Shown: one piece after another, positions 1-64,000 of the stretch
Position numbering within the stretch: the stretch's first letter is position 1
Layout of the letters: each line of letters begins with the position of its first letter
Assembly: GCF_900100975.1 (NCBI RefSeq)
Contig: NZ_FNFX01000004.1
Span: forward strand, 186,001-250,000
Source: Methylophilus rhizosphaerae
GTDB taxonomy: Bacteria > Pseudomonadota > Gammaproteobacteria > Burkholderiales > Methylophilaceae
DNA length: 64,000 nucleotides
Direction: 5' to 3'
The notes under the pieces: generated by a model
What the model saw: the letters and a program-made list of their open reading frames with translations, nothing else
Database searches by the model: none
Told to the model about the DNA's origin: nothing
Program-made: the position numbers and the translations under genes

Positions 1-59
1 CTTTCTTGGTGTTTTTCTTGCACTGCTTCATTATTCTGGCCCACGATTAGCGACCCAGC

Positions 60-701
60 ATGCAACATGACTTCTGGCACAACCGCTGGCAAACCCAGCA
101 GATTGGTTTTCACTTAAGCGAGGTGAATCCACTGCTACTTGATTATTTCGCAACCCTGTCACTTACCGCCGGGCAACGTGTATTCATCCCGCTCTGTGGC
201 AAAACACTGGATATCCATTGGCTGCTTGCACAAAACTTCCAGGTTGTGGGCGCAGAGTTAAGCCAGTTGGCTGTTGATGCCCTGTTTGCAGAGTTAGGCC
301 TGGTGCCTGACATCATTCAGGCCGGGGAGCTGCGGCATTACCAGGCGGCCAATATTGATATCTTTCAAGGGGATTTATTCGCCCTGGACCAGGCGACCTT
401 AGGCAAGGTAGATGCCATTTATGACCGTGCGGCACTGATTGCCCTGCCGCCAGAGATACGCAATCGTTACAGCCGGCATCTGGCCAAAATCACCGCCACC
501 GCTCCGCAATTATTGATCAGCTTTCATTATGACCAATCGCTGGTTCAGGGGCCGCCCTTCAACGTAAATGCCAGCGAATTAACAGCCCTGTACGGCGGGA
601 ACTACAGGATTACCCTGCTGGCGGAGAATAATTTGCCCACTGGTTTAAAAAGGCAATACCCGGCGCAGGAAAAAGTCTGGCTGCTCACTCCGCTTGAATA
701 G
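60..701 (+). CDS. tpm: Thiopurine S-methyltransferase family protein
   Basis: A 213-residue SAM-dependent methyltransferase of the TPMT family. The N-terminus (FWHNRWQTQQIGFHL) and the glycine-bearing SAM-binding segment FIPLCGKTLDIHWL at about residues 42-55 are characteristic, followed by VVGAELSQLA, where an acidic residue would contact SAM. Bacterial members methylate thiopurines and are linked to selenite or tellurite methylation; the natural substrate here cannot be read from sequence. Length fits bacterial Tpm (about 215-220 residues). It is convergent with the HAD phosphatase gene and the two stops overlap by 17 bp. The upstream region is cut by the window start, so a promoter cannot be judged. 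Confidence 0.88.
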   Translation: MQHDFWHNRWQTQQIGFHLSEVNPLLLDYFATLSLTAGQRVFIPLCGKTLDIHWLLAQNFQVVGAELSQLAVDALFAELGLVPDIIQAGELRHYQAANIDIFQGDLFALDQATLGKVDAIYDRAALIALPPEIRNRYSRHLAKITATAPQLLISFHYDQSLVQGPPFNVNASELTALYGGNYRITLLAENNLPTGLKRQYPAQEKVWLLTPLE

Positions 702-1353
702 CACAGCCCGCCAGGGCTTCGTGGTGATCCAGCCAGTGTTGCAAACTCTCCACCACCTGGTGGGCATGACCGCGTACCAGCTCGCTAGGCTGGCGCAAAT
801 CCGGTACCACCACCACGCGCAGGCCTGCGGCAATCGCCGCCTGCGCGCCCAACTCACTGTCTTCAAAGGCAATACACTCATCTGCCGGCAATCCCAGCTT
901 CTGCAAGGCCAGCAGGTAAATATCCGGATGCGGTTTACCGCGCGTGACTTCCTGCCCGCTGGTAACATGGCTGAAATAATCCAGCACACCGGTATGCGTC
1001 AGCCTGTGGGTGATATGCGGCATTGGCGATGAAGAAGCCACACTGCATATAATGCCTTGCGCCTGGTAAAACTGTAGCAGCGCCTGCGCGCCAGATTTCA
1101 GCGGGAAGACATGGTTGCAGGCGTCCAGATAGGCATTCAGCCCCTGCATCACCTGCTGGAAATTTTCTTCACTGCCCAGTTGCTGCGTCATCAGGCGAGT
1201 GGAATCCGCCCAGATGCGCCCGACCAGCTCCACATATTCGGCCTGGGTATAGGTAATACCGATACTGGCGGCCGCTTGAATGCAGCCCTGCATAATCACG
1301 CGTTCGGAATCGATCAGCAGACCGTCCATATCAAAAATTGCCGCTTTAATCAC
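685..1353 (-). CDS. HAD-superfamily phosphatase (subfamily IA, beta-phosphoglucomutase/YieH-like)
   Basis: A 222-residue HAD hydrolase. Motif I is FDMDGLLIDSE at residues 7-17, with the two catalytic aspartates; motif II is the SSS run at about 107-109; motif III is the lysine of RGKPHPDIYL; motif IV is FEDSELGAQAA. The helical cap between motifs I and II is the C1 type seen in phosphoglycolate phosphatases and beta-phosphoglucomutases. The substrate is probably a small phosphorylated sugar or nucleotide but is not determined by sequence. The gene stands alone, convergent with tpm. A short palindrome lies upstream at about 1397-1413 (CTGGCCA-gca-TGGCCAG). Confidence 0.85.
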   Translation of the reverse strand: MIKAAIFDMDGLLIDSERVIMQGCIQAAASIGITYTQAEYVELVGRIWADSTRLMTQQLGSEENFQQVMQGLNAYLDACNHVFPLKSGAQALLQFYQAQGIICSVASSSPMPHITHRLTHTGVLDYFSHVTSGQEVTRGKPHPDIYLLALQKLGLPADECIAFEDSELGAQAAIAAGLRVVVVPDLRQPSELVRGHAHQVVESLQHWLDHHEALAGCAIQAE

Positions 1354-1501
1354 CTGGGAACATCCAACAGAAAACGTTATTTTATCGCGATTGCCTGGCC
1401 AGCATGGCCAGAAAAATCATCGCAGAAACAAAATACAGCGAGGAGAAAAGGGTAGAGAATGACGGGAACAGACCAGTTCCCGCCAGGCATACTACGAATG
1501 G

Positions 1502-2344
1502 TTATTTGCCGCCACCCACCAGGTTTTTGACCGCGCTGACCACATCACCCGGCAGCACCACAATTTTGCTGTTGTTTGAACTGCTCATTTTTTGCAGTGA
1601 CTGGATATAGCGGTCGCCCAGCAGGAAAGTGGCTGAAGTATTGTTTTCCTTCACTGCTTCGGCAATCATTTTAATCGCTTCTGCCGAGGCCTTTGCCGCC
1701 ACCATTTGTGCTTCCGCATCTTTACGGGCGGCTTCCAGGCGTGCTTCGGCGTTCAGGATCAGCGACTGTTTCTCGCCTTCGGCCCGCGTAACTACGGCCA
1801 CACGCTCGCGCTCGGCACTGGCCTGTTGCTCCATCGCATGTTGCATATTGTCCGAAGGTTTGATGTCCTGGATTTCCACACTTTTCACGGTCAGGCCCCA
1901 GTCCAGGGCTTCATCGGCAATCGCCTCTTTCAATTCGGCCTTGATGCGATCACGCGAAGTCAGTGCATGATTCAAGTCCATTCCGCCAATAATCGAGCGC
2001 AAATTGGTCTGCACCATATTGCGCATCGCCTCCCGGAAGTTTTCGATGCCATACACCGCACGCTCGATATTGGAGACCTTGATAAAGGCCACCGCATTCG
2101 CCAAGATCACCGCGTTGTCCCGGGTAATGACTTCCTGCTCGGGAATATCCAGGATAATATCCTTGGTGGTCACCTTATAACTGACCGAGCTCAGCACCGG
2201 GTTAATCACATGCAGGCCAGGCACCAGAATACCGGCAAACTTGCCCAGGCGCTCCACCACCCACTCCTCGCCTTGGGGCACGATACGTACGCCTTTGACA
2301 ATGGCGATAATCGCCAGTATCAATAAAATGATGCTGATTTCCAT
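1502..2344 (-). CDS. SPFH/Band 7 (stomatin-like) membrane protein, QmcA type
   Basis: A 280-residue SPFH-domain protein. One N-terminal membrane segment (residues 1-20) is followed by RIVPQGEEWVVERLGKF, the usual opening of bacterial stomatin/QmcA proteins, then the Band 7 domain to about residue 190 and a long Ala/Glu-rich coiled-coil region (AEARLEAARKDAEAQ). Such proteins form large membrane-bound rings or microdomains and usually sit beside an NfeD partner, as here: the NfeD gene lies 42 bp upstream on the same strand, so the two should be co-transcribed. A role in membrane organisation or protein quality control is inferred from the family. Confidence 0.88.
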   Translation of the reverse strand: MEISIILLILAIIAIVKGVRIVPQGEEWVVERLGKFAGILVPGLHVINPVLSSVSYKVTTKDIILDIPEQEVITRDNAVILANAVAFIKVSNIERAVYGIENFREAMRNMVQTNLRSIIGGMDLNHALTSRDRIKAELKEAIADEALDWGLTVKSVEIQDIKPSDNMQHAMEQQASAERERVAVVTRAEGEKQSLILNAEARLEAARKDAEAQMVAAKASAEAIKMIAEAVKENNTSATFLLGDRYIQSLQKMSSSNNSKIVVLPGDVVSAVKNLVGGGK

Positions 2345-2386
2345 AACAACTCCTTCTCTACTGTGATCTTTAGCTTTCCAGCCTGT

Positions 2387-2824
2387 TTAAAGCGGCGCCA
2401 CGCGCACACTGTTTCCTTCCACGGCGATGATGCGGGCCGCCTGGCCTGCTGCAATCTCGACATCTGCCACTGCGGACCATTCTTTACTGCCCATCACGCC
2501 CTGGCTGAACCGGATACGCCCCGGTTGTGCCGGGCTGACGGCTACAATGATTGTCCCCTGGCGGCCGATTTCTTCCCCTTGTGCCTGCCCTACGCGCGGC
2601 GCGGGCCTCACTTTTTCACGTTTGCGCCAGAGGGCGACGGCCAATACACAGCAAATAGCATACATGACGATTTGTGCGGCATGACTGAAAGCCGGCAACA
2701 ACCATGCCAGCAGCGCCATTGCTAACGCCGCCATGCCCGGCCATAGCAGGTACGAAGTGCCGGACACCATTTCCAGGCACAACAAAACCAGGCCGAGGCC
2801 ACACCAAACCCATATGATATCCAT
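2387..2824 (-). CDS. NfeD family membrane protein
   Basis: A 145-residue protein when started at the ATG at 2824, which has a GGGGAGG ribosome-binding site about 5 bases upstream; an in-frame ATG at 2845 has no such site and is rejected. Two or three hydrophobic segments fill residues 1-75, followed by a C-terminal OB-fold with the family signature RQGTIIVAVSPAQPGRIRF. This is the short, protease-less NfeD form that partners SPFH proteins. It is the first gene of a two-gene unit with the Band 7 gene. The divergent valS starts 173 bp away. Confidence 0.85.
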   Translation of the reverse strand: MDIIWVWCGLGLVLLCLEMVSGTSYLLWPGMAALAMALLAWLLPAFSHAAQIVMYAICCVLAVALWRKREKVRPAPRVGQAQGEEIGRQGTIIVAVSPAQPGRIRFSQGVMGSKEWSAVADVEIAAGQAARIIAVEGNSVRVAPL

Positions 2825-2981
2825 CCGACCTCCCCTGCATTCCATGCATGCAAAATTGATTTCGATTTAATTCATCTTTCCAGCACTGCCTGGCATATTA
2901 ACACTTCTGCCGGATGCAGATACGAACACTGCATGTCATTGAGATAAAGCCAGTGGCCCCGTCAAAGCACAGACCGGCGTA

Positions 2982-2990
2982 TGGTAAAAT
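2982..2990 (+). promoter_or_regulatory. Candidate extended -10 of valS
   Basis: TGGTAAAAT gives a TGn extension plus a TAAAAT hexamer; no convincing -35 is visible 17 bases upstream. A start about 7 bases after it would fall almost on the valS ATG at 2998, implying a leaderless or nearly leaderless message. Confidence 0.4.
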
Positions 2991-2997
2991 CACGCGC

Positions 2998-5895
2998 ATG
3001 ACTACTTCTACCCCACATTCCCATACAGCGCGTGAACTCGCCAAATCGTTTGACCCGAAAACCATAGAAAACCACTGGTATGCCTTCTGGGAAGGCAAAG
3101 GGTTTTATGCCGCCGGCCTGAACCCCGGAGTCAAAGACAACTTCTGTATTTTACTGCCGCCACCCAATGTCACCGGCACCCTGCATATGGGCCACGGTTT
3201 CAACCAGACCATTATGGATGCACTGACCCGCTATCACCGCATGCGCGGTGACAATACCTTGTGGCAACCGGGCACCGACCACGCGGGGATTGCCACACAG
3301 ATTGTGGTGGAGCGCCAGCTGGATGCACAAGGCATCAGCCGTCATGACTTAGGCCGCGAAAAATTCCTGGAAAAAGTGTGGGAGTGGAAAGAATACTCCG
3401 GTGGCACCATCACCCAGCAGATGCGCCGCCTGGGCACCTCGCCCGACTGGAGCCGTGAGCGTTTCACCATGGATACCGGCCTGAACAAGGTTGTGACCGA
3501 GACTTTTGTCCGCCTGTATAACGAAGGCCTGATTTACCGCGGCAAACGCCTGGTGAACTGGGATGTGAAACTGGGCACCGCCGTGTCTGACCTGGAAGTG
3601 GTACAGGAAGAAGAAGACGGTTCCATGTGGCATATCAACTATCCACTCTCGGATGGCTCTGGCCAGCTGACTGTCGCAACGACACGTCCTGAAACGATGC
3701 TGGGCGACGTGGCCGTGATGGTGCACCCGGAAGATGAACGTTATGCACACCTGATTGGCAAGCATGTTTCCTTGCCTTTGTGCAACCGCGAAATTCCGGT
3801 GATTGCTGACGAATATGTGGACAAGGAATTCGGCACCGGCGTGGTGAAAGTGACGCCTGCACATGACTTTAACGACAATATGGTCGGCCAGCGCCAGAAT
3901 CTGGACAAGATTGTGATCCTGAACCTGCAGGGTTTTGTACCAGAAACAGCCGAAGTCTATGCGGCTGATGGCAGCACCAAAGCAGCAATTGCATTACCAA
4001 CAAACTTGGCAGGTTTGGAACGGTTTGCTGCGCGTAAACAAGTGGTTGCAGACCTGGAAGCTGGCGGTTTCCTGATAAAAGTCGAAAAACACAAATTGAA
4101 AGTACCGCGTGGTGACCGTACCAATGTGGTGATTGAACCCATGTTGACCGACCAGTGGTTTGTGGCGATGAGCAAACCGGGCGAAAATGGCAAGAGCATC
4201 ACCGAACAAGCACTGGAAGTCGTGGCTGAAGGCCAGATCAAGTTTTACCCGGAAAACTGGGTCAATACCTATAACCAGTGGCTGAACAATATCCAGGACT
4301 GGTGTATTTCACGCCAGTTATGGTGGGGCCACCAGATTCCGGCCTGGTATGGCGAGCAAGGCCAGGTATATGTCGCGCATGACGAGGCAGAAGCGAAAGC
4401 AATGGCTGCCAAAGATGGCTATACCGGTGCGCTGACCCGTGACAATGACGTGCTGGATACCTGGTATTCCTCTGCGTTATGGCCGTTCTCCACCTTGGAC
4501 TGGACGGGCGACGAAGCAATTGATGCACAGAACCAGGCCTTGCAGCAATATTTACCATCTTCTGTGTTGGTGACCGGTTTCGACATCATCTTTTTCTGGG
4601 TCGCCCGCATGGTCATGATGACCAAGCACATTACCGGTAAAATCCCGTTCAAGCATGTGTATGTACACGGCCTGATCCGTGATGCCGAAGGCCAGAAAAT
4701 GTCAAAGTCCAAAGGCAACGTGCTGGACCCGATAGACCTGATTGACGGCATTGACCTGGAATCACTGGTGAAGAAACGTACCACCGGCTTGATGAATCCC
4801 AAAGACGCGGAAAAAATCGAGAAACGCACGCGCAAGGAATTCCCGGAAGGTATTGCGGCGTACGGTACCGATGCACTCCGCTTCACCTTTGCCAGCCTGG
4901 CTTCACCGGGACGCGATATCAAATTCGACCTGCAACGCTGCGAAGGTTACCGCAACTTCTGCAACAAGCTGTGGAATGCCACGCGCTTTGTACTTATGAA
5001 TACGGAAGGCCAGGACAACGGCTTTGGCGCGGAGAGCTGCGAGGATGGCGGCCGCAAATTCAGCCAGGCAGACCGCTGGATTGTCAGCCTGCTGCAACGC
5101 ACCGAGGCCGAAGTGGAACGGGCGTTTAACGACTACCGTTTTGACCTCGCTGCCAAAGCCATTTATGAGTTTGTCTGGGATCAGTATTGCGACTGGTACC
5201 TTGAAATCGCCAAAGTGCAATTACAAAATGGTGACGAAGCCGAGCAACGTGCGACCCGCCGTACTTTGCTGCGCGTGCTGGAAACCATTTTGCGCCTGGC
5301 GCACCCGATCATTCCGTTTATCACGGAAGAAATCTGGCAAACCATTGCCCCGATGACAGAACTGAAAGACAAGTCACGCGGCACCGAAAGTATTATGCTG
5401 CAGGCGTATCCAAAGGCTGACCTGGAGCGTATCGACGCCCAGGCTGAAGCCTGGGTAGCCACATTGAAAACAGCGGTTGAAGCCTGCCGTAGCCTGCGTG
5501 GTGAGATGGGCATTTCGCCCGCCGCCAAAGTGCCACTGATTGCCGCAGGCGACGCAGGGCAGCTGACTGCGTTTGCGCCTTACCTCAAGTCGCTGGCCAA
5601 GCTGGAAAATGTGGACATCGTTGCCGAATTGCCGGAGGCGGACGCTCCTGTCATGCTGGCTGGCGATTTCAGGCTGATGCTCAAGGTGGAAATTGATGTT
5701 GCGGCCGAAAAAGAGCGCCTGGGCAAGGAAATCGCCCGCTTGGAAGGCGAAATTGCAAAGGCTAATGGCAAGCTGGGTAACGAAAGTTTTGTGGCCCGTG
5801 CACCGGCTGCGGTGGTCGAGCAGGAAAAAGCCCGCCTGGCTGATTTCAGCGCCAGCCTGGAGAAGTTACAGGCTCAGCTGAACAAGCTTAAATAA
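2998..5895 (+). CDS. valS: Valyl-tRNA synthetase
   Basis: A 965-residue class I aminoacyl-tRNA synthetase. The HIGH-type motif appears in [13 protein letters not shown] (HMGH at about 63-66), the editing domain follows, and the KMSKS loop (QKMSKSKGN) is at about 567-571. The anticodon-binding domain comes next, and the final ~65 residues ([22 protein letters not shown]) form the coiled-coil arm typical of ValRS. The open frame extends upstream to 2914, but the family N-terminus begins at [20 protein letters not shown], so the ATG at 2998 is chosen. No ribosome-binding site is visible before it, which fits the possible leaderless promoter. It charges tRNA-Val in the cytoplasm and is essential. 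Confidence 0.97.
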
Positions 5896-5922
5896 CGCGA
5901 TGCCTATCACTGTCGCCTGCTA

Positions 5923-6957
5923 TCAGGCGACAGTGCCACACTTGTGGCAGAACTTGGCAAACGCGTTTTTTCTCGCGTTGCAACCAGCGCAATAATTGTG
6001 CAGGCAAATACCGCAATGCATGCAAAAGTCATTTTGCTCGTTTTTGAGATCCACCGGACGCTCACAGCCGGGGCAAATATTTTTGCCTAATCTTTCCAGT
6101 GCAGTGTCATATTTAAGCTCTTCCCGACGTTGAAATTCAGGTTGTGATTCTGCCAGTTTCTGCTGCTCAAGATAGTGCTGTAATGCAATGATGGCGTACC
6201 TGCCGCCCACAACCGTCAACACGATGCCCACCAGGTAGCGCACATAGCCGCCATAGTCGGGCAGGTAAGGCACCAGCTCGACAAAAAATGCCATCACGGC
6301 AAAGATAATAAACCCCCAGACAAACGGCCAGTACTGTGATTTGCGCTTCCTGGCAAACAGCCAGGCGGCCAGCGCCAGTAAAGGCAAGGTCAGTAGCAAG
6401 CGGTATAAAAACACCCGCGTCTCTTGTTGCTGGTATGCGGTATCCAGCTGTTTGCGGGCGGCCTCTTCGAGCACAGTCACTTGCTGCCGCAATGCTACTT
6501 CACGTTGTGAAGCATCGGTTTGTTTCTGCTGCAGGGTTTCTACCGCTTTTTCAGCTGAGCGCTCCCGTACCTTGAGGGTATCCAGGGTTTGGGTACGACT
6601 GACCAGTTCATCATCCTGCGCCACCAGTTTGGTCACATCGCGTGTGGCCACCCAGTTATCGAAGGTATTGCGGGCGGCATGGTAATCCCTTTGCCGTGTC
6701 GTCAGTTGCAGGCTGGCTTGCTCCAACTGGTCATCCAGTGCCTGGCGCTGTTTGGCCAGCGCCTTGAGTTCTGTGCGCAAGGGGTCAATGCGGGCATGGT
6801 TCACAAAATGTTCTATGGTGTAATCGGTTTCGACCCGCGGCAGGTCACCGATGATGCTTTTACCCAGCCCGGTTAAAAACCAGGCAAAGATAATCGCCAC
6901 TGCCCACAGGGCACGGTTAAACCACTTTTCGGATAAGCGAACGCCTTTATTACTCAT
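5923..6957 (-). CDS. Membrane protein with coiled coil and C-terminal zinc ribbons
   Basis: A 344-residue protein of unknown function. Residues about 15-35 form a first membrane segment; residues about 55-185 are a long heptad-rich coiled coil (TELKALAKQRQALDDQLEQA); three more hydrophobic segments follow at about 185-260. The C-terminus carries CPGCERP, CMHCGICLHNYCAGCNA and FCHKCGTVA, eight or more cysteines arranged as two treble/double zinc ribbons on the cytoplasmic side. Similar proteins occur widely in betaproteobacteria next to housekeeping genes and are sometimes labelled endopeptidases without evidence. It is convergent with valS (27 bp between stops). No catalytic motif was seen. 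Confidence 0.7.
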   Translation of the reverse strand: MSNKGVRLSEKWFNRALWAVAIIFAWFLTGLGKSIIGDLPRVETDYTIEHFVNHARIDPLRTELKALAKQRQALDDQLEQASLQLTTRQRDYHAARNTFDNWVATRDVTKLVAQDDELVSRTQTLDTLKVRERSAEKAVETLQQKQTDASQREVALRQQVTVLEEAARKQLDTAYQQQETRVFLYRLLLTLPLLALAAWLFARKRKSQYWPFVWGFIIFAVMAFFVELVPYLPDYGGYVRYLVGIVLTVVGGRYAIIALQHYLEQQKLAESQPEFQRREELKYDTALERLGKNICPGCERPVDLKNEQNDFCMHCGICLHNYCAGCNARKNAFAKFCHKCGTVA

Positions 6958-7089
6958 CAGCAGCCCTTTCTCGGAGATGTAGGGATGCTAACGGGCTTTC
7001 GCTGTCACAGCAATAGCCGGATGACCGTGCGGCGCTGGCACAAGTCAGTCATCTGCCATTAAAATGCAGTTTTAAAGGATAGCGTACGG

Positions 7090-7305
7090 ATGCCTGGAAC
7101 TGACGAAGAAAACCCGAATGAAGTCCTGTGCAGTTGCAGCGGCACCACGCGCGGATTGATTATTGACCTGGTCAGGCAGGGCAAGGACCTGGAGGGCATT
7201 TCGCGCTATTCAGGCGCACTGAGCGGTTGTGGTGGTTGCGAATGGGATATTGCCGAGCTGGTCAAGGCCTTGCAGGCGGAGCATGCAGGCGAGACCAAGC
7301 CTTAA
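7090..7305 (+). CDS. BFD-like [2Fe-2S]-binding protein
   Basis: A 71-residue protein matching the bacterioferritin-associated ferredoxin fold: VLCSCSGTTRGLIIDLV supplies the CxC pair and SGCGGCEWDIAELV supplies the CxxC pair that together bind one 2Fe-2S cluster. Spacing between the pairs (about 33 residues) fits the BFD domain. In the classical case Bfd reduces bacterioferritin to release iron, but no bacterioferritin gene is nearby, so a different partner is possible. The sequence CCATTAAAAT at about 7056-7065 may be a -10 region. The stop overlaps the end of the convergent MoeB-like gene by 4 bp. Confidence 0.75.
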   Translation: MPGTDEENPNEVLCSCSGTTRGLIIDLVRQGKDLEGISRYSGALSGCGGCEWDIAELVKALQAEHAGETKP

Positions 7306-8048
7306 TGGCCACACACCGTGCATGAAGGGTCTTTTTTCAGGCGTATCGTGCGCCATTCAGCCGACAAGGCATTCAGTAATAACAGCCGGCCCTGCATGGT
7401 CTGGCCGATATTCAGTAACAGCTTGATCGCCTCACCCGCCTGTGCGGTTCCTATCATGCCAACCAGCGGCGCAAACACGCCATTATCGGCACAGCGCAAC
7501 TCCTGGTCATCCCCCACATCAGGATACAGGCAGTGATAGCATGGGGATCCCGCATGCCGGAAATCGAAAACACTGAGCTGACCTTCAAACCGGATGGCGG
7601 CCCCCGACACCAGCGGCGTTTTGTGATCAAAACATAGCTGGTTCAACAGATAGCGGGTGGCAAAATTATCCGAGCAATCAATCACTACATCGGCAGTTGC
7701 AACGCGCTCGGCAAGTGCCTCCGCATTGAGGCGGGCGGTTTCAACGTTTACGCTGATCTCAGGGTTCAATCCGGCAATGGTGGCCTGTGCCGACAAGGCC
7801 TTGTTCTGCCCAACGGCGGCTGTGGTATGAATAATCTGCCGTTGCAGGTTGGTTAAATCCACCACGTCAAAATCACAAATAGTCAGCGTACCGACCCCTG
7901 CCGCGGCCAGGTACATGGCCACCGGTGCTCCCAGGCCACCCGCGCCAATGATCAGCGCATGGCTTTGGGTGAGCTTTTCCTGCCCTGCGTACTCAATCTG
8001 CGGCAACATGATGTGCCGGCTGTAACGTAACAATAAATCGTCTTGCAT
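7302..8048 (-). CDS. moeB: MoeB/ThiF-family adenylyltransferase
   Basis: A 248-residue E1-like enzyme that adenylates the C-terminal glycine of a small sulfur carrier (MoaD for molybdopterin, or ThiS for thiazole). RYSRHIMLPQIEYAGQEKL opens the protein as in MoeB; the nucleotide-binding loop is IIGAGGLGAP at about 34-43, with the arginine finger in LTNLQRQIIH. Two CxxC pairs (CYHCLYP and the C-terminal CTVCGH) bind structural zinc. There is no fused rhodanese domain. Whether MoaD or ThiS is the partner is not decided by context, because neither gene is in the window. Confidence 0.85.
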   Translation of the reverse strand: MQDDLLLRYSRHIMLPQIEYAGQEKLTQSHALIIGAGGLGAPVAMYLAAAGVGTLTICDFDVVDLTNLQRQIIHTTAAVGQNKALSAQATIAGLNPEISVNVETARLNAEALAERVATADVVIDCSDNFATRYLLNQLCFDHKTPLVSGAAIRFEGQLSVFDFRHAGSPCYHCLYPDVGDDQELRCADNGVFAPLVGMIGTAQAGEAIKLLLNIGQTMQGRLLLLNALSAEWRTIRLKKDPSCTVCGH

Positions 8049-8063
8049 CAGAATTCCGTTCGT

Positions 8064-8798
8064 TCAAGGCAACCGTTGCGCCTGTACCATTTGCTGTATC
8101 AGTACTTTGGATGACAGCATCACCAGCCGGTCATCAAATACGGCGTTGCCTGTTTGCTGCTGTGTCTTGTCCACAAACAACAGGTCACCGTCTGCATTTT
8201 CCTGTTCGTCAGGATGGAGCGGGGCAGCCATCGCATGGGTCAGCCCGCCAGAGACGGATTGTATGCCACCCAGCCCGTTTTCGCCATGTGAAAGCACAAT
8301 CGCCGCCGGGCGGCTGGTGATGCTGGTCGCAGCACCACTCTCGCCAGTCACCTGGATATTACTCGCCCCCTCGGCCGCAGCCACCGAAAACCATTGCGCA
8401 TGGTGGGTAAACGTCGCGTCTGCACGATAACGGAAATAGCGCCCCCAGGCATCCGTGGCCACCAGCCCCAATTGCGCCCAGGGCAGCACGCCTTCATCAC
8501 TGGCGCAGCGCTGGCTGGACAATACATTCTCCCAGCCATCCGGCGGGCTGTCTGTATCCGGGCAGGGTAAGTAATGATGTATCAGCGCATGGCCGAGTAA
8601 GGCCTGTTGCGCAAGCTGCAATCGCTGCTCTGTCTGCTGATATTTCTGCATGCTGTGCTGCACACGTAGTGGCGTCATTAACCAGCCCATCATCAAACTC
8701 AGGATTACGAGTGCAATGGCCAGTTCCAGCAAGCTGAAGCCTTGTGCATGGATATGCGCCATTCGTTTCCCGGCATCAATCACCCGGCCAGGCATCAT
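8064..8798 (-). CDS. Prepilin-like protein with LPCPD module (last gene of MSHA-like operon)
   Basis: A 244-residue pilin-like protein. A class III prepilin motif is clear: after a basic leader, HAQG/FSLLELAIALVILSLMMGWLM (cleavage after Gly20, Glu5 of the mature form present). The globular part begins LQLAQQALLGHA, then LPCPD (77-81), a cysteine at 98 and LPWAQLG (105-111), a module repeated in the neighbouring gene. Its start overlaps the stop of the upstream gene as ATGA, so the two are translationally coupled. It is likely a minor pilin or pseudopilin of the machine encoded upstream; whether it is the main subunit is unknown. Confidence 0.8.
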   Translation of the reverse strand: MMPGRVIDAGKRMAHIHAQGFSLLELAIALVILSLMMGWLMTPLRVQHSMQKYQQTEQRLQLAQQALLGHALIHHYLPCPDTDSPPDGWENVLSSQRCASDEGVLPWAQLGLVATDAWGRYFRYRADATFTHHAQWFSVAAAEGASNIQVTGESGAATSITSRPAAIVLSHGENGLGGIQSVSGGLTHAMAAPLHPDEQENADGDLLFVDKTQQQTGNAVFDDRLVMLSSKVLIQQMVQAQRLP

Positions 8799-9988
8799 GG
8801 CAGGCCCAGCCGCTCAAGACTGTCATTGCTGGAGATCGTCAGTGCATTGATGTCTGGCACTTGCAATGCTTGCAGCGTGGCGGCTTCCAGGTAAGCGGTC
8901 AATGCGCTTTTATGGATAGCCGTTTCCCGCCATTGCCCAGGTAATTTTTCTCCAGCCATCACCAGTAGCACTTGCGTTGGTGATGGCTGGTAGAACACCT
9001 GCTCACGCCAGCCGTTCTGCTGGAACCAGTGATGCCTGGCATCTCCATCCAGCATATGCTGTTCCGCTAGCGGCCAATGTGCCGATACATCCAGAGGTAA
9101 CCGTCCCAAACCGGCAACAGAAGCCGGCAAACACTGGCCGCCGTTCAGGGATTGGGAGCCCAGGCAACTGTCATCGGTCACCGCCGCTGCGGCAGGCAAA
9201 GCGGGGCAGGGGCTAGCCGTACAGCGTATCACGCGTTTCAATTCGGCCAGCACCTGTTGCTGCATCTGCCTGTGCATCATGGTGGCCGTCACTGGCCATA
9301 CCACATCATTAAACTGCCCGGAAGGCGCCGCCATGACGAAGCCGCTGGCCGAGTTTTCCAATGGATTGGCATTGTCACTGAGTCCATCACTATCAAGATA
9401 ATGTTTGGCTACCGTTACACCTGCATCATTGCGTTGTTGCTGCCAGCCATCTACACGCAGCAACGGTTGCATAGGGGCAATAATCACGGCAACGACACCA
9501 TTGCCCTGGCTGGCATCCCAGGTCATCCCTTCTGTAGAGGTGACACTCCAGGTTCCGGGCGTATCCATATTGAGTGGCAACAAGCGCGGATTGTTTTTAT
9601 ACCGCTCGGAAACGGCATACCACAAGCGTTCTCCGCTACCATCGCGCAGGTCACCAATACCCAGCGTTTTCCATGGCAGCCGCCCCAGCCGGGATGATGC
9701 ACTGCAGCTGGATTCCGCCTCCCCGTCGTTATTGCGGTCCGGGCAGGGTAAATCTCCCGGTCGCGGGCAATTCATGTCACATTGTGTGGTTCCCAATGGC
9801 TGATTGGCGTAGGCCAGCAGCGCCTGCTGTGCCAGCGCAAGCGAGGCCAGTGTTTTTTGCATGGCTGATTGCCTGGAATAATGCAACGATGCAGAGAACA
9901 CCAGTCCACCCAGCCCCATCAGCAACAGTAAAATCACCCACACGATGATACCGTGCTGACCACTCGCCAGATATAGATGTTTGCTCAT
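8795..9988 (-). CDS. Large pilin-associated membrane protein with LPCPD module
   Basis: A 397-residue protein with one N-terminal membrane segment (HGIIVWVILLLLMGLGGLVF, residues 12-31) that resembles a PilX-type N-terminus but lacks the glutamate-5 of a normal pilin. The soluble part shares a module with the downstream pilin: LASLALAQQALLAYA (48-62), LPCPD (80-84), a cysteine pair region and LPWKTLG (104-110). It contains an even number of cysteines (about eight), suggesting disulfides in the periplasm or on a fibre tip. It overlaps both neighbours by 4 bp. It may act as a tip pseudopilin or adhesin of this system; that is inference. Confidence 0.65.
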   Translation of the reverse strand: MSKHLYLASGQHGIIVWVILLLLMGLGGLVFSASLHYSRQSAMQKTLASLALAQQALLAYANQPLGTTQCDMNCPRPGDLPCPDRNNDGEAESSCSASSRLGRLPWKTLGIGDLRDGSGERLWYAVSERYKNNPRLLPLNMDTPGTWSVTSTEGMTWDASQGNGVVAVIIAPMQPLLRVDGWQQQRNDAGVTVAKHYLDSDGLSDNANPLENSASGFVMAAPSGQFNDVVWPVTATMMHRQMQQQVLAELKRVIRCTASPCPALPAAAAVTDDSCLGSQSLNGGQCLPASVAGLGRLPLDVSAHWPLAEQHMLDGDARHHWFQQNGWREQVFYQPSPTQVLLVMAGEKLPGQWRETAIHKSALTAYLEAATLQALQVPDINALTISSNDSLERLGLP

Positions 9989-10596
9989 GCCGGCTGATTG
10001 GGTATCAAATTGGGAAAGTCAAACCAATACAGCTCGCACGCCGCCATAATGGCCTCTGCCGTATCTGTCACCGACCAGTGACAGTCTCGTACCAGCATCC
10101 TGCCGGCATAAGATCGTTGTAGCTGTTGCAGCCAATCCAGGACATCAGCCTCGTTGGTCACCGACCAGCGTAATGTCACGGGGGTTACTGTCATCTCCAG
10201 CCCAGCCGGTATATCCCTTGGCCAGAACTGGGCGCATTGCTGGCCTGCACATGTAACGAAAGGCTGAATTTCATATTGCATGTGCGGCAAATGCCATTGC
10301 TGCTGCAAGGCATTCCAGGTGCCTATCCATTGCCCGGGATGAGCTGGCTGAACCATGCCTTGATCTTGCCAGCGCAGATGATGGGATTGGTAAACCGCCA
10401 CGTCCTGCTGGTAATGTGCATACTGTGAAGCTTTTTGTTGCAGCAACACCAGTTGCTGCGCCAGTTGGATGCGCAGGTCATTTATCCCAGCCTGCCTGGA
10501 AAAATAAGAACCCAGCACCGCCAGCCCAAGCATACTTACCAGCGCCCATATTGCCAGGTAACCGCGCAAGGCCAGCCAGTAGTCGCGAGGCATCAT
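9985..10596 (-). CDS. PilO/MshJ-like inner-membrane biogenesis protein
   Basis: A 203-residue bitopic protein. A short cytoplasmic N-terminus precedes a membrane helix (LAIWALVSMLGLAVLGSYF, about 14-32), then a coiled coil (LRIQLAQQLVLLQQKASQYAHY) and a ferredoxin-like periplasmic domain, the layout of PilO, GspM and MshJ. Direct similarity is weak, so the call leans on position: it lies between the PilM/PilN-like gene and the pilin-like genes, with 4-bp overlaps at both ends. It would form the alignment subcomplex linking the platform to the secretin. Confidence 0.6.
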   Translation of the reverse strand: MMPRDYWLALRGYLAIWALVSMLGLAVLGSYFSRQAGINDLRIQLAQQLVLLQQKASQYAHYQQDVAVYQSHHLRWQDQGMVQPAHPGQWIGTWNALQQQWHLPHMQYEIQPFVTCAGQQCAQFWPRDIPAGLEMTVTPVTLRWSVTNEADVLDWLQQLQRSYAGRMLVRDCHWSVTDTAEAIMAACELYWFDFPNLIPNQPA

Positions 10597-12074
10597 GTTG
10601 CATTCCCGCGCTGGTGCAACCGTATTTCAAGTTGCTGCTGGTCAGCAATTTCCCGCATGGGACGCGTATCTCCACGCAATACCGGCTTGTCAGCGGTGCT
10701 TGATGCACTTGTTTCGATCAGTCCGGATATGTCCGGATGCAAACGTAATCTTTCCAGCAATTCTCGCCAGTCCTGGCTGGCACTTACAGGCGCATGGCTC
10801 CCCTCTCTGGCAAACGTGAGTGAAACCTGCTCTGACCAATGACGATCTGCCTGCCCGTTCCTGCCGGTAGCCGGTTCATATTGCCAGGCCAGCTTCTGCA
10901 ATTGCCAACTGTCCAGCTCCGGCATGGTCTGCTGTAATATCTGCAATAACCGGTCAGGCAACCGCACGGATGCCTCAAGTGCCTGGATCGCCAGGACCTG
11001 CGCGTGCAACTGCGGCAATGCGGCTTCGCTGACCTCAAGGACAGGCATCGCCGCCTGCCAGCGCAGTACGCTTGCTTGTGCGGCTTGAACATCCAGCTGC
11101 GCATGCTGTAACTGTCGATGGGCACTCCAGGCAGCCATGGCAAACAAACAGGTCATCACCGCACAGGCGTTACGGATCATGCGTTTTGCCCGTGCAATAC
11201 GGTCACGCATTAAAACTTCAACTGGCGCAAAGTTTGGCAACTGGCGGGTATTGAGGATGACTTGCACAGCCGCCCAGTCCATAACGCCAAGAGATTCCGG
11301 GATCTCTTCATCAGGGTGCCGAGCCAGATCCTTATAAGCAATACTTGCTGGCTGAATTGCCGGTGGCCAGGGTTGTTGTGCCAAGTCATCCATGGAGTCC
11401 TCGCCACTTAAATACAGCAAATGTAATGACTCACTCTCTTGTAACCAATGCTGGCTCATTAAGTAAAAACGTGTCTGGATCACTTCATCCGCAATACGTG
11501 CGGCAAGGGAGGCTGCTGCCGGTAGTACCAGCAACCGGCTAAAAAGCAGCCTGGCCTGATACAGATAACAGAGGCGGACCTGCTGTTTATCCACCCAAAC
11601 ACAAAGACAGTGCGTTTTACCTGGTAGCCAGCAAGGTAGGCAAAGCGACTGGGTATAAATACCCTGCACCCGCATTCCTTGCTGCTGCAATCCCTGCAAC
11701 CAGCGCTGCAAAGTCGGGTAATGCATTGCAGAAAACAGGTAGCGATCTTCCCGGCGTACCCCTTGCACCCTGTCTATGTAATGTACGGTATGCAGCGCCT
11801 GTGCCAAGGGCCAGGCAGCCAGCCTGCGCTCAAGCAGCTGCTTTCTGGCTGCCCCGCGAACAGGTGGCAGCACTTCGACATGGTAGTGCTCATCGGTGAT
11901 ATCGGCCAGGAAAGCCACCGTCGCTGCCGGAAACTGTGTTATCCAGTGCAATAACGGTAACTGATTCTCCTCGCTGGCAGTAAATGTTCGCCCTTCCAGG
12001 TACTGCGCCCCTGAAAAACGCAGTACCTGCCATTGCGCAACACTGATCAGGACAATCAACCGTTGCTGGGCCAT
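10593..12074 (-). CDS. PilM-PilN-like fusion (MshI-type) biogenesis protein
   Basis: A 493-residue protein. The first ~290 residues look like a divergent PilM/GspL actin-like cytoplasmic domain; a membrane helix follows at about 305-322 (NACAVMTCLFAMAAWSA), then a coiled coil and a PilN-like periplasmic part. This is the arrangement of MshI/GspL, where PilM and PilN functions sit on one chain. In the same window the true pilM and pilN genes are separate. It overlaps the downstream PilO-like gene by 4 bp and follows the platform gene by 3 bp. Confidence 0.6.
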   Translation of the reverse strand: MAQQRLIVLISVAQWQVLRFSGAQYLEGRTFTASEENQLPLLHWITQFPAATVAFLADITDEHYHVEVLPPVRGAARKQLLERRLAAWPLAQALHTVHYIDRVQGVRREDRYLFSAMHYPTLQRWLQGLQQQGMRVQGIYTQSLCLPCWLPGKTHCLCVWVDKQQVRLCYLYQARLLFSRLLVLPAAASLAARIADEVIQTRFYLMSQHWLQESESLHLLYLSGEDSMDDLAQQPWPPAIQPASIAYKDLARHPDEEIPESLGVMDWAAVQVILNTRQLPNFAPVEVLMRDRIARAKRMIRNACAVMTCLFAMAAWSAHRQLQHAQLDVQAAQASVLRWQAAMPVLEVSEAALPQLHAQVLAIQALEASVRLPDRLLQILQQTMPELDSWQLQKLAWQYEPATGRNGQADRHWSEQVSLTFAREGSHAPVSASQDWRELLERLRLHPDISGLIETSASSTADKPVLRGDTRPMREIADQQQLEIRLHQRGNAT

Positions 12075-12077
12075 GGC

Positions 12078-13277
12078 TCAATACCGCAGGGTCGAAAAAC
12101 TGTCATAGACGGGCAGTATCACGGCGGCCATCAAAAACAATAGCATCAGGCCCAGTACCATGGTCAACACAGGCTCCAGCAAGCGCAGCAGCCATTGCGT
12201 TTGCGCCTGCACCTCACGGTCATAGAAAGAGGCCAATTGGGACAATACCTTGTCCAGCGCACCTGTCGCCTCGCCTATACGCACCATGCGCACCATCAGC
12301 GGAGGAAAGCGGCCAGTGGCGGTAAAACTGGCAGACAAGCTTTCCCCGGCCTGTACACGCTCATGCACTTGCGCCAATACCTTTGCCATCAACCGGTTAT
12401 GCAATAATGGCTGGCACCATACCAGCGCCTGTAACAAGGGAATACCGGTTTGGTACATGAGCCCCAGGAAACGGCATAACCTGGCCAACACTAGTTGCCG
12501 CAGCAGATGTCCAATCACCGGCATTTGCAGTAACACGCGATCCCAGGTGAAGGCACAGGCAGTCGAGTACTTAATCGCCAACCGTACACCCGCCACCAGC
12601 AACATGAGAAAAATGACCAGCAGGCCACCATAAGCCATCGCCCAATCCGATAACCACAGTAATAAGCTGGTTGACCATGGCAATGCCTGGCCCAGGCTGT
12701 TGAGAAAACCCACCATTTGTGGCACCAGGAAAGTCAGCATCACCCCTGCAGCCACGCAGACCATGAGGCATAACAACGCAGGATAGGCGAGTCCCCGCCG
12801 GGTTTGCGCGACCAGGTCAGCTTGCCATTGCAGTGTCCGTGCGAGGTGCCCGAAGACTTCAGGTAATTGCCCTGTCTGTTCGCCAGCTGCGACCAGATGG
12901 CAGATAAGCGGTGGGAAAACCCGGGGCTGGGCCTGCAATGCCTGCGAAAGTAATTGTCCCCCTTGCAGTGCCTGCTGCAATGCCCCCAGCGCGTCTGCCA
13001 TGCGTGGCTGTCCGCCCTGGGCAGCCAATTCCTCCAGAGTCTGCAGCAATGGCACGCCAGCCTGTAGCAGCTGTTCCATCTGCACGCAGAACAAAATCAG
13101 TGTCTGTGCCGTCACGCGTGCTTGCAGTGCGAAAGGAGCCGCTCCTGTTTTGGCAGTCAGCAGCTCAAGCCCCGACTGATGCAAACGGGCTATCAATGCC
13201 TGTTCATTCGCGGCATGCAATATGCCACGCTGCTGGCGGCCATAGGGATCAATTGCCGTGTACCGATAGCTGGTCAT
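12078..13277 (-). CDS. GspF/PilC/MshG-type platform protein
   Basis: A 399-residue polytopic inner-membrane protein. It starts with the family opening YRYTAIDPYGRQQRGIL and has two GspF repeats: the first with QMEQLLQAGVPLLQTLEELA (about 66-85), the second with LGLMYQTGIPLLQALVW (about 272-288). Membrane segments lie at about 168-190, 218-240 and 370-392. It anchors the assembly ATPase and the growing pseudopilus in type II secretion and type IV pilus systems. The start overlaps the ATPase stop by 4 bp, so the two are coupled. Confidence 0.87.
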   Translation of the reverse strand: MTSYRYTAIDPYGRQQRGILHAANEQALIARLHQSGLELLTAKTGAAPFALQARVTAQTLILFCVQMEQLLQAGVPLLQTLEELAAQGGQPRMADALGALQQALQGGQLLSQALQAQPRVFPPLICHLVAAGEQTGQLPEVFGHLARTLQWQADLVAQTRRGLAYPALLCLMVCVAAGVMLTFLVPQMVGFLNSLGQALPWSTSLLLWLSDWAMAYGGLLVIFLMLLVAGVRLAIKYSTACAFTWDRVLLQMPVIGHLLRQLVLARLCRFLGLMYQTGIPLLQALVWCQPLLHNRLMAKVLAQVHERVQAGESLSASFTATGRFPPLMVRMVRIGEATGALDKVLSQLASFYDREVQAQTQWLLRLLEPVLTMVLGLMLLFLMAAVILPVYDSFSTLRY

Positions 13278-14992
13278 GACGCCACTCCTGCAGCATAAGC
13301 ACTGAGATCGACAACCCGGCGCAACTCCTGCAAGCTGGTTTCTCCTGAGCAGACACGTTGTAACCCTTCTTCTGCCAGGGTGGTATAGCCGTATGCCCGT
13401 GCCTGCTGCTGCAACGCCAGCGTGGTCGGATTTTGTGCCAGCATCGCATCGAGTTCAGGCTGCATCACCAGGATTTCCATAATCACCAGCCGACCACGAT
13501 AACCACTCATGCGGCATTGCCTGCACCCACCGGCCTGATAGAGCTGAATGGATCCAGCCGGCCCCGAAACCGGTAGTGATTCCAGGAGTGCCTGTATTTC
13601 CATATCCGGCAGTACCGGTACTTTGCAATGCGGGCATAACCGCCGTAACAGGCGCTGTGCAATCACGCCCACCAGGCTGCCTCTCATCACTTGCCGGCTG
13701 ACACCTAAATCCTCCAGTCGTGCAAATGCAGCAATCGCATTGTTGGTATGCAGCGTGGTCATCACCAGGTGGCCGGTCATGGCCGCGCGCATGGCCATGG
13801 CGGCAGTGGGTTCATCACGCACTTCACCCACCAGGATAATGTCAGGGTCCTGCCGCAAGATGGCGCGGATGCCGCTGACAAAATCTACTTTGTTTGCTTC
13901 ATTGACCGAGGTCTGGCGCATCAGCATATAGGGATATTCCACCGGGTCTTCCAGTGTCATGATGTTCACATGCTGATGATTGAGATGACCAAGCAGGGAG
14001 TAAAGCGTGGTTGTTTTGCCACTACCGGTGGGGCCGGTTAATACCAGCAATCCTTCCGGTTTTTCCAGCAGGGTTTGCAGTAATTGCAACTGCGGTTGAC
14101 GCAGGCCCATGGCATCCAGGGCAATAATCGCTTTATCCCTGTCCAGCACACGCAACACGATGTTTTCACCATGCAGCGTAGGATGGCTGGACACCCTGAA
14201 ATCAATCTGGCTGCCACATAAAAACAGGTTGACCCGCCCATCCTGGGGGATCCGTTGCTCGGCAATATCCATCCCGGCCAGAATCTTGAGGCGCACGCAC
14301 ATGGCTGGCCAGTAACGATCATGCAGGCAGCGGATCTGCCACAAGACACCGTCAATGCGGTAACGGATGCGGAGAAAGGCCTGCTCTGGTTCAAAATGGA
14401 TATCAGAAGCACCTTGCTTGACCGCATCAACCAGTATCGCATTCACCAGCCGGATCACCGGCCGTGTATCCTGCCGGGAAGCACTGGCTGCCTGTGGCAA
14501 CGATGCCTGTTCGATTTCATGCAAAATTTCGTCCAGCGACAAATTGTGGCCGTAGAATTTGTCCAGTGCCTGTTCAATATGTGCTTCGGTGGCCAATACC
14601 GGTTTGAGCTGTGTCGAGCTGCCCAATAAATAACGTAACTGGTCGAGCACCGTGACACGGTTCATGTCAGCCATCGCCACCCGCATCACCTGTTTGTCAG
14701 GTGATATATCCAGGGGAATTAAACGGTGCTGTTTGGCAAACGCTTCCGGCACCATGGCCAATACTTCGTGATCAGGAATCACCTGCCGCAAGTCAATACT
14801 CTCGTGCGCATGATGCTGCGCCAGTATATCCCTCACCATGGCATCCGTGACAAAGTGCAACCGGACCAGTTGCTGCCCAAGAGACAAACCACTTTCGCGC
14901 TGTTCAATCATGGCGATATCCAGCTGATCAGCCGTAATCATGCCTTTGGCCAGCATCCACTCTCCCAGTTGAAGATTCTCGGCGCTCATCAA
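13274..14992 (-). CDS. GspE/PilB/MshE-type assembly ATPase
   Basis: A 572-residue hexameric secretion ATPase. The N-terminal MshEN-like domain (residues 6-60) has two copies of the LG...L...G...L....Q pattern: LGEWMLAKGMITADQLDIAMIEQ and LGQQLVRLHFVTDAMVRDILAQ. The Walker A is GPTGSGKTTT, the Asp box is MTLEDPVEYP, Walker B is DPDIILVGEVRD, and a tetracysteine zinc motif is split between CPHC and CRQC. It powers assembly of the fibre at the cytoplasmic face. MshEN domains can bind cyclic di-GMP, but the arginine that opens each repeat in known binders is Gln and Ser here, so binding is uncertain. No retraction ATPase gene is in the cluster. Confidence 0.9.
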   Translation of the reverse strand: MMSAENLQLGEWMLAKGMITADQLDIAMIEQRESGLSLGQQLVRLHFVTDAMVRDILAQHHAHESIDLRQVIPDHEVLAMVPEAFAKQHRLIPLDISPDKQVMRVAMADMNRVTVLDQLRYLLGSSTQLKPVLATEAHIEQALDKFYGHNLSLDEILHEIEQASLPQAASASRQDTRPVIRLVNAILVDAVKQGASDIHFEPEQAFLRIRYRIDGVLWQIRCLHDRYWPAMCVRLKILAGMDIAEQRIPQDGRVNLFLCGSQIDFRVSSHPTLHGENIVLRVLDRDKAIIALDAMGLRQPQLQLLQTLLEKPEGLLVLTGPTGSGKTTTLYSLLGHLNHQHVNIMTLEDPVEYPYMLMRQTSVNEANKVDFVSGIRAILRQDPDIILVGEVRDEPTAAMAMRAAMTGHLVMTTLHTNNAIAAFARLEDLGVSRQVMRGSLVGVIAQRLLRRLCPHCKVPVLPDMEIQALLESLPVSGPAGSIQLYQAGGCRQCRMSGYRGRLVIMEILVMQPELDAMLAQNPTTLALQQQARAYGYTTLAEEGLQRVCSGETSLQELRRVVDLSAYAAGVAS

Positions 14993-14997
14993 CTTTC

Positions 14998-15696
14998 TTA
15001 CTCCACTTCACTCAGTAGCAATGTTTCGTCGTGACAGGTGTAATCCGGAATGACCTGCCTGAGCCGCTCCAGATATGCCTGCTCACTATCAATGTCTCCC
15101 AGTTTTTTAGAGAGCAGCAGCATGCCTGCCAATGCTTCGACCCGATGGGGATCCTGCCCTAGAATATCCAGGAGCCATTGCCGGGCCAGCTCAAATTTCC
15201 CGGTTTGCAAATAGCGGTTTGCGTTAGCGAGTGCATGTAATGCCATCGTTTCAGCCATCGTCGAGGACTGCACTTCCAGCTGCCAGCGCGGTAAAGGCCT
15301 GACAGGAAGGTTGTCCGGTGCTGAGGTCCGCACCGGACGTTCACTCACGGCCACAAGCTGCAGGGGCTCAGCCGCTGGTGGGCTGGTCAAAACAAAAAGG
15401 CTGTCATTGTGAGCCTGTACTTGCTCCGTCACTGGCAACGGTAGTGGCAAGGAAGGAATCACTGCCAGCCGCTGCGGTGGCTGACTGGAGATAGGGGATG
15501 CCGGACTTACCGGCATGATGATTGGCTGCACAGCGACAAACGTCATGCCGGCAATGCCTGCCCACAACAGTACATGTAATCCTCTTTCTGTCTGCCACGC
15601 CAAGCGGTGCACCAGTGCGCCCTGGTATGCCGCCCGGTACGTCCGGCGGCGCTGGACGCGATTAGCAAACCTACGCATCACTGGCAAAAAATTCAT
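14998..15696 (-). CDS. TPR-containing bitopic protein, MshN-like
   Basis: A 232-residue protein. A basic N-terminus precedes a membrane helix (GLHVLLWAGIAGMTFVAVQP, about 39-58), then a Pro/Ser-rich linker and a helical C-terminus (ALANANRYLQTGKFELARQWLLDILGQDP, HRVEALAGMLLLSKKLGD) that reads as TPR repeats. This matches MshN, the protein encoded between the secretin and the ATPase in MSHA clusters. It is probably periplasmic and may link the secretin and inner-membrane parts. It overlaps the secretin gene by 4 bp. Confidence 0.6.
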   Translation of the reverse strand: MNFLPVMRRFANRVQRRRTYRAAYQGALVHRLAWQTERGLHVLLWAGIAGMTFVAVQPIIMPVSPASPISSQPPQRLAVIPSLPLPLPVTEQVQAHNDSLFVLTSPPAAEPLQLVAVSERPVRTSAPDNLPVRPLPRWQLEVQSSTMAETMALHALANANRYLQTGKFELARQWLLDILGQDPHRVEALAGMLLLSKKLGDIDSEQAYLERLRQVIPDYTCHDETLLLSEVE

Positions 15697-17612
15697 GATG
15701 GTTCACCCACGCCGATATCCACCTCATCCGCCGGCAATGATTCCGGCAACAAAGGCTGGAAAGGCTGCAAATCACCGGACTTGACGTCAGCCAGGCCAAT
15801 GACGGTTGGCCTTAAAAACACCACCAGTTCTGTTTTCTTCGCTGCCTGGTTCTTGCCGGTGAACGCATACCCGATGACAGGGATGCTTGCCAACCCCGGC
15901 ACCCTGTCCGTGAAGTCACGCTGGTCTTCCTGCATCAGCCCGCCCAGTATCGCCACATTACCGCTCGCGATATTCAGCACCGACTCCATTTCGCGCACCT
16001 GTATTTCCGGGATGCTGCTCACAATACGTGTACTACCACTGCCCAATTGGGGGTTAGGGTCTTCGATATATCTCAATACTTTGGAGACGGTTGGACGGAC
16101 ATTCAGATTGACCCTTTTCTGGCCATTGATTTGTGCGGTCACCGCCATTACCAGCCCTACCGGTACCGTATTGGCAGTGGTTGTCACCGCTTGCAGGTTG
16201 GCGCCATTAGTGCTGCTGCTTTGCGATATCTGCGACTGGATAGTGAAATATACCAGGTTATCGACCACCTTCAGAATCGCAGTCTGGTTATTCAGTACCA
16301 TCAATTTCGGGCTGGAAAGTACCCGCGTCTTGCCAAACTGCTCCAGCAGCGTAACACTGGCACTCAGGTTGCCCAGGTGGCTCAATGGGTTGAAATACCC
16401 GAACATCATGGCCACGCTGCCATTATTCTGGCCCAGTGCGTTTTTGCTGTTATTGCTTTCCCAGCGCCCGCTACTGGCGTTGAAGTGGGCGGCCTCATTG
16501 CCCAGGGACTGGGCAAATGTCCAGCCGCGCTGCTGGGCGGCATTCGACAAGCGGCTCCAGTCTATGCCCATCTGGAAGCTCTTGCTTAACTCGACTTCCA
16601 CAATCGTTGCTTCAATCAGCACTTGCCTGGCCGCGACCTGCATGACGGACTCCAGGTAAGCCTTGATCTGCGCATGCTGGCTTTGCGACGCCCGTATGGT
16701 TAGAATCCCTGCTTCAGGATTGGCAATCAGACGTGAAGCCCGCCAGCGCATCTGTGCCTGTTGCACTTTTTCCGGCTTCACTATTAAATCCGGGGGAGGC
16801 GTGTTTTTAGCTTCGGCACTCTGCAAAGAGGTATCAGGCGCAGTTAGCTGGCCAGATGGCAAGCCGGTGGTGTCTGCAGAGGATGGCAGGCTGTCCATGA
16901 TTTCGTCACGCGCACGCATGGCTTTATCGGTTTCTTCCAGCAACAGCTGCAGGTTCTGCACCACACTTTCCCACAGATGGTAACGTGATTGCGTAGCAAC
17001 GGCCGTCCTGGAACTGTTGCTATTGCCTCCAGACATTGCAGGTTGCGCTACGCTGCCAATATGGTTTTGGCCAGCGCCGGCTGCAGCCATGCCGGTACTG
17101 TTGATTTCACTGGCAACGCCAATAAAGCCGCTGGTATCGCGGCTCATATTGACGTAGTTCAACCGGTAACTGCGGATGACCGGCATATCCGGCGCAATCA
17201 GCCACACACCGTTGCGCCATTCGTAATACATATCCACCTGTTTTGCGAGGCGGGCCAGAATGGCAGGGACAGACTGCTGGATGGCATGCACAGAGACGTT
17301 TCCCCTTAATGCCGGATGAATGTCCATATTCAGCTGGCTTTCCCTGGCCAAGGCTTGCAATACCTCTTGCACCGGCGCATCCTGCACCATGAGGTTTACC
17401 AATAAAGTAGGCGCAGCAGACTTTAAAGGAGGGCTTAATACGGCGGCGACTTCAACGTCAGAGGTTTCCACTTCCGGATAAGGTGACGCTGGCACCACTG
17501 CTGGTTTGAGTACCGGCAGGTGGAGGGCGGAATGGCGGGCTTCATCTTCAACCGCCGGCCTGAAACAGGCGGTCAGCCATACGCATGCGAACAGCATGGC
17601 AACGAATCGCAT
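15693..17612 (-). CDS. MshL-type outer-membrane secretin (lipoprotein)
   Basis: A 639-residue secretin. The signal sequence ends in a lipobox (VWLTAC, Cys16), so it is a self-piloting lipoprotein. An STN-like domain follows (LMVQDAPVQEVLQALARESQLNMDIHP, about 72-98), then the MshL-type segment SYRLNYVNMSRDTSGFIGVAS, a variable Ser/Gly-rich loop, and the secretin core from about 330 with FGKTRVLSSPKLMVLNNQTA, VGLVMAVTAQING and the closing VPGLASIPVIGYAF. It forms the outer-membrane gate for the fibre. It is the first gene of the 9.5-kb operon, with a sigma-70-like promoter upstream. MshL rather than PilQ or GspD is favoured by size and the SYRLNYVNMSR segment. Confidence 0.85.
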   Translation of the reverse strand: MRFVAMLFACVWLTACFRPAVEDEARHSALHLPVLKPAVVPASPYPEVETSDVEVAAVLSPPLKSAAPTLLVNLMVQDAPVQEVLQALARESQLNMDIHPALRGNVSVHAIQQSVPAILARLAKQVDMYYEWRNGVWLIAPDMPVIRSYRLNYVNMSRDTSGFIGVASEINSTGMAAAGAGQNHIGSVAQPAMSGGNSNSSRTAVATQSRYHLWESVVQNLQLLLEETDKAMRARDEIMDSLPSSADTTGLPSGQLTAPDTSLQSAEAKNTPPPDLIVKPEKVQQAQMRWRASRLIANPEAGILTIRASQSQHAQIKAYLESVMQVAARQVLIEATIVEVELSKSFQMGIDWSRLSNAAQQRGWTFAQSLGNEAAHFNASSGRWESNNSKNALGQNNGSVAMMFGYFNPLSHLGNLSASVTLLEQFGKTRVLSSPKLMVLNNQTAILKVVDNLVYFTIQSQISQSSSTNGANLQAVTTTANTVPVGLVMAVTAQINGQKRVNLNVRPTVSKVLRYIEDPNPQLGSGSTRIVSSIPEIQVREMESVLNIASGNVAILGGLMQEDQRDFTDRVPGLASIPVIGYAFTGKNQAAKKTELVVFLRPTVIGLADVKSGDLQPFQPLLPESLPADEVDIGVGEPS

Positions 17613-17648
17613 CTATTCCCCCTGATAAAATTGTCTATTATTTACATA

Positions 17649-17677
17649 TATTAAATATAATTAACAGACAATGTCAA
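17649..17677 (-). promoter_or_regulatory. Sigma-70-like promoter of the MSHA-like operon
   Basis: On the minus strand TTGACA (17677-17672) is followed after 17 bases by TTAATA (17654-17649), in AT-rich DNA 37 bp before the secretin start. Confidence 0.6.
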
Positions 17678-17741
17678 ACAGGGAAAAGAAAGAAAAGGAA
17701 AAAACCCGTTGAAAGACGGCGGTAACAGAACCGCTAACAAC

Positions 17742-18794
17742 CTAAAACAGTTCGATTTCGCCTTCGATCATGCTGTCCTGCAGATGGCCGCCTTCCACCA
17801 GCTCTTCATAGCTGCAAATACGGTCTCTGCCATGCTCCTTGGCGTAATACAAGGCTTCATCAGCGCGTTCCAGCACAGTATTAGGCAGCACATTCAGCGC
17901 CATGCGCGCGAAACCTACGCTCATGGTAATCCGGCCAACCTGCGGGAAGATATAAGCATTTAAAATGGTTCTGAATCGCTCCAGCAAGTCCACGATGTCA
18001 CTTTCATCGGCGCATGAAAATACGCCGACAAACTCTTCACCGCCAAAACGGAACAGTAAATCACCATCCCTGAACGTTTCCCGCATGAGATGAGAAAACA
18101 GCAGCAATACTTCGTCACCGATTAAATGCCCATAGGTGTCGTTGACCTTTTTGAAGAAGTCGATATCGAAAATCGCCAGGAAATGATGCAGGGGAAATTT
18201 GAACTCTGGCCTGTAATCATTGAGCAGGATTTTGCTGACGCACTCATCAAAGGTTTTACGGTTAAGCAAACCGGTCAAGGCATCACGCTCGTTCTCAATA
18301 ATCAGGTTGGCATAGTGGTGGAACATTTCCAGGCACTGCTCAATCAGGCCTACGGCTTCGCTGGTCAATGCTTCATGCTGGATAAGCAGGATGGCGTGCT
18401 TATGCGTAACACTTTGCTGCAAAGGAAAAACATGCAGTTTGCCGCCATCGGTTTCCAGGCACTCGTAATGGCGGGATTCCTTATCCATATAAGGTAGCAG
18501 CATCGCATAAATTTCCGGCGCCCAGCCTTCAAGCTCCGGACTTTGGTGGCTTTCTTCAAACGTATTAATTGCCGAGACCAATTGCCGCCGGGATAACACT
18601 TGCATTCTGACAGGCTGGTGCTGCGCGGCAAAAATATTCAACCAGTGCTGCAACAGCGATAGCAAGGCCGGATCGAGCGCAAGACTCTCCCTGATCCTGG
18701 TCAGATCGGTAAGGCTCTGCATAAACTTGCTCAGATTCAAATGAATGGTCATGTGTTCGGCATCAATGTTATCCGGACACTTTAGCAAAGCCAT
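17742..18794 (-). CDS. Diguanylate cyclase (GGDEF domain) with unrecognised sensor domain
   Basis: A 350-residue protein. The first ~165 residues are a soluble helical domain with no recognised fold; the GGDEF domain begins at RDALTGLLNRKTFDECV (about 170) and has the active-site loop RFGGEEF. A complete inhibitory I-site, RDGD, lies exactly five residues before GGEEF, so product inhibition is expected. No membrane segment is seen, so it is cytoplasmic. It makes cyclic di-GMP from GTP. It lies upstream of and co-oriented with the MSHA-like operon, 129 bp away, suggesting local control of pilus assembly. The start is uncertain: an ATG at 18752 is an alternative. Confidence 0.88.
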   Translation of the reverse strand: MALLKCPDNIDAEHMTIHLNLSKFMQSLTDLTRIRESLALDPALLSLLQHWLNIFAAQHQPVRMQVLSRRQLVSAINTFEESHQSPELEGWAPEIYAMLLPYMDKESRHYECLETDGGKLHVFPLQQSVTHKHAILLIQHEALTSEAVGLIEQCLEMFHHYANLIIENERDALTGLLNRKTFDECVSKILLNDYRPEFKFPLHHFLAIFDIDFFKKVNDTYGHLIGDEVLLLFSHLMRETFRDGDLLFRFGGEEFVGVFSCADESDIVDLLERFRTILNAYIFPQVGRITMSVGFARMALNVLPNTVLERADEALYYAKEHGRDRICSYEELVEGGHLQDSMIEGEIELF

Positions 18795-18865
18795 TGCCAG
18801 AACCTATTGGCAAAAAGAGCCAATATCTTCAACTAATTTTGGATTTTAATAACAGGAAAATGGAA

Positions 18866-18941
18866 TGGGGTGGCTAATCGGGCTCGAACCGACGACAACC
18901 GGAATCACAATCCGGGGCTCTACCAACTGAGCTATAGCCAC
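18866..18941 (-). tRNA. tRNA-His (GTG)
   Basis: The minus strand folds as a tRNA with acceptor stem GTGGCTA/TAGCCAC, anticodon stem CCGGA/TCCGG around GTG, T-loop TTCGAGC, discriminator C and an encoded CCA (18868-18866). The extra -1 G of tRNA-His is encoded at 18942 and would pair with the discriminator C. It is the last of three tRNAs in one transcript. Confidence 0.97.
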
Positions 18942-18956
18942 CACTGGGGAAAATTT

Positions 18957-19033
18957 TGGCCTGCCCGACAGGAATCGAACCTGTAACCCCCAGCTTAGAA
19001 GGCTGGTGCTCTATCCAGTTGAGCTACGAGCAG
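18957..19033 (-). tRNA. tRNA-Arg (TCT)
   Basis: Acceptor stem CTGCTCG pairs with CGGGCAG (one G-U); the anticodon arm CCAGC-CTTCTAA-GCTGG gives anticodon TCT, decoding AGA. T-arm loop TTCGATT, discriminator G and encoded CCA at 18959-18957. Confidence 0.97.
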
Positions 19034-19072
19034 ATAGGTAGTTACATGCCGATCAGGCAATCCAGGGAAAAC

Positions 19073-19149
19073 TGGTCGGCGTGGAGAGATTCGAACTCCC
19101 GACATCCTGCTCCCAAAGCAGGCGCGCTACCAGACTACGCTACACGCCG
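19073..19149 (-). tRNA. tRNA-Pro (TGG)
   Basis: Acceptor stem CGGCGTG pairs with CACGCCG; anticodon arm CCTGC-TTTGGGA-GCAGG gives TGG, decoding CCA and other proline codons. Encoded CCA at 19075-19073. It is first in the transcript, only a few bases from the predicted start site. Confidence 0.97.
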
Positions 19150-19158
19150 AAGCCAGAA

Positions 19159-19187
19159 ATATAACCGATTTCACGAATTTGTGTCAA
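19159..19187 (-). promoter_or_regulatory. Sigma-70 promoter of the tRNA-Pro-Arg-His transcript
   Basis: TTGACA (19187-19182), 17-base spacer, TTATAT (19164-19159) on the minus strand. Transcription would start about 3 bases before the mature tRNA-Pro 5' end. Confidence 0.8.
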
Positions 19188-19233
19188 TGTCGATGTGATA
19201 AAATTATCATTTTTAACGATTACTCTTTTGCTC

Positions 19234-20091
19234 ATGAGCGCACACATTATTGATGGCAAGCAAATTGCCAATCAACTGCTGGATGAAATTCGCATCAACA
19301 TTGAACAACGCCTGACGACAGGCAAACGCGCCCCGCGCCTGGCGGTAATCTTAGTAGGGGATGACCCCGCTTCAGCGATCTATGTGAGAAACAAACAGAT
19401 CGCCTGCGAAAAAGTAGGCATCGTTTCCGAAGCCTACAAACTTCCTTCCAGCCTGACGCAAAATGAGTTACTCGACTTAATCAGGAAACTGAACCAAGAC
19501 CCTGCTACAGACGGGATCCTGGTGCAATCGCCGTTACCGCATCATATTGATGAATCGGCCATCTTGGCCCTGATTGACCCGAACAAAGACGTAGACGGCT
19601 TCCATCCTTATAACATTGGCCGCCTGGCAGTACGCCAGCCGCTGTTACGCTCCTGCACCCCTTATGGCGTGATTAAAATGCTGCAAGCCAGCGGTATCAA
19701 CCTTAAAGGGCTGGATGCCGTGGTCGTCGGCGTTTCCAACCATGTTGGCAGGCCTATGGGCTTAGAGCTGTTGCTGGCCGGTTGCACGGTCACCAGTTGT
19801 CACCGCCACACAAAAAGCCTCGCAGAGCACGTGCAGCGCGCTGACCTTGTTGTCGCAGCCGCCGGCAGAGCTGGCCTGGTAAAAGGCGAATGGATTAAGC
19901 CAGGTGCGATTGTGGTGGATATTGGCATCAACCGCTTGCCTGATGGCAAACTTGCGGGGGATGTTGAATTTGAAGTAGCGAAACAGCGGGCCGCCTACAT
20001 TACCCCGGTTCCAGGTGGTGTGGGGCCCATGACAGTCGCGACCTTGATGGAAAACACGCTCAAAGCATTAGCGCTGAGGGAACCGGCATAA
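19234..20091 (+). CDS. folD: Bifunctional methylene-tetrahydrofolate dehydrogenase/cyclohydrolase
   Basis: A 285-residue enzyme interconverting methylene-, methenyl- and 10-formyl-tetrahydrofolate with [23 protein letters not shown] is the usual start; the catalytic region includes [14 protein letters not shown], and PLPHHI and [13 protein letters not shown] follow. The Rossmann part has [13 protein letters not shown] (the second residue group is usually GRSNIVGRP) and it closes with [15 protein letters not shown]. An upstream in-frame start at 19195 lies in the promoter region and is rejected. In methylotrophs lacking MtdA, FolD carries the folate branch of one-carbon flux, and purU in this window acts on its 10-formyl product. 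Confidence 0.96.
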
Positions 20092-20119
20092 ACACATCAT
20101 TCCGTATCGCCAAATTGCT

Positions 20120-20147
20120 TTGCAAGCCCGGAAAATCGGTGTACACT
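20120..20147 (+). promoter_or_regulatory. Candidate sigma-70 promoter of dksA
   Basis: TTGCAA (20120-20125), 16-base spacer, TACACT preceded by TG at 20140-20141. It lies in the folD-dksA intergenic region, giving a leader of about 75 bases. Confidence 0.5.
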
Positions 20148-20229
20148 CGCGCGATTGTTGATTAACGTAATGCAATAAACGCGCCTCTGAGGCAAGTAAT
20201 ATCAAGCAGTTTCGTCTTTTGGAACCATC

Positions 20230-20652
20230 ATGGCAGATACAGTTAACAAATCCTTCACCCCTTACCAGCCAGCGGCTGGCGAGGAGTACATGAACAAAAA
20301 ACAGCAGGACCATTTCCGCAGTATTCTGAATAACTGGAAAGCAGAGTTGAGTCATGATATCGACCGTACAGTCCATACCATGCAGGATGAAGTCACCAGC
20401 TTTGCCGACCCGAATGACCGCGCCAGCCAGGAATCCGACATGGCGCTGGAATTGCGCAACCGTGACCGTGAACGCAAGCTGATTAAAAAAATCGACGAAA
20501 CCCTGCGTAATATCGACAGTGGCGATTATGGTTACTGCGAAGGTTGTGGCATTGAAATCGGCCTGAAGCGCCTGGAAGCCCGCCCGACCGCCACCTTATG
20601 CATAGACTGCAAGACACTGGATGAAATGCGCGAAAAACAGGTTGCCAAATAA
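20230..20652 (+). CDS. dksA: RNA polymerase-binding transcription factor DksA
   Basis: A 140-residue DksA. The coiled coil carries the tip motif in [13 protein letters not shown] (the two acidic residues that reach into the secondary channel), followed by [29 protein letters not shown]. All four zinc cysteines are present: CEGC and CIDC. It works with ppGpp to repress rRNA promoters and activate amino acid genes. An internal ATG (MNKKQQDHF) exists at residue 21, but the full N-terminus [14 protein letters not shown]-like sequence is conserved in the family. A strong terminator follows. Confidence 0.96.
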
Positions 20653-20674
20653 ACTTCGCTGGCAATGACCAGAC

Positions 20675-20712
20675 AATAAGACAGGCCGTAGTCATCTACG
20701 GCCTGTCTTATT
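20675..20712. terminator. Bidirectional terminator after dksA
   Basis: A 17-bp stem (AATAAGACAGGCCGTAG paired with its complement, loop TCAT) at 20675-20712. It has T-rich flanks on the plus strand and the A-rich mirror on the minus strand, so it can end dksA and also anything leaving the methyltransferase gene. Confidence 0.85.
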
Positions 20713-20775
20713 TAAGCGGCACTTCAATTCACTCTCCGCCCCTCCTACATATGTTCATACCCAGCTGAACCTAAA

Positions 20776-21786
20776 CTAGGCAGTCGCCAGAATTTTAGAA
20801 TCTATATAAGCCCATTCATCAGCGGTAAGCGACCACATATCCACGAGTAATTCATCTGTATATATGGTCTGATATTTCCCCAGATCAGGAATAAAACTGA
20901 AGTTTCTGCGTGTAATGTTTTGTGAGATGACATGCTGCAACAACAGGAATCTTACTGTTTTTGTGAATAGATAACGCTTGAAATTGATGACCTCCTGTTC
21001 GGTATCAAACGCGCAGGCAACCAGCCAGGTTTCCGAACAACACTCGCCCGGCCTGGCAATCCGCGTACTTTCTGTCGAGTAAAACCTGATGGGTTTCGAG
21101 AAATCCGTCTGGCCAGCAATGGGTGCAAATGCGATGAGCAGCTTCCACTTGTGCAATAAGCCGTCAGGATCAGAAATATCCTGGGCATTGACATGCAACA
21201 ACCCCATCCTTTGCGTAAACCAGCACGGAATACCTGTATGCGTAGGAATATAGGTGCTTGCAATGCCAAACGGCTGCCTTCGGGATATACGCTGGCTTAA
21301 GGCCAGTAATCCTGTGGAGGCGTTAGCGACTTTATGAATAATAGAGATGGCCCGGGCGTTCCTGACAAAGACAGAAAATTCATCCAGCGCCCGCAATGAT
21401 ATGTGATAGACGCCTTGGCTTGCATTGATGACTTTACATAGTCCGTTGTAATCTTTTTCCCATAGAAAATAGCAAATACCGCCAGCCACATCCACGTCTG
21501 GAAACACCTCCGCCGAGTGTTCAAAATCAACCAGTACCTTCATGCGCTTATCAGCCAGCATGTGCGCCCGGAATTGCCCCAGCCCCTTACCACCCGAATA
21601 CCATCTCGCCGGGATAATCATCAGCAAGCAAGATGGTTGCAATTGCCTGGCCTGGTCGACAAACCGGTGATAAATAGGCGTTGCGCTTGAACCAGCCCCA
21701 CCTCCGTCACTCAACTGGTAGGGTGGATTGCCAATAATCACATCAAATCTCATGGGCTTTCCAACATGCCCTGGTGAGCATTGCAA
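20776..21786 (-). pseudogene. C-terminal part of an interrupted Eco57I-like adenine methyltransferase
   Basis: A 336-residue open frame from a TTG start. It opens with MRFDVIIGNPPYQLSDGGGA, containing NPPY, catalytic motif IV of N6-adenine methyltransferases, then IYHRFVDQARQLQPSCLLMIIPARWYSGGKGL and a target-recognition-like region, ending FIPDLGKYQTIYTDELLVDMWSLTADE as in full-length family members. It lacks the SAM-binding motif, which is in the upstream frame (21820-22473). The two frames are in the same phase but are separated by two in-frame stops (TAG at 21822, TAA at 21798). Alone it should be inactive; together the halves could reconstitute an enzyme. No separate restriction endonuclease was recognised. 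Confidence 0.7.
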
Positions 21787-21819
21787 CGCCGGCGTTTACC
21801 GTTTTGTCATGATGCATGC

Positions 21820-22473
21820 CTATTCCTGCGTCGCCAGTGCAAACAAACAGATGGGCATGTATTCCTTCACGGGTTCACGCAAACATGTTTCTTCACCTGA
21901 ACCTGAAAATAAAAGTAACGAGTGTGAATCTGCACGATTTATCAAATGCGCAAATTTAAAATCGCGACGCCTGATCAAGCCGTCATTGATGACGGACCAC
22001 TCGCTGAACACAATCGGCTCCGTCGGTTCTGCCACCGTTGTCAGCGTCAGCGCATCACCTTGCAGGATATTACGCCGCAAAATAAAACGAATGGTCTCCC
22101 GGCAGGCCTGCTTGCACCTGGCTTCGTAAAGTTGGGTATATTGCTGGTCAAACAATAAAAACAGGCGTTGCTGACAAGCCAGGACGTTATCCGCCAATAA
22201 CTCAATGCCATAAACAGAGCCAATAGCAATGGCCGCATACCGCTCATATTCCAGTTGAGTTTTGGCGTATTTCGCTTTCACCACGGCCAGCTTGCGCGCC
22301 ACAATCTCTACCAGGAAATTACCTGTCCCGCAGGCCGGCTCTAAAAAACGAGACTCAATACGTTCGGTTTCATGCCGAACCAGGTCCAGCATGGCATTCA
22401 CTTCGCGTGGATGGGTATACACTTCGCCGTGATCGGCAACACGCTGCCTGGAAACAACTTGAGGAATCACCAT
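21820..22473 (-). pseudogene. N-terminal part of an interrupted adenine methyltransferase (SAM-binding half)
   Basis: A 217-residue frame. After GEVYTHPREVNAMLDLV (the motif X-like opening) comes FLEPACGTGNFLVEIVARKL at about 43-62, the SAM-binding motif I of N6-adenine methyltransferases, then AIGSVYGIELLADNV. It stops before motif IV, which is found in phase in the next frame. Whether this is a dead gene, a natural two-subunit enzyme or a read-through product cannot be told from sequence. The gene reads away from the XRE regulator across a repeat-filled intergenic region. Together with that regulator it forms an island inserted between dksA and dgt. Confidence 0.7.
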
Positions 22474-22480
22474 ACTATAG

Positions 22481-22569
22481 AGTTACAAATTAACGTAACT
22501 AATAGTTTAGTTTATAACGTAACTATTTAACAGTTTACGTAACTGAAAGTTCAGTGATTTACCGTAACT
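22481..22569. promoter_or_regulatory. Array of four CGTAACT repeats (candidate operator)
   Basis: CGTAACT occurs at 22494-22500, 22518-22524, 22538-22544 and 22563-22569, 20-25 bp apart; three copies are ACGTAACT. Most have an upstream AGTT, making inverted pairs such as AGTTAC-N8-GTAACT at 22481-22500. The array fills the divergent methyltransferase/XRE intergenic region and is a natural binding site for the XRE protein. Confidence 0.65.
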
Positions 22570-22571
22570 GG

Positions 22572-22964
22572 ATGAATAGAAAACTGGAATTCTCAAAACG
22601 GTTAAGTACGGCATTGCTGCAAGCTGGCTATAAGGCTGAAGCAGCAGTGCTGGAACGTGAGTTCAACCTGCGTCATTATGGCAAGCCGATGACCTTGCAT
22701 GGCGTCAACAAATGGCTGAAAGGTGAATCCATCCCGCCCTATGAAAAAATCATTACGCTGGCAGAATGGCTGGGAGTCCCACCCGATGAATTAATGTTCG
22801 GGCTGGGGATCAAGCAAAAGGTGGAGCAGGAAAGAAAACGCTGGGATGAAGAAATCGGATATCAGGAGCGCGAGTTATTTGAAGCTTTTCTGGCGCTGCC
22901 TGCCGCACAAAAGAAAGTCGTCCGCGAGGTAATCCTGGCGTTTAAAAAAGCGCACAGTCAATAG
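22572..22964 (+). CDS. XRE-type helix-turn-helix regulator
   Basis: A 130-residue protein from the ATG at 22572 (a GTG at 22554 would place the start inside the repeat array). Residues about 5-70 form a Cro/CI-like helix-turn-helix domain: FSKRLSTALLQAGYKAEAAVLEREF, then MTLHGVNKWLKGESIPPYEKIITLAEWLGV. The C-terminal ~50 residues are helical. It is divergent from the methyltransferase gene, the layout of controller (C) proteins in restriction-modification systems, and the repeats between them suggest autoregulation. It does not closely resemble classical small C proteins, so the role is inferred. Confidence 0.75.
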   Translation: MNRKLEFSKRLSTALLQAGYKAEAAVLEREFNLRHYGKPMTLHGVNKWLKGESIPPYEKIITLAEWLGVPPDELMFGLGIKQKVEQERKRWDEEIGYQERELFEAFLALPAAQKKVVREVILAFKKAHSQ

Positions 22965-22975
22965 CCCTGCGGTAA

Positions 22976-24100
22976 TTACCAGCTTTCTTCTACCGCAAAC
23001 AGGCGCCGATGCTCACGAATCGCGTAGCGGTCGGTCATGCCAGCAATATAGTCTGCCACGGCACGAGCCTGATCCTGCCTGGCCGCTTGCTGGTGCTCGT
23101 CCGGCAACAGGCTGGGCGATTGCATAAAGGCAGTAAACAATTCTTCGATAATGCGCCCGGCTTTTGCACTCATGCGGTTCACTTTGTAATGCCGGTATAA
23201 ATGCTTGAGTAAAAACTGCTTTAACTCAAGGTTTTTGTCGGCAATCGCTTTGCTGAACCCAACCAGGTAAACAGGTGACTTGCGCACATCATCAATGCTG
23301 ACCGGATTCAGCCTGGCAATCGCCTGCTGGCTTTGCTCGCACAAATCCACCACCAGCACATTAATCATGCGGCGTATGGTTTCATGGATGAGGCGCTTTT
23401 CTTCAATTTCGCCGTACAGACGCTTCACTTCGGCCATGTTCTCGGCGAACAGCTGAATGCCGGATAGCTGCTGGATGGTGATCAGGCCGGAACGCAGGCC
23501 ATCATCCACGTCGTGATTGTTATAGGCAATTTCATCGGCAAAATTGGTGATTTGCGCTTCCAGACTGGGTGATTCCTTGCGCAGGAAGCGCTCACCGACA
23601 TCACCCAATCGTTCGGCATTCTTGCGGGAACAATGCTTGAGGATGCCTTCCCGTACTTCAAAACTCAGGTTCAGCCCGTCAAAACTGGCGTAACGGTTTT
23701 CCAGCACATCGACCACGCGTAGCGACTGCAAATTATGCTCAAAACCGCCATAGTCACGCATGCAGTGGTTGAGCGCATCCTGCCCGGCATGACCAAATGG
23801 GGTATGTCCCAGATCATGCGCCAGCGCAATCGCTTCGGCCAGGTCTTCATGCAGCCCCAGGGTACGCGCAATACCACGTGTCAGTTGCGCCACTTCGATA
23901 CTGTGCGTGAGGCGGGTGCGGAACAGATCCCCCTCATGGTTTACAAACACCTGCGTTTTGTATTCCAGGCGGCGGAACGCGGTTGAGTGGATAATACGGT
24001 CGCGGTCGCGCTGGAAAACATTGCGTGTAGGCGACTCCGGTTCCACGACCTTGCGGCCACGCGTTTGTTCGGGGTGGGCAGCAAAGCGGGCTAAGGTCAT
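22976..24100 (-). CDS. dgt: Deoxyguanosinetriphosphate triphosphohydrolase-like protein
   Basis: A 374-residue HD-domain phosphohydrolase. [20 protein letters not shown] leads to [19 protein letters not shown] and the metal-binding [16 protein letters not shown]; the last metal ligand is in [18 protein letters not shown]. Enzymes of this type split dNTPs into nucleoside and tripolyphosphate. The length is that of the short, Gram-negative Dgt-like group, not the 500-residue E. coli enzyme. It is the last gene of the run pilMNOPQ-aroK-aroB-dgt, starting 11 bp after aroB, an order also found in other betaproteobacteria. Confidence 0.92.
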
Positions 24101-24111
24101 GGCTGATTCCG

Positions 24112-25191
24112 TTAGGCCGCCAGTGACAGCGTTTGCTTTAACTTGTCCGCATCATAGTCGGCCGTGATCACCGCTTTGCCTATGGCTTGCTGCAAAATCA
24201 GGCGAATACGGCCATCCGCCACTTTTTTATCCAGTTGCATCAGGCGCAGGTATTCCTCTGCGCCCAAATCCGGCGCCTCAATTGGTAATTTGGCCGCCTG
24301 CATAATGATTTTGATACGCTGTACCTGCGCCGCATCCAGCCAGCCCATGCGTTGGGATAAATCCGCCGCCATCACCGTGCCTGTCGCCACCGCTTCGCCA
24401 TGCAGCCAGACGCCATAACCCATGGCGTTTTCGATGGCATGGCCAAAAGTGTGGCCCAGGTTCAGCAAAGCGCGTTCGCCCTGTTCGTGTTCATCCGCCG
24501 CGACGACCTCTGCCTTATTCTGGCAGGAGCGGTAAATCGCATAGCTGGTCACCGCGGTATCCAGCGCCATCAGTGCCGGCATATTGGTTTCCAGCCAGTC
24601 AAAGAAGTCCGCATCGCGAATCAGGCCATATTTGATGACTTCGGCAACACCCGCCGACAACTCGCGCTGCGGCAAGGTTTTCAGCGTATCAATATCGGCC
24701 AGCACCAGTTTGGGCTGGTAGAAGGCGCCTATCATGTTTTTGCCCAGCGGGTGATTGATGCCGGTCTTGCCGCCGACACTGGAATCCACCTGTGACAGCA
24801 ATGTCGTAGGCACCTGGATAAATGGCACACCACGCAGATAAGTCGCAGCCGCATAGCCGGTCAGATCGCCAATCACGCCGCCGCCGAGCGCGATCAGCGT
24901 GGTATTACGCTCACAGCGGTTTTGCAGCAGATGATCGTAAATGGTCTGCAAGGTTGCGTTGTTTTTATAGGCCTCGCCATCCGGCAGGATGATTTCTATC
25001 ACGCTGACGCCCGCATCACGCAAGGGTTGGGCAAGGGCCTGCATATACAGCGGCGCCACGGTGGTATTGCTGACGATGGCGACTTGTTTGCGCTTGAGGT
25101 ACGGCAGTATCAGATCAGCCTGGCCAAGCAGGCCATTGCCGATATGGATGGGATAACTACGGTCAGCCAGGCTGACGGTCAGGGTTTGCAT
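24112..25191 (-). CDS. aroB: 3-dehydroquinate synthase
   Basis: A 359-residue enzyme of the shikimate pathway, converting DAHP to 3-dehydroquinate with NAD and zinc. The NAD-binding region [23 protein letters not shown] and the following [20 protein letters not shown] are diagnostic; zinc ligands are the glutamate in [11 protein letters not shown] and the histidines in [12 protein letters not shown] and WLHGEAVA. It overlaps aroK by 13 bp, so the two are translated together. Confidence 0.97.
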
Positions 25192-25721
25192 GAGGACTCC
25201 AGCGCATTCAGTGCGGTTTCGATTTTATGGATAATCACGGCCACCGGCTGGTGGCCGGTATCCACGATTAAATCAGCGGTTTCGGTATAGAGTGGATTGC
25301 GGGCATGAAACAATTGTTCCAATCTGGCTTTGATATCCACGTTTTGCAATAAGGGGCGGTTTTTATCGTTACGGGTACGCAAATACAACTCGTTGACATT
25401 GGCCCGCAGGTAAATCACATAGCCATGTTTTCTCAGGATCTTGCGATTTTCCGGCGCAATGATGGCGCCACCGCCGGTCGCCAGCACAATGTTATCCTGC
25501 TGTGCCAGCTCATCCAGGGTAGAGGTTTCACGCTTGCGAAACCCTTCCTCGCCTTCCAGCTCAAAAATGGTCGGGATTTTCACGCCGGTCCGCTGCTCGA
25601 TTACATGATCGGTGTCATAGAAAGTTTTCCCCAGGTTTTTGGCAATCAATTTGCCCACTGTGGTTTTCCCGGCACCCATCAAACCGATCAAAAAAATATT
25701 CTTTGGTATACGTTCACCCAT
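25179..25721 (-). CDS. aroK: Shikimate kinase
   Basis: A 180-residue P-loop kinase that phosphorylates shikimate. The Walker A is [11 protein letters not shown], followed by [12 protein letters not shown] (shikimate and Mg contacts) and the GGGAI segment with its arginine-rich lid ([14 protein letters not shown]). The open frame reaches a TTG at 25733, but that codon lies inside the stem of the intrinsic terminator behind pilQ, so the ATG at 25721 is preferred. No Shine-Dalgarno sequence is visible because the hairpin fills that space, an unusual leader that could couple termination and translation. Confidence 0.94.
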
Positions 25722-25722
25722 A

Positions 25723-25753
25723 AAAATGCCCAACCGATACAGTTGGGCATTTT
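25723..25753. terminator. Intrinsic terminator between pilQ and aroK
   Basis: A perfect 12-bp stem (AAAATGCCCAAC and its complement, 7-base loop) with a T-run on the minus strand ends 1-2 bases before the aroK ATG. It should reduce read-through from the pil operon into aroK-aroB-dgt. Confidence 0.8.
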
Positions 25754-25794
25754 AAGGCAAAGCCTGCCTGCTGTCAGTAACAGCAGGATGAGTA

Positions 25795-28032
25795 CTAATT
25801 CAGCGCCAGGGTTTCATCCATGACTTTAGGCGTGATGAAAATCAGCAGCTCGGTTTTATCTTCCTGCTTGGTATTGCGTTTAAAGGCGTATCCCACCACC
25901 GGTAAGTCGCCGAAGAATGGTACTTTATCCGTGCCCTTGCGCGAGACCTGTTCATAAATACCGCCAAGCACCACGGTTTCACCGTTGCCCACCAGCACTT
26001 GTGTCTGTACATTCTGTGTATTGATAGCCACGCCGCCAGACGTCTCTTCACCTTTGGTATCTTTACGCACATCCAGGTCCATAATGATCTTCTGGTCAGG
26101 CGTAATTTGCGGCGTTACCTCCAGGCTCAACTCGGCTTTTTTGAAACTCACGGCGGTCGCGCCGCTACTGGTCGCGGTCTGGTAGGGAATTTCCACGCCC
26201 TGCGCAATACGTGCTTTTTGCTGGTTGGCGGTGGTCACCCGCGGACTGGAAATGACTTTACCGCGTGAATCTGCTTCCAGTGCGGACAGCTCCAGGTTCA
26301 GCAGCATGTTCGCAGATAATTTCAGCAAACTCAGCGCAATACCGCCATACGCATTGGTCACTGGCAGGTTAGACATTAAATCCGGCTGGCCATCAGAGCT
26401 GGTCAGTGTACTGCCACCCGTGCTGGCAGTCTGGATACTACCGTTATGCGTGCCCTGGGTGGCAACACCGGTGGATGAAATTTCCGTGAACCGGTTACCC
26501 AGCGAGCCACTCACGGTCAGGTTGGTATTGCTGCCGGGCGTGCCTGTCTGCGTAATGCCAAACCGTGCGCCCAGCGCTTTGGAGAATGTGTTGGAAGCAA
26601 TCACCATGCGTGATTCAATCATCACCTGCTTCACCGCCACATCGACTTTGTTGATAATGGTCTGGATTTCTTCCAGTTTGCGCGGCGTATCCTGTACAAA
26701 AATGGTATTGGTGCGCGCATCAAATGTGACACTGCCACGTGGTGACAGAATACGGTTCAGGCGACCTGAGGCTGACCCCATGGAGCCGCCCATGGAAGCA
26801 CCCGACATCGAGGAGCCTCCGGCCGTACTGGTCCCGCCACCCAGCAGCATATTCCTGAAATCCGCCGCTTTCTGGTACTTCAGGGAAAACACTTCCGTGC
26901 GCAGGCTTTCCAGTGTTTCGCGCTCGGCCTCTGCCGTCAGTTGCGCTTTTTCCTTGGCCGCAAATTCCTCGGCAGGTGCTACTGAAATAACACTGCCGTT
27001 CACGCGCATATCCAGCCCCTTGCTTTGCATAATCACATCCAGCGCCTGATCCCAGGGCACATCTTTCAGGCCTATGGTCACGCTGCCCGCAACTGAATCA
27101 CTGACCACGATATTTTTACCAGTGAAGTCAGCAATCACTTTCAATACATCCCTGACATCAACACGCTGGAAATTCAGGGAGAGTTTTTCGCCTGCGTAGC
27201 CTTGCTTGGAGCCCTGGATCAGTTTATTCGGATCCTTTACCAATGGGCGGATATCGACGACCAGTTTACGGTCGGTCTGGTAAGCCGACTGCTCCCAGTC
27301 ACCCTGCGGCTCAATCACCAGTTGTGCCTGGTGGTTATGGTTCAGCGCATCCACATACATCACCGGCGTATTGAAGTTGATGACATTCAGGCGGCGTTGC
27401 AACGATTCCGGCAGGTCAGTATTCGTAAAATCCACTACCACGGTTTTGCCTGCATTGCGTACATTGACACCCACATGGCTGTCGGACAACTCCACCAGAA
27501 TACGCCCTTCGCCATTCTTGCCACGCACAAAATCAATGTTGCGGATGCGGTGTGCTGCCTCGACCGCGGGCTCCGAGAAGCGCTTGGCCGCGGCGACAGG
27601 GGCTGCCGGTTCGCTACCTTCCTGCGCCAGCGCAATCATCAAGGTTTGTGCCTGTAGCTGCAATTGATGTTGTACGGGTTTGGTCAGGTTCAACACCAGC
27701 CGGCTACGGTCACTGGCCTGTGCCACCTGGATGGATTTCAGTGCACCCTGGTTGACGGCAATGACACTCTTGCCCGTTGCATTGCTGGTGCGAGGAATAT
27801 CGAACACAATGCGTGGCGGGTTAGACAGCGTAAAACTGGCCGGGGCCGCAGGCAACGGTTGTGTCATTTTCAATTGTACATTCAACCGGCCACCCGGCAA
27901 CGTGGTCACATCCACAGCCTGCAACTGGTTGGTGGCAGCGGGCATTTCTGCCGCGCCTGCCCAGCATTGCACAGCCATCGCCATTGAAAATAATGCTACC
28001 CTGGCAGCAAAAAAGGTCAGTTTTTTCATCAT
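25795..28032 (-). CDS. pilQ: Type IV pilus secretin PilQ
   Basis: A 745-residue outer-membrane secretin. A signal peptide (MMKKLTFFAARVALFSMAMAVQCWAGAAE) precedes two AMIN domains, an STN/N0 domain (LSLNFQRVDVRDVLKVIADFTGKNIVVSD), secretin N1 (FSLKYQKAADFRNML) and the C-terminal secretin core (VISSPRVTTANQQKARIAQGVEIPYQT, VPFFGDLPVVGYAFK). A Gly/Ser/Met-rich loop sits in the middle. The start is the ATG at 28032, which overlaps the pilP stop as ATGA; the open frame upstream to 28074 is inside pilP. It forms the channel through which the type IV pilus exits. Confidence 0.96.
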   Translation of the reverse strand: MMKKLTFFAARVALFSMAMAVQCWAGAAEMPAATNQLQAVDVTTLPGGRLNVQLKMTQPLPAAPASFTLSNPPRIVFDIPRTSNATGKSVIAVNQGALKSIQVAQASDRSRLVLNLTKPVQHQLQLQAQTLMIALAQEGSEPAAPVAAAKRFSEPAVEAAHRIRNIDFVRGKNGEGRILVELSDSHVGVNVRNAGKTVVVDFTNTDLPESLQRRLNVINFNTPVMYVDALNHNHQAQLVIEPQGDWEQSAYQTDRKLVVDIRPLVKDPNKLIQGSKQGYAGEKLSLNFQRVDVRDVLKVIADFTGKNIVVSDSVAGSVTIGLKDVPWDQALDVIMQSKGLDMRVNGSVISVAPAEEFAAKEKAQLTAEAERETLESLRTEVFSLKYQKAADFRNMLLGGGTSTAGGSSMSGASMGGSMGSASGRLNRILSPRGSVTFDARTNTIFVQDTPRKLEEIQTIINKVDVAVKQVMIESRMVIASNTFSKALGARFGITQTGTPGSNTNLTVSGSLGNRFTEISSTGVATQGTHNGSIQTASTGGSTLTSSDGQPDLMSNLPVTNAYGGIALSLLKLSANMLLNLELSALEADSRGKVISSPRVTTANQQKARIAQGVEIPYQTATSSGATAVSFKKAELSLEVTPQITPDQKIIMDLDVRKDTKGEETSGGVAINTQNVQTQVLVGNGETVVLGGIYEQVSRKGTDKVPFFGDLPVVGYAFKRNTKQEDKTELLIFITPKVMDETLALN

Positions 28033-28559
28033 TGATGTTCCTGCAATTCCAATGTCGTCATCTGCTCGGACCACTCACCCGTAATCGGGTCCTGAATGGT
28101 TTCCTTGATTTTTAATTCATATTTCGCGGTTTGCCGGTTTTCTGCCAGCGCGGTGATCTGTCCCAGCTTTTCGCCCATGTAATTCCCCGGCTTCACCTGG
28201 TAGACCAGGCTATCCGGCGTCTGGATGGTGGCAAATACCTTATTCTGTTTACTCATCACCCCGACAAAGCTGAGGCTTTCCAACGGATAGGCTTCCAGTG
28301 GCTCTTTGTGGCGGTTGAGGTCTGGCTGGAAAGTGTTTTGCACCGTCGCCTTGCGCGGGACGAACGGGTCGTGCAAGGTGCCATCGGTGTTGTACTGCCT
28401 GGGCGAAAACCCTTGCACCTGCGGCAGGGGTTCAATCGGCGGCACGGCAGTCTGGCTGGTCTCGTCCATAAACTGCGTCAAATCATCCTGCTGCGCGCTG
28501 CCACAGGCTGCCAGCAACAGCGCCAAACATATCGTGACCGGGTGCTTGAATCGCATCAT
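28029..28559 (-). CDS. pilP: Type IV pilus lipoprotein PilP
   Basis: A 176-residue lipoprotein. The lipobox is LLLAACGS (Cys20). The beta-domain begins near YPLESLSFVGVMSKQNKVFATIQTPDSLVYQVKPGNYMG, the usual PilP core that touches the N-terminal domain of PilQ. It lies in the canonical pilMNOPQ order with 4-bp overlaps on both sides. Confidence 0.94.
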   Translation of the reverse strand: MMRFKHPVTICLALLLAACGSAQQDDLTQFMDETSQTAVPPIEPLPQVQGFSPRQYNTDGTLHDPFVPRKATVQNTFQPDLNRHKEPLEAYPLESLSFVGVMSKQNKVFATIQTPDSLVYQVKPGNYMGEKLGQITALAENRQTAKYELKIKETIQDPITGEWSEQMTTLELQEHQ

Positions 28560-29206
28560 TTCTTCTTACCTGCCTTGGCATTTTCCTGTGCTTTGCGCGC
28601 CGCGACTTCTTCGGCATCCAGGTAGCGATAGGTTTTCGCGACCGCTTCCATCACCAGCAAATCTTTATGCGGCTGCTTCTCTTCTTTGGCCATGGGCTGG
28701 ATCTGCAAGTTATGCAAGGTCACAATGCGTGACAGTTTGGCCACTTCAGTCACAAAGGCACCCAGTTGGTGGTAATGTCCCAACACCTTGATATTGATGG
28801 GTTTTTCGGCGTAAAAATCGGCAAACACTTCCGGTTGCGGCACAAAGCCCTCAAACGACAAACCCTGGCTTAAACCAGCCTGGTTAATATCGGTCAGCAA
28901 ACCATCCATTTCGGATTTATCCGGCAATTGCTTGAGCAAGGTACCGAAGGTGTGCTGAATCTCGGTCACCTGTTGCTCATAGGCTTTCTTCTTGATCGCC
29001 TGGATTTTTTTAACCAGGTATTCATCACGCAAGCCCTGCTCTTTTTCCTTTTCCAGGTGCAGCGCTTTTAAATTGGGATTCAACAGCAGCATATAGCCCA
29101 CCACCAGCAACACCACCGCCAGCATGCCCAGCAATACCACTTTCACCGGCAGTGGCAAGTTGCCGGCATTTTTTAAATCAATATTGTTAAAATCGGAAAG
29201 TTGCAT
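28556..29206 (-). CDS. pilO: Type IV pilus inner-membrane protein PilO
   Basis: A 216-residue bitopic protein. A membrane helix (VVLLGMLAVVLLVVGYMLLL, about 24-43) is followed by a coiled coil and a ferredoxin-like periplasmic domain (GLSQGLSFEGFVPQPEVFADFYAEKPI). The C-terminus is lysine-rich (ENAKAGKKK). It pairs with PilN to form the alignment complex, and its gene starts 8 bp after pilN. Confidence 0.94.
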   Translation of the reverse strand: MQLSDFNNIDLKNAGNLPLPVKVVLLGMLAVVLLVVGYMLLLNPNLKALHLEKEKEQGLRDEYLVKKIQAIKKKAYEQQVTEIQHTFGTLLKQLPDKSEMDGLLTDINQAGLSQGLSFEGFVPQPEVFADFYAEKPINIKVLGHYHQLGAFVTEVAKLSRIVTLHNLQIQPMAKEEKQPHKDLLVMEAVAKTYRYLDAEEVAARKAQENAKAGKKK

Positions 29207-29214
29207 GGCGCGAA

Positions 29215-29814
29215 TTATCCTTTTGGCGAGGCTGGGCTCTGCTTGCCCTTGTCCTGGTTCTCCACCGCAGGCTCCTGCTTGAGCGAAACCTTGAGGACAA
29301 ACTCGTACTGTTTCTGTTCCTGCTGATTGCTGGTCGCCCGAATTTCAACCAGGTTGGGGCTATGCATGAAAGAGGATTCGCTCAAGTTGTGCACCAGTGT
29401 TGCAATCCTGGCGTTGGTGTCAGCCGCGCCTTTGATTTCGATTTCATCGCCCAGCTGCTTGATACTTTTCAGGGTCACACCTTCCGGTAGTTGCCGGGCC
29501 AGCTCATCCAGAATCTGCACCGCCTGGTTACGGTCGCTTTGCAGGCCTTCCACAATTTGTTTACGCTCGAGCACATGCTGGATCTGCTCTTTCAGGCTGC
29601 CGATCACGGCAATTTCCTCGTCCAGGCGAACCATTTCATCCTGCAGGCGCTGATTGCGCGCTTGCTGCGCTTCGATCTGTGCCTTGATATAGCTCCAGCT
29701 CACGAACAATATCGCTGCCACCGCAATGGCGACCAGCGAAGCCATCAGGCCAAATTCGCGCTGGCGCTCGGCACGGCGAAGCTGGCGATGCGGTAACAGG
29801 TTGACCTTAATCAT
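29215..29814 (-). CDS. pilN: Type IV pilus inner-membrane protein PilN
   Basis: A 199-residue protein beginning IKVNLLPHRQLRRAERQREF, the INLLP motif that docks onto PilM. A membrane helix (LVAIAVAAILFVSWSYI, about 27-43), a coiled coil and the periplasmic domain (LPEGVTLKSIKQLGDEIEIKGAADTNARIATLVHNL) follow. It overlaps pilM by 4 bp. Confidence 0.95.
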   Translation of the reverse strand: MIKVNLLPHRQLRRAERQREFGLMASLVAIAVAAILFVSWSYIKAQIEAQQARNQRLQDEMVRLDEEIAVIGSLKEQIQHVLERKQIVEGLQSDRNQAVQILDELARQLPEGVTLKSIKQLGDEIEIKGAADTNARIATLVHNLSESSFMHSPNLVEIRATSNQQEQKQYEFVLKVSLKQEPAVENQDKGKQSPASPKG

Positions 29815-30884
29815 GCCTCTACTCCGCGCAATGCCAGGCCACAGGCAATCATCAGTGCCGGCGCATCGGTCTCCAGCTGGGAAGCCTTGATTTTATTCAC
29901 CAGCGACATGCCCTGGAACGGGTTAGCCACCAGCGTATGGATGCCGGTTTTTTCCGCAATCAGGGCAGCCAGCCCGTCGGTGGCGGCTACCCCGCCAGCC
30001 AGTAACACATGATCCACTTTGTTGTATTGGGTGGAGCTGATAAAGAAAGATACGGCACGCGCCGCTTCACTCGCCAGGTTCTGCAGAAATGGCTGCAAGA
30101 CTTCCTGCTCATACGACTCAGGCAGGCCTCCCTGGCGCTTGGCAATCTCGCTTTCTTCGGGGGAAAGCCCGAACCGGCGCTGGATTTCCTGCGATAACAT
30201 GGCTCCACCAAAAGCCTGTTCGCGCGCATAAATGGAGTGCGTGCCGACCATCACGTTAATATGGGTGACATAGGCCCCAATATCGAGAATCATGGTGACC
30301 GTTTTTTTGCTGTGGTCGGGTAATTGCCGGAGGATCTGGCGGTAAGCCGTTTCCGTGGCATACGCATCCACATCCACAATGCTCACTTTCAAGCCTGCCT
30401 CTTCCGCCACCGCGACCCGGTCATCAATTTTTTCTTTTTTGGCCGCGACAATCAGCACTTCGACCTCGTCGTCTGCCTTACCGATGGGCCCCAGCACCTG
30501 GAAATCCAGGTTCATTTCATCCAGCGGGAAGGGAATATACTGGTGTGCTTCGGATTCAACTTGCAGTTCCATATCCTCATCGCGCATGCCGGCCGGCATG
30601 ATAACGCGCTTTGAAATCACGGCTGATGCAGGCAAGGCCAGCACCACCTGCCGTGCGCGTGACCCCAGCAATCGCCAGGTCGAACGCATGGTGTCTGCCA
30701 CCTGGGCCAGGTCGCTGATGTTGCCATCGCTGATCACCCCTTTGGGCAAAGCGACGCTGGCATAGCCATCCAGCCGGAACTGGTGCTTGCCAATCGCCGA
30801 AAGCTCCACCATTTTGATAGCGGTTGCACTGACATCCACCCCGATAAAACTGGTTTTTTTTCGTTGTAAAAAGCCCAGATTCAA
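29811..30884 (-). CDS. pilM: Type IV pilus actin-like protein PilM
   Basis: A 357-residue actin-like ATP-binding protein on the cytoplasmic side of the pilus base. It has the phosphate-1 segment FIGVDVSATAIKMVEL, SIVDVDAYATETAYR, phosphate-2 MILDIGAYVTHINVM, and the adenosine motif LLAGGVAATDGLAALIAEKTG. The start is a TTG at 30884 preceded by AAGGGA. It is the first gene of the pil operon and lies directly behind a sigma-54-type promoter. Confidence 0.96.
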   Translation of the reverse strand: MNLGFLQRKKTSFIGVDVSATAIKMVELSAIGKHQFRLDGYASVALPKGVISDGNISDLAQVADTMRSTWRLLGSRARQVVLALPASAVISKRVIMPAGMRDEDMELQVESEAHQYIPFPLDEMNLDFQVLGPIGKADDEVEVLIVAAKKEKIDDRVAVAEEAGLKVSIVDVDAYATETAYRQILRQLPDHSKKTVTMILDIGAYVTHINVMVGTHSIYAREQAFGGAMLSQEIQRRFGLSPEESEIAKRQGGLPESYEQEVLQPFLQNLASEAARAVSFFISSTQYNKVDHVLLAGGVAATDGLAALIAEKTGIHTLVANPFQGMSLVNKIKASQLETDAPALMIACGLALRGVEA

Positions 30885-30926
30885 CTGACTTTCCCTTTAG
30901 AGTTATTTAAATTCTCGCAAAGGCAT

Positions 30927-30947
30927 GCATCAACCGTGCCAACCCTT
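30927..30947 (-). promoter_or_regulatory. Sigma-54 promoter of the pilMNOPQ operon
   Basis: On the minus strand TTGGCACGGTTGATGC has the conserved GG (30940-30939) and GC (30928-30927) separated by 10 bases. Only one base departs from the TTGC of the -12 box. Transcription should start near 30915, about 31 bases before pilM. The full 21-bp block recurs exactly at 51880-51900. Confidence 0.8.
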
Positions 30948-31078
30948 GTATTTTTAACTGCAAAACCCGTCTTCCTGCCTGGTTTGCAGCCAGACAGACG
31001 CTGATTATTTGCATGATTCCACAATTAACTGCCGATGAATCAGCAAAAAAAGATTACAATTCAGGGGTAATTCTCACG

Positions 31079-33520
31079 ATGGCAACACGAGTCATGAATT
31101 CAAAACACTGGTTACAGTCTCTTCTTTTTGTTTCCCTTATCGGCAGTTTGATCGTTGCAGCACTCCTGGTGCTGGTGATCAGTATCCTGTATCCCTCGCT
31201 GCCTTCACTGGAAGCGTTAACGGATTACCGCCCGAAATTACCCTTGCGGATTTATGATGCGGAAAGCAACCTGATTGGCGAGTTCGGTCAGGAGCGCCGT
31301 GCTTTCGTGCCGATTGAGCAGATCCCCAAGGTGATGAAAGACGCCATCCTGGCCATTGAGGACCGGCGCTTTTACCAGCACCACGGTATCGATACCACCG
31401 GTATCCTGCGTGCCATCCGCAACAACGTGACCGGGCGCGGCCATGAAGGCGCCAGTACCATCACCATGCAGGTGGCCAAGAACTTCTTCAGCGGCCCTAA
31501 TGCGCCGCGTAATATCTGGACCAAGATCAAAGAGGCCATGCTGGCGATCAAGATCGAGAACGCCATCAGCAAGGATAAAATCCTTGAGCTCTACCTGAAC
31601 CAGATTTACCTGGGTGAACGTGCGTATGGCTTTGCAGCGGCCTCCAGAACCTATTTTGATAAAGACCTGCGGCAGATCAACCTGGCAGAAGCCGCTATCC
31701 TGGCCGGCCTGCCCAAAGCCCCCAGCAAATACGACCCGTACTTGCATCCGGACTACGCAGTCACCCGCCAGCATGAAGTGCTGCGCGACATGCATCGCTA
31801 CGGCATGATTTCGCAAAGCGAATTCCAGGAAGCCATGCAAACACCCCTGAAATTCCAGTCTTCCAAACGCATGGTACAGGCGCTGGGTGCTGAATATGTG
31901 GCTGAAATTGTGCGGACCACCCTCTACAAACGCTATGGCGAACAAGTGTATAGCAGCGGCCTCAAGGTCTATACCACCATACACAAACAGCACCAGGAAG
32001 CGGCGAATACGGCCATGATCCAGGGCATTATCAATTTCGAGCTGCGGCATGGGTTCCGCGGGCCGGAAAAAGTGATTTCCTTGCCAGCGGGTCAGGTAAC
32101 GCCTGACGCCGCGCGTGATTTACTGCGTGATTTTGTCACTTACAACCAGTTTGTGCCCGCTTTGGTCACCAAGGTGGAACCCAATCTGCTCACTTTGGTC
32201 ACCAGCCGTGGCACGGTGCTCAAATTACAGGACAAGGCGCTGTTACTGGTGAAAAACCATATGCCACCGGCCAAGCGTACATCCACCACGCTGACTCCCG
32301 GCGCAGTGATCCGTGTATACCAGCAACATGACCAATGGATGGTGGTCCAGTTACCGCAGGTCGAGAGCGGATTTATCGCACTTAACCCGGAAACCGGCCA
32401 GGTCAATGCGTTGATTGGCGGGTTCAGTTTCCTGCGTAACAAATATAACCATGTGACCCAGGGGCATCGCCAGCCAGGCTCAAGCTTCAAGCCATTCATT
32501 TATTCTGCTGCACTGGAAAAAGGCTATTCACCAGCCAGTGTGTTTGAAGATGCGCCTCTCAGTTTTTCCTCAAGCGATACCGGCAGTAACAGCAACTGGG
32601 CGCCGCGCAACTATGATGAGAAATATGCAGGCCCCATGCGTTTGCGTGAAGCGCTGGCACAATCCAAAAACACCATTTCCATCCGCTTGATGAACGCCAT
32701 TGGCGCGCGTTATGCCCAGGACTACCTGCGCAAGTTCGGTTTTGATCCCAAGGATCACCCGGCCTACCTCTCCACGGCGCTGGGTGCAGGCTCAACCACT
32801 TCCTGGCAGTTGGCGGCGGCCTATGCAAGCTTTGCCAACAGTGGTTACCGCGTCTACCCCTATCTGATTGAGAAAATTGTAGACAGCCGCGGCAAGGTCA
32901 TCATGGCCGCAGAGCCGGGCAAGCACATCTCCAAGGAGCGCGTGATTGACCAGCGCAACGCCTTTATCATCACCACCATGCTGCAGGATGTGGTGCGTGA
33001 CGGGACAGCCCGCGCTGCACTGTCACTGCGCCGCCCGGATATCGCCGGTAAAACCGGTACCACCAACGACCAGTTTGACGCCTGGTTTGCCGGCTACTAC
33101 CCGAAAGAAGTCGCCGTGGCCTGGATGGGCTATGATAATCCGCATAACCTGGGACGCGGGGAAACCGGTGGCCGTGCCGCCTTGCCAATCTGGATCAAAT
33201 ATATGCAGGAAACGCTGAAAGGCGTACCGGTTTATCAGTACAAAGTGCCAGATGGCGTGCTACAACTGAAAGTGGACGCTTACACTGGTGCCCAGATTCA
33301 GGAAGATGATGAAGGCATTTACGAGTACTTCTATGAAGAGCATTTGCCGGAGTCCAAACCTGAAAACCTGCCCGGTTTGTTTGACCCGAGCGAACAACCG
33401 CCCGAGCAGGATGAGCCTTCCTTCCTGGAGCGTTTGATCGGGGACCATGCAGCCAACGGCAATGAGGACAAGAAACAGCTTCCGGCTAACCCGGCAGCAA
33501 AACTATTAAGCCCAAATTAA
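31079..33520 (+). CDS. mrcA: Penicillin-binding protein 1A (class A, bifunctional)
   Basis: An 813-residue peptidoglycan synthase. A membrane anchor (LQSLLFVSLIGSLIVAALLVLVISIL) is followed by the glycosyltransferase 51 domain with EDRRFYQHHGID and GASTITMQVAKNFF, and an OB-like linker. The transpeptidase domain has GSSFKPFIY (SxxK), SKN and KTGTTNDQFDAWF. The C-terminal tail is acidic and proline-rich. The open frame reaches back to 31013, but MATRVMNSKHW at 31079 (or 31094) fits the family better. It is divergent from pilM, an arrangement also seen in other proteobacteria. Confidence 0.95.
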   Translation: MATRVMNSKHWLQSLLFVSLIGSLIVAALLVLVISILYPSLPSLEALTDYRPKLPLRIYDAESNLIGEFGQERRAFVPIEQIPKVMKDAILAIEDRRFYQHHGIDTTGILRAIRNNVTGRGHEGASTITMQVAKNFFSGPNAPRNIWTKIKEAMLAIKIENAISKDKILELYLNQIYLGERAYGFAAASRTYFDKDLRQINLAEAAILAGLPKAPSKYDPYLHPDYAVTRQHEVLRDMHRYGMISQSEFQEAMQTPLKFQSSKRMVQALGAEYVAEIVRTTLYKRYGEQVYSSGLKVYTTIHKQHQEAANTAMIQGIINFELRHGFRGPEKVISLPAGQVTPDAARDLLRDFVTYNQFVPALVTKVEPNLLTLVTSRGTVLKLQDKALLLVKNHMPPAKRTSTTLTPGAVIRVYQQHDQWMVVQLPQVESGFIALNPETGQVNALIGGFSFLRNKYNHVTQGHRQPGSSFKPFIYSAALEKGYSPASVFEDAPLSFSSSDTGSNSNWAPRNYDEKYAGPMRLREALAQSKNTISIRLMNAIGARYAQDYLRKFGFDPKDHPAYLSTALGAGSTTSWQLAAAYASFANSGYRVYPYLIEKIVDSRGKVIMAAEPGKHISKERVIDQRNAFIITTMLQDVVRDGTARAALSLRRPDIAGKTGTTNDQFDAWFAGYYPKEVAVAWMGYDNPHNLGRGETGGRAALPIWIKYMQETLKGVPVYQYKVPDGVLQLKVDAYTGAQIQEDDEGIYEYFYEEHLPESKPENLPGLFDPSEQPPEQDEPSFLERLIGDHAANGNEDKKQLPANPAAKLLSPN

Positions 33521-33538
33521 TCGCGTGTGTAAAACGGT

Positions 33539-34183
33539 ATGTTTGACGATTTTTCGAGTGACCTGCGCCAAGAAATAGCGCAATCGGCCGCCCGCCTGAT
33601 GTTTGAAGAGGGCATTAGTGACTATGCGCGCGCCAAGCGCAAAGCTGTCAAATTACTGGGTATCCAGCAGGATGCGCCCTTGCCCACCAATGCCGAGATT
33701 GATATGGCCTTGCGTGAATACCACGCCCTGTATGCCGACGAAACCGATGCCGCACACCTGCTGGACCTGCGCCAGGCAGCCTTGCATACCATGCAGTTAT
33801 TAAAAAAATTCAACCCGCACCTGACGGGTTCTGTCATGGATGGCACCGCAGGCCCTTATGCCGACACCGAAATACATGTGTTTGCCGAAAGCGCCAAGGA
33901 GCTGGAAATATTTTTGCTCAACCAGAATATTCCTTACCATGCGGATGAGCAGCAGTACCGTATGTCAGACCGCCCTGGCAAGCAAAAACATGAACTGGTA
34001 CGCAAGCGTGTGCCTGTGGTACGGGTGGAAACGCGTTTTGGCACACAGCGCATCAGTATTTTTGAGGCTGATGATATTCGTGCGGCTCCACGCAAAAGCG
34101 GGGAAAAGGCTGGCATACACCGCATGGGCCTGCCGCAACTCAGCGAACTGTTAAGCGCGCAACAATCCCCAGGGCAGGAATAG
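33539..34183 (+). CDS. Conserved hypothetical protein, nucleotidyltransferase-like
   Basis: A 214-residue protein starting 18 bp after the PBP1A gene and probably co-transcribed with it. The segment HLTGSVMDGTAGPYADTEIHVFAESAKELEIFLLNQ (about 97-132) resembles the GS...D.D signature of the nucleotidyltransferase fold, with the catalytic aspartates partly altered (ADTEIH). The N-terminal half is helical. Homologues in betaproteobacteria are carried as hypothetical proteins. No substrate can be proposed. Confidence 0.6.
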   Translation: MFDDFSSDLRQEIAQSAARLMFEEGISDYARAKRKAVKLLGIQQDAPLPTNAEIDMALREYHALYADETDAAHLLDLRQAALHTMQLLKKFNPHLTGSVMDGTAGPYADTEIHVFAESAKELEIFLLNQNIPYHADEQQYRMSDRPGKQKHELVRKRVPVVRVETRFGTQRISIFEADDIRAAPRKSGEKAGIHRMGLPQLSELLSAQQSPGQE

Positions 34184-34296
34184 ACCCGCTCTTCATTTAC
34201 TGCATGCTGTCCCCGGTAATGCTTATCACACTCTCCTCGCAGCATTTTTACGAGCTGCCACTGATTCATCATTCGGTCCCATAATCCCGGCGGGCA

Positions 34297-34327
34297 ATAA
34301 AAAACGGCTCAGAAGAGCCGTTTTTTA
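34297..34327. terminator. Bidirectional terminator between the hypothetical gene and amtB
   Basis: AAAACGGCTC-agaa-GAGCCGTTTT followed by further T residues; A-rich on the other side, so it serves both convergent units. Confidence 0.88.
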
Positions 34328-34343
34328 TCATGCACTGAAGTGT

Positions 34344-35735
34344 TTACATGGTATAAGCACGTTCGCCATGCTCTGTCGTATCCAGGCCTTCGCGCTCGTA
34401 TTCTTCACTCACACGCAGGCCGATCACGGCATCTACAATTTTGTACAGAATCACACTTACGATACCGGTCCAGATCAGTGTCACCACCACAGCGATGATT
34501 TGTACGGTCACCTGGTCACCCATGGACACCCCTTCGGCGTATCCAACACCACCCAGGCCGGGCGACATCAGGATACCGGTGCCGACTGCGCCCCAGATAC
34601 CCGCCAGGCCGTGTACACCAAAGACATCCAGGGAATCATCATAGCCCAGTGCCGCTTTCAGTTTGGTCACACCCCACAGGCTGACCAAGCTGGCAGTGAA
34701 GCCAAGGATGATGGAGCCCATCGGGCCGATGAAGCCACAAGCCGGGGTAATTGCCACCAGGCCGGCGACTGCACCAGATGCCGCACCCAGCATACTGGGC
34801 TTGCCGCGGAACAACCATTCAGCAAAGATCCAGCCCAGCACAGCTGCCGCAGTGGCCAGTTGTGTGTTAACCAGCACCATGCCAGCGGTAGCATCAGCCG
34901 CCAGTTCGCTGCCTACGTTGAAACCGAACCAGCCCACCCACAGCAGGGCAGCACCGACCATCGTCATGACCAGGTTATGCGGAGGCATGGCCTCTTTACC
35001 GTAACCGATACGCTTGCCCAGCATGATCGCGCCAATCAGCGCTGCCACACCGGCATTGATATGCACAACGGTACCACCGGCGAAGTCTTTGGCACCCAGT
35101 TCTGCCAGGTAGCCGCCACCCCATACCATATGGGCGATTGGGATATAAGCAAACGTGACCCATAGCGCGGTGAACAGCAGCACGGCGGAGAACTTCATAC
35201 GCTCGGCAAACCCACCGACAATCAGGGCAGGTGTCAGTGCAGCAAAGATCATCTGGAATGTCAGGAAGACATATTCAGGAATGGTGCCAGACAGGCTTTC
35301 AGTCGTAATGCCGGAAAGAAATGCCTTGCTCAAGCCACCGATAATCATATTGCCTTCGCTGAATGCCAGGCTGTAGCCATAGGCCGCCCACAATACGGAG
35401 ATAAGTGAGAACACGACAAACACTTGCATCAATACTGACAGCATGTTTTTCTGACGGACCAGGCCACCGTAGAACAATGCCAGGCCAGGAATCGTCATCA
35501 AGATCACCAGCACAGTGGCGATAATCATAAATGCAGTGTTGCCTACATCCAGAGTCGCAGGTGCTTCAGCGGCGGCAGCTTCTGCCGGTGCCGCTTCGGC
35601 AGCCGGTGCAGCCTCGGGTGCGGCAGTTTGTTCAATTGTCACAGTTTCCGTCACAGTCTCTTCAGCATACGTGACAGGCGTGGCAGCCAACCCCATCAGG
35701 GCAACCAGCGATAATACAGAAAGAATTTTCTTCAT
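34344..35735 (-). CDS. amtB: Ammonium transporter AmtB
   Basis: A 463-residue ammonium channel. A signal peptide (MKKILSVLSLVALMGLAATPVTYAEE) is followed by an Ala/Glu-rich stretch and eleven membrane helices. Recognisable parts are MTIPGLALFYGGLVRQKNMLS, the DFAGGTVVHINAGVAALIGA segment with the first pore histidine, and ALGYDDSLDVFGVHGLAGIWGAVGTG with the second. The cytoplasmic C-terminus ends YEREGLDTTEHGERAYTM, the tail that receives the T-loop of GlnK. It is the last gene of a nitrogen operon, 15 bp after glnK. Confidence 0.96.
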   Translation of the reverse strand: MKKILSVLSLVALMGLAATPVTYAEETVTETVTIEQTAAPEAAPAAEAAPAEAAAAEAPATLDVGNTAFMIIATVLVILMTIPGLALFYGGLVRQKNMLSVLMQVFVVFSLISVLWAAYGYSLAFSEGNMIIGGLSKAFLSGITTESLSGTIPEYVFLTFQMIFAALTPALIVGGFAERMKFSAVLLFTALWVTFAYIPIAHMVWGGGYLAELGAKDFAGGTVVHINAGVAALIGAIMLGKRIGYGKEAMPPHNLVMTMVGAALLWVGWFGFNVGSELAADATAGMVLVNTQLATAAAVLGWIFAEWLFRGKPSMLGAASGAVAGLVAITPACGFIGPMGSIILGFTASLVSLWGVTKLKAALGYDDSLDVFGVHGLAGIWGAVGTGILMSPGLGGVGYAEGVSMGDQVTVQIIAVVVTLIWTGIVSVILYKIVDAVIGLRVSEEYEREGLDTTEHGERAYTM

Positions 35736-35750
35736 GACTGAAGCCCTCTC

Positions 35751-36101
<351 letters not shown>

Positions 36102-36109
36102 TTATCAAG

Positions 36110-36134
36110 TCTGGCAGGCCCCATGCCTGCCAGA
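36110..36134 (-). other. Intercistronic stem-loop between porin gene and glnK
   Basis: A perfect 10-bp stem TCTGGCAGGC/GCCTGCCAGA with a 5-base loop, without a T-run. It is more likely an RNA-processing or stability element, or a weak terminator, than a full stop. Confidence 0.6.
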
Positions 36135-36144
36135 TTATCCCTTG

Positions 36145-37071
36145 TTAGAAAGTACGTGTCAGTGTAAATACTGCACGACCATCATTCAGGTTCTTAGTCT
36201 CCGGGCTACCGTTAAAACTGGTACCGCCATAGCCTTTATCACCCCAGTACCGGCTGTTATTTGCGCCCACCCAGTACAAGCCCGCCGTCCAGCCTTCTGC
36301 TGAACCGATCTTGAATGCCTTGCTTAACCCGATCTTGTAATCCGTGTAATCAGGATTGGTTGCGCCGGAAATACTGCTGCTTGGCGCCGCACCGCCGCCA
36401 ATGGCACTGAAGTCTGCCGCCGGATCCAGCTTGCCGTTCACATTCAGATGACCCACGTGGCCTACCAGCATCAACTCCCACCATGGCAGTGGATAAGCCA
36501 TGTTCAATTCCACGTAAGTCGTCCCTTTGGTCCCACCATCCCAGCCAGTATCTTTCTCCGCACCGAACCAATCCGTCAATGTATAAGACAGCTTGGCACT
36601 GAAGTAGCTATAAGATATACCTATGTTCGCTTCGGTGGTGTTCCATTTGCCGCCTTTCGGGGTTTGGCGCAAGCCTGCAGGATCACCATAGGCATTGTAT
36701 TTTTTCCATGAACCGCCCGGGTACAGATAGCTAATCAGGCCCGCTGTCCAGCCCAGGCCATCCACTGCGGAAATCGTACCATTGTAACCGCCATATACAT
36801 CGATTTCCCCCGTCGCATCCGGGAAAGTATTCGGCGTGACGTTGGAGCCCCAGGTGCCAACATAAAAGCCGCTGTCATGAGTAATATCGATACCCCCTTG
36901 TACAGCCGGCTTATGCCAGTTTTGGGAGATACCACGTGCATAGTAATCGGAAACCACCCCAACGTTAGCGGTCGCTGCCCATGCAGATTTTGCTTCTTCC
37001 TCAGCGGCATAAGAAGCCTGTGCAAAAGACAAAGCACTTAATACGGCTGTAAGTAAAATAGATTGACGCAT
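36145..37071 (-). CDS. TorF family putative outer-membrane porin
   Basis: A 308-residue protein with a clear signal peptide (MRQSILLTAVLSALSFAQASYA) and then ANVGVVSDYYARGISQNWHKPAVQGGIDI, the opening of the TorF/TIGR02001 family of predicted outer-membrane barrels; it ends in phenylalanine (VFTLTRTF), as barrels do. The longer frame to 37182 includes promoter DNA and is rejected. In many beta- and gammaproteobacteria this gene precedes glnK-amtB, so a role in passage of ammonium or small nitrogen compounds is likely but unproven. A sigma-54 promoter lies 73 bp upstream. Confidence 0.82.
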   Translation of the reverse strand: MRQSILLTAVLSALSFAQASYAAEEEAKSAWAATANVGVVSDYYARGISQNWHKPAVQGGIDITHDSGFYVGTWGSNVTPNTFPDATGEIDVYGGYNGTISAVDGLGWTAGLISYLYPGGSWKKYNAYGDPAGLRQTPKGGKWNTTEANIGISYSYFSAKLSYTLTDWFGAEKDTGWDGGTKGTTYVELNMAYPLPWWELMLVGHVGHLNVNGKLDPAADFSAIGGGAAPSSSISGATNPDYTDYKIGLSKAFKIGSAEGWTAGLYWVGANNSRYWGDKGYGGTSFNGSPETKNLNDGRAVFTLTRTF

Positions 37072-37143
37072 GAATAAGCCCTCTCTCTTTAAAGTCTTTA
37101 ATCGAATTGTTGTAAATAAGCCTGTAACAACACTTCTCTCTAA

Positions 37144-37158
37144 GCAATCCATGTGCCA
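37144..37158 (-). promoter_or_regulatory. Sigma-54 promoter of the TorF-glnK-amtB operon
   Basis: On the minus strand TGGCACATGGATTGC matches the -24/-12 consensus with GG-N10-GC. The start site would be near 37132, some 60 bases before the porin ATG. NtrC control is expected from the genes, though no clear NtrC site was found. Confidence 0.88.
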
Positions 37159-37176
37159 ACCAACATAATTATTTAT

Positions 37177-37189
37177 AATCAATTAGTTA
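37177..37189 (+). promoter_or_regulatory. IHF-like site upstream of the nitrogen operon promoter
   Basis: AATCAATTAGTTA fits WATCAANNNNTTR exactly, about 20-30 bp upstream of the -24 box. A second exact match on the other strand lies at 37201-37213. The surrounding DNA is very AT-rich, so chance matches are possible. Confidence 0.5.
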
Positions 37190-37296
37190 TAATTAAAATA
37201 TAAATAATTGATTAAAATAAATTATTTAACTATTTGATTTTAATAAATTAAAACAGATTTTCAATTTTCAAATAATGCCATTATCGTTGCTATCCA

Positions 37297-37305
37297 TGCT
37301 AGAAT
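37297..37305 (+). promoter_or_regulatory. Candidate extended -10 of ubiK
   Basis: TGCTAGAAT: a TGn extension and TAGAAT hexamer, 24 bp before the ubiK start, with no strong -35. Confidence 0.4.
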
Positions 37306-37328
37306 CCCGCCCAAAGGAGCGTATCAAT

Positions 37329-37583
37329 ATGCTATTTTCCAACGAAAAAGTGAATGAATTGTCTTTTAAAATCAAACAACTAATAGAATCCAGCCCTATT
37401 TCGGAGCTTGAAACCAATTTGCGTGCACTGATTCAGGGCGCGCTCACCAAAATGGAACTGGTTTCGCGTGAAGAATTCGATATTCAGTCGGCATTACTGG
37501 CACGCACCCAGCAACAATTGCGTGCCCTGGAAGAAAAAATCAGCGCGCTGGAACAGGCGCAGGCAACAGAAAGTAAAAAATAA
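37329..37583 (+). CDS. ubiK: UbiK family ubiquinone biosynthesis accessory factor
   Basis: An 84-residue helical protein (formerly YqiC/BMFP). LSFKIKQLIESSPISELETNLRALIQGALTKMELVSREEFDIQSALLARTQQQLRALEEKISALEQ is the typical amphipathic helix plus trimeric coiled coil. UbiK binds UbiJ and assists aerobic ubiquinone synthesis. The ATG at 37329 has AAGGAG upstream; the frame to 37275 is rejected. comM follows after 35 bp, an order found in many proteobacteria. Confidence 0.88.
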   Translation: MLFSNEKVNELSFKIKQLIESSPISELETNLRALIQGALTKMELVSREEFDIQSALLARTQQQLRALEEKISALEQAQATESKK

Positions 37584-37618
37584 TTTACAATTGTTAGCAT
37601 TCCACACGGGAGTGCAAC

Positions 37619-39118
37619 ATGAGTCTGGCAGTTTTGTATAGTCGTGCGCTGAGCGGCATGGAAGCGCCGGAAGTGGTAGTAGAAGTCCACCTGGCAAACG
37701 GATTGCCCAGTTTTACCATTGTCGGATTGCCGGAAACCGAGGTCAAAGAAAGCAAGGACAGGGTACGGGCCGCGATACAAACCGCCCAGTTCGAATTCCC
37801 GGCACGCCGGATTACGGTTAACCTTGCCCCGGCCGATTTGCCCAAAGAAGGTGGTCGCTATGATTTACCCATTGCGCTCGGCATTCTGGCCGCTTCGGGC
37901 CAACTGCCCAAGAAACACCTGGCCGATTATGTGATCGCCGGTGAGCTGGCGCTGACCGGCGCTTTGCGCCCGGTACGTGGTGCACTGGCCATGGCTTACC
38001 AGCTGCATCAAGCCCCTCATACCACCCAGGCGACCATCCTGCCCCGGGAAAGCGCCTGTGAAGCCAGCCTGGTGGAAGGTTCGGTCGTCTACGCCGCCGA
38101 CAGCTTACTGGCGGTATGCGCACATCTATCCGGCAAGCAGGCACTGCCACAGCAAACCACCCTGTGGCATAACGCGCCCGCACCTTTACCGGATTATCAG
38201 GAAGTCAAAGGTCAATTACACGCCAAACGCGCCCTGGAATTGGCTGCCGCCGGGCAACACAGCCTGCTGATGAGCGGGCCGCCCGGCACGGGTAAAAGCA
38301 TGCTGGCACATCGCTTTATCAGCATCCTGCCCGACATGACGACGCAGGAAGCCCTGGAAAGCGCAGCGATATTGTCATTAAACGGCCAGTTTCCCGCCGC
38401 CAGCTGGAAACAGCGCCCGCTGCGTGCGCCTCATCATACTTCGTCCGCTGTCGCTTTAGTCGGCGGCGGCAGTGTCCCCAGGCCTGGTGAAATCAGCCTC
38501 GCCCATCATGGCGTGTTATTCCTGGATGAACTACCCGAATTTGACCGCAAAGTCCTGGAAGTATTACGGGAGCCGCTGGAGAGCGGCAACATCACCATTT
38601 CACGCGCCGCCCGGCAAGCCACGTTTCCGGCACAGTTCCAGTTACTGGCCGCCATGAATCCCTGCCCGTGTGGTTATTACGGCCACTATCAGCAGCGCTG
38701 CCGTTGCACACCCGACCAGGTCGCCCGTTATAAAAACAAACTATCCGGCCCCTTGCTGGATCGCATAGACATGAATATTGATGTACCGGCACTCAAACCG
38801 GAAGAACTCAGCCAGCGCCAGGCGGGAGAATCCAGTGCCGCGATACGCGAGCGCGTGGTGCAGGCAAGGGAGCGGCAAATGCAGCGGCAGGGCAAACCGA
38901 ACGCCGCGCTAGGGCCACTGGAAATAGAAATCCATTGCCCGCTGACTGAAAAGAGCAGCCACTTGCTACAGGCGGCCATGCAAAAATTTGCCTTATCGGC
39001 ACGCAGTTATCACCGCATCCTCAAACTTGCCCGCACGATTGCCGATCTGGCAGGCAGCCCAGCCATCAGTGATGCCCATATCGCGGAAGCGTTACAATAT
39101 CGCCGTTATGAACACTGA
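37619..39118 (+). CDS. comM: YifB/ComM family Mg-chelatase-like AAA+ ATPase
   Basis: A 499-residue protein with an N-terminal Lon-protease-like domain (VVVEVHLANGLPSFTIVGLPETEVKESKDRVRAAI), a Walker A (GPPGTGKSML), RAPHHTSSAVALVGGG, Walker B (GVLFLDELPEF), and a zinc-like cluster NPCPCGYYGHYQQRCRCTPDQVARYKNKLSGPLLDRID. ComM is a hexameric helicase that promotes branch migration during natural transformation. With type IV pili in the same window, competence is plausible. Confidence 0.95.
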   Translation: MSLAVLYSRALSGMEAPEVVVEVHLANGLPSFTIVGLPETEVKESKDRVRAAIQTAQFEFPARRITVNLAPADLPKEGGRYDLPIALGILAASGQLPKKHLADYVIAGELALTGALRPVRGALAMAYQLHQAPHTTQATILPRESACEASLVEGSVVYAADSLLAVCAHLSGKQALPQQTTLWHNAPAPLPDYQEVKGQLHAKRALELAAAGQHSLLMSGPPGTGKSMLAHRFISILPDMTTQEALESAAILSLNGQFPAASWKQRPLRAPHHTSSAVALVGGGSVPRPGEISLAHHGVLFLDELPEFDRKVLEVLREPLESGNITISRAARQATFPAQFQLLAAMNPCPCGYYGHYQQRCRCTPDQVARYKNKLSGPLLDRIDMNIDVPALKPEELSQRQAGESSAAIRERVVQARERQMQRQGKPNAALGPLEIEIHCPLTEKSSHLLQAAMQKFALSARSYHRILKLARTIADLAGSPAISDAHIAEALQYRRYEH

Positions 39119-39130
39119 GGTATTTTGACC

Positions 39131-39634
39131 ATGCATTTATATGACATTAGCATTGCCCCGCTTTTGCGCAACCTGGATAACCTGAAGCACATCTTGCAGC
39201 AAGGTGAAGCCTATGCGGAGCAAAAGAAAGTGGCCCCGGAAGTCCTGCTGAACAGCCGGCTGGCGGTGGATATGTATCCGCTGTCCAGGCAGGTACAACT
39301 GGTCAGCGATATGAGCAAAGGCGTGGGTGCACGGCTGGCAGGGGTGGAGATGCCACAATACGAAGATAATGAAACCAGCTTTGACATGCTGTATGCGCGC
39401 ATTGATAAAACGGTCGATTTTTTATCACACATCCAGCCGGCACAACTGGAAGGCGCAGAGAGCAAGGAAGTGGTGCTGACCATACGCAAAGTGGACCTGA
39501 CCTTCACCGGCCTGGATTACCTGCAGAAATGGGCGATGCCAAATGTCTATTTCCACACCACCACCGCCTATAACATCCTGCGTCATTCAGGCGTGCCCTT
39601 GGGTAAAACCGATTACCTAGGACAAAAGCGCTGA
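39131..39634 (+). CDS. DUF1993 family protein
   Basis: A 167-residue protein with MHLYDISIAPLLRNLDNLKHIL and LAVDMYPLSRQVQLVSDMSKGVGARLAG, the signature of DUF1993, a helical-bundle family of DinB-like fold with no known role. The ATG at 39131 is preferred over a TTG two codons earlier, with TGAGGT upstream. It begins 13 bp after comM. No catalytic residues stand out. Confidence 0.85.
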   Translation: MHLYDISIAPLLRNLDNLKHILQQGEAYAEQKKVAPEVLLNSRLAVDMYPLSRQVQLVSDMSKGVGARLAGVEMPQYEDNETSFDMLYARIDKTVDFLSHIQPAQLEGAESKEVVLTIRKVDLTFTGLDYLQKWAMPNVYFHTTTAYNILRHSGVPLGKTDYLGQKR

Positions 39635-40042
39635 TTACCGGGGTCGCTGCCAGTAACTGATGCCACTGGTTTCGCCTTTCAACATTGCCTGCCTGCGCAA
39701 GGCTTCATAAGCTTCCCCTTCTGATATATGCCGTGCCAGCGCAACCTGGCGCGCTTGCGTACTGGCCTGCGCCTTCCAGGCAGGGTTTTCCCGATAGCCC
39801 CGGTCTTGCATGCAGCGCTCCAGCACATGAGATTGCCGGGCTATTTTCTCCTGCTGCTGGAAGGGCAAGGACTCCGGTAATGCGGCCGCTGCCTTGCCCG
39901 CGATTAAATCACACTGGTTAATGGTTTTGACCAATGTCCCTGGTGCGGCAGGCGCGTCTTCCGATAGGTTCTGCCAGTACAGCATGCCCACGCCTGTGAG
40001 CAGCAACACACCCAGCACGCTCCCGATATGGACTAGCCGCAT
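39635..40042 (-). CDS. Hypothetical protein with N-terminal membrane anchor
   Basis: A 135-residue protein of unknown function. A hydrophobic segment (IGSVLGVLLLTGVGMLYW, about 6-23) acts as signal or anchor; the rest is polar and helical, with two cysteines (in INQCDLIAGKAAA and LERCMQDRGYRENPAW) that could form a periplasmic disulfide. RCMQDRGY is a motif often seen in short secreted proteobacterial proteins. It is convergent with the DUF1993 gene, the stops abutting with no gap. Confidence 0.6.
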   Translation of the reverse strand: MRLVHIGSVLGVLLLTGVGMLYWQNLSEDAPAAPGTLVKTINQCDLIAGKAAAALPESLPFQQQEKIARQSHVLERCMQDRGYRENPAWKAQASTQARQVALARHISEGEAYEALRRQAMLKGETSGISYWQRPR

Positions 40043-40265
40043 ATATTTTCCCTGTTTTTATGGAACACCCATTGTGCACCCGTTCCAGACGTTACCGCAA
40101 ATTCACTTTCGTCATTCTCTTCATTAAACCGTCATATAAATCCGTTAGCATTCAATGTATTAGGATGAAAGTCTGATAATCCATGCGCTTATTTGCAACA
40201 GGGTGCTTCAGAATTAATCCGGCATGACGTTAACTGATTTATAGACCGCAAACAAAGGAAAAATC

Positions 40266-40421
40266 ATGATCGAATGGCAGCAAGAACCCCTGGCATATAC
40301 TGCCGGCATTCCTGAACTGATGACCGCACAGGATATTATGTACCTGGCCGAAGATATCGCAGCAGATAGCAATATTCTGGCAATCTACAAACCCGCTGAG
40401 CTATCTCTCGAAGTCGTTTGA
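40266..40421 (+). CDS. Small hypothetical protein (51 residues)
   Basis: A short frame with a good AAAGGA ribosome-binding site 7 bases before the ATG. The protein is acidic (MIEWQQEPLAYTAGIPEL, then QDIMYLAEDIAADSNIL) and soluble; no family is recognised. The 220 bp before it contains AT-rich DNA but no clear promoter. Coding potential rests on the ribosome-binding site and balanced codon use only. Confidence 0.45.
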   Translation: MIEWQQEPLAYTAGIPELMTAQDIMYLAEDIAADSNILAIYKPAELSLEVV

Positions 40422-40601
40422 AAATAATCAGTGGTTAACAGCCTGGTTAATCGCTACATTTTGCTGGCATCTCCGGCATAAACCATCTCTATTTCCTGCA
40501 AATGGCAGCCTGACCCGCCATGCCCCCAGCGGCATATAGACATGCCCTGCATGATTCCTTAGAATGAACTTTCCTTATCCACCATCACGAAGGAGGCAGG
40601 T

Positions 40602-40694
40602 ATGTTTTTAGGAGCGATCGGAATCTATGCGCTGATTGGTGTTGTTGCCGTGATTTGCATCGTTTTGTATGCGTTCGCAAAAAAGGTGAAATAA
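40602..40694 (+). CDS. Very small single-span membrane protein (30 residues)
   Basis: A 30-codon frame with a near-perfect AAGGAGG ribosome-binding site 6 bases before the ATG and a strong terminator 13 bp after the stop. The peptide is one hydrophobic helix (YALIGVVAVICIVLYAF) ended by AKKVK, a positive cytoplasmic tail. Such proteins are often regulators or subunits of membrane complexes, but this one is not recognised. TTAGAAT at 40559-40565 may be a -10. Confidence 0.6.
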   Translation: MFLGAIGIYALIGVVAVICIVLYAFAKKVK

Positions 40695-40706
40695 CGGAGT
40701 CAATAC

Positions 40707-40733
40707 AAAAAAGCCCCTCGATGGGGCTTTTTT
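40707..40733. terminator. Bidirectional terminator between the 30-residue gene and pilY1
   Basis: AAAAAAGCCCC-tcgat-GGGGCTTTTTT; both strands have a T-run, so it ends the small gene and the minor-pilin operon. Confidence 0.9.
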
Positions 40734-40738
40734 ATTGG

Positions 40739-43700
40739 TTACTGAATCAGTTCATGCCAGCTTTGCTTGGTGCCATAACTGCCATTACTTTTTTGCTTGA
40801 AGATCGTCCCGGTCTTGCCTGTACCGGAAAGCCCGAACACCTGGTCATCCAGACTCAACTGCTGCGGGGTCGGATCATTACTGCCGGTCACCACCACATG
40901 CGGGATGCCATTGCCGTCATACACAATATTAAAACCCACGGCCGGTGTCAGCATGCGCTCCGAAACGATGCCGCTTGGTAATAGCGAACCGCCTTTTTTA
41001 TAATCAAAATAATTGAACCAGCCATAACCGGCACCGCTGCAGGCCTGGCTGGTCGGCACCAGTGTTGGCATCAGCAGCACACCGTTCAGCAATAAAGGAT
41101 CCAGATTCACGCGCTCACCCGCCGGGAAATCCAGAAACCAGCCAAAGCCATTATCAAAATTCACATTGGCAGGAGAGGTGACTTTACGGTCACCAGTCAG
41201 GTCTTGCTGCACCAACTGATTACGTCCTATCGCAGTAGACTGGCCATTATCTTTAAAAACATACACTGAGTTTTGCGGGGCATTGGTCAAGTCAGCAAGT
41301 TCCAGAAATTTACCGGTCCCTATCATCACTACCTTGTTATTATCCACTTTACCCAATTCAGGCTGGGTGGTAATTTTTTGTGGACTGCCTCCTCCATCAA
41401 ACGTGGCAATCCTTGTGACCGCACCGGTATTAATATCAAACCGCCAGACATTCCCGTTTAAATCGCCACCATAAACATTCAATGCCATATTACTTTCAAA
41501 CATCTGATCTGCGTATGCCGCGATTTTCGCTAATCCGCTTGGAGCACCCGGCTCACCTGACCCGGTGGAAAGTGCCGTTCTGACCTGCATGCCAGTATTT
41601 GCATCCAGTACATACAAATAACCACCCCCATCCCCTGCCGGACTGTTATTCACATAACTGCCATCATTGAGCTTGCGCGCATAGGTACCATTGTTATAGC
41701 CGGAAGTCACCAGGACGACCCAGCGACCATCCTGCATTTTGGTCACCACAGGATTGCCGAAGCTATAGCCAAGATTGCCGTTCAACCCAGCACCAGCATA
41801 AAACTCCCACAACAAGGTTGGCGCAGTCGGGTCAGTCACATCAAGCGCAAAATAGCCCCGCCCGCCACCATTCAGGCCAGAAACCAGGATGGTGCGCCAG
41901 ACGGCACTGCTACCACTACAACCCGAGACGCAGATATCACTGATGACAGGGCTGCCATTGACATAGTTGGTGTGGTAATTCGCACCATATTCCTTATCGG
42001 CCAGGTTGGCCAGGTTGGCAATCACAGGTGTCGGAATAAATGCCCACAACTCCTCACCTGTCGTTGCATTAAACGCATGTAACATACCGTCATTGGCGCC
42101 TACATATATGGCCGGCAGACGGCTTTCCATCGAGGTTTTGTAAGCTTTGTAATTCGCGTCCAGGTATCCCGCATTTGAGACTTTAAAATAGGCCGGACGC
42201 GACTGCGAAATATCCCCCAGCGTGGCCTGCCGCTCGCGGAACAAGCGGTTTTCATTCACCGTATTCAGGCTGGAATCTTCATAGGTTTTCCTGCCACGCA
42301 AATAATCCACCAGCTTGCCCACCTTGTTGGCATCAGTGATTTTAGGATCTGTAGCAGGCAAGCCCTGCATCTGGCTCAATGCTGCATAGCCATCGGCAAG
42401 CGCATCGCGGTGCCGGGCGGGTAAATTATCTGCAGTAAAAGGCACCAGCGCATTATTCAGGTTAAAGTAAATCTTGCGACCATTGACATTGGCTGCCTGT
42501 GTCTGCAGGCGCCCGGTACAACTGTTGGCAATTTCCACATAACACGACGTCGGTTCACTCAATCCTAATGCTTCGCCCAGATTACCTTTGGCGCTGCTGC
42601 AATCCTCGTCAGTGGAATTCACGGTCTTGCAGTAAAACTTGCCATCTGCGCTATATTGCGTCGCCGGGGATGAGCAGGCCTCAGCCGCGACATTCTCTAT
42701 ACACCAGACAGCCGTTGCTGAGGTATCCAATGTTTTGACATCTACCGTACGTGCCTCCAGGTTGCCCGTCCACTTCACGGTCTGATAACTAGCCACATAT
42801 TGGAAGTTATCCCCATTGGTGGGTGCCAGGCTGCTGGCAGCAGCAGCGGCACTCGCGCCTTGCACGGACTTGATTTCGGACAGGCCTTTTGCCAGTGACT
42901 CCCGCAACAACTTGGGATTGCTGGCACTGTAATACGTGCCACCAGCGTTTACAGCTGCATGCCATAAGTCATCAATACGGGTACCATCTTCAGCCTTGAT
43001 GGGGTCTGGCCAGTTTTTCTGCATGGGACTGGAATTGAGGTCCTTATAATCCCCGGCAACCTGGCTCTTATAGTCATCGGTATACACCAGCGTACCGTCT
43101 ATACCCAGACCCAGCGTCATGGTCACCATATTCTGTTTCGGATAGTCGCTGGCCGTTCCGCAAACGGAAGAGCCCAGGCCACCATTGCAATTTGACAATG
43201 CACTATCCCGGATATCGGTGTCATAAAAATATTTAGCCGTATCCGCCAACGTATTGGATTTTTTACTGCTATCCAGTTGAGGAGGGGAGGTATCCGTGCC
43301 GTCCATGTCACCAATCGCAGCACCGTTGATACGGGTGGGATTACTGGTATCGTTCCAGTAGCCATCCGTCGTTAACAGTGCAAAGTTGGATTGGCAGGCG
43401 TACTGCATCGGATCATCATTACCCAGTGTTTTTTTACCGGCAAAATGCCGCCCCACACTCGATAATGCAGTACGTAGCGGCGTGCCGCCACTGGCAGAGA
43501 CCGCAAACAGTTTTTTATACCAGGCTTGTTTCTGGTCGTTGTCGAAAGGGGCGATGGTCAGGTAGTTGGAACCCGGGCTGTTAATGGTCACCAACCCGAC
43601 CCGGTAACGGGAATCCAATGCCTTGAATGCCTGGCTGGCTGCCGTTTTCATGGACTGCATGCGGGTGCGGTAATAAGCCCACCAATTGGCATAATTGGTC

Positions 43701-44788
43701 ATTTCTTCGTTATAGGTACAGATGGTCGAACTGGCACAATCTGTTCTGTCCACGCCTTTCACGATTTTCCCCGGTGCCGTATAAATATCATCGGTACTGA
43801 CAATTTGCTTGTACACCAGGCTACCGGGAATATCGTTAGTCGTATCCGTTGTCAGTTGCGCGGTGTAAGTTCCACCCGTCATGGTGACCTGAATCGGTGT
43901 TGAAGGGTCAACCGGCTCGCCGGCAGGCGTCACGATCGTGAGCACACTGCCACTTTGGCTGACTGTATTACCGCTCAGATTGCAATTACCACGTAAGGAG
44001 CCCTGGCAAATGTAAAGGGAACCGCTCAGCAACACGGCTAAACCACTGCTGCTATTCGAAGAAGCAGCTTGTGCCAGAATCTCAATATTATTGATTTTGA
44101 TACTCTGCACAGAAACATTGCTGAAACTGCTGCCGGTCTTGGTCAGCGTCAATTTGTAGGTCGACATTGGCCGACGCAAATTGGTATACGTATTGCCATC
44201 ATTCACGGTAGCGCTGGCGTTACGGATTTTCTGGCAACGCATGGAAGCCGTTGTCAGCTGGCGGCGGGTGGCCGCCTGGCTGGTATTACACCAGCGGATG
44301 TCAGCGGGATAAGGATAATCGGTTGTCTCTGTTTTTGAAATCACACAACTGGTCAGGCCCGGTGTAGAGCAAAACTCTCCAGGCACAAACGCATAGTAGA
44401 ACGCCTTGGTCCTGAGGTCTGTCTTGCCATTTTTAATGGCGCCTGACTCATTTACCTCATTTGCCACGGCGTTGAATGTGGTCTGGTTCGCCATACTCAC
44501 GCCCTGATAAGTGAGTGGCGGACTATATTGCACTTCCGGGTCATAATATTGGGTGTTGTAATCGGCGTTACTGAATAGCCAGTCCGAAGATGAATCCGCC
44601 CAGTCAGGCGCATAATCCCAGGCCATACTGCCAGAATTATCCAGTACAAACATCAGGTTAGGCTTCACATCCGAACTACCCGAGGTCTGTAATGGCATGG
44701 TTGCCAGATCCAGGAATTCGGCCTGCAACACGCCGGGCAACAATAATCCAAGACAGGTCAACAGGCGCATCCAGTAGGTGTGTGTCAT
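40739..44788 (-). CDS. pilY1: Type IV pilus tip adhesin PilY1
   Basis: A 1349-residue protein. After a signal peptide (LLTCLGLLLPGVLQA) comes a von Willebrand A-like region with the metal motif DNSGS in PNLMFVLDNSGSMAWDYAPDW. The C-terminal half is a PilC beta-propeller: LPAIYVGANDGMLHAFNATTGEELWAFIP, RGYFALDVTDPTAPTLLWEF and a calcium-loop-like VYGGDLNGNVWRFDINTG. Many cysteines suggest disulfides. It sits at the pilus tip and affects assembly, adhesion and surface sensing. It is the last gene of pilE-fimT-pilV-pilW-pilX-pilY1. Confidence 0.95.
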   Translation of the reverse strand: MTHTYWMRLLTCLGLLLPGVLQAEFLDLATMPLQTSGSSDVKPNLMFVLDNSGSMAWDYAPDWADSSSDWLFSNADYNTQYYDPEVQYSPPLTYQGVSMANQTTFNAVANEVNESGAIKNGKTDLRTKAFYYAFVPGEFCSTPGLTSCVISKTETTDYPYPADIRWCNTSQAATRRQLTTASMRCQKIRNASATVNDGNTYTNLRRPMSTYKLTLTKTGSSFSNVSVQSIKINNIEILAQAASSNSSSGLAVLLSGSLYICQGSLRGNCNLSGNTVSQSGSVLTIVTPAGEPVDPSTPIQVTMTGGTYTAQLTTDTTNDIPGSLVYKQIVSTDDIYTAPGKIVKGVDRTDCASSTICTYNEEMTNYANWWAYYRTRMQSMKTAASQAFKALDSRYRVGLVTINSPGSNYLTIAPFDNDQKQAWYKKLFAVSASGGTPLRTALSSVGRHFAGKKTLGNDDPMQYACQSNFALLTTDGYWNDTSNPTRINGAAIGDMDGTDTSPPQLDSSKKSNTLADTAKYFYDTDIRDSALSNCNGGLGSSVCGTASDYPKQNMVTMTLGLGIDGTLVYTDDYKSQVAGDYKDLNSSPMQKNWPDPIKAEDGTRIDDLWHAAVNAGGTYYSASNPKLLRESLAKGLSEIKSVQGASAAAAASSLAPTNGDNFQYVASYQTVKWTGNLEARTVDVKTLDTSATAVWCIENVAAEACSSPATQYSADGKFYCKTVNSTDEDCSSAKGNLGEALGLSEPTSCYVEIANSCTGRLQTQAANVNGRKIYFNLNNALVPFTADNLPARHRDALADGYAALSQMQGLPATDPKITDANKVGKLVDYLRGRKTYEDSSLNTVNENRLFRERQATLGDISQSRPAYFKVSNAGYLDANYKAYKTSMESRLPAIYVGANDGMLHAFNATTGEELWAFIPTPVIANLANLADKEYGANYHTNYVNGSPVISDICVSGCSGSSAVWRTILVSGLNGGGRGYFALDVTDPTAPTLLWEFYAGAGLNGNLGYSFGNPVVTKMQDGRWVVLVTSGYNNGTYARKLNDGSYVNNSPAGDGGGYLYVLDANTGMQVRTALSTGSGEPGAPSGLAKIAAYADQMFESNMALNVYGGDLNGNVWRFDINTGAVTRIATFDGGGSPQKITTQPELGKVDNNKVVMIGTGKFLELADLTNAPQNSVYVFKDNGQSTAIGRNQLVQQDLTGDRKVTSPANVNFDNGFGWFLDFPAGERVNLDPLLLNGVLLMPTLVPTSQACSGAGYGWFNYFDYKKGGSLLPSGIVSERMLTPAVGFNIVYDGNGIPHVVVTGSNDPTPQQLSLDDQVFGLSGTGKTGTIFKQKSNGSYGTKQSWHELIQ

Positions 44789-44799
44789 GGTTCCGGCCT

Positions 44800-45492
44800 T
44801 TAGTTGGAAATAAAGGATTGCATAAACGTTAAGGTGTTTTTTGGCCCGGCAATGCGGATCGTGACCCGGTATAACGGGGAGTCCGAGCTGGAAATACAGC
44901 GTTTGAATAGTTCAAGATTAGTGACGTTATGCGAGCAGTTTTCGCCATTATTGGGTGAGCTGGCCATCATGCAGCGCGAGGCATCGCTTTTCGCCGTGCC
45001 GGCATTAATTTCCGCCTCGCTGTAGTTGCACATGCGTTCAACCACATAGCGGATTTCGTTACCCTGCCTGTCGCTGCCATTGCGGATTTCATCATTGCCA
45101 TCGGTCTGGCTGGGCGCCAGGCTGCTGTTGCTATCACTCCACGCCATGGTCGTTAAGGTGTTGCCATCGCAGACCAGAGCATCAGGCTGGGTATCAAACC
45201 GGCTGCAATTGGCATAATAGCCAACCTGCGGGTTATGTTTAATGCTGTCGGCCAGAGCCACTTTCTTGGCAATATTTTCAGCGATGCCTTCCAGGGCCAC
45301 ATTGGAGGCGGTCCCGGCAGACTGCCTGAATACCATATTGCCGGACAACAAGGCATTGGTATCGACACTGCGGATTAACGCAACGGCCGCAATTGACATC
45401 ACCGCCAGGGCCAGTAAGGCAAAAAACAATACCAGCCCGCGTTGCAGGCGGGTGGACGTGCCTTTCATAGGTGATATCAGCTTATAGCGCAT
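44800..45492 (-). CDS. pilX: Minor pilin PilX
   Basis: A 230-residue protein. The N-terminus RLQRGLVLFFALLALAVMSIAAVALIRSVDTNALLSGNM is the PilX hydrophobic helix, lacking the usual glutamate-5. The C-terminus ends VTIRIAGPKNTLTFMQSFISN. Several start codons are possible: ATG at 45492 overlaps the pilW stop and could be coupled to it, while ATG at 45468 gives the shorter leader usual for PilX. PilX, V, W and E with FimT prime pilus assembly and carry PilY1. Confidence 0.85.
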   Translation of the reverse strand: MRYKLISPMKGTSTRLQRGLVLFFALLALAVMSIAAVALIRSVDTNALLSGNMVFRQSAGTASNVALEGIAENIAKKVALADSIKHNPQVGYYANCSRFDTQPDALVCDGNTLTTMAWSDSNSSLAPSQTDGNDEIRNGSDRQGNEIRYVVERMCNYSEAEINAGTAKSDASRCMMASSPNNGENCSHNVTNLELFKRCISSSDSPLYRVTIRIAGPKNTLTFMQSFISN

Positions 45493-46636
45493 CGCGGTTC
45501 CAGAGGATATTCCTGAGCGGGATTGTGACTTCAAACGTGCGGTAGCGGTAACGCTGCCAGTCAGCAATATGGCTTAAATTGACATTGGCAGGCGTGGCAT
45601 CCTCTCTCCAGATACATACTTTGCTGACGCCTGTTGCGGTACCTGTGCATGGCTGGCTGACAATATTCTTCTGCAGGTTGCCATCCCTGGCGACCACCGC
45701 CACGCGGATGGCCCGGATGCGGTTCCTGTCCTGCAAACTCATGGCCGGCCCAAAGTCTCCGGTGGCATCGGTCCACAGGTCGACGCGATTCAAATACGCG
45801 GCGGCAGTGGTTGCAGTAGAAGCTGCATCCAGGGTGGTGGCCACCCCATACTGTGCCTGCAATGCCACGATATCGCTGGCAACCGGTATGGCAGCGCTGT
45901 TGGGGAAAGGCGTTGCGCTGGAAATTCCACCTGTCCTGGTGAGTTCAGCAGCGGCATTCACTGTGTATTCATACTGGTTCCATGCACCCAGGCATGAAAA
46001 ACGCACCCAGTCCGCCCCGTTCAGGTCGGTCACCGGGCTGGCAGTGGGTACCGTATTCAGTTCAGCCAGGGCGTTGATGGTACGGTCAGGGTTGAGTTTT
46101 TGCAGCCGCGCCATGCTGCAGTTCGGGCTGGCGGGTGTTTGGTGGAACAGCACGATATCATTTTCCTGACAGCCAATCAGGCGTCCATCCAGCGAAGGCG
46201 CAGACATCAGCCCGGTCGCACGCATCGATGCCCCGCCGCCGGCAGGATTACCGTAACGGATGCGCACGATATCCTGGCCGGTGTCGCCATCGACAATCAC
46301 TACCGGTGACAGGTTGATCAGCACGCCTGCCTGATTAATGGAGGTATCGATGGGACAGAGTAATGGCGAAGGGTCCGCACTGTTATACAGAGGCAAGCCG
46401 TACCCCGCATTTTGTGCATCGCGCTGGATGTAATACAAGGCAAGCACACCGCTGGACTGGGCATCTGCGCCGCCGGCAATCATGCGTTTACGCGCTTCAA
46501 AACTACTGAATACATTGCTGATCGCCAGCGTTGCCACCAGGCCAATCAGGATGCCGACCAACAACTCGATCAGGCTCATACCGGCCTGGCGATGTTTGCT
46601 GCGTCGTGGGGGCATGTAAGGGAATGTATGCATCAT
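45482..46636 (-). CDS. pilW: Minor pilin PilW
   Basis: A 384-residue pilin. The prepilin site is RQAG/MSLIELLVGILIGLVATLAISNVF, with glutamate-5. The rest is a large soluble domain with YYIQRDAQNAGYGLPLYNS near residue 70, as in PilW. Its start overlaps the pilV stop by 4 bp. In length it is typical of beta- and gammaproteobacterial PilW. Confidence 0.9.
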   Translation of the reverse strand: MMHTFPYMPPRRSKHRQAGMSLIELLVGILIGLVATLAISNVFSSFEARKRMIAGGADAQSSGVLALYYIQRDAQNAGYGLPLYNSADPSPLLCPIDTSINQAGVLINLSPVVIVDGDTGQDIVRIRYGNPAGGGASMRATGLMSAPSLDGRLIGCQENDIVLFHQTPASPNCSMARLQKLNPDRTINALAELNTVPTASPVTDLNGADWVRFSCLGAWNQYEYTVNAAAELTRTGGISSATPFPNSAAIPVASDIVALQAQYGVATTLDAASTATTAAAYLNRVDLWTDATGDFGPAMSLQDRNRIRAIRVAVVARDGNLQKNIVSQPCTGTATGVSKVCIWREDATPANVNLSHIADWQRYRYRTFEVTIPLRNILWNRDAL

Positions 46637-47043
46637 GGCATCACATCAAACAGATAACTGGAAGCACTCACCTGGTGCGGGTTACCACCCGGCACCTGCC
46701 AGCCGACCGTGACCGTAATCATGCTGTTGGTGATGGCAGAAAAGGTCAAGCTGCCATTCGGCAACTGCGCTTGAATGCGGCTACGATCCACCTGACTGAC
46801 ATAGGTAGCGGCATCGCTGCCAGAGGCCATCATATTGGCCAGCTGCGTCTGCGCAATCAGTTGCGCTTCGGCACGGTAACGATTGTCACTGCTGTTTTTG
46901 AGCATCGCCGTCTGTAACCCGATCAGCGCCAGCACGCCCATGCTGAAAATCACGACCGCCACCATGGATTCAATCAATACCGAACCACGCTGTGCTACGG
47001 GATGGCGGAGGGTAGCTTGCCTTTTCTGCACTCTGCCTAGCAT
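46633..47043 (-). CDS. pilV: Minor pilin PilV
   Basis: A 136-residue pilin. The prepilin motif is QRG/SVLIESMVAVVIFSMGVLALIGLQ, with glutamate-5, matching PilV. The chosen ATG at 47043 overlaps the fimT stop (ATGCTAG); a longer frame to 47082 lies inside fimT. The remainder shows the short conserved region QTQLANMMASGSDAATYV. Confidence 0.88.
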   Translation of the reverse strand: MLGRVQKRQATLRHPVAQRGSVLIESMVAVVIFSMGVLALIGLQTAMLKNSSDNRYRAEAQLIAQTQLANMMASGSDAATYVSQVDRSRIQAQLPNGSLTFSAITNSMITVTVGWQVPGGNPHQVSASSYLFDVMP

Positions 47044-47549
47044 GTCCTGGCATCCCCCGCGGTGGTGACGGCAGGATCGCATACGCGCGCATAGCCGCCT
47101 GCGGCCAGTAAAATGCGCAACTGCCTGCGCTCCTGTTCATTTACCTGGGCATTACTCACATCCACGCGTGAGAGCCCGGCATCCGTCGCCGGGTCACGCG
47201 TGCCAAAACCGGTAAATACTGCCGTGTAGTAGTCAGCCGTCACGGCAATATTGCCGGAAGCGCCTTCTGACGCACTTTTCTGGCTGATAAGCGCCGGACA
47301 GCTGGTGGTCTCTGTTTCGCAGCCAAATTGCCAGGCACTGCTGGTGGCCAGGGTGAACTTGATTTTGGCATTGCGTTTAATGGCTTCCATGCGTGCCTGC
47401 TGCAAGCCATTGTGGATAGATTCCGCCACAGTTCGGATCTGGGCATTGCCAATCGCGGTCTGGAAGGCAGGAACCGCCAGCATGGATACCGCCATTAACA
47501 CCACGACGGTCACCACCAGCTCAACCAGTGTAAAGCCGCGCTGAGTCAC
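47037..47549 (-). CDS. fimT: Minor pilin FimT/GspH type
   Basis: A 170-residue pilin from a GTG at 47549, 2 bp after the pilE stop; the frame to a TTG at 47585 would run into pilE. The prepilin site is TQRG/FTLVELVVTVVVLMAVSMLAVPAFQ, and SIHNGLQQARMEAIKRNAKIKF is the FimT/GspH helix end. FimT proteins help initiate pilus assembly and some bind DNA during transformation. Cysteines near the C-terminus (RVCDPAVTTAGDARTC) may form a loop. Confidence 0.87.
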   Translation of the reverse strand: MTQRGFTLVELVVTVVVLMAVSMLAVPAFQTAIGNAQIRTVAESIHNGLQQARMEAIKRNAKIKFTLATSSAWQFGCETETTSCPALISQKSASEGASGNIAVTADYYTAVFTGFGTRDPATDAGLSRVDVSNAQVNEQERRQLRILLAAGGYARVCDPAVTTAGDARTC

Positions 47550-47551
47550 GG

Positions 47552-47968
47552 TCAGCAACTTCCCGAAGAGGAGGTCAGCCAGCAACTACTGCCCACCGTG
47601 CCATCATATTTCGAGGTTTTGGCATTGTCCTGGTTGACGGTAAATTCAAAGTTATCCATATTCTGCGCGGCTCTCCCGCTCGCTTTCAGGGTATAAGTAG
47701 TCGCCGTCTGGTTATCGACTGAATAATCGAAAAACCTGGCATCCGCAGGCTGGCAAGTAAAGCCGGCATAGGTGAAATTATCCTGGTAGAACTGTTCTGC
47801 CTGCACGCGGCAATTGGCCAGGTTGGCAGGTGCTTCTACCGCGTTGCCGCTTTTGATGTAATCCTGGTAGGCCGGCATGGCAATACTTGCCAGTATGCCC
47901 ATGATGGCGACCACCACCATCACTTCAATCAGGCTGAACCCTTGTTGCGCTGAGCGTTGCATATTCAC
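47552..47968 (-). CDS. pilE: Type IV pilin PilE (minor pilin)
   Basis: A 138-residue pilin with [34 protein letters not shown], a textbook class III prepilin sequence. It has the C-terminal disulfide loop bounded by Cys near [12 protein letters not shown] and the internal [10 protein letters not shown]. It is first in the minor pilin operon, so the name PilE follows that context; a major PilA-like role is not excluded. Its promoter was not found with confidence. Confidence 0.9.
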
Positions 47969-48091
47969 ACCTCTTTTATGGTGCCTTTATCATGCAAATG
48001 GATGCAGGGAATGTCCAGCACCAACCGACCAATGGCGACCCCTGGCCGACGAATGGTCAGGCCACCCGGCATGAAGTGGCTGGCGGTTTAA

Positions 48092-48100
48092 TGCTAAAAT
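48092..48100 (+). promoter_or_regulatory. Candidate extended -10 of lptM-lysA
   Basis: TGCTAAAAT, a TGn plus TAAAAT hexamer, about 30 bp before the lptM start. No clear -35. Confidence 0.4.
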
Positions 48101-48129
48101 GCCGGTCTACTGATATCGGATGGTGGATT

Positions 48130-48267
48130 ATGCTTTCCCTCTGGACACGATTCCTGGCGCTTGGCCTGCTGCTCGCACAATTGACTGCATGTGGCCTGAA
48201 GGGGGATTTATATATTCCCGAACGTCAATATCCTCAACAACCTCAACAAAAAACCTCTGCATCGTGA
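48130..48267 (+). CDS. lptM: LPS translocon maturation chaperone LptM (YifL-like lipoprotein)
   Basis: A 45-residue lipoprotein. A hydrophobic signal (RFLALGLLLAQLTAC) ends in a lipobox with Cys at about residue 20, followed at once by GLKGDLYIPE, the CG.KG.LY.P signature of LptM. It helps disulfide formation and assembly of LptD. The ATG at 48130 is chosen; upstream frame to 47992 is not coding. Its stop overlaps the lysA GTG, and lptM-lysA is a conserved order in proteobacteria. Confidence 0.85.
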   Translation: MLSLWTRFLALGLLLAQLTACGLKGDLYIPERQYPQQPQQKTSAS

Positions 48268-49508
48268 CTGCTTTTAATCTACAGAATGGTTTGCTGCATG
48301 CCGAAAATGTAGCGCTGCGTACTATCGCACAAACGCACCAGACCCCCACCTACGTGTATTCCAAAGCGGCACTGACGCAGACATTTGCGCGTTTCCAGTC
48401 CGGCTTGCTGGGGCACGACCACCTGATATGTTTTGCCGTCAAAGCCAACCCCAGCCTAGCCATCCTCAATCTGTTTGCACGCCTGGGTGCGGGGTTTGAT
48501 ATTGTGTCCGGCGGCGAGCTGGCACGCGTCATTGCCGCTGGTGGTGACCCGAAAAAAGTGGTGTTTTCCGGCGTGGGTAAATCGCATGCCGAAATCCGTG
48601 CGGCGCTGGAAGCCGGCATTTTCTGCTTCAATGTCGAGTCCGCCAACGAATTGCAGCGTATCCAGCAAGTCGCCGCAGAGATGGGCAAGACAGCGCCGGT
48701 TTCCCTGCGCGTCAACCCGAATGTCGACGCCAAAACACACCCGTATATTTCCACCGGCCTGAAAAACAACAAGTTTGGCGTGGCGTTTGAAGACGCGCTG
48801 GATTTATACAAACAGGCCGCCCAAATGCCGAATATTGCCGTGCATGGCATTGACTGCCATATCGGCTCGCAGATTACCGAGCTATCGCCGTTTCAGGATG
48901 CGCTGGACAAAGTGCTGGGCCTGGTTGACGCGCTGGCTGCGGAAAACATTCATATCCAGCATATTGATGTGGGTGGCGGCGTGGGCATTACTTATGATGA
49001 TGAAACGCCCCCTGATTTCGGTACGTATACCGCCGCGATCATGCAAAAACTGTCAGGCCGCGGCGTCAAGGTCTTGTTTGAACCCGGCCGCGCACTGGTA
49101 GGCAATGCCGGTGTGTTACTGACTAAAGTGGAATACCTGAAACCAGGTGAAACCAAAAATTTTGCCATTGTCGATGCCGCCATGAATGACTTGATGCGTC
49201 CGGCGCTGTATGACGCCTATCACAACATCACCACCATTGCACCATCCACCGCGGCAACACAAACCTATGAAGTGGTCGGGCCAGTGTGTGAAAGTGGCGA
49301 TTTCCTGGGGCATGACCGTGCCCTGGCGATAGAGGAAGGCGATTACCTGGCAATTCACTCCGCCGGTGCTTATGGCATGAGTATGGCCAGCAACTACAAC
49401 ACGCGCGCACGTGCGGCCGAGGTGCTGGTCGATGGAGATCAGGCACATGTGATTCGTGAGCGTGAGCAGATTACCGACCTGTTTAAACTGGAGCGCACGC
49501 TGCCATAA
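48264..49508 (+). CDS. lysA: Diaminopimelate decarboxylase
   Basis: A 414-residue PLP enzyme making lysine from meso-diaminopimelate. The PLP lysine is in ICFAVKANPSLAIL; GFDIVSGGELARV, CHIGSQITELSPF, DVGGGVGITY and the catalytic cysteine region GPVCESGDFLGHDR are all present. The start is a GTG at 48264 overlapping lptM as GTGA; the longer frame to 48120 runs through lptM out of phase with it and is rejected. Confidence 0.95.
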   Translation: MTAFNLQNGLLHAENVALRTIAQTHQTPTYVYSKAALTQTFARFQSGLLGHDHLICFAVKANPSLAILNLFARLGAGFDIVSGGELARVIAAGGDPKKVVFSGVGKSHAEIRAALEAGIFCFNVESANELQRIQQVAAEMGKTAPVSLRVNPNVDAKTHPYISTGLKNNKFGVAFEDALDLYKQAAQMPNIAVHGIDCHIGSQITELSPFQDALDKVLGLVDALAAENIHIQHIDVGGGVGITYDDETPPDFGTYTAAIMQKLSGRGVKVLFEPGRALVGNAGVLLTKVEYLKPGETKNFAIVDAAMNDLMRPALYDAYHNITTIAPSTAATQTYEVVGPVCESGDFLGHDRALAIEEGDYLAIHSAGAYGMSMASNYNTRARAAEVLVDGDQAHVIREREQITDLFKLERTLP

Positions 49509-49514
49509 AGCAAT

Positions 49515-49667
49515 ATTATCCGCCGATAAACGCAGATGCACGCCGATAAAACGGCTTTTTACGACAGAAACGCGGAGAAATCTCAGACAGTTCAGGAAAC
49601 GAACCGAGTTATCCGCTCACCTGGAGTCAGACTTGCTTGCCCTGATCGGCGTTTATCGGCGGATAAT
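49515..49667. repeat. 153-bp element with 19-bp perfect terminal inverted repeats
   Basis: ATTATCCGCCGATAAACGC at 49515-49533 is matched exactly, inverted, at 49649-49667. The left side carries a partial second copy (CGCCGATAAA at 49541-49550). It occupies the gap between convergent lysA and purU and has no open frame worth calling. No target-site duplication was evident. It resembles the dispersed intergenic repeats (CGCAGAT/CGCCGATAAA types) of proteobacterial genomes, possibly an insertion-element relic or a processed RNA structure. Confidence 0.65.
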
Positions 49668-49700
49668 TAAGAATTTAGTTTTTATTTGCCCACCAACACC

Positions 49701-50555
49701 CTAATCAAAAATCACCGTCTTGTTCGCATAGAGCAGAATCCGGTGCTCAATATGCCAGCGCACCGCTTTTGACAGCACCACGCGCTCCAGGTCACGCCCC
49801 TTCTGGATCAGGTCTTCCACTTGGTCGCGATGCGAAATGCGTGCAATATCCTGCTCGATAATCGGCCCTTCATCCAGCACTTCAGTCACATAATGGCTGG
49901 TCGCGCCTATCAGTTTCACGCCGCGTTCAAAGGCGCGGTGATAAGGACGCGCACCGATAAAGGCCGGCAGGAAAGAATGGTGGATATTGATGATTTTCTG
50001 TGGGTAACGTGCGACAAAATCGGGGGAAAGAATCTGCATGTAGCGCGCCAGCACAATCAGATCAATCCCATACTGGTCGAACAGTGCAAACTGCTGCGCT
50101 TCCACCTGGGCTTTACTGTCCTTGGTCACCGGCAGGTAATGGAAATCGATGCCATAGAATACAGCCAGTTTTTCGGTATCGCGGTGATTGCTGATAATCA
50201 GTGGGATATCACAGGCCAGTTCACCGCTATGATGCCTGTGCAACAAATCTACCAGGCAGTGGTCATATTGCGAAACCATCAGTGCCATGCGTGTTTTCTG
50301 CTCGGAAAGCCTCAGTTGCCAGGTCATGCCGAAGCGTTGTGCAATCGGGCCGAATGCCTGATCGAAGCCCGCTACAGGCACACTGAAATTGCTGAGGTCC
50401 CATTCTACCCGCATTAAAAACAGATTATTTTCCGCATCCTGATGCTGGTCTGCGTGTAAAATATTGGCATTGTGTTCGTACAAAAATTGCGCAATCGCCG
50501 CCACAATCCCTTTGGTATCCGGGCAGGTAATCAGCAAGGTAGCAGTGTTTTTCAT
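49701..50555 (-). CDS. purU: Formyltetrahydrofolate deformylase
   Basis: A 284-residue enzyme that hydrolyses 10-formyl-tetrahydrofolate to formate and tetrahydrofolate. An ACT domain (TLLITCPDTKGIVAAIAQFLYEHNANILHADQHQD, about 5-39) precedes the formyltransferase-like domain with IINIHHSFLPAFIGARPYHRAFERGVKLIGATSHYVTEVLDEGPII, containing the catalytic Asn-His-Asp set. MKNTATLL at 50555 is the expected start; the frame upstream to 50672 crosses a TATAAT box. It links the folate pool to formate and balances one-carbon units in a methylotroph. Confidence 0.93.
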   Translation of the reverse strand: MKNTATLLITCPDTKGIVAAIAQFLYEHNANILHADQHQDAENNLFLMRVEWDLSNFSVPVAGFDQAFGPIAQRFGMTWQLRLSEQKTRMALMVSQYDHCLVDLLHRHHSGELACDIPLIISNHRDTEKLAVFYGIDFHYLPVTKDSKAQVEAQQFALFDQYGIDLIVLARYMQILSPDFVARYPQKIINIHHSFLPAFIGARPYHRAFERGVKLIGATSHYVTEVLDEGPIIEQDIARISHRDQVEDLIQKGRDLERVVLSKAVRWHIEHRILLYANKTVIFD

Positions 50556-50589
50556 AACAATCGACGTCATAGCTAGCGACAAAACGCCG

Positions 50590-50595
50590 ATTATA
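50590..50595 (-). promoter_or_regulatory. Candidate -10 box of purU
   Basis: A perfect TATAAT on the minus strand, 35 bp before the purU ATG; the -35 region is weak. Confidence 0.5.
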
Positions 50596-50686
50596 CCTGA
50601 TGCCCGACTGCCCTTGTGATTGACCACAGGTTTAACAGCAGGCACACGCACAGCAAATGCAACAGCTGCCATTACGGAATTGATTT

Positions 50687-51658
50687 ATGCAAACCAGGAC
50701 TACACCCGAGATCGTACTCGCCAACCCGCGCGGATTCTGCGCCGGGGTTGACCGCGCCATTATCATCGTCGAACAGGCGCTGGAAAAATTCGGCGCCCCT
50801 ATCTACGTGCGCAACGAAGTCGTGCACAATAAATTCGTGGTCGGGCAGTTACGCGCAAAAGGCGCGATTTTCGTCGACGAACTGGAAAAGATTCCGGCAG
50901 GCAATATTGTCATTTTCAGTGCGCATGGCGTCTCCAAAGCAGTACGCGCGGAGGCAGAGGCCCGCGGACTGACCGCCTATGATGCCACTTGCCCACTGGT
51001 GACCAAGGTGCATATCGAAGTAGCCAAGATGCGCAAAGATGGCCTGGAAATCATTATGATAGGCCACAAAGGCCATCCTGAAGTGGAAGGCACCATGGGT
51101 CAATCAGAAGCGGGCGGCATGTACTTGGTGGAAACGCCGGAAGATGTGGCAGCCCTGCAAGTCGCCGATCCTGACAAACTAGCTTATGTAACCCAGACCA
51201 CGCTGTCGGTGGACGATGCCACACAAGTCATCAATGCGCTGAGAGCACGCTTCCCAAGCATTAAAGCCCCAAAAAGCGATGATATTTGCTATGCCACGCA
51301 AAACCGCCAGGATGCAGTCAAAATCATGGCCAAAGATTGCGACCTGGTGATTATCGTCGGCTCACCCAACAGCTCCAACTCCAACCGTCTGCGTGAAGTA
51401 GCCAAAAATCAGGGCGTGGAAGCCTATATGGTGGATAACGCCAGCCTGCTGGACCCGGCATGGCTGGCAAACAAACAGAAAATCGGCATCTCCGCCGGCG
51501 CCTCTGCGCCTGAAGTATTGGTACAGGAAGTCATTGCAGCATTAAAAAACATGGGGGCTGCCCAGGTGGAAGAGCTGCAAGGCGTCGTGGAAAACGTGGT
51601 ATTCCAGTTACCCAAGAACCTGGCGAATGCGGAGAAACGTCCGCAAAACCAACCCTGA
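50687..51658 (+). CDS. ispH: 4-hydroxy-3-methylbut-2-enyl diphosphate reductase
   Basis: A 323-residue 4Fe-4S enzyme for the last step of the MEP isoprenoid pathway. The three cluster cysteines are Cys18 (NPRGFCAGV), Cys102 ([11 protein letters not shown]) and Cys201 ([11 protein letters not shown]); the catalytic glutamate is in [11 protein letters not shown], and [11 protein letters not shown] binds the diphosphate. Full length. It is divergent from purU. Confidence 0.96.
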
Positions 51659-51666
51659 TCAAGCGC

Positions 51667-51701
51667 AACGGACATAGCGCCTTGCCCGCGCGCTATCCGT
51701 T
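51667..51701. other. Imperfect hairpin after ispH
   Basis: AACGGACATAGCGC pairs with GCGCTATCCGTT apart from a two-base bulge. There is no T-run, so it is at most a weak terminator or RNA end structure. Confidence 0.4.
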
Positions 51702-51728
51702 ACCGTATCCACATCCATAGCGACAGCC

Positions 51729-51756
51729 AAAAAAATCCCAGGCGCCAAGGCCTGGG
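51729..51756 (-). terminator. Intrinsic terminator of the candidate small RNA
   Basis: CCCAGGC-cttggc-GCCTGGG followed by ATTTTTTT on the minus strand: a 7-bp GC-rich stem with a seven-T tail. Confidence 0.85.
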
Positions 51757-51868
51757 TGCAAGCAATATTCTCCGGTAAGGAGAATCGGGGAAGATTACCC
51801 GTTGTTACCTACCAACAACAATTAGAGATCGCAAGAACCGCCTCATGCATCAAGCAATCAGGGGGTCA
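51729..51868 (-). ncRNA. Candidate sigma-54-dependent small RNA (about 140 nt)
   Basis: A minus-strand transcript is predicted from a -24/-12 promoter (51880-51900) to an intrinsic terminator (51729-51756). No open frame fits. Two internal hairpins are visible: GTTGTT-ggtaggt-AACAAC (about 51817-51799) and ATTCTCC-ttacc-GGAGAAT (about 51785-51767), the second with GGAG on its 3' arm. The remaining single-stranded runs are pyrimidine-rich. It lies in the 359-bp gap between ispH and the RND operon. I do not recognise it as a named RNA family; NtrC- or CbrB-dependent small RNAs with sigma-54 promoters exist in pseudomonads but the sequence is not obviously similar. Confidence 0.6.
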
Positions 51869-51879
51869 CCGATTATTTA

Positions 51880-51900
51880 GCATCAACCGTGCCAACCCTT
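51880..51900 (-). promoter_or_regulatory. Sigma-54 promoter of the candidate small RNA
   Basis: Minus-strand TTGGCACGGTTGATGC with GG at 51893-51892 and GC at 51881-51880, ten bases apart. The 21-bp block is identical to the pilM promoter. Predicted start near 51868. Confidence 0.78.
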
Positions 51901-52017
51901 CGCTTCCTTCAACCCGTTCATTTACAAAGGGTTCTGCCAGCCCTTAGAGGCAAGCGGGTGAAAAATGGCTGTTTTCAACCACCACTGTGGTTTTTAAAAA
52001 CCAGGCCGAGCGTTAGC

Positions 52018-55000
52018 TTAAGCACGACGACGGCGCTCGTCGGTAAACCAGGGAAATAAAAGCGGCAATAGCAACAGCGTAAACAGGGTGGCGGTGACCA
52101 GCCCGCCCACAATCACCACCGCAAAAGGCCGCTGTGTTTCAGAGCCGATACCATGCGATAAAGCCGCCGGCATCAACCCCAACCCGGCCATCAGGGCTGT
52201 CATCAGGATAGGGCGTAGCCTGGCGACTGCACCCTCCACAATGGCTTCACCGAGCTGCTTGCCTTCGCGCAGCAGATGCTTCATTTGCTCGACCATGATC
52301 ACGCCGTTCTGCACGGAAATCCCGGCCAATGCGATAAACCCGACCGCCGCCGACACAGAAAGGTGCAAGCCCGCCAAGGCCAGCCCGCCAAGGCCGCCCA
52401 CTAGCGCAAACGGGATCATCAGCAATACCAGCAAGGCATTCTTGACCGATTTGAATGCCCAGAACAGCAGTACAAAAATCAGCAATACCGACAACGGTAC
52501 AATCACCATCAGGCGCTTCATGGCCCGCTGCTGGTTTTCAAACTGCCCACCCCAGGTCATGGTATAACCAGGCGGCAACTTCACCTGCTGTTTAACCTTT
52601 TGCATCGCGTCCTGCACAAAACTGCCCTGGTCCCGGTCCGTGATATTGGCCTTGATGGAGACAATGCGTGCTCCGGCCTCACGGCTGACGCGTGATGCGC
52701 CCTGCTTGATGGTGACATCGGCCACTTCGCTGAGTGGAATGCTGCCATTGCCATTTGGCAACGCAATCGGCAGGTCATCAATATCATCCACAGAATCGCG
52801 GTACGTTCTTTCCAGGCGCAATGTCACATCAAAATGGCGGTCACCATCGTAAAAAGTGTTGGCCGCATTACCCGCCATCGCGGTTTGCACGGTACTGTTC
52901 ACATCCTCCACCATCAGGCCATAGCGCGCCAATTGCCTTCGATTCAAGGTGATATCCAGTTCGGAGTTACCGGAAATCCGCACGGCGGCCACGTCAGTCG
53001 CGCCTTTCACGGTATTCATGACAGTGACAACCTCGGCTGCCTTCTGCTCAAGAATGGACAAATCCGGGCCGAAAATCTTAATGGCGATTTCACCTTTCAC
53101 CCCTGAAAGCGCTTCTTCCACACTATCCTGAATCACCTGCGAAAAGTTGGTCGGCACGCCCGGAATTTCATGAATCCGGCGTGACATATCCTTGATCAGG
53201 CTTTCCTTGTCCGGAAAGTGCCACGCGTTGTGCGGCTTGAGATCCGCCAGGATTTCCATATGGTAAGGACCTTTGGGGTCTGTGCCGTCATCCGGCCGCC
53301 CGACGTGCGAGACGACCAGCCTGACTTCCTGGTAGCTGTTGAGGATTTGCCTGATATGCCGCTCGACTTCCTTGGTTTTTTCCAGGCTGGCCGAAGGCGG
53401 TAAATCCACGGTCAGCCAGATATTGCCTTCATCCAGCTTGGGCAGGAATTCAGAGCCGAGCATGGGAGCCGAGATCACGGATACGGCCAGGATCGCCACT
53501 GAAACCAGCACCACCAGTTTTCTGGAGTGGTTGCTCCTGAGCAGGATTTTCCTGTAGGCCAGCTGGATACGGTGCATCCATTCGCTATGTTTTTCCGCCA
53601 TGTCCTCACGTTTCATGGTGTAGGAAAGCAAGGCCGGCACCAGTGTCAGCGTCAGCAGGATAGCGCCAAGCAGGGCAAAACTCAGGGTAAACGCCATCGG
53701 TGAAAAGATTTTGCCTTCCACGCGCTGGAAGGTGAAAATCGGCAGAAAAGCGGTAATGATGATGGCCTTGGAAAACAGGATAGGGTGGCCCATGTCAATT
53801 GCGGTACTTTTCAGCGTCTGCATACGCCAGGCCAATCCGGATTGGGCGTCAGTTTCCGCCAGCGCCAGCCGCACCATCAACGCTTCCACCAGCACCACCG
53901 CACTGTCGATGATGATGCCGAAGTCCACTGCACCGAGCGAGATCAGGTTGGCAGATACGCCACGCACATCCATGATAATAAATGCGAACAGCAGTGATAA
54001 CGGAATCACTGACGCCACAATCAGGGCCGCGCGCCAGTTACGCAGGAAAACCACCAGGATGGCCACCACCAGCAAGGCACCCACCACCAGGTTTTCCGAT
54101 ACGGTATGCACGGTATGGTCCACCAATCCGGTACGGTCATAGAACGGCACCACTTTCACGCCAGCTGGCAGGGTCTGGTTAACCTGTGCGACCTTTTCCC
54201 GCAAGGCTTCAATGACTTTGGCCGCGTTCTGGCCCTTGGTCATGAGGATGATGCCTTCAATAATGTCGTCCTGCTGGTTAAACGACACGATGCCAGAGCG
54301 TGGCCGCTCACCGACTTCCACCTGGCCCAGGTCGCCCACCAGAATCGGTTTGCCATCGCGGGTATCCACCACAGACTGGGCGATGTCATCCACACTGCGA
54401 TACAAACCAATACCACGCACCACCAGCGATTCATCGCCACGATGCATCAACCCGCCGCCAACATTGCCGCTGTTATTACCCACGGCCCGGTTGACCTGAT
54501 CGATACTGATGGCGAATTTTTTCAGCAAATGCGGATCCAGCCTGACCTGGTACTCCTTCACCGCCCCGCCAAAACTGGTGATATCGGCCACCCCGGGCAC
54601 CATGCGTAACTGCGGAATGATTTTCCAGTCTTGCAGGGCACGTACTTCACGCTGCGGCATGTCCTTGGGCGCTTCCACCAGGTAGCGGTAAATTTCACCA
54701 ACCGCCGTGGTCAGCGGTGCCAGTGTCGGTTGCAGGCTGCTTGGCAAACTCACGCCTTGCAGCCGCTCCAGCACTTGCTGCCGCGCGAAATAATCTTCGG
54801 TATGCTCGGAAAATGTCAGCGTGACCACCGACAGTCCGGTAATGGACACCGAACGGATTTGCGCCAACCCGGGCACACCGCTCATGCCATGCTCAATCGG
54901 CAACGAGACCACCCGCTCCACCTCTTCAGGCGCCATGCCGGGTGACTGCGTCACAATCACCACGTGCACATCTTCCACATCAGGGAAAGATTCTATCGGC

Positions 55001-55101
55001 AGGTTCTGCACCGCAGCCCAGCCGAATATCATCAATACCACCGCACCAATCAGCAAAAATACGCGCTGCTGCAAAGAAAAAGTGATTAACCCTTTTAACA
55101 T
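52018..55101 (-). CDS. CzcA/CusA-type heavy-metal RND efflux pump
   Basis: A 1027-residue inner-membrane proton antiporter. It begins MLKGLITFSLQQRVFLLIGAVVLMIFG and has PIESFPDVEDVHVVIVTQSPGMAPEEVER, a typical heavy-metal RND start. The fourth membrane helix holds VDFGIIIDSAVVLVEALM, with the D...D...E triad of the CzcA group at spacing 6 and 7. It has twelve predicted helices and two large periplasmic loops. The metal (Co/Zn/Cd, Ni or Cu) cannot be decided. It is last in an OMF-adaptor-pump operon; no two-component regulator is adjacent. Confidence 0.92.
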   Translation of the reverse strand: MLKGLITFSLQQRVFLLIGAVVLMIFGWAAVQNLPIESFPDVEDVHVVIVTQSPGMAPEEVERVVSLPIEHGMSGVPGLAQIRSVSITGLSVVTLTFSEHTEDYFARQQVLERLQGVSLPSSLQPTLAPLTTAVGEIYRYLVEAPKDMPQREVRALQDWKIIPQLRMVPGVADITSFGGAVKEYQVRLDPHLLKKFAISIDQVNRAVGNNSGNVGGGLMHRGDESLVVRGIGLYRSVDDIAQSVVDTRDGKPILVGDLGQVEVGERPRSGIVSFNQQDDIIEGIILMTKGQNAAKVIEALREKVAQVNQTLPAGVKVVPFYDRTGLVDHTVHTVSENLVVGALLVVAILVVFLRNWRAALIVASVIPLSLLFAFIIMDVRGVSANLISLGAVDFGIIIDSAVVLVEALMVRLALAETDAQSGLAWRMQTLKSTAIDMGHPILFSKAIIITAFLPIFTFQRVEGKIFSPMAFTLSFALLGAILLTLTLVPALLSYTMKREDMAEKHSEWMHRIQLAYRKILLRSNHSRKLVVLVSVAILAVSVISAPMLGSEFLPKLDEGNIWLTVDLPPSASLEKTKEVERHIRQILNSYQEVRLVVSHVGRPDDGTDPKGPYHMEILADLKPHNAWHFPDKESLIKDMSRRIHEIPGVPTNFSQVIQDSVEEALSGVKGEIAIKIFGPDLSILEQKAAEVVTVMNTVKGATDVAAVRISGNSELDITLNRRQLARYGLMVEDVNSTVQTAMAGNAANTFYDGDRHFDVTLRLERTYRDSVDDIDDLPIALPNGNGSIPLSEVADVTIKQGASRVSREAGARIVSIKANITDRDQGSFVQDAMQKVKQQVKLPPGYTMTWGGQFENQQRAMKRLMVIVPLSVLLIFVLLFWAFKSVKNALLVLLMIPFALVGGLGGLALAGLHLSVSAAVGFIALAGISVQNGVIMVEQMKHLLREGKQLGEAIVEGAVARLRPILMTALMAGLGLMPAALSHGIGSETQRPFAVVIVGGLVTATLFTLLLLPLLFPWFTDERRRRA

Positions 55102-55133
55102 CTTCGGCTCTCGATTATCTGGGAAATGGCGGG

Positions 55134-56285
55134 TTATGGATTCACTGACAGTTCCGAGTTGAGCAGGATGGCACCGCCCGTGACGACTCGCTCACCGGCT
55201 TTCAGGCCAGCCTGTACCGTGGCGTACTCCCTGCGCTGCACATCCAGCGTGACTTTGCGCTTTTTAAAATGCAGGGGACGTTCTTCAACAAACACATAGC
55301 TGAATAAACCCTCCGTAATCAGCGCGCTATTGGGCAGGCGGATCACCTTATGCTGACTGTTATCCAGCGGCGTAATACGTGCGTACATTTCCGGCTTGAG
55401 TTTGCCTTTGCTCTCGACCACACAGCGCACCGGGATACGGCGTGTGGCCGGGTCCACCATCACACCTATGGTTTTCACTTCGCCATTAAAAATCTCATCC
55501 GGGTACGCATCTACCTGCACCGTCACTTTCTGGCCTTGAGAGATGCGGCTTAACTCACGTTCTGGCAAATCAATACTGGCCCACAGATTGACCGCATCGG
55601 TAATGATAAACAGGGGATCAGCCGCATCCGGCCTGACCTCACTGCCCGGATTGATTTTGCGGTCAACCACCACGCCGCTGATAGGTGCGCGCAAGGAATA
55701 CAAGTCATTGGCGTGGGTGGAGACACCCAGGTTTTTCAACCGTGCTGAAGCCCGGTCAGATTCGGCACGCGCAGATGCCCAGTCGGCCTGCGAAGTTTCT
55801 ACTTCTTTTTTTGCCAGCACGCCGCCTTCCATCAGCATGCGGTTACGGTCCAGTACCTGCTGCGTGCGCTGCAGATCCACTTGCGCCTTGCGGGCATCGG
55901 CCACCGCGCCGCCCACATCCGGGGAATCCATCACCAGCAAGGGTTGGCCTGCCTTGACCTGGTCGCCCACTTGCGCCTTGATTGTCACAGCCCGGCCAGC
56001 GACCGGTGAAAACACGCGGGCGGTGCGGTTTTCATCAAAAATGATCTTGCCGTTCAATGGCTCGGTGACCGGCACCGGAATCTCGCTCACCGCTTCGATT
56101 TTCAGGCTGGCCATCTGCGGCGAGCTGGCCGTCAGGACAATTTCATCCATTGCTTTTGGCGTTGCCGCAGCCAGCAATGGCGCAGGCAGCCACAGGCTCG
56201 CCAGGAGCGCTAGACAAACGGCGCGGGCAGTCACCGGCGCATCAAGGGAAACAGGGAAGTTGTGTGTATGCATTTTTATAATCAT
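55134..56285 (-). CDS. CzcB-type periplasmic adaptor (membrane fusion) protein
   Basis: A 383-residue protein. After a signal sequence (ALLASLWLPAPLLAAA) come a lipoyl/barrel-sandwich domain (VFSPVAGRAVTIKAQVGDQVKAGQPLLVMDSPDV), a short alpha-hairpin (ARKAQVDLQRTQQVLDRNRMLMEGGVLAKKEVETS), the second lipoyl half (LRAPISGVVVDRKINPGSEV) and a beta-barrel. It lacks the His-rich N-terminal extension of classical CzcB. It bridges the pump and the outer-membrane channel. It overlaps the outer-membrane gene by 4 bp. Confidence 0.9.
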   Translation of the reverse strand: MIIKMHTHNFPVSLDAPVTARAVCLALLASLWLPAPLLAAATPKAMDEIVLTASSPQMASLKIEAVSEIPVPVTEPLNGKIIFDENRTARVFSPVAGRAVTIKAQVGDQVKAGQPLLVMDSPDVGGAVADARKAQVDLQRTQQVLDRNRMLMEGGVLAKKEVETSQADWASARAESDRASARLKNLGVSTHANDLYSLRAPISGVVVDRKINPGSEVRPDAADPLFIITDAVNLWASIDLPERELSRISQGQKVTVQVDAYPDEIFNGEVKTIGVMVDPATRRIPVRCVVESKGKLKPEMYARITPLDNSQHKVIRLPNSALITEGLFSYVFVEERPLHFKKRKVTLDVQRREYATVQAGLKAGERVVTGGAILLNSELSVNP

Positions 56286-57610
56286 GGGATATTAAAGGTC
56301 TGGCGGGTGGCAGCCTGCCAGGCAAGCAGGGATTTGGCATAATCGGCCTTGACGCCAGCGGCCTCCAATTGCAGGGCACGCAGAATCCGGGTGGCATCCA
56401 GCAAATCCATCACGCTCATGGCGCCATGCTGATAGGCAAAATCGGCCGCATCCGCCGCGGTTTGTGCTTCTGTCAGTATCCCCTGGTCAAAGCGGCGATT
56501 CTTATCAATCGCAGCATCCAGGTCAGCTTTGGCCCGCCGCATTTCCGCCAGGGCGGCAGCGCTGACCTGCGCTTTCGCTTCTGTCGCGCTCTGGTAGTCC
56601 ACTTCAGCCCGGGCGGCTTCGCCTTCATACTGGTAATTGGTAAACAGGGGGATGCTGACCGTCGCACCGACTGTATCGGGCGCAGAGCCAGGCTCCTGCC
56701 CGGGGAAATGCTGGTAAGCCAAGGCCCAGGTCACATCCCTGGTTTTTAACGATTCGGCCAGTTTCCTGGCCTGCTGCGCCTGTGTCATGCGCACTTCGGC
56801 GGCCTGCACATCAGACCGCTGTGCCAGCCAGTCATCCGCTTCACGGGCAGCAGATTGCGTTCCCGGCGCGGGCCAGGGATCCGCCACATAGAGTTTGGCT
56901 GCGTCCTGGTCTTTACCAAGCAAATACGCCAGGGAGGCTTGCGCTTTTTGCAACACGGCCTCTGCCTGGCGCAAATCATTTTTGGCACGCAAGGCATCCA
57001 CGCGTATCCTGGCCACATCGGCCGAGGCCACATCACCTGCCTTTAGCCGCAACTCGGCAGCCTGCAGGGTTTTCTCATACAACCCGACATTGGCTTGCTG
57101 AATCTGCACCGTCTCTTGTGCCAGTTTGAGGTCGTAATAAGCCGTGCCCATTGCCAGCCCCTGCTGGCGATAGGTATCTTTCAAATCAAATTCAGATGCC
57201 CTGGCCGCATTTTCAGCCACCGATGCACGCAACTCACGCTTGTTGCCGCGTTCAAATAACTGGCTGACCTGTACCGTATTGTTATAGGTTTTGTCCCAGA
57301 AACCGTTTGCCCCACTCTGGTTGGGATTGCCCTGGCCACGGTTAAGGTTGTAACTGGAGAAACTGTAGGAGAACACCGGATTTGGCCGCTGGCCGGCAAT
57401 AATGGTATCGGCTTCTGCCGCCTGCACCGAGCGTTTGGCCGCCAGCAATTCGCGGCTATACCCGGCAAACAGCTGTTCCGCCTGCTGCAGGGTCAGATGA
57501 TCAAGCGGGATATTTTGCACCTCGACAGGAACAGCATCTTCTGCCTGCAATGGTCGTATCCACACCGCTATTGCTACACAGCAAACGCACCCCAATTGAC
57601 GCCACACCAT
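56282..57610 (-). CDS. CzcC-type outer-membrane efflux protein
   Basis: A 442-residue TolC-family protein with an N-terminal signal and two repeats of coiled-coil hairpin plus barrel strands: LTLQQAEQLFAGYSRELLAAKRSVQAAEADTIIAGQRPNPVFSYSF and the second repeat around DVQAAEVRMTQAQQARKLAESLKTRDVTWALAYQHFPG. The ATG at 57610 has AAGGGA upstream and is preferred over a TTG at 57637. It is the first gene of the efflux operon and exports metal across the outer membrane with the adaptor and pump. Confidence 0.88.
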   Translation of the reverse strand: MVWRQLGCVCCVAIAVWIRPLQAEDAVPVEVQNIPLDHLTLQQAEQLFAGYSRELLAAKRSVQAAEADTIIAGQRPNPVFSYSFSSYNLNRGQGNPNQSGANGFWDKTYNNTVQVSQLFERGNKRELRASVAENAARASEFDLKDTYRQQGLAMGTAYYDLKLAQETVQIQQANVGLYEKTLQAAELRLKAGDVASADVARIRVDALRAKNDLRQAEAVLQKAQASLAYLLGKDQDAAKLYVADPWPAPGTQSAAREADDWLAQRSDVQAAEVRMTQAQQARKLAESLKTRDVTWALAYQHFPGQEPGSAPDTVGATVSIPLFTNYQYEGEAARAEVDYQSATEAKAQVSAAALAEMRRAKADLDAAIDKNRRFDQGILTEAQTAADAADFAYQHGAMSVMDLLDATRILRALQLEAAGVKADYAKSLLAWQAATRQTFNIP

Positions 57611-57749
57611 GCAGTAGGATTCCCTTAAAATATGCAAATTTTTTCGCCATGATAATACTCAGCCGTGCTTACAACAATCTTTCACTCAATAAGCTTTTAT
57701 GACATTTTCATTGATGGACAATAGCGGCCACTTTATAGACAATATCCGC

Positions 57750-58205
57750 ATGACTCAGCCATACAAAACCCCTGTCTCCGCCCTCGTGTTGATTCACACG
57801 CCCGATTTGCAGGTGCTGCTGCTGGAACGTGCGGATAAAGCCGGTTACTGGCAATCGGTGACGGGCAGCCTGGAGGCGGGTGAAACCCCGACTGATGCGG
57901 CCATCCGCGAAGTGAAAGAAGAAACCGGGCTGGAAGCACTGGCTTATGACTTGCAGGACTGGCACGCCAGCAATACCTATGAAATCTACCCGCACTGGCG
58001 CCATCGCTATGCGCCTGGCATCACGGAAAATACCGAGCATTTGTTTGGCCTTTGCCTGCCGGCAGCGCTGCCGGTGACGTTGGCGCCAGATGAACACATC
58101 AACTATGAATGGCTAGACTGGCGCGAAGCCGCAAAAAAAGTATTCAGCTGGACCAATGTGGATGCCTTGAAAAAACTGGGGGAACACCACCATCTAATAC
58201 TATGA
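57750..58205 (+). CDS. nudB: Dihydroneopterin triphosphate diphosphatase (Nudix)
   Basis: A 151-residue Nudix hydrolase. The Nudix box is GSLEAGETPTDAAIREVKEETGL, complete. YKTPVSALVLIHT and GYWQSVTGSLE match NudB, which removes pyrophosphate from dihydroneopterin triphosphate in folate synthesis. MTQPYKTP at 57750 is the expected start; ATGs at 57699 and 57714 would add an unconserved leader. Other Nudix functions are possible. Confidence 0.82.
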   Translation: MTQPYKTPVSALVLIHTPDLQVLLLERADKAGYWQSVTGSLEAGETPTDAAIREVKEETGLEALAYDLQDWHASNTYEIYPHWRHRYAPGITENTEHLFGLCLPAALPVTLAPDEHINYEWLDWREAAKKVFSWTNVDALKKLGEHHHLIL

Positions 58206-58210
58206 GTTTA

Positions 58211-58239
58211 TTGGGATAAATCCTGATAGGCGGTAAAAT
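58211..58239 (+). promoter_or_regulatory. Sigma-70-like promoter of nadA
   Basis: TTGGGA (58211-58216), a 17-base spacer and TAAAAT (58234-58239), 43 bp before the nadA start. Confidence 0.6.
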
Positions 58240-58282
58240 ACCATTTTTGTGAAAGCCGGGCTGGGCCCGATGTCTGGAAAGC

Positions 58283-59380
58283 ATGCAAACTGCCACCATC
58301 CAATTCGAGAAATTTCAAGCCGCACAAGACGACGACTGCCAGGCGCGCATTCTGGCTGCCCGTCAAAAACTCGGCAAACGCCTGGTCATCCTGGGTCACC
58401 ACTACCAGCATGAAAGCGTGTACCGCCATGCGGATTATTCCGGTGACTCCCTAAAACTGTCCAAATACTGTGACAGCCTGGATGCCGAATACATCGTCTT
58501 CCTCGGTGTACATTTCATGGCCGAAGTGGCAGATATCCTGAGCCGGCCGGACCAGATCGTGGTACTGCCTGACCTGGCTGCCGGTTGTTCCATGGCTGAT
58601 ATGGCCAACCTGGCCAAAGTCGAACGCAGTTACCGCGAACTGAGCAAAGTGCTGAATTTTGACGAAACCATCACGCCCGTTACCTACATCAACTCCGCGG
58701 CCGACCTGAAAGCCTTTTGCGGTGAACATGGCGGCATCGTCTGCACCAGTACCAATGCATCGAAAATCCTCGAATGGGGGTTTAGCCAGCGCGAAAAAAT
58801 CCTGTTCTTCCCCGACCAGCACCTGGGTCGCTGGAGTGGTTACAAAATGGGCATCCCGCTTGAGCAGATGCCGGTATGGGACCCGGACCTGCCTATGGGC
58901 GGCCTGACCGAACAGCAGATCAAAGATGCCAAAATCCTGCTCTGGAAAGGCCATTGCTCGGTGCACCAGATGTTCCGCAAACAGAATATCGACCAGTTCC
59001 GCGCCCAGCACCCGGATGGCAAAGTCATTTCGCACCCGGAAACGGCATTTGAAGTCTGCATCAATTCAGATTATGTCGGTTCCACCGAATATATCCTGCG
59101 CACCGTGAGTGAGGCGGAACCCGGTACCAAGTGGCTGGTCGGCACCGAGCTGAACCTGGTCACCCGCCTGGCGGAGGAAATGAAACCGCAAAACAAACTG
59201 GTGCAGTTTATGAGCCATGTGGTGTGTGAATGTTCTACCATGGCGCGTATCGATCCGCAGCACCTGGCCTGGTGCCTGGAAAACCTGGCCGAAGGCAATG
59301 TGGTCAACCAGATCAAAGTGCCCGAACACGAAGCCAAACTGGCCAAACTGACACTGGACAGAATGCTGGCGGTCTCCTGA
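58283..59380 (+). CDS. nadA: Quinolinate synthase
   Basis: A 365-residue enzyme that condenses iminoaspartate with dihydroxyacetone phosphate to quinolinate for NAD synthesis. VILGHHYQHESVYRHADYSGDS is the substrate-binding opening. The three 4Fe-4S cysteines are in DLAAGCSMADM, WKGHCSVHQMF and VVCECSTMARI. It ends in TGA overlapping the next start (TGATG), so the HIT gene is translationally coupled. NadB and NadC are not in the window. Confidence 0.95.
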   Translation: MQTATIQFEKFQAAQDDDCQARILAARQKLGKRLVILGHHYQHESVYRHADYSGDSLKLSKYCDSLDAEYIVFLGVHFMAEVADILSRPDQIVVLPDLAAGCSMADMANLAKVERSYRELSKVLNFDETITPVTYINSAADLKAFCGEHGGIVCTSTNASKILEWGFSQREKILFFPDQHLGRWSGYKMGIPLEQMPVWDPDLPMGGLTEQQIKDAKILLWKGHCSVHQMFRKQNIDQFRAQHPDGKVISHPETAFEVCINSDYVGSTEYILRTVSEAEPGTKWLVGTELNLVTRLAEEMKPQNKLVQFMSHVVCECSTMARIDPQHLAWCLENLAEGNVVNQIKVPEHEAKLAKLTLDRMLAVS

Positions 59381-59808
59381 TGGCAGTTTGCGCGCTGTGC
59401 GCACCATCTGCGCAAGATATCCTGTGGCAAGATGATTTCTGCCGGGTAGTACTGCTCAACGATGCGGATTACCCGGCCTATTGCCGCGTGGAGTTACTGG
59501 CACATATCAAAGAAATGACTGACCTGCCCCCGCAGGATCGTGCGCGTACCATGAAAGTGGTGTTTGCCGTGGAAGCAGCGATGCGTGAAGTGATCCAGCC
59601 GGACAAAATCAACCTCGCCAGCCTGGGCAATAAAACGCCGCATATGCACTGGCATATCTTGCCCAGATTCGAGAGTGACAGGCATTTCCCCAATAGTCAT
59701 TGGGGAGAGGCAGTGCGGGATTCCGGCGCGCAACCCCTCAATACAGAAGTGAGAGAGAGGCTGCAAAAAGTGGTCATTGAGCGCGTGGAATGCGCACTTA
59801 AAAACTAA
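59380..59808 (+). CDS. HIT family protein
   Basis: A 142-residue histidine-triad protein. The triad is PHMHWHILPRF; CALC near the N-terminus and the central LASLGNKTPH agree with the family. HIT proteins hydrolyse or transfer nucleotides (Ap4A, AMP-lysine and the like). The ATG at 59380 overlaps nadA; the longer frame to 59230 is inside nadA. DDFCRVVLLNDADYPAYCRVEL is the form common in betaproteobacteria. Confidence 0.88.
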   Translation: MAVCALCAPSAQDILWQDDFCRVVLLNDADYPAYCRVELLAHIKEMTDLPPQDRARTMKVVFAVEAAMREVIQPDKINLASLGNKTPHMHWHILPRFESDRHFPNSHWGEAVRDSGAQPLNTEVRERLQKVVIERVECALKN

Positions 59809-59877
59809 GCCGCCTCACTGGGTGAATCACCTTTTCTGCCCCTGGGCGAAAAAGCGCATGTCGCGAGCAGCCAGCCA

Positions 59878-61122
59878 CTAACGCTCCCGCCACGGCGCTA
59901 CCCTGAACAGTAACAGCATGCCCGGAATCGCCAGCAGGGCGCATACATAAAAAAACTGTTCCCAGCCCAGGGTTTCTACCATGCCCCCCGTCAATGCATT
60001 AAATACCGAGCGTGGCACCGCCGACAGGCTGGTAAACAGGGCCAATTGTGTCGCGGTATAAGCCGGATTAGTTTCGCATGCCATATAGGCAACATAGGCG
60101 GCGGTACCCAAGCCGACGCCAAAGGCTTCGAAGCCGATCACGAATGCCAGCATGCTGCGCTCAACAGCGCCAATGCCTGCAAATGGCCCGCTGTGTGCCA
60201 GCCAGGCAAAACCCAAAACCGACAGAGCTTGTACCACACCAAATACCCATAATCCGCGATTAATGCCGAGCTTGAGCATCCACAGGCCACCGACAAAGGC
60301 CCCAATAATTTGCATGACCAGGCCACTGCCCTTGGCGATGGCGCCGATATCGGTTTTGCTGAAGCCCATGTCGATGTAAAACGGCGTAGCGAGCGCGGTG
60401 GCCATGCTGTCACCCAGTTTATAGAGCAGGATAAACAGCAATACCCACAATGCATGTTGCCAGCCACTGCGCTGCATGAACTCTTTGAACGGCTCTACCA
60501 CTGAAGCAAATAGTGTTTTCGGTACGCTGACAATCACTGGCTCCTGTGACCACAAGGTAAAACCGATGCCCGGCAACATAAACAGGCCGACAACCAGGAA
60601 CACTTGCGACCAGGGCAGGTGATCGGCCAGGATCAGCGCCAGCGAGCCAGGCACCAGGCCGGCAATGCGGTAGGCGTTGACGTGGATGCTATTGCCCAGG
60701 CCCAGCTCTTCATCACTTAAAATCTCGCGCCGGTAAGCATCAATGACAATGTCCTGGCTGGCAGAAAATAGCGCGACCAATGTAGCCAACAGCGCAATCG
60801 TGGTGATATCGAACTGCGGCTGGAACATACCCAGGCCAATGATGCTCGCCAGCAGGGCCAGTTGCGTGACAAATATCCAGCTGCGGCGGCGGCCCAGCGT
60901 CTGCAGCAGCGTATAGCGGTCCATTAACGGTGCCCATAGAAACTTCCAGGTATAGGGCAATTGCATAAAGGCAAACGCGGCGATGGTTTTGAGGTTAAGG
61001 CCTTCGCTGCGTAGCCAGGCGGGCAATAGTTGCAGCAACAGATAAAGAGGTAAGCCGGAGCTGAAGCCTAGCGCCACACACATCAGCATGCGGCGAGTGA
61101 ACAGGGTTTGTGCAATGGTCAT
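59878..61122 (-). CDS. ampG: AmpG family muropeptide MFS transporter
   Basis: A 414-residue major-facilitator protein with about 12 membrane helices. LGFSSGLPLYLLLQLLPAWLRSEGLNLKTIAAFAFMQLPYTWKFLWAPLMDRY is the AmpG signature. It imports anhydromuropeptides from the periplasm for cell-wall recycling, in keeping with the penicillin-binding protein elsewhere. It is downstream of the xoxF cytochrome terminator and is likely a separate unit. Confidence 0.92.
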   Translation of the reverse strand: MTIAQTLFTRRMLMCVALGFSSGLPLYLLLQLLPAWLRSEGLNLKTIAAFAFMQLPYTWKFLWAPLMDRYTLLQTLGRRRSWIFVTQLALLASIIGLGMFQPQFDITTIALLATLVALFSASQDIVIDAYRREILSDEELGLGNSIHVNAYRIAGLVPGSLALILADHLPWSQVFLVVGLFMLPGIGFTLWSQEPVIVSVPKTLFASVVEPFKEFMQRSGWQHALWVLLFILLYKLGDSMATALATPFYIDMGFSKTDIGAIAKGSGLVMQIIGAFVGGLWMLKLGINRGLWVFGVVQALSVLGFAWLAHSGPFAGIGAVERSMLAFVIGFEAFGVGLGTAAYVAYMACETNPAYTATQLALFTSLSAVPRSVFNALTGGMVETLGWEQFFYVCALLAIPGMLLLFRVAPWRER

Positions 61123-61165
61123 GGCGGCATTGTAAACGCTTTTACCTGATCGCTAGTCCCGGGGC

Positions 61166-61194
61166 AAAAAAAAGCCAACCCTTGCGGGTTGGCC
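61166..61194 (-). terminator. Terminator of the xoxF-cytochrome operon
   Basis: On the minus strand GGCCAACCC-gcaa-GGGTTGGC is followed by a run of T residues, about 31 bp after the cytochrome stop. Confidence 0.9.
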
Positions 61195-61224
61195 ACACTC
61201 GGAGATCAATGGTAAAACAAATAG

Positions 61225-61545
61225 TTAGAGGCTTAACACCCACTGGACGATGGTCTTGATATCTTCGTCCTTCACTTGCGGGCTGTTAGGCGGCATAGGC
61301 ATATCGCCCCACACACCACCGCCACCGGTTTTCACTTTCTGCACCAGCCTGGCTTCAGCCGTTTTGTCGCCTTTGTACTTGGCAGCAACTTCCTTGTAGG
61401 CCGGGCCGACCACTTTTTTGTCTACGCCGTGGCACAGCAGGCAGCCACTTTTCTGGGCCAATGCCTCGGCGCCATTGCCAGCAATCGCTGAAGCCGTGGC
61501 CGCCAGTAATGCGGTGGCCAGCAAGGTTTTATTGAATAATTGCAT
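61225..61545 (-). CDS. Cytochrome c551-type electron carrier next to xoxF
   Basis: A 106-residue periplasmic class I cytochrome c. The signal peptide MQLFNKTLLATALLAATASAIA is followed by the haem site CLLCH (Cys35, Cys38, His39) and the axial methionine in GDMPMPPN (Met84 by alignment with c551), ending VQWVLSL. It starts 13 bp after xoxF on the same strand and is likely its electron acceptor or a carrier onward to the oxidase. It is smaller than typical XoxG/MxaG cytochromes, so it is not called xoxG. A strong terminator follows. Confidence 0.88.
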   Translation of the reverse strand: MQLFNKTLLATALLAATASAIAGNGAEALAQKSGCLLCHGVDKKVVGPAYKEVAAKYKGDKTAEARLVQKVKTGGGGVWGDMPMPPNSPQVKDEDIKTIVQWVLSL

Positions 61546-61558
61546 TGGGTTTCCCTCC

Positions 61559-63427
61559 CTATAAACTGAATACGTTCATGGCACCGCCACCAGGGGCGGC
61601 ATTGTATTTGGTCAGCTCTTTGTAGCCTCCTGCTGCGCCCAGGCCATCGGTATCATTGGTCAGGCCCAGGTTCATGGCCACGCCAGCCCAGCCCCCAATG
61701 CCGGACAACACGCCTACGTATTGCCTGCCTTTGTGGCCGTAAGTGATCATGTTGCCGACCACGCCGGAACCCACCTGGAACCGCCATAATTCTTTGCCGG
61801 TTTTGGCATCCACGGCTTTGGCCCAGCGATCCAGCGTGCCGTAAAACACCAGGTCAGATGCCGTGACCAATGCGCCGCCCCAGGCCGAGAATCTCTCTTT
61901 GTTGTACCAGCGGGCTTTGCCTTTGAGGCCATCCCAGGCCATAAAGCCGCCCATCACACCATCCGGGCCGGCGAACATGGTCAGGGTGGCACCTACCCAT
62001 GGCTGGCCTGCCACGTATTTGGACTCCACGGGCTCATAGGTCATGCAGACGTGGTTCAGCGGGACGTAGAAGGTTTTATTCTTCGGTGAATAAGCCGCTG
62101 GTTGCTCGTCTTTCACACCCAGGGCAGACGGGCAAACACCTTTGGCGTTGTAATCCTGGTGGGTGGAGTACTTGGGATCCTTGACCGGGATGCCGGTTTT
62201 CAGGTCAATCTTGCTTGCCCAGTTGACGAACGGGTGCATTTTCTCGGCCACCAGTAAGGTGCCATTGGTGCGGTCAAAAGTATAGCCAAAGCCGTTACGG
62301 TCAAAATGCGAGGCCAGTTGCTTGCCATTGGCTTCCCACAGGATGATTTCGTTCATGCCGTCGTAATCCCACTCGTCATGCGGCGTCATCTGGTAACCCC
62401 AGCGTGCCATGCCGGTGTCGAGGTCGCGCGCAAAAATCGTCATCGACCACTTGTTGTCGCCAGGACGCACGTCCGGGTTCCAGGTACCCGGGTTGCCGGT
62501 GCCGTAATACATCAGGTTCAGTGCCGGGTCGTAGGAGTACCAGCCCCAGGTCGGGCCGCCGCCATTCTGCCAGCCATCTTTCTGCTGTTGTGGTTTCAGC
62601 CAGGTACGCACCCCCAGGTTAGCTTCAGGGTATTTCAATTGCGATTTATCCAGCGGCTTGAAAGAACCGCCTTCCCGGTTGCCACCATTGACATCCTCAT
62701 ACACGGACAGGGCGCTGTAATGCGGATTTTCCTTGTTGAAATCCTGGCCGATCAGCATTTCGCTATCCGGGCCGGTGCTATAGGCTTTCCACGCCAGGCT
62801 GCCATCTTTGATGTTGTAGGCAGAGATGTGGCAACGCACGCCGAACTCACCGCCGGAACAGCCCGTCACCACTTTGTCTTTAAATACATGCGGTACATTG
62901 GTATTGGCAGAGCCGGTTCTCGGGTCATTGACTTGCACATCCCACAATCTGGCACCGGTTTTTGCATCCAGGGCAACCAGTACACCATTATTCTGTTGCA
63001 GGAAAATCTTGCCGTCACCGTAACCCAGGCCTTTATTCACGTTGTCACAGCACAATACGGATTGCACATCCGGATTCTGTTTGGGGAAATAGGACCACAG
63101 GATTTTCTGGTTGTCGTCCAGATCCAGCGCATACACATTGTTCGGGAATGCAGTATGGATATACATGATATTGCCAATCACCAGCGGCGCGCCTTCGTGG
63201 CCGCGATTGACACCGGTAGCGAAAGTCCAGGCCAGTTTCAGCTTCTTGACGTTGCTTTTGTTGATTTGTGACAGGCGGCTATAGCCCTGGTTGGCGTAGT
63301 CTTTACGTGCCATGGGCCACTGGTTGTCGTCCTTCATCATTGCGTCCAGCTCGGCATTGGCCCATGCGCCGGCACTGAGGCTGCCGAGTAGCATTGTGCT
63401 GATCGCAAGCTTGATACGTTGTTGCAT
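61559..63427 (-). CDS. xoxF: Lanthanide-dependent methanol dehydrogenase XoxF
   Basis: A 622-residue periplasmic PQQ quinoprotein. The signal peptide ends GAWA/NAE. The vicinal disulfide is VLCCDNV (Cys126-127). Predicted metal ligands by motif are Glu194 (SGGEFGV) and Asn312 (GTGNPGTW); the catalytic Asp354 and the extra lanthanide ligand Asp356 are in PHDEWDYDGMNE, where MxaF has Ala at the second position. Compared with MxaF from memory there is an extra stretch of about 34 residues between the NPHY and GGGPTWGW segments (about 237-290), a feature I associate with the XoxF4 group of Methylophilaceae. It oxidises methanol to formaldehyde or formate. GGAGG precedes the ATG by 7 bases. No mxa or xoxJ gene is in the window. 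Confidence 0.96.
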   Translation of the reverse strand: MQQRIKLAISTMLLGSLSAGAWANAELDAMMKDDNQWPMARKDYANQGYSRLSQINKSNVKKLKLAWTFATGVNRGHEGAPLVIGNIMYIHTAFPNNVYALDLDDNQKILWSYFPKQNPDVQSVLCCDNVNKGLGYGDGKIFLQQNNGVLVALDAKTGARLWDVQVNDPRTGSANTNVPHVFKDKVVTGCSGGEFGVRCHISAYNIKDGSLAWKAYSTGPDSEMLIGQDFNKENPHYSALSVYEDVNGGNREGGSFKPLDKSQLKYPEANLGVRTWLKPQQQKDGWQNGGGPTWGWYSYDPALNLMYYGTGNPGTWNPDVRPGDNKWSMTIFARDLDTGMARWGYQMTPHDEWDYDGMNEIILWEANGKQLASHFDRNGFGYTFDRTNGTLLVAEKMHPFVNWASKIDLKTGIPVKDPKYSTHQDYNAKGVCPSALGVKDEQPAAYSPKNKTFYVPLNHVCMTYEPVESKYVAGQPWVGATLTMFAGPDGVMGGFMAWDGLKGKARWYNKERFSAWGGALVTASDLVFYGTLDRWAKAVDAKTGKELWRFQVGSGVVGNMITYGHKGRQYVGVLSGIGGWAGVAMNLGLTNDTDGLGAAGGYKELTKYNAAPGGGAMNVFSL

Positions 63428-63518
63428 AAATAACCTCCAAAATGGTTGCGGTGAAGCTGGAATATGTGGTGTTACAAGCGGTCAGCAAAGACTGCGTTTG
63501 TGACGGCCTGCCTAAGAT

Positions 63519-63534
63519 TGCAATGCACGTGCCA
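63519..63534 (-). promoter_or_regulatory. Sigma-54 promoter of xoxF
   Basis: Minus-strand TGGCACGTGCATTGCA is a full match to the TGGCACG-N4-TTGCA consensus, with GG at 63533-63532 and GC at 63521-63520. The start site would be near 63508, giving a leader of about 81 bases. Confidence 0.88.
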
Positions 63535-63574
63535 ATCCGTAACAGTATTTTGGAAGAAATAAAAAATAGATTAG

Positions 63575-63587
63575 AATCAATCGCTTA
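63575..63587 (+). promoter_or_regulatory. IHF-like site between xoxF and its divergent regulator
   Basis: AATCAATCGCTTA fits WATCAANNNNTTR exactly, 41 bp upstream of the xoxF -24 box, the position expected for a DNA bend between activator and promoter. Confidence 0.6.
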
Positions 63588-63695
63588 ATGAAGTATGAAA
63601 ACGGGCATGACAATCTGCCGGCGGGCGTGAACTGTTCATGGCTGTGTCATACTGGTACAGTTGTTCAATACGATGTGACAGGTGTTCGGTTTTAA

Positions 63696-64000
63696 ATGCC
63701 CAATAAATACTCCCCCTCTGCTTCCCAAATAGCGCAGCCTGGCGTGCGTGATGACCAGCGTGCCATTGCCGAGGCGATTGCGCGCTCCTGGCGACGTTGC
63801 ATGGTCAAAGGGGTGGATGAGCAGGCGCCGGTCGCAGATCAAATCATTACCGCACAAGAACTGGCACAGCGCCTGGAAAAGAACCGCTTGCTGCTGACGC
63901 ATGCCGAACCGGAGATGACGACACTCAGCGAGCAAATTGCCCATACGCGCAGCCTGGTGATTCTGACCGATAACGAAGGCGTTATTTTGCGCACCATGGG
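63696..64000 (+). CDS. N-terminal part of an AcoR-like sigma-54-dependent activator (cut by window end)
   Basis: An open frame from the ATG at 63696 that runs off the window (about 101 residues seen). It has IAEAIARSWRRCMVKGVDEQAP, then AQRLEKNRLLLTHAEPEMTTLSEQIAHTRSLVILTDNEGVILRTMG, the N-terminal sensor (GAF-type) opening of the AcoR family of enhancer-binding proteins. The AAA+ and Fis domains would follow beyond the end and cannot be confirmed. It is divergent from xoxF, which has a sigma-54 promoter, so it is the obvious candidate activator, perhaps sensing a substrate or product of methanol oxidation. Confidence 0.75.
   Translation, partial: MPNKYSPSASQIAQPGVRDDQRAIAEAIARSWRRCMVKGVDEQAPVADQIITAQELAQRLEKNRLLLTHAEPEMTTLSEQIAHTRSLVILTDNEGVILRTM

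Follow-up and report, generated by a model that had tools for sequence, protein, structure and literature searches.

The window analysed here, that is, the whole stretch of 64,000 nucleotides from Methylophilus rhizosphaerae, carries near its right-hand end a gene of the xoxF type, a small cytochrome gene in the same direction and, divergent from both, the 5′ part of an activator gene. The features of this region, in window positions, are as follows:

61173–61194, minus strand: terminator-like hairpin with T-run after the cytochrome gene (four in the region against 3.0 expected by shuffling, not above chance)
61225–61545, minus strand: small c-type cytochrome of 106 aa, co-directional, 13 bp after xoxF
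61559–63427, minus strand: xoxF, lanthanide-type PQQ methanol dehydrogenase of 622 aa with Asp-x-Asp, very probably XoxF4-2 as judged from trees
63434–63438, minus strand: Shine-Dalgarno sequence GGAGG of xoxF, present in 13 of 13 aligned Methylophilus rows
63508, minus strand: predicted xoxF transcription start, placed from the -12 geometry only, at the same position as in the earlier note on this DNA
63519–63534, minus strand: sigma-54 -24/-12 element TGGCACGTGCATTGCA upstream of xoxF, with GG at 63532–63533 and GC at 63520–63521
63550–63577, plus strand: weak sigma-70-like site, a candidate for the activator gene, overlapping the IHF site (one found against 2.0 expected)
63575–63587, plus strand: IHF consensus match AATCAATCGCTTA, with an A-tract at 63561–63566, 40 bp from the -24/-12 element
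63630–63690, no strand assigned: upstream block conserved in alignments, with further half-site-like words TGAACA/TGTCAC
63642–63660, minus strand: candidate activator-binding dyad CTGTACCAGTATGACACAG (YTGT-N11-ACAR) of 19 bp, about 125 bp above the -24 box
63696–64000, plus strand: 5′ part of the divergent activator gene, whose full ORF ends beyond the window (L002:11603, or 65603 in window numbering)

The window XoxF has the extra metal-binding Asp two residues past the catalytic Asp, reading WDYD against WDFA in the MxaF-type protein of the same genome, and the Glu and Asn ligands are present as well. The genome (2.76 Mb) encodes five XoxF proteins, namely the window XoxF and four others at 71–76% identity, together with two more distant PQQ dehydrogenases, one of them of the MxaF type. 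It has been reported that the XoxF4-2 type corresponds to Mmol_1770 of M. mobilis JLW8 and is lanthanide-dependent (PMC6028718), that it is about 70% identical to the main type, both M. methylotrophus and M. mobilis 13 having a homolog of it (PMC4109929), and that a small cytochrome gene adjoins xoxF of the Mmol_1770 type (PMC3728764). In the trees, the remaining XoxF4 genes form a group that includes neither the window xoxF nor a copy from M. mobilis 13 (L094), and it is via this copy that the window gene is very probably to be assigned to XoxF4-2. The small cytochrome gene was found beside xoxF at 14 of 29 loci searched, two of the 29 (L212 and L216) ending too early.

The promoter region of xoxF

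First of all, the full-consensus -24/-12 element that the earlier note had placed upstream of xoxF was confirmed: TGGCACGTGCATTGCA has 0 mismatches to the consensus TGGCACGNNNNTTGCW, with the form TGGCACG-N4-TTGCW, GG near -24, GC near -12 and the fixed spacing between them, and it is the sole 0-mismatch match within the 64-kb window. As a literal 16-mer it occurs once in the genome, which has one copy of rpoN. A scan of the region for sigma-70-like sites found none on the strand of xoxF. Elements with at most two mismatches number 808 in the genome against 300 in the reversed control, a count too loose for ranking sites, and since its listing holds no 0-mismatch row, the known element included, it is unusable for judging uniqueness. 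In the xoxF leader, at about 63480–63505 and just downstream of the predicted start, a GTCACAAAAGAAGCCTTTG-like stretch is conserved in Methylophilus.

As for IHF, the sequence agrees with the consensus WATCAANNNNTTR and has the flanking A-tract, so the exact site claimed earlier does exist; since the window holds six consensus matches against 2.1 expected, the match is weak on its own. Among the 13 closest Methylophilus loci, the site is exact in nine and has one mismatch in four, always in the same position, 53 bp upstream of the element start, and it is missing from three loci of the same genus (L066–L068). Over 22 representative loci, five are exact and four have one mismatch, a grade that arises in about one third of shuffles, and the rest are no better than two. 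The site is thus more typical of the closest Methylophilus than of the family as a whole, and the comparison lends good support to help from IHF in close Methylophilus only.

Conservation of the gene pair and its promoter

The activator was searched for in 150 Methylophilaceae genomes, and matches with E ≤ 1e-100 were obtained in 49 of them, 55 in all; a partial match (G139) was left out, and a contig-end record (L097) was used in a few comparisons only. At the loci L053–L082, where the activator is 61–100% identical, xoxF is divergent from it in 30 of 30. As for the 24 weaker matches, xoxF adjoins the activator in 11, and none was found in the stretch taken in 13. After identical intergenic regions had been dropped, the 55 loci gave 41 distinct regions (that of L067 being cut to 330 bp), from which the 22 representatives were chosen greedily at 80% similarity. 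At L067 (G142:C21) the activator has one internal TAA and xoxF is aligned as two pieces, perhaps because the locus is decaying or through sequencing error.

An alignment of the intergenic region in related genomes had been proposed in the earlier note, and its outcome favours that note's reading: a -24/-12 element with both doublets, GG and GC, unchanged and at most two mismatches is kept on the strand of xoxF in 41 of 41 distinct regions (six with 0, 27 with one and eight with two mismatches), and the dyad in 18 of the 22 representatives. Only 2.6% of 12,300 dinucleotide shuffles were as good, and on the opposite strand no element with at most two mismatches was found in any of the 41; since the loci are related, the 41 regions are not independent events. 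The distance between the aligned starts of activator and xoxF ranges from 268 bp to more than 400 bp, and the sequence drifts around the element. To judge from these comparisons, there is real conservation, beyond chance, of a putative sigma-54 module reserved for a single type of lanthanide methanol dehydrogenase. In the class-wide search for XoxF (E ≤ 1e-150), 2 of 369 genomes were found, one being the source genome itself; at the two loci of the other (L232 and L233) tblastn found no activator and the best element had three mismatches, which is too few cases to judge how far the arrangement extends beyond the family.

The other xoxF genes served as a control. XoxF genes that did not come from the activator search were checked for an element within 400 bp, at first 24 of them and then 26, including six of the MxaF type. 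It was found in 3 of the 24 (L212, L215 and L216), all of which group with the activator-linked genes in a 77-row tree, and activator sequence adjoins L215 and L216. Among the other XoxF4 genes, which are XoxF4-1-like and form one group in this quick 77-row tree (SH-aLRT 98), no element with at most two mismatches was found in any of 41 (21 + 20), and three have a 3-mismatch match, namely L188 and L189 (351 bp) and L197 (56 bp); nor does any of the six MxaF-type genes have an element with at most two mismatches. All 26 activator-adjacent XoxF rows fall outside the group of other XoxF4 genes. Identical protein rows were dropped from the trees, as were XoxF rows of fewer than 450 residues (L200 and L205), which both have no 5′ end for the promoter check. 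What the earlier note had claimed for xoxF is supported for the window copy, but this is only one of five paralogs, and the XoxF4-1-like group is without the element.

Among these genes, L212 (G018:C9:50300-55700) lies on the XoxF4-2 side and away from any activator found, and its 0-mismatch element and dyad are kept, as expected if the activator works in trans. In the same genome, a related activator, L160 (G018:C13:5400-10400), faces exaC, and it may serve both exaC and the L212 xoxF.

The activator, its relatives and its candidate binding site

The 101 aa of the activator that lie inside the window gave no Pfam match when searched alone. The complete ORF, of 635 aa, matches GAF at residues 73–201, Sigma54_activat at 331–494 (221.5 bits against a cut-off of 20.2), AAA_lid_14, and a C-terminal Fis-type HTH (HTH_8) at 599–631 with 47.1 bits, and its Walker A and B motifs read GETGAGKE and GGTLFLDE; no receiver domain was matched with Pfam. 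The AAA+ sigma-54 domain, whose absence the earlier note had named as grounds for abandoning its proposal, is present, and the Fis-type HTH lies beyond 64000. The GAFTGA loop predicted there is also in place, but in the window activator this sigma-54 contact loop reads GAYTGA. Over the loci L053–L096, GAYTGA is found in 21 of 44, all Methylophilus with at least 80% identity and including the 13 closest Methylophilus loci, and GAFTGA in 23 of 44, including three more distant loci of the same genus; a loop of the GAFTGA type is kept in 26 of 26 xoxF-adjacent activators. The change from F to Y in this loop is tolerated. The genome has 11 Sigma54_activat family matches in all, seven of them strong.

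When a profile of the activator's N-terminal part was compared with solved structures, E. coli DhaR came first (E 7e-33), followed by weak PAS matches, and DhaR was again the first match of a structure model predicted for residues 1–331 of L086 (mean pLDDT 81), which did not reveal the ligand. The sensor part is thus probably a GAF plus PAS module, since profile and model both match DhaR first and the profile then weakly matches PAS. The AcoR-type label given earlier agrees with the GAF/AAA+/HTH architecture, but the nearest solved structure to the N-terminal part is that of DhaR.

In the activator tree, the 26 xoxF-adjacent activators group with L157 in a single clade (100/98); L160 falls outside this clade, and another clade, of ten, lies beyond. 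The tree is midpoint-rooted, and the tool warned of long branches. At activators without xoxF, eight neighbours were scanned: five are the acetaldehyde dehydrogenase ExaC above cut-off (L160, L168, L169, L172 and L175), and the other three are a metallophosphoesterase-like gene (L157), a partial chemoreceptor match (L170) and a matchless ORF that may be in the wrong frame (L165). In all five exaC cases, -24/-12-like elements are present, at 2–4 mismatches. Nine neighbour ORFs at five activators from outside the family (L098–L101 and L126) included one aldehyde dehydrogenase (L101), and five of the nine, which Pfam did not match, may have been read in the wrong frame. The simplest story that these comparisons suggest is that the activator was recruited once, from aldehyde-dehydrogenase control to xoxF4-2. 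In the genome of L157, the activator is present twice with equal score (L157 and L158, G062:C1:943000-948000 and 1086000-1091000); the L157 activator faces the metallophosphoesterase-like gene in place of xoxF, and the dyad is still there.

The candidate site of the activator is the 19-bp dyad. YTGT-N11-ACAR occurs at 18 of the 22 representative loci against 0.5 expected, a count that is descriptive only, because the rule was set after the alignments had been viewed. When spacings of 4–19 were scanned, only 11 stood out (18 loci; runner-up 4). The dyad lies in a block conserved 105–155 bp above the element in Methylophilus, and a related block is seen in alignments of other genera. The TGTCA/TGACA motifs that had been suggested as activator sites do exist, at 63608–63612, 63645–63649 and 63676–63680, and the latter two, though not the first, lie in the Methylophilus-conserved block, but the likely site is the dyad at 63642–63660. 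It resembles the NifA site, TGT-N10-ACA.

A stricter pattern derived from the dyad has one 0-mismatch place in the source genome. Six further places with two mismatches bring the total to 7, which does not exceed the 11 of the reversed control, and the one inspected lies inside a coding gene. Since there is a single 0-mismatch place and the others are no more than control, the activator is probably dedicated to this one xoxF promoter; against such specificity, the loose dyad is also found upstream of four of the 21 genes from the other XoxF group. Above four xoxF genes of that group (L176 and L226–L228), a 19-mer, CTGTTGCAATTGAAAACAA, recurs at about 186–200 bp, possibly a conserved site of another kind.

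A proposed sigma-54 circuit for xoxF4-2 and its alternatives

At the level of sequence, the gene layout, the promoter element, the conserved dyad and their co-inheritance are established, and an RpoN/AcoR-type switch for xoxF, as proposed in the earlier note, is supported by rpoN, by the AAA+ domain and by an element and dyad conserved with the gene pair. It is suggested that xoxF (XoxF4-2) and the small cytochrome gene would be transcribed from a sigma-54 promoter; that the dedicated activator would bind the YTGT-N11-ACAR dyad; that IHF would bend the DNA between dyad and promoter, at least in close Methylophilus; and that the GAF/PAS region would perceive a small-molecule signal, upon which the AAA+ ring would open the sigma-54 complex. 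To this model as a whole we assign a probability of about 0.87. Because related activators face exaC, the likeliest signal would be a cytoplasmic alcohol or aldehyde, and formaldehyde or methanol would be natural candidates for a methanol oxidase.

It has been reported that xoxF copies in Methylophilaceae are expressed differently (PMC3728764, PMC5723320). Mmol_1770 of M. mobilis JLW8 was 4–6-fold up in situ compared with laboratory cultures, and its homologs in situ were 100-fold up in Methylovorus and very low in M. versatilis (PMC3728764). A separately controlled promoter fits these data, and methanol is not indicated by them as the cue: since Mmol_1770 rose in situ relative to laboratory cultures, simple induction by methanol finds no support.

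Nitrogen control is a frequent role of sigma-54, and the promoter and activator could be real but answer to a cue outside C1 metabolism (nitrogen, oxygen or redox), with xoxF4-2 as one of several outputs. The reported shifts of Methylophilaceae xoxF expression with nitrogen source and oxygen (PMC5723320), like the in situ rise of Mmol_1770, agree with such a cue, but the single 0-mismatch place of the dyad pattern and the 2-mismatch places, no more frequent than in the control, speak against it, as does the match of the activator to GAF but to no receiver domain; this possibility is regarded as rather unlikely.

It may also be asked whether lanthanide is the signal, perceived by the activator itself or by way of XoxF, in a sigma-54 version of the rare-earth switch. 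XoxF4-2 is lanthanide-dependent (PMC6028718), and the switches described so far use other regulators (PMC11845868). The sensor, however, looks like GAF/PAS in a DNA-binding and hence cytoplasmic protein, XoxF is periplasmic (PMC11845868), and the related activators face exaC, so that a direct lanthanide signal to the activator is the less likely course and the proposal as a whole appears improbable.

DhaR uses sigma-70, and as E. coli DhaR is the closest solved relative of the N-terminal part, the activator might act in the same way through a sigma-70 promoter, with the -24/-12 element as a relic; this is judged very unlikely, the GAFTGA-type loop being kept in 26 of 26 xoxF-adjacent activators and the element in 41 of 41 regions while its surroundings drift. 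That the element is a chance match and the neighbour gene regulates something else could draw on the four window matches with at most one mismatch (1.6 expected) and on the 808 loose genome places, but it is rejected with near certainty by conservation in 41 of 41 loci, by the control of 0 of 41 in the other XoxF group and by the persistence of the element in L212, which no longer adjoins an activator.

Taking the sigma-54 model further, two regimes may be envisaged from these comparisons: XoxF4-1 would be expressed without sigma-54, and XoxF4-2 would stand under a once-recruited, exaC-derived activator that reads a cytoplasmic C1 alcohol or aldehyde and not lanthanide. This extension is put forward tentatively, at somewhat less than even odds.

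The proposed module is ordinary in kind and, within the literature searched, new in its target. BmoR of Thauera butanivorans, an alcohol-responsive sigma-54 activator of alkane monooxygenase, is likewise a ligand-responsive bEBP at a sigma-54 promoter of an oxidative pathway, with alcohols as its ligand (PMC6366067), but its target is a monooxygenase and not a methanol dehydrogenase, and the two are likened by description, not by sequence. MmoR and the sMMO promoter of methanotrophs, again likened by description, share the sigma-54 element (there YTGGCACGrNNNTTGCW), a GAF-type activator and C1 metabolism, with rpoN needed in Methylosinus (PMC5874634), while the enzyme step is another and mmoR is found within the mmo operon or close to it. 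Closer to hand, the AcoR-like paralogs of the Methylophilaceae are 45–54% identical activators, five of those scanned facing exaC; they differ in the target gene, and YTGT-N11-ACAR occurs in L160 only of 11 loci (L160, L165 and L167–L175). MxbDM, MxcQE, MxaB/MxaY and PedS2/PedR2 likewise decide which alcohol dehydrogenase is expressed, but they are two-component or response-regulator systems with a lanthanide switch and are not called sigma-54 dependent in the parts of the review concerned (PMC11845868).

According to the earlier note, no RpoN/AcoR switch was known for xoxF. This stands insofar as no proposal of a sigma-54 promoter, site or circuit for xoxF was found in the literature searched, which included parts of PMC5623727 and PMC12403871 and was not exhaustive; in the main text of PMC12316311 and PMC3162934, methanol and Methylo are not mentioned. 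Such a neighbour was, however, already present in a 2024 review, where a GAF/sigma-54 regulator is named in the legend to a figure of xox gene maps, the sole occurrence of 'sigma 54' in that text (PMC11845868). According to the same review, the regulation of xoxF needs further study (PMC11845868), and xoxF mutants exist in Methylophilaceae (PMC6028718).

If the two-regime reading is true, no earlier case of a lanthanide enzyme under a sigma-54 circuit is known within the literature searched. The arrangement is kept in related genera and missing from the sister copies examined, and differences in the conditions that switch on the several copies may be explained by it. For one xoxF copy, a promoter and an activator are now at hand, together with a probable binding site, and a part for a C1-responsive biosensor may come of them.

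Elsewhere in the window, at 37143–37158 on the minus strand, there is a one-mismatch -24/-12 element with three IHF-consensus matches at 37177–37239. It lies upstream of a Gcw_chp-family gene (36148–37071, minus strand), with an ammonium transporter gene (34347–35735, minus strand) downstream, and may be another sigma-54 promoter, one concerned with nitrogen control.
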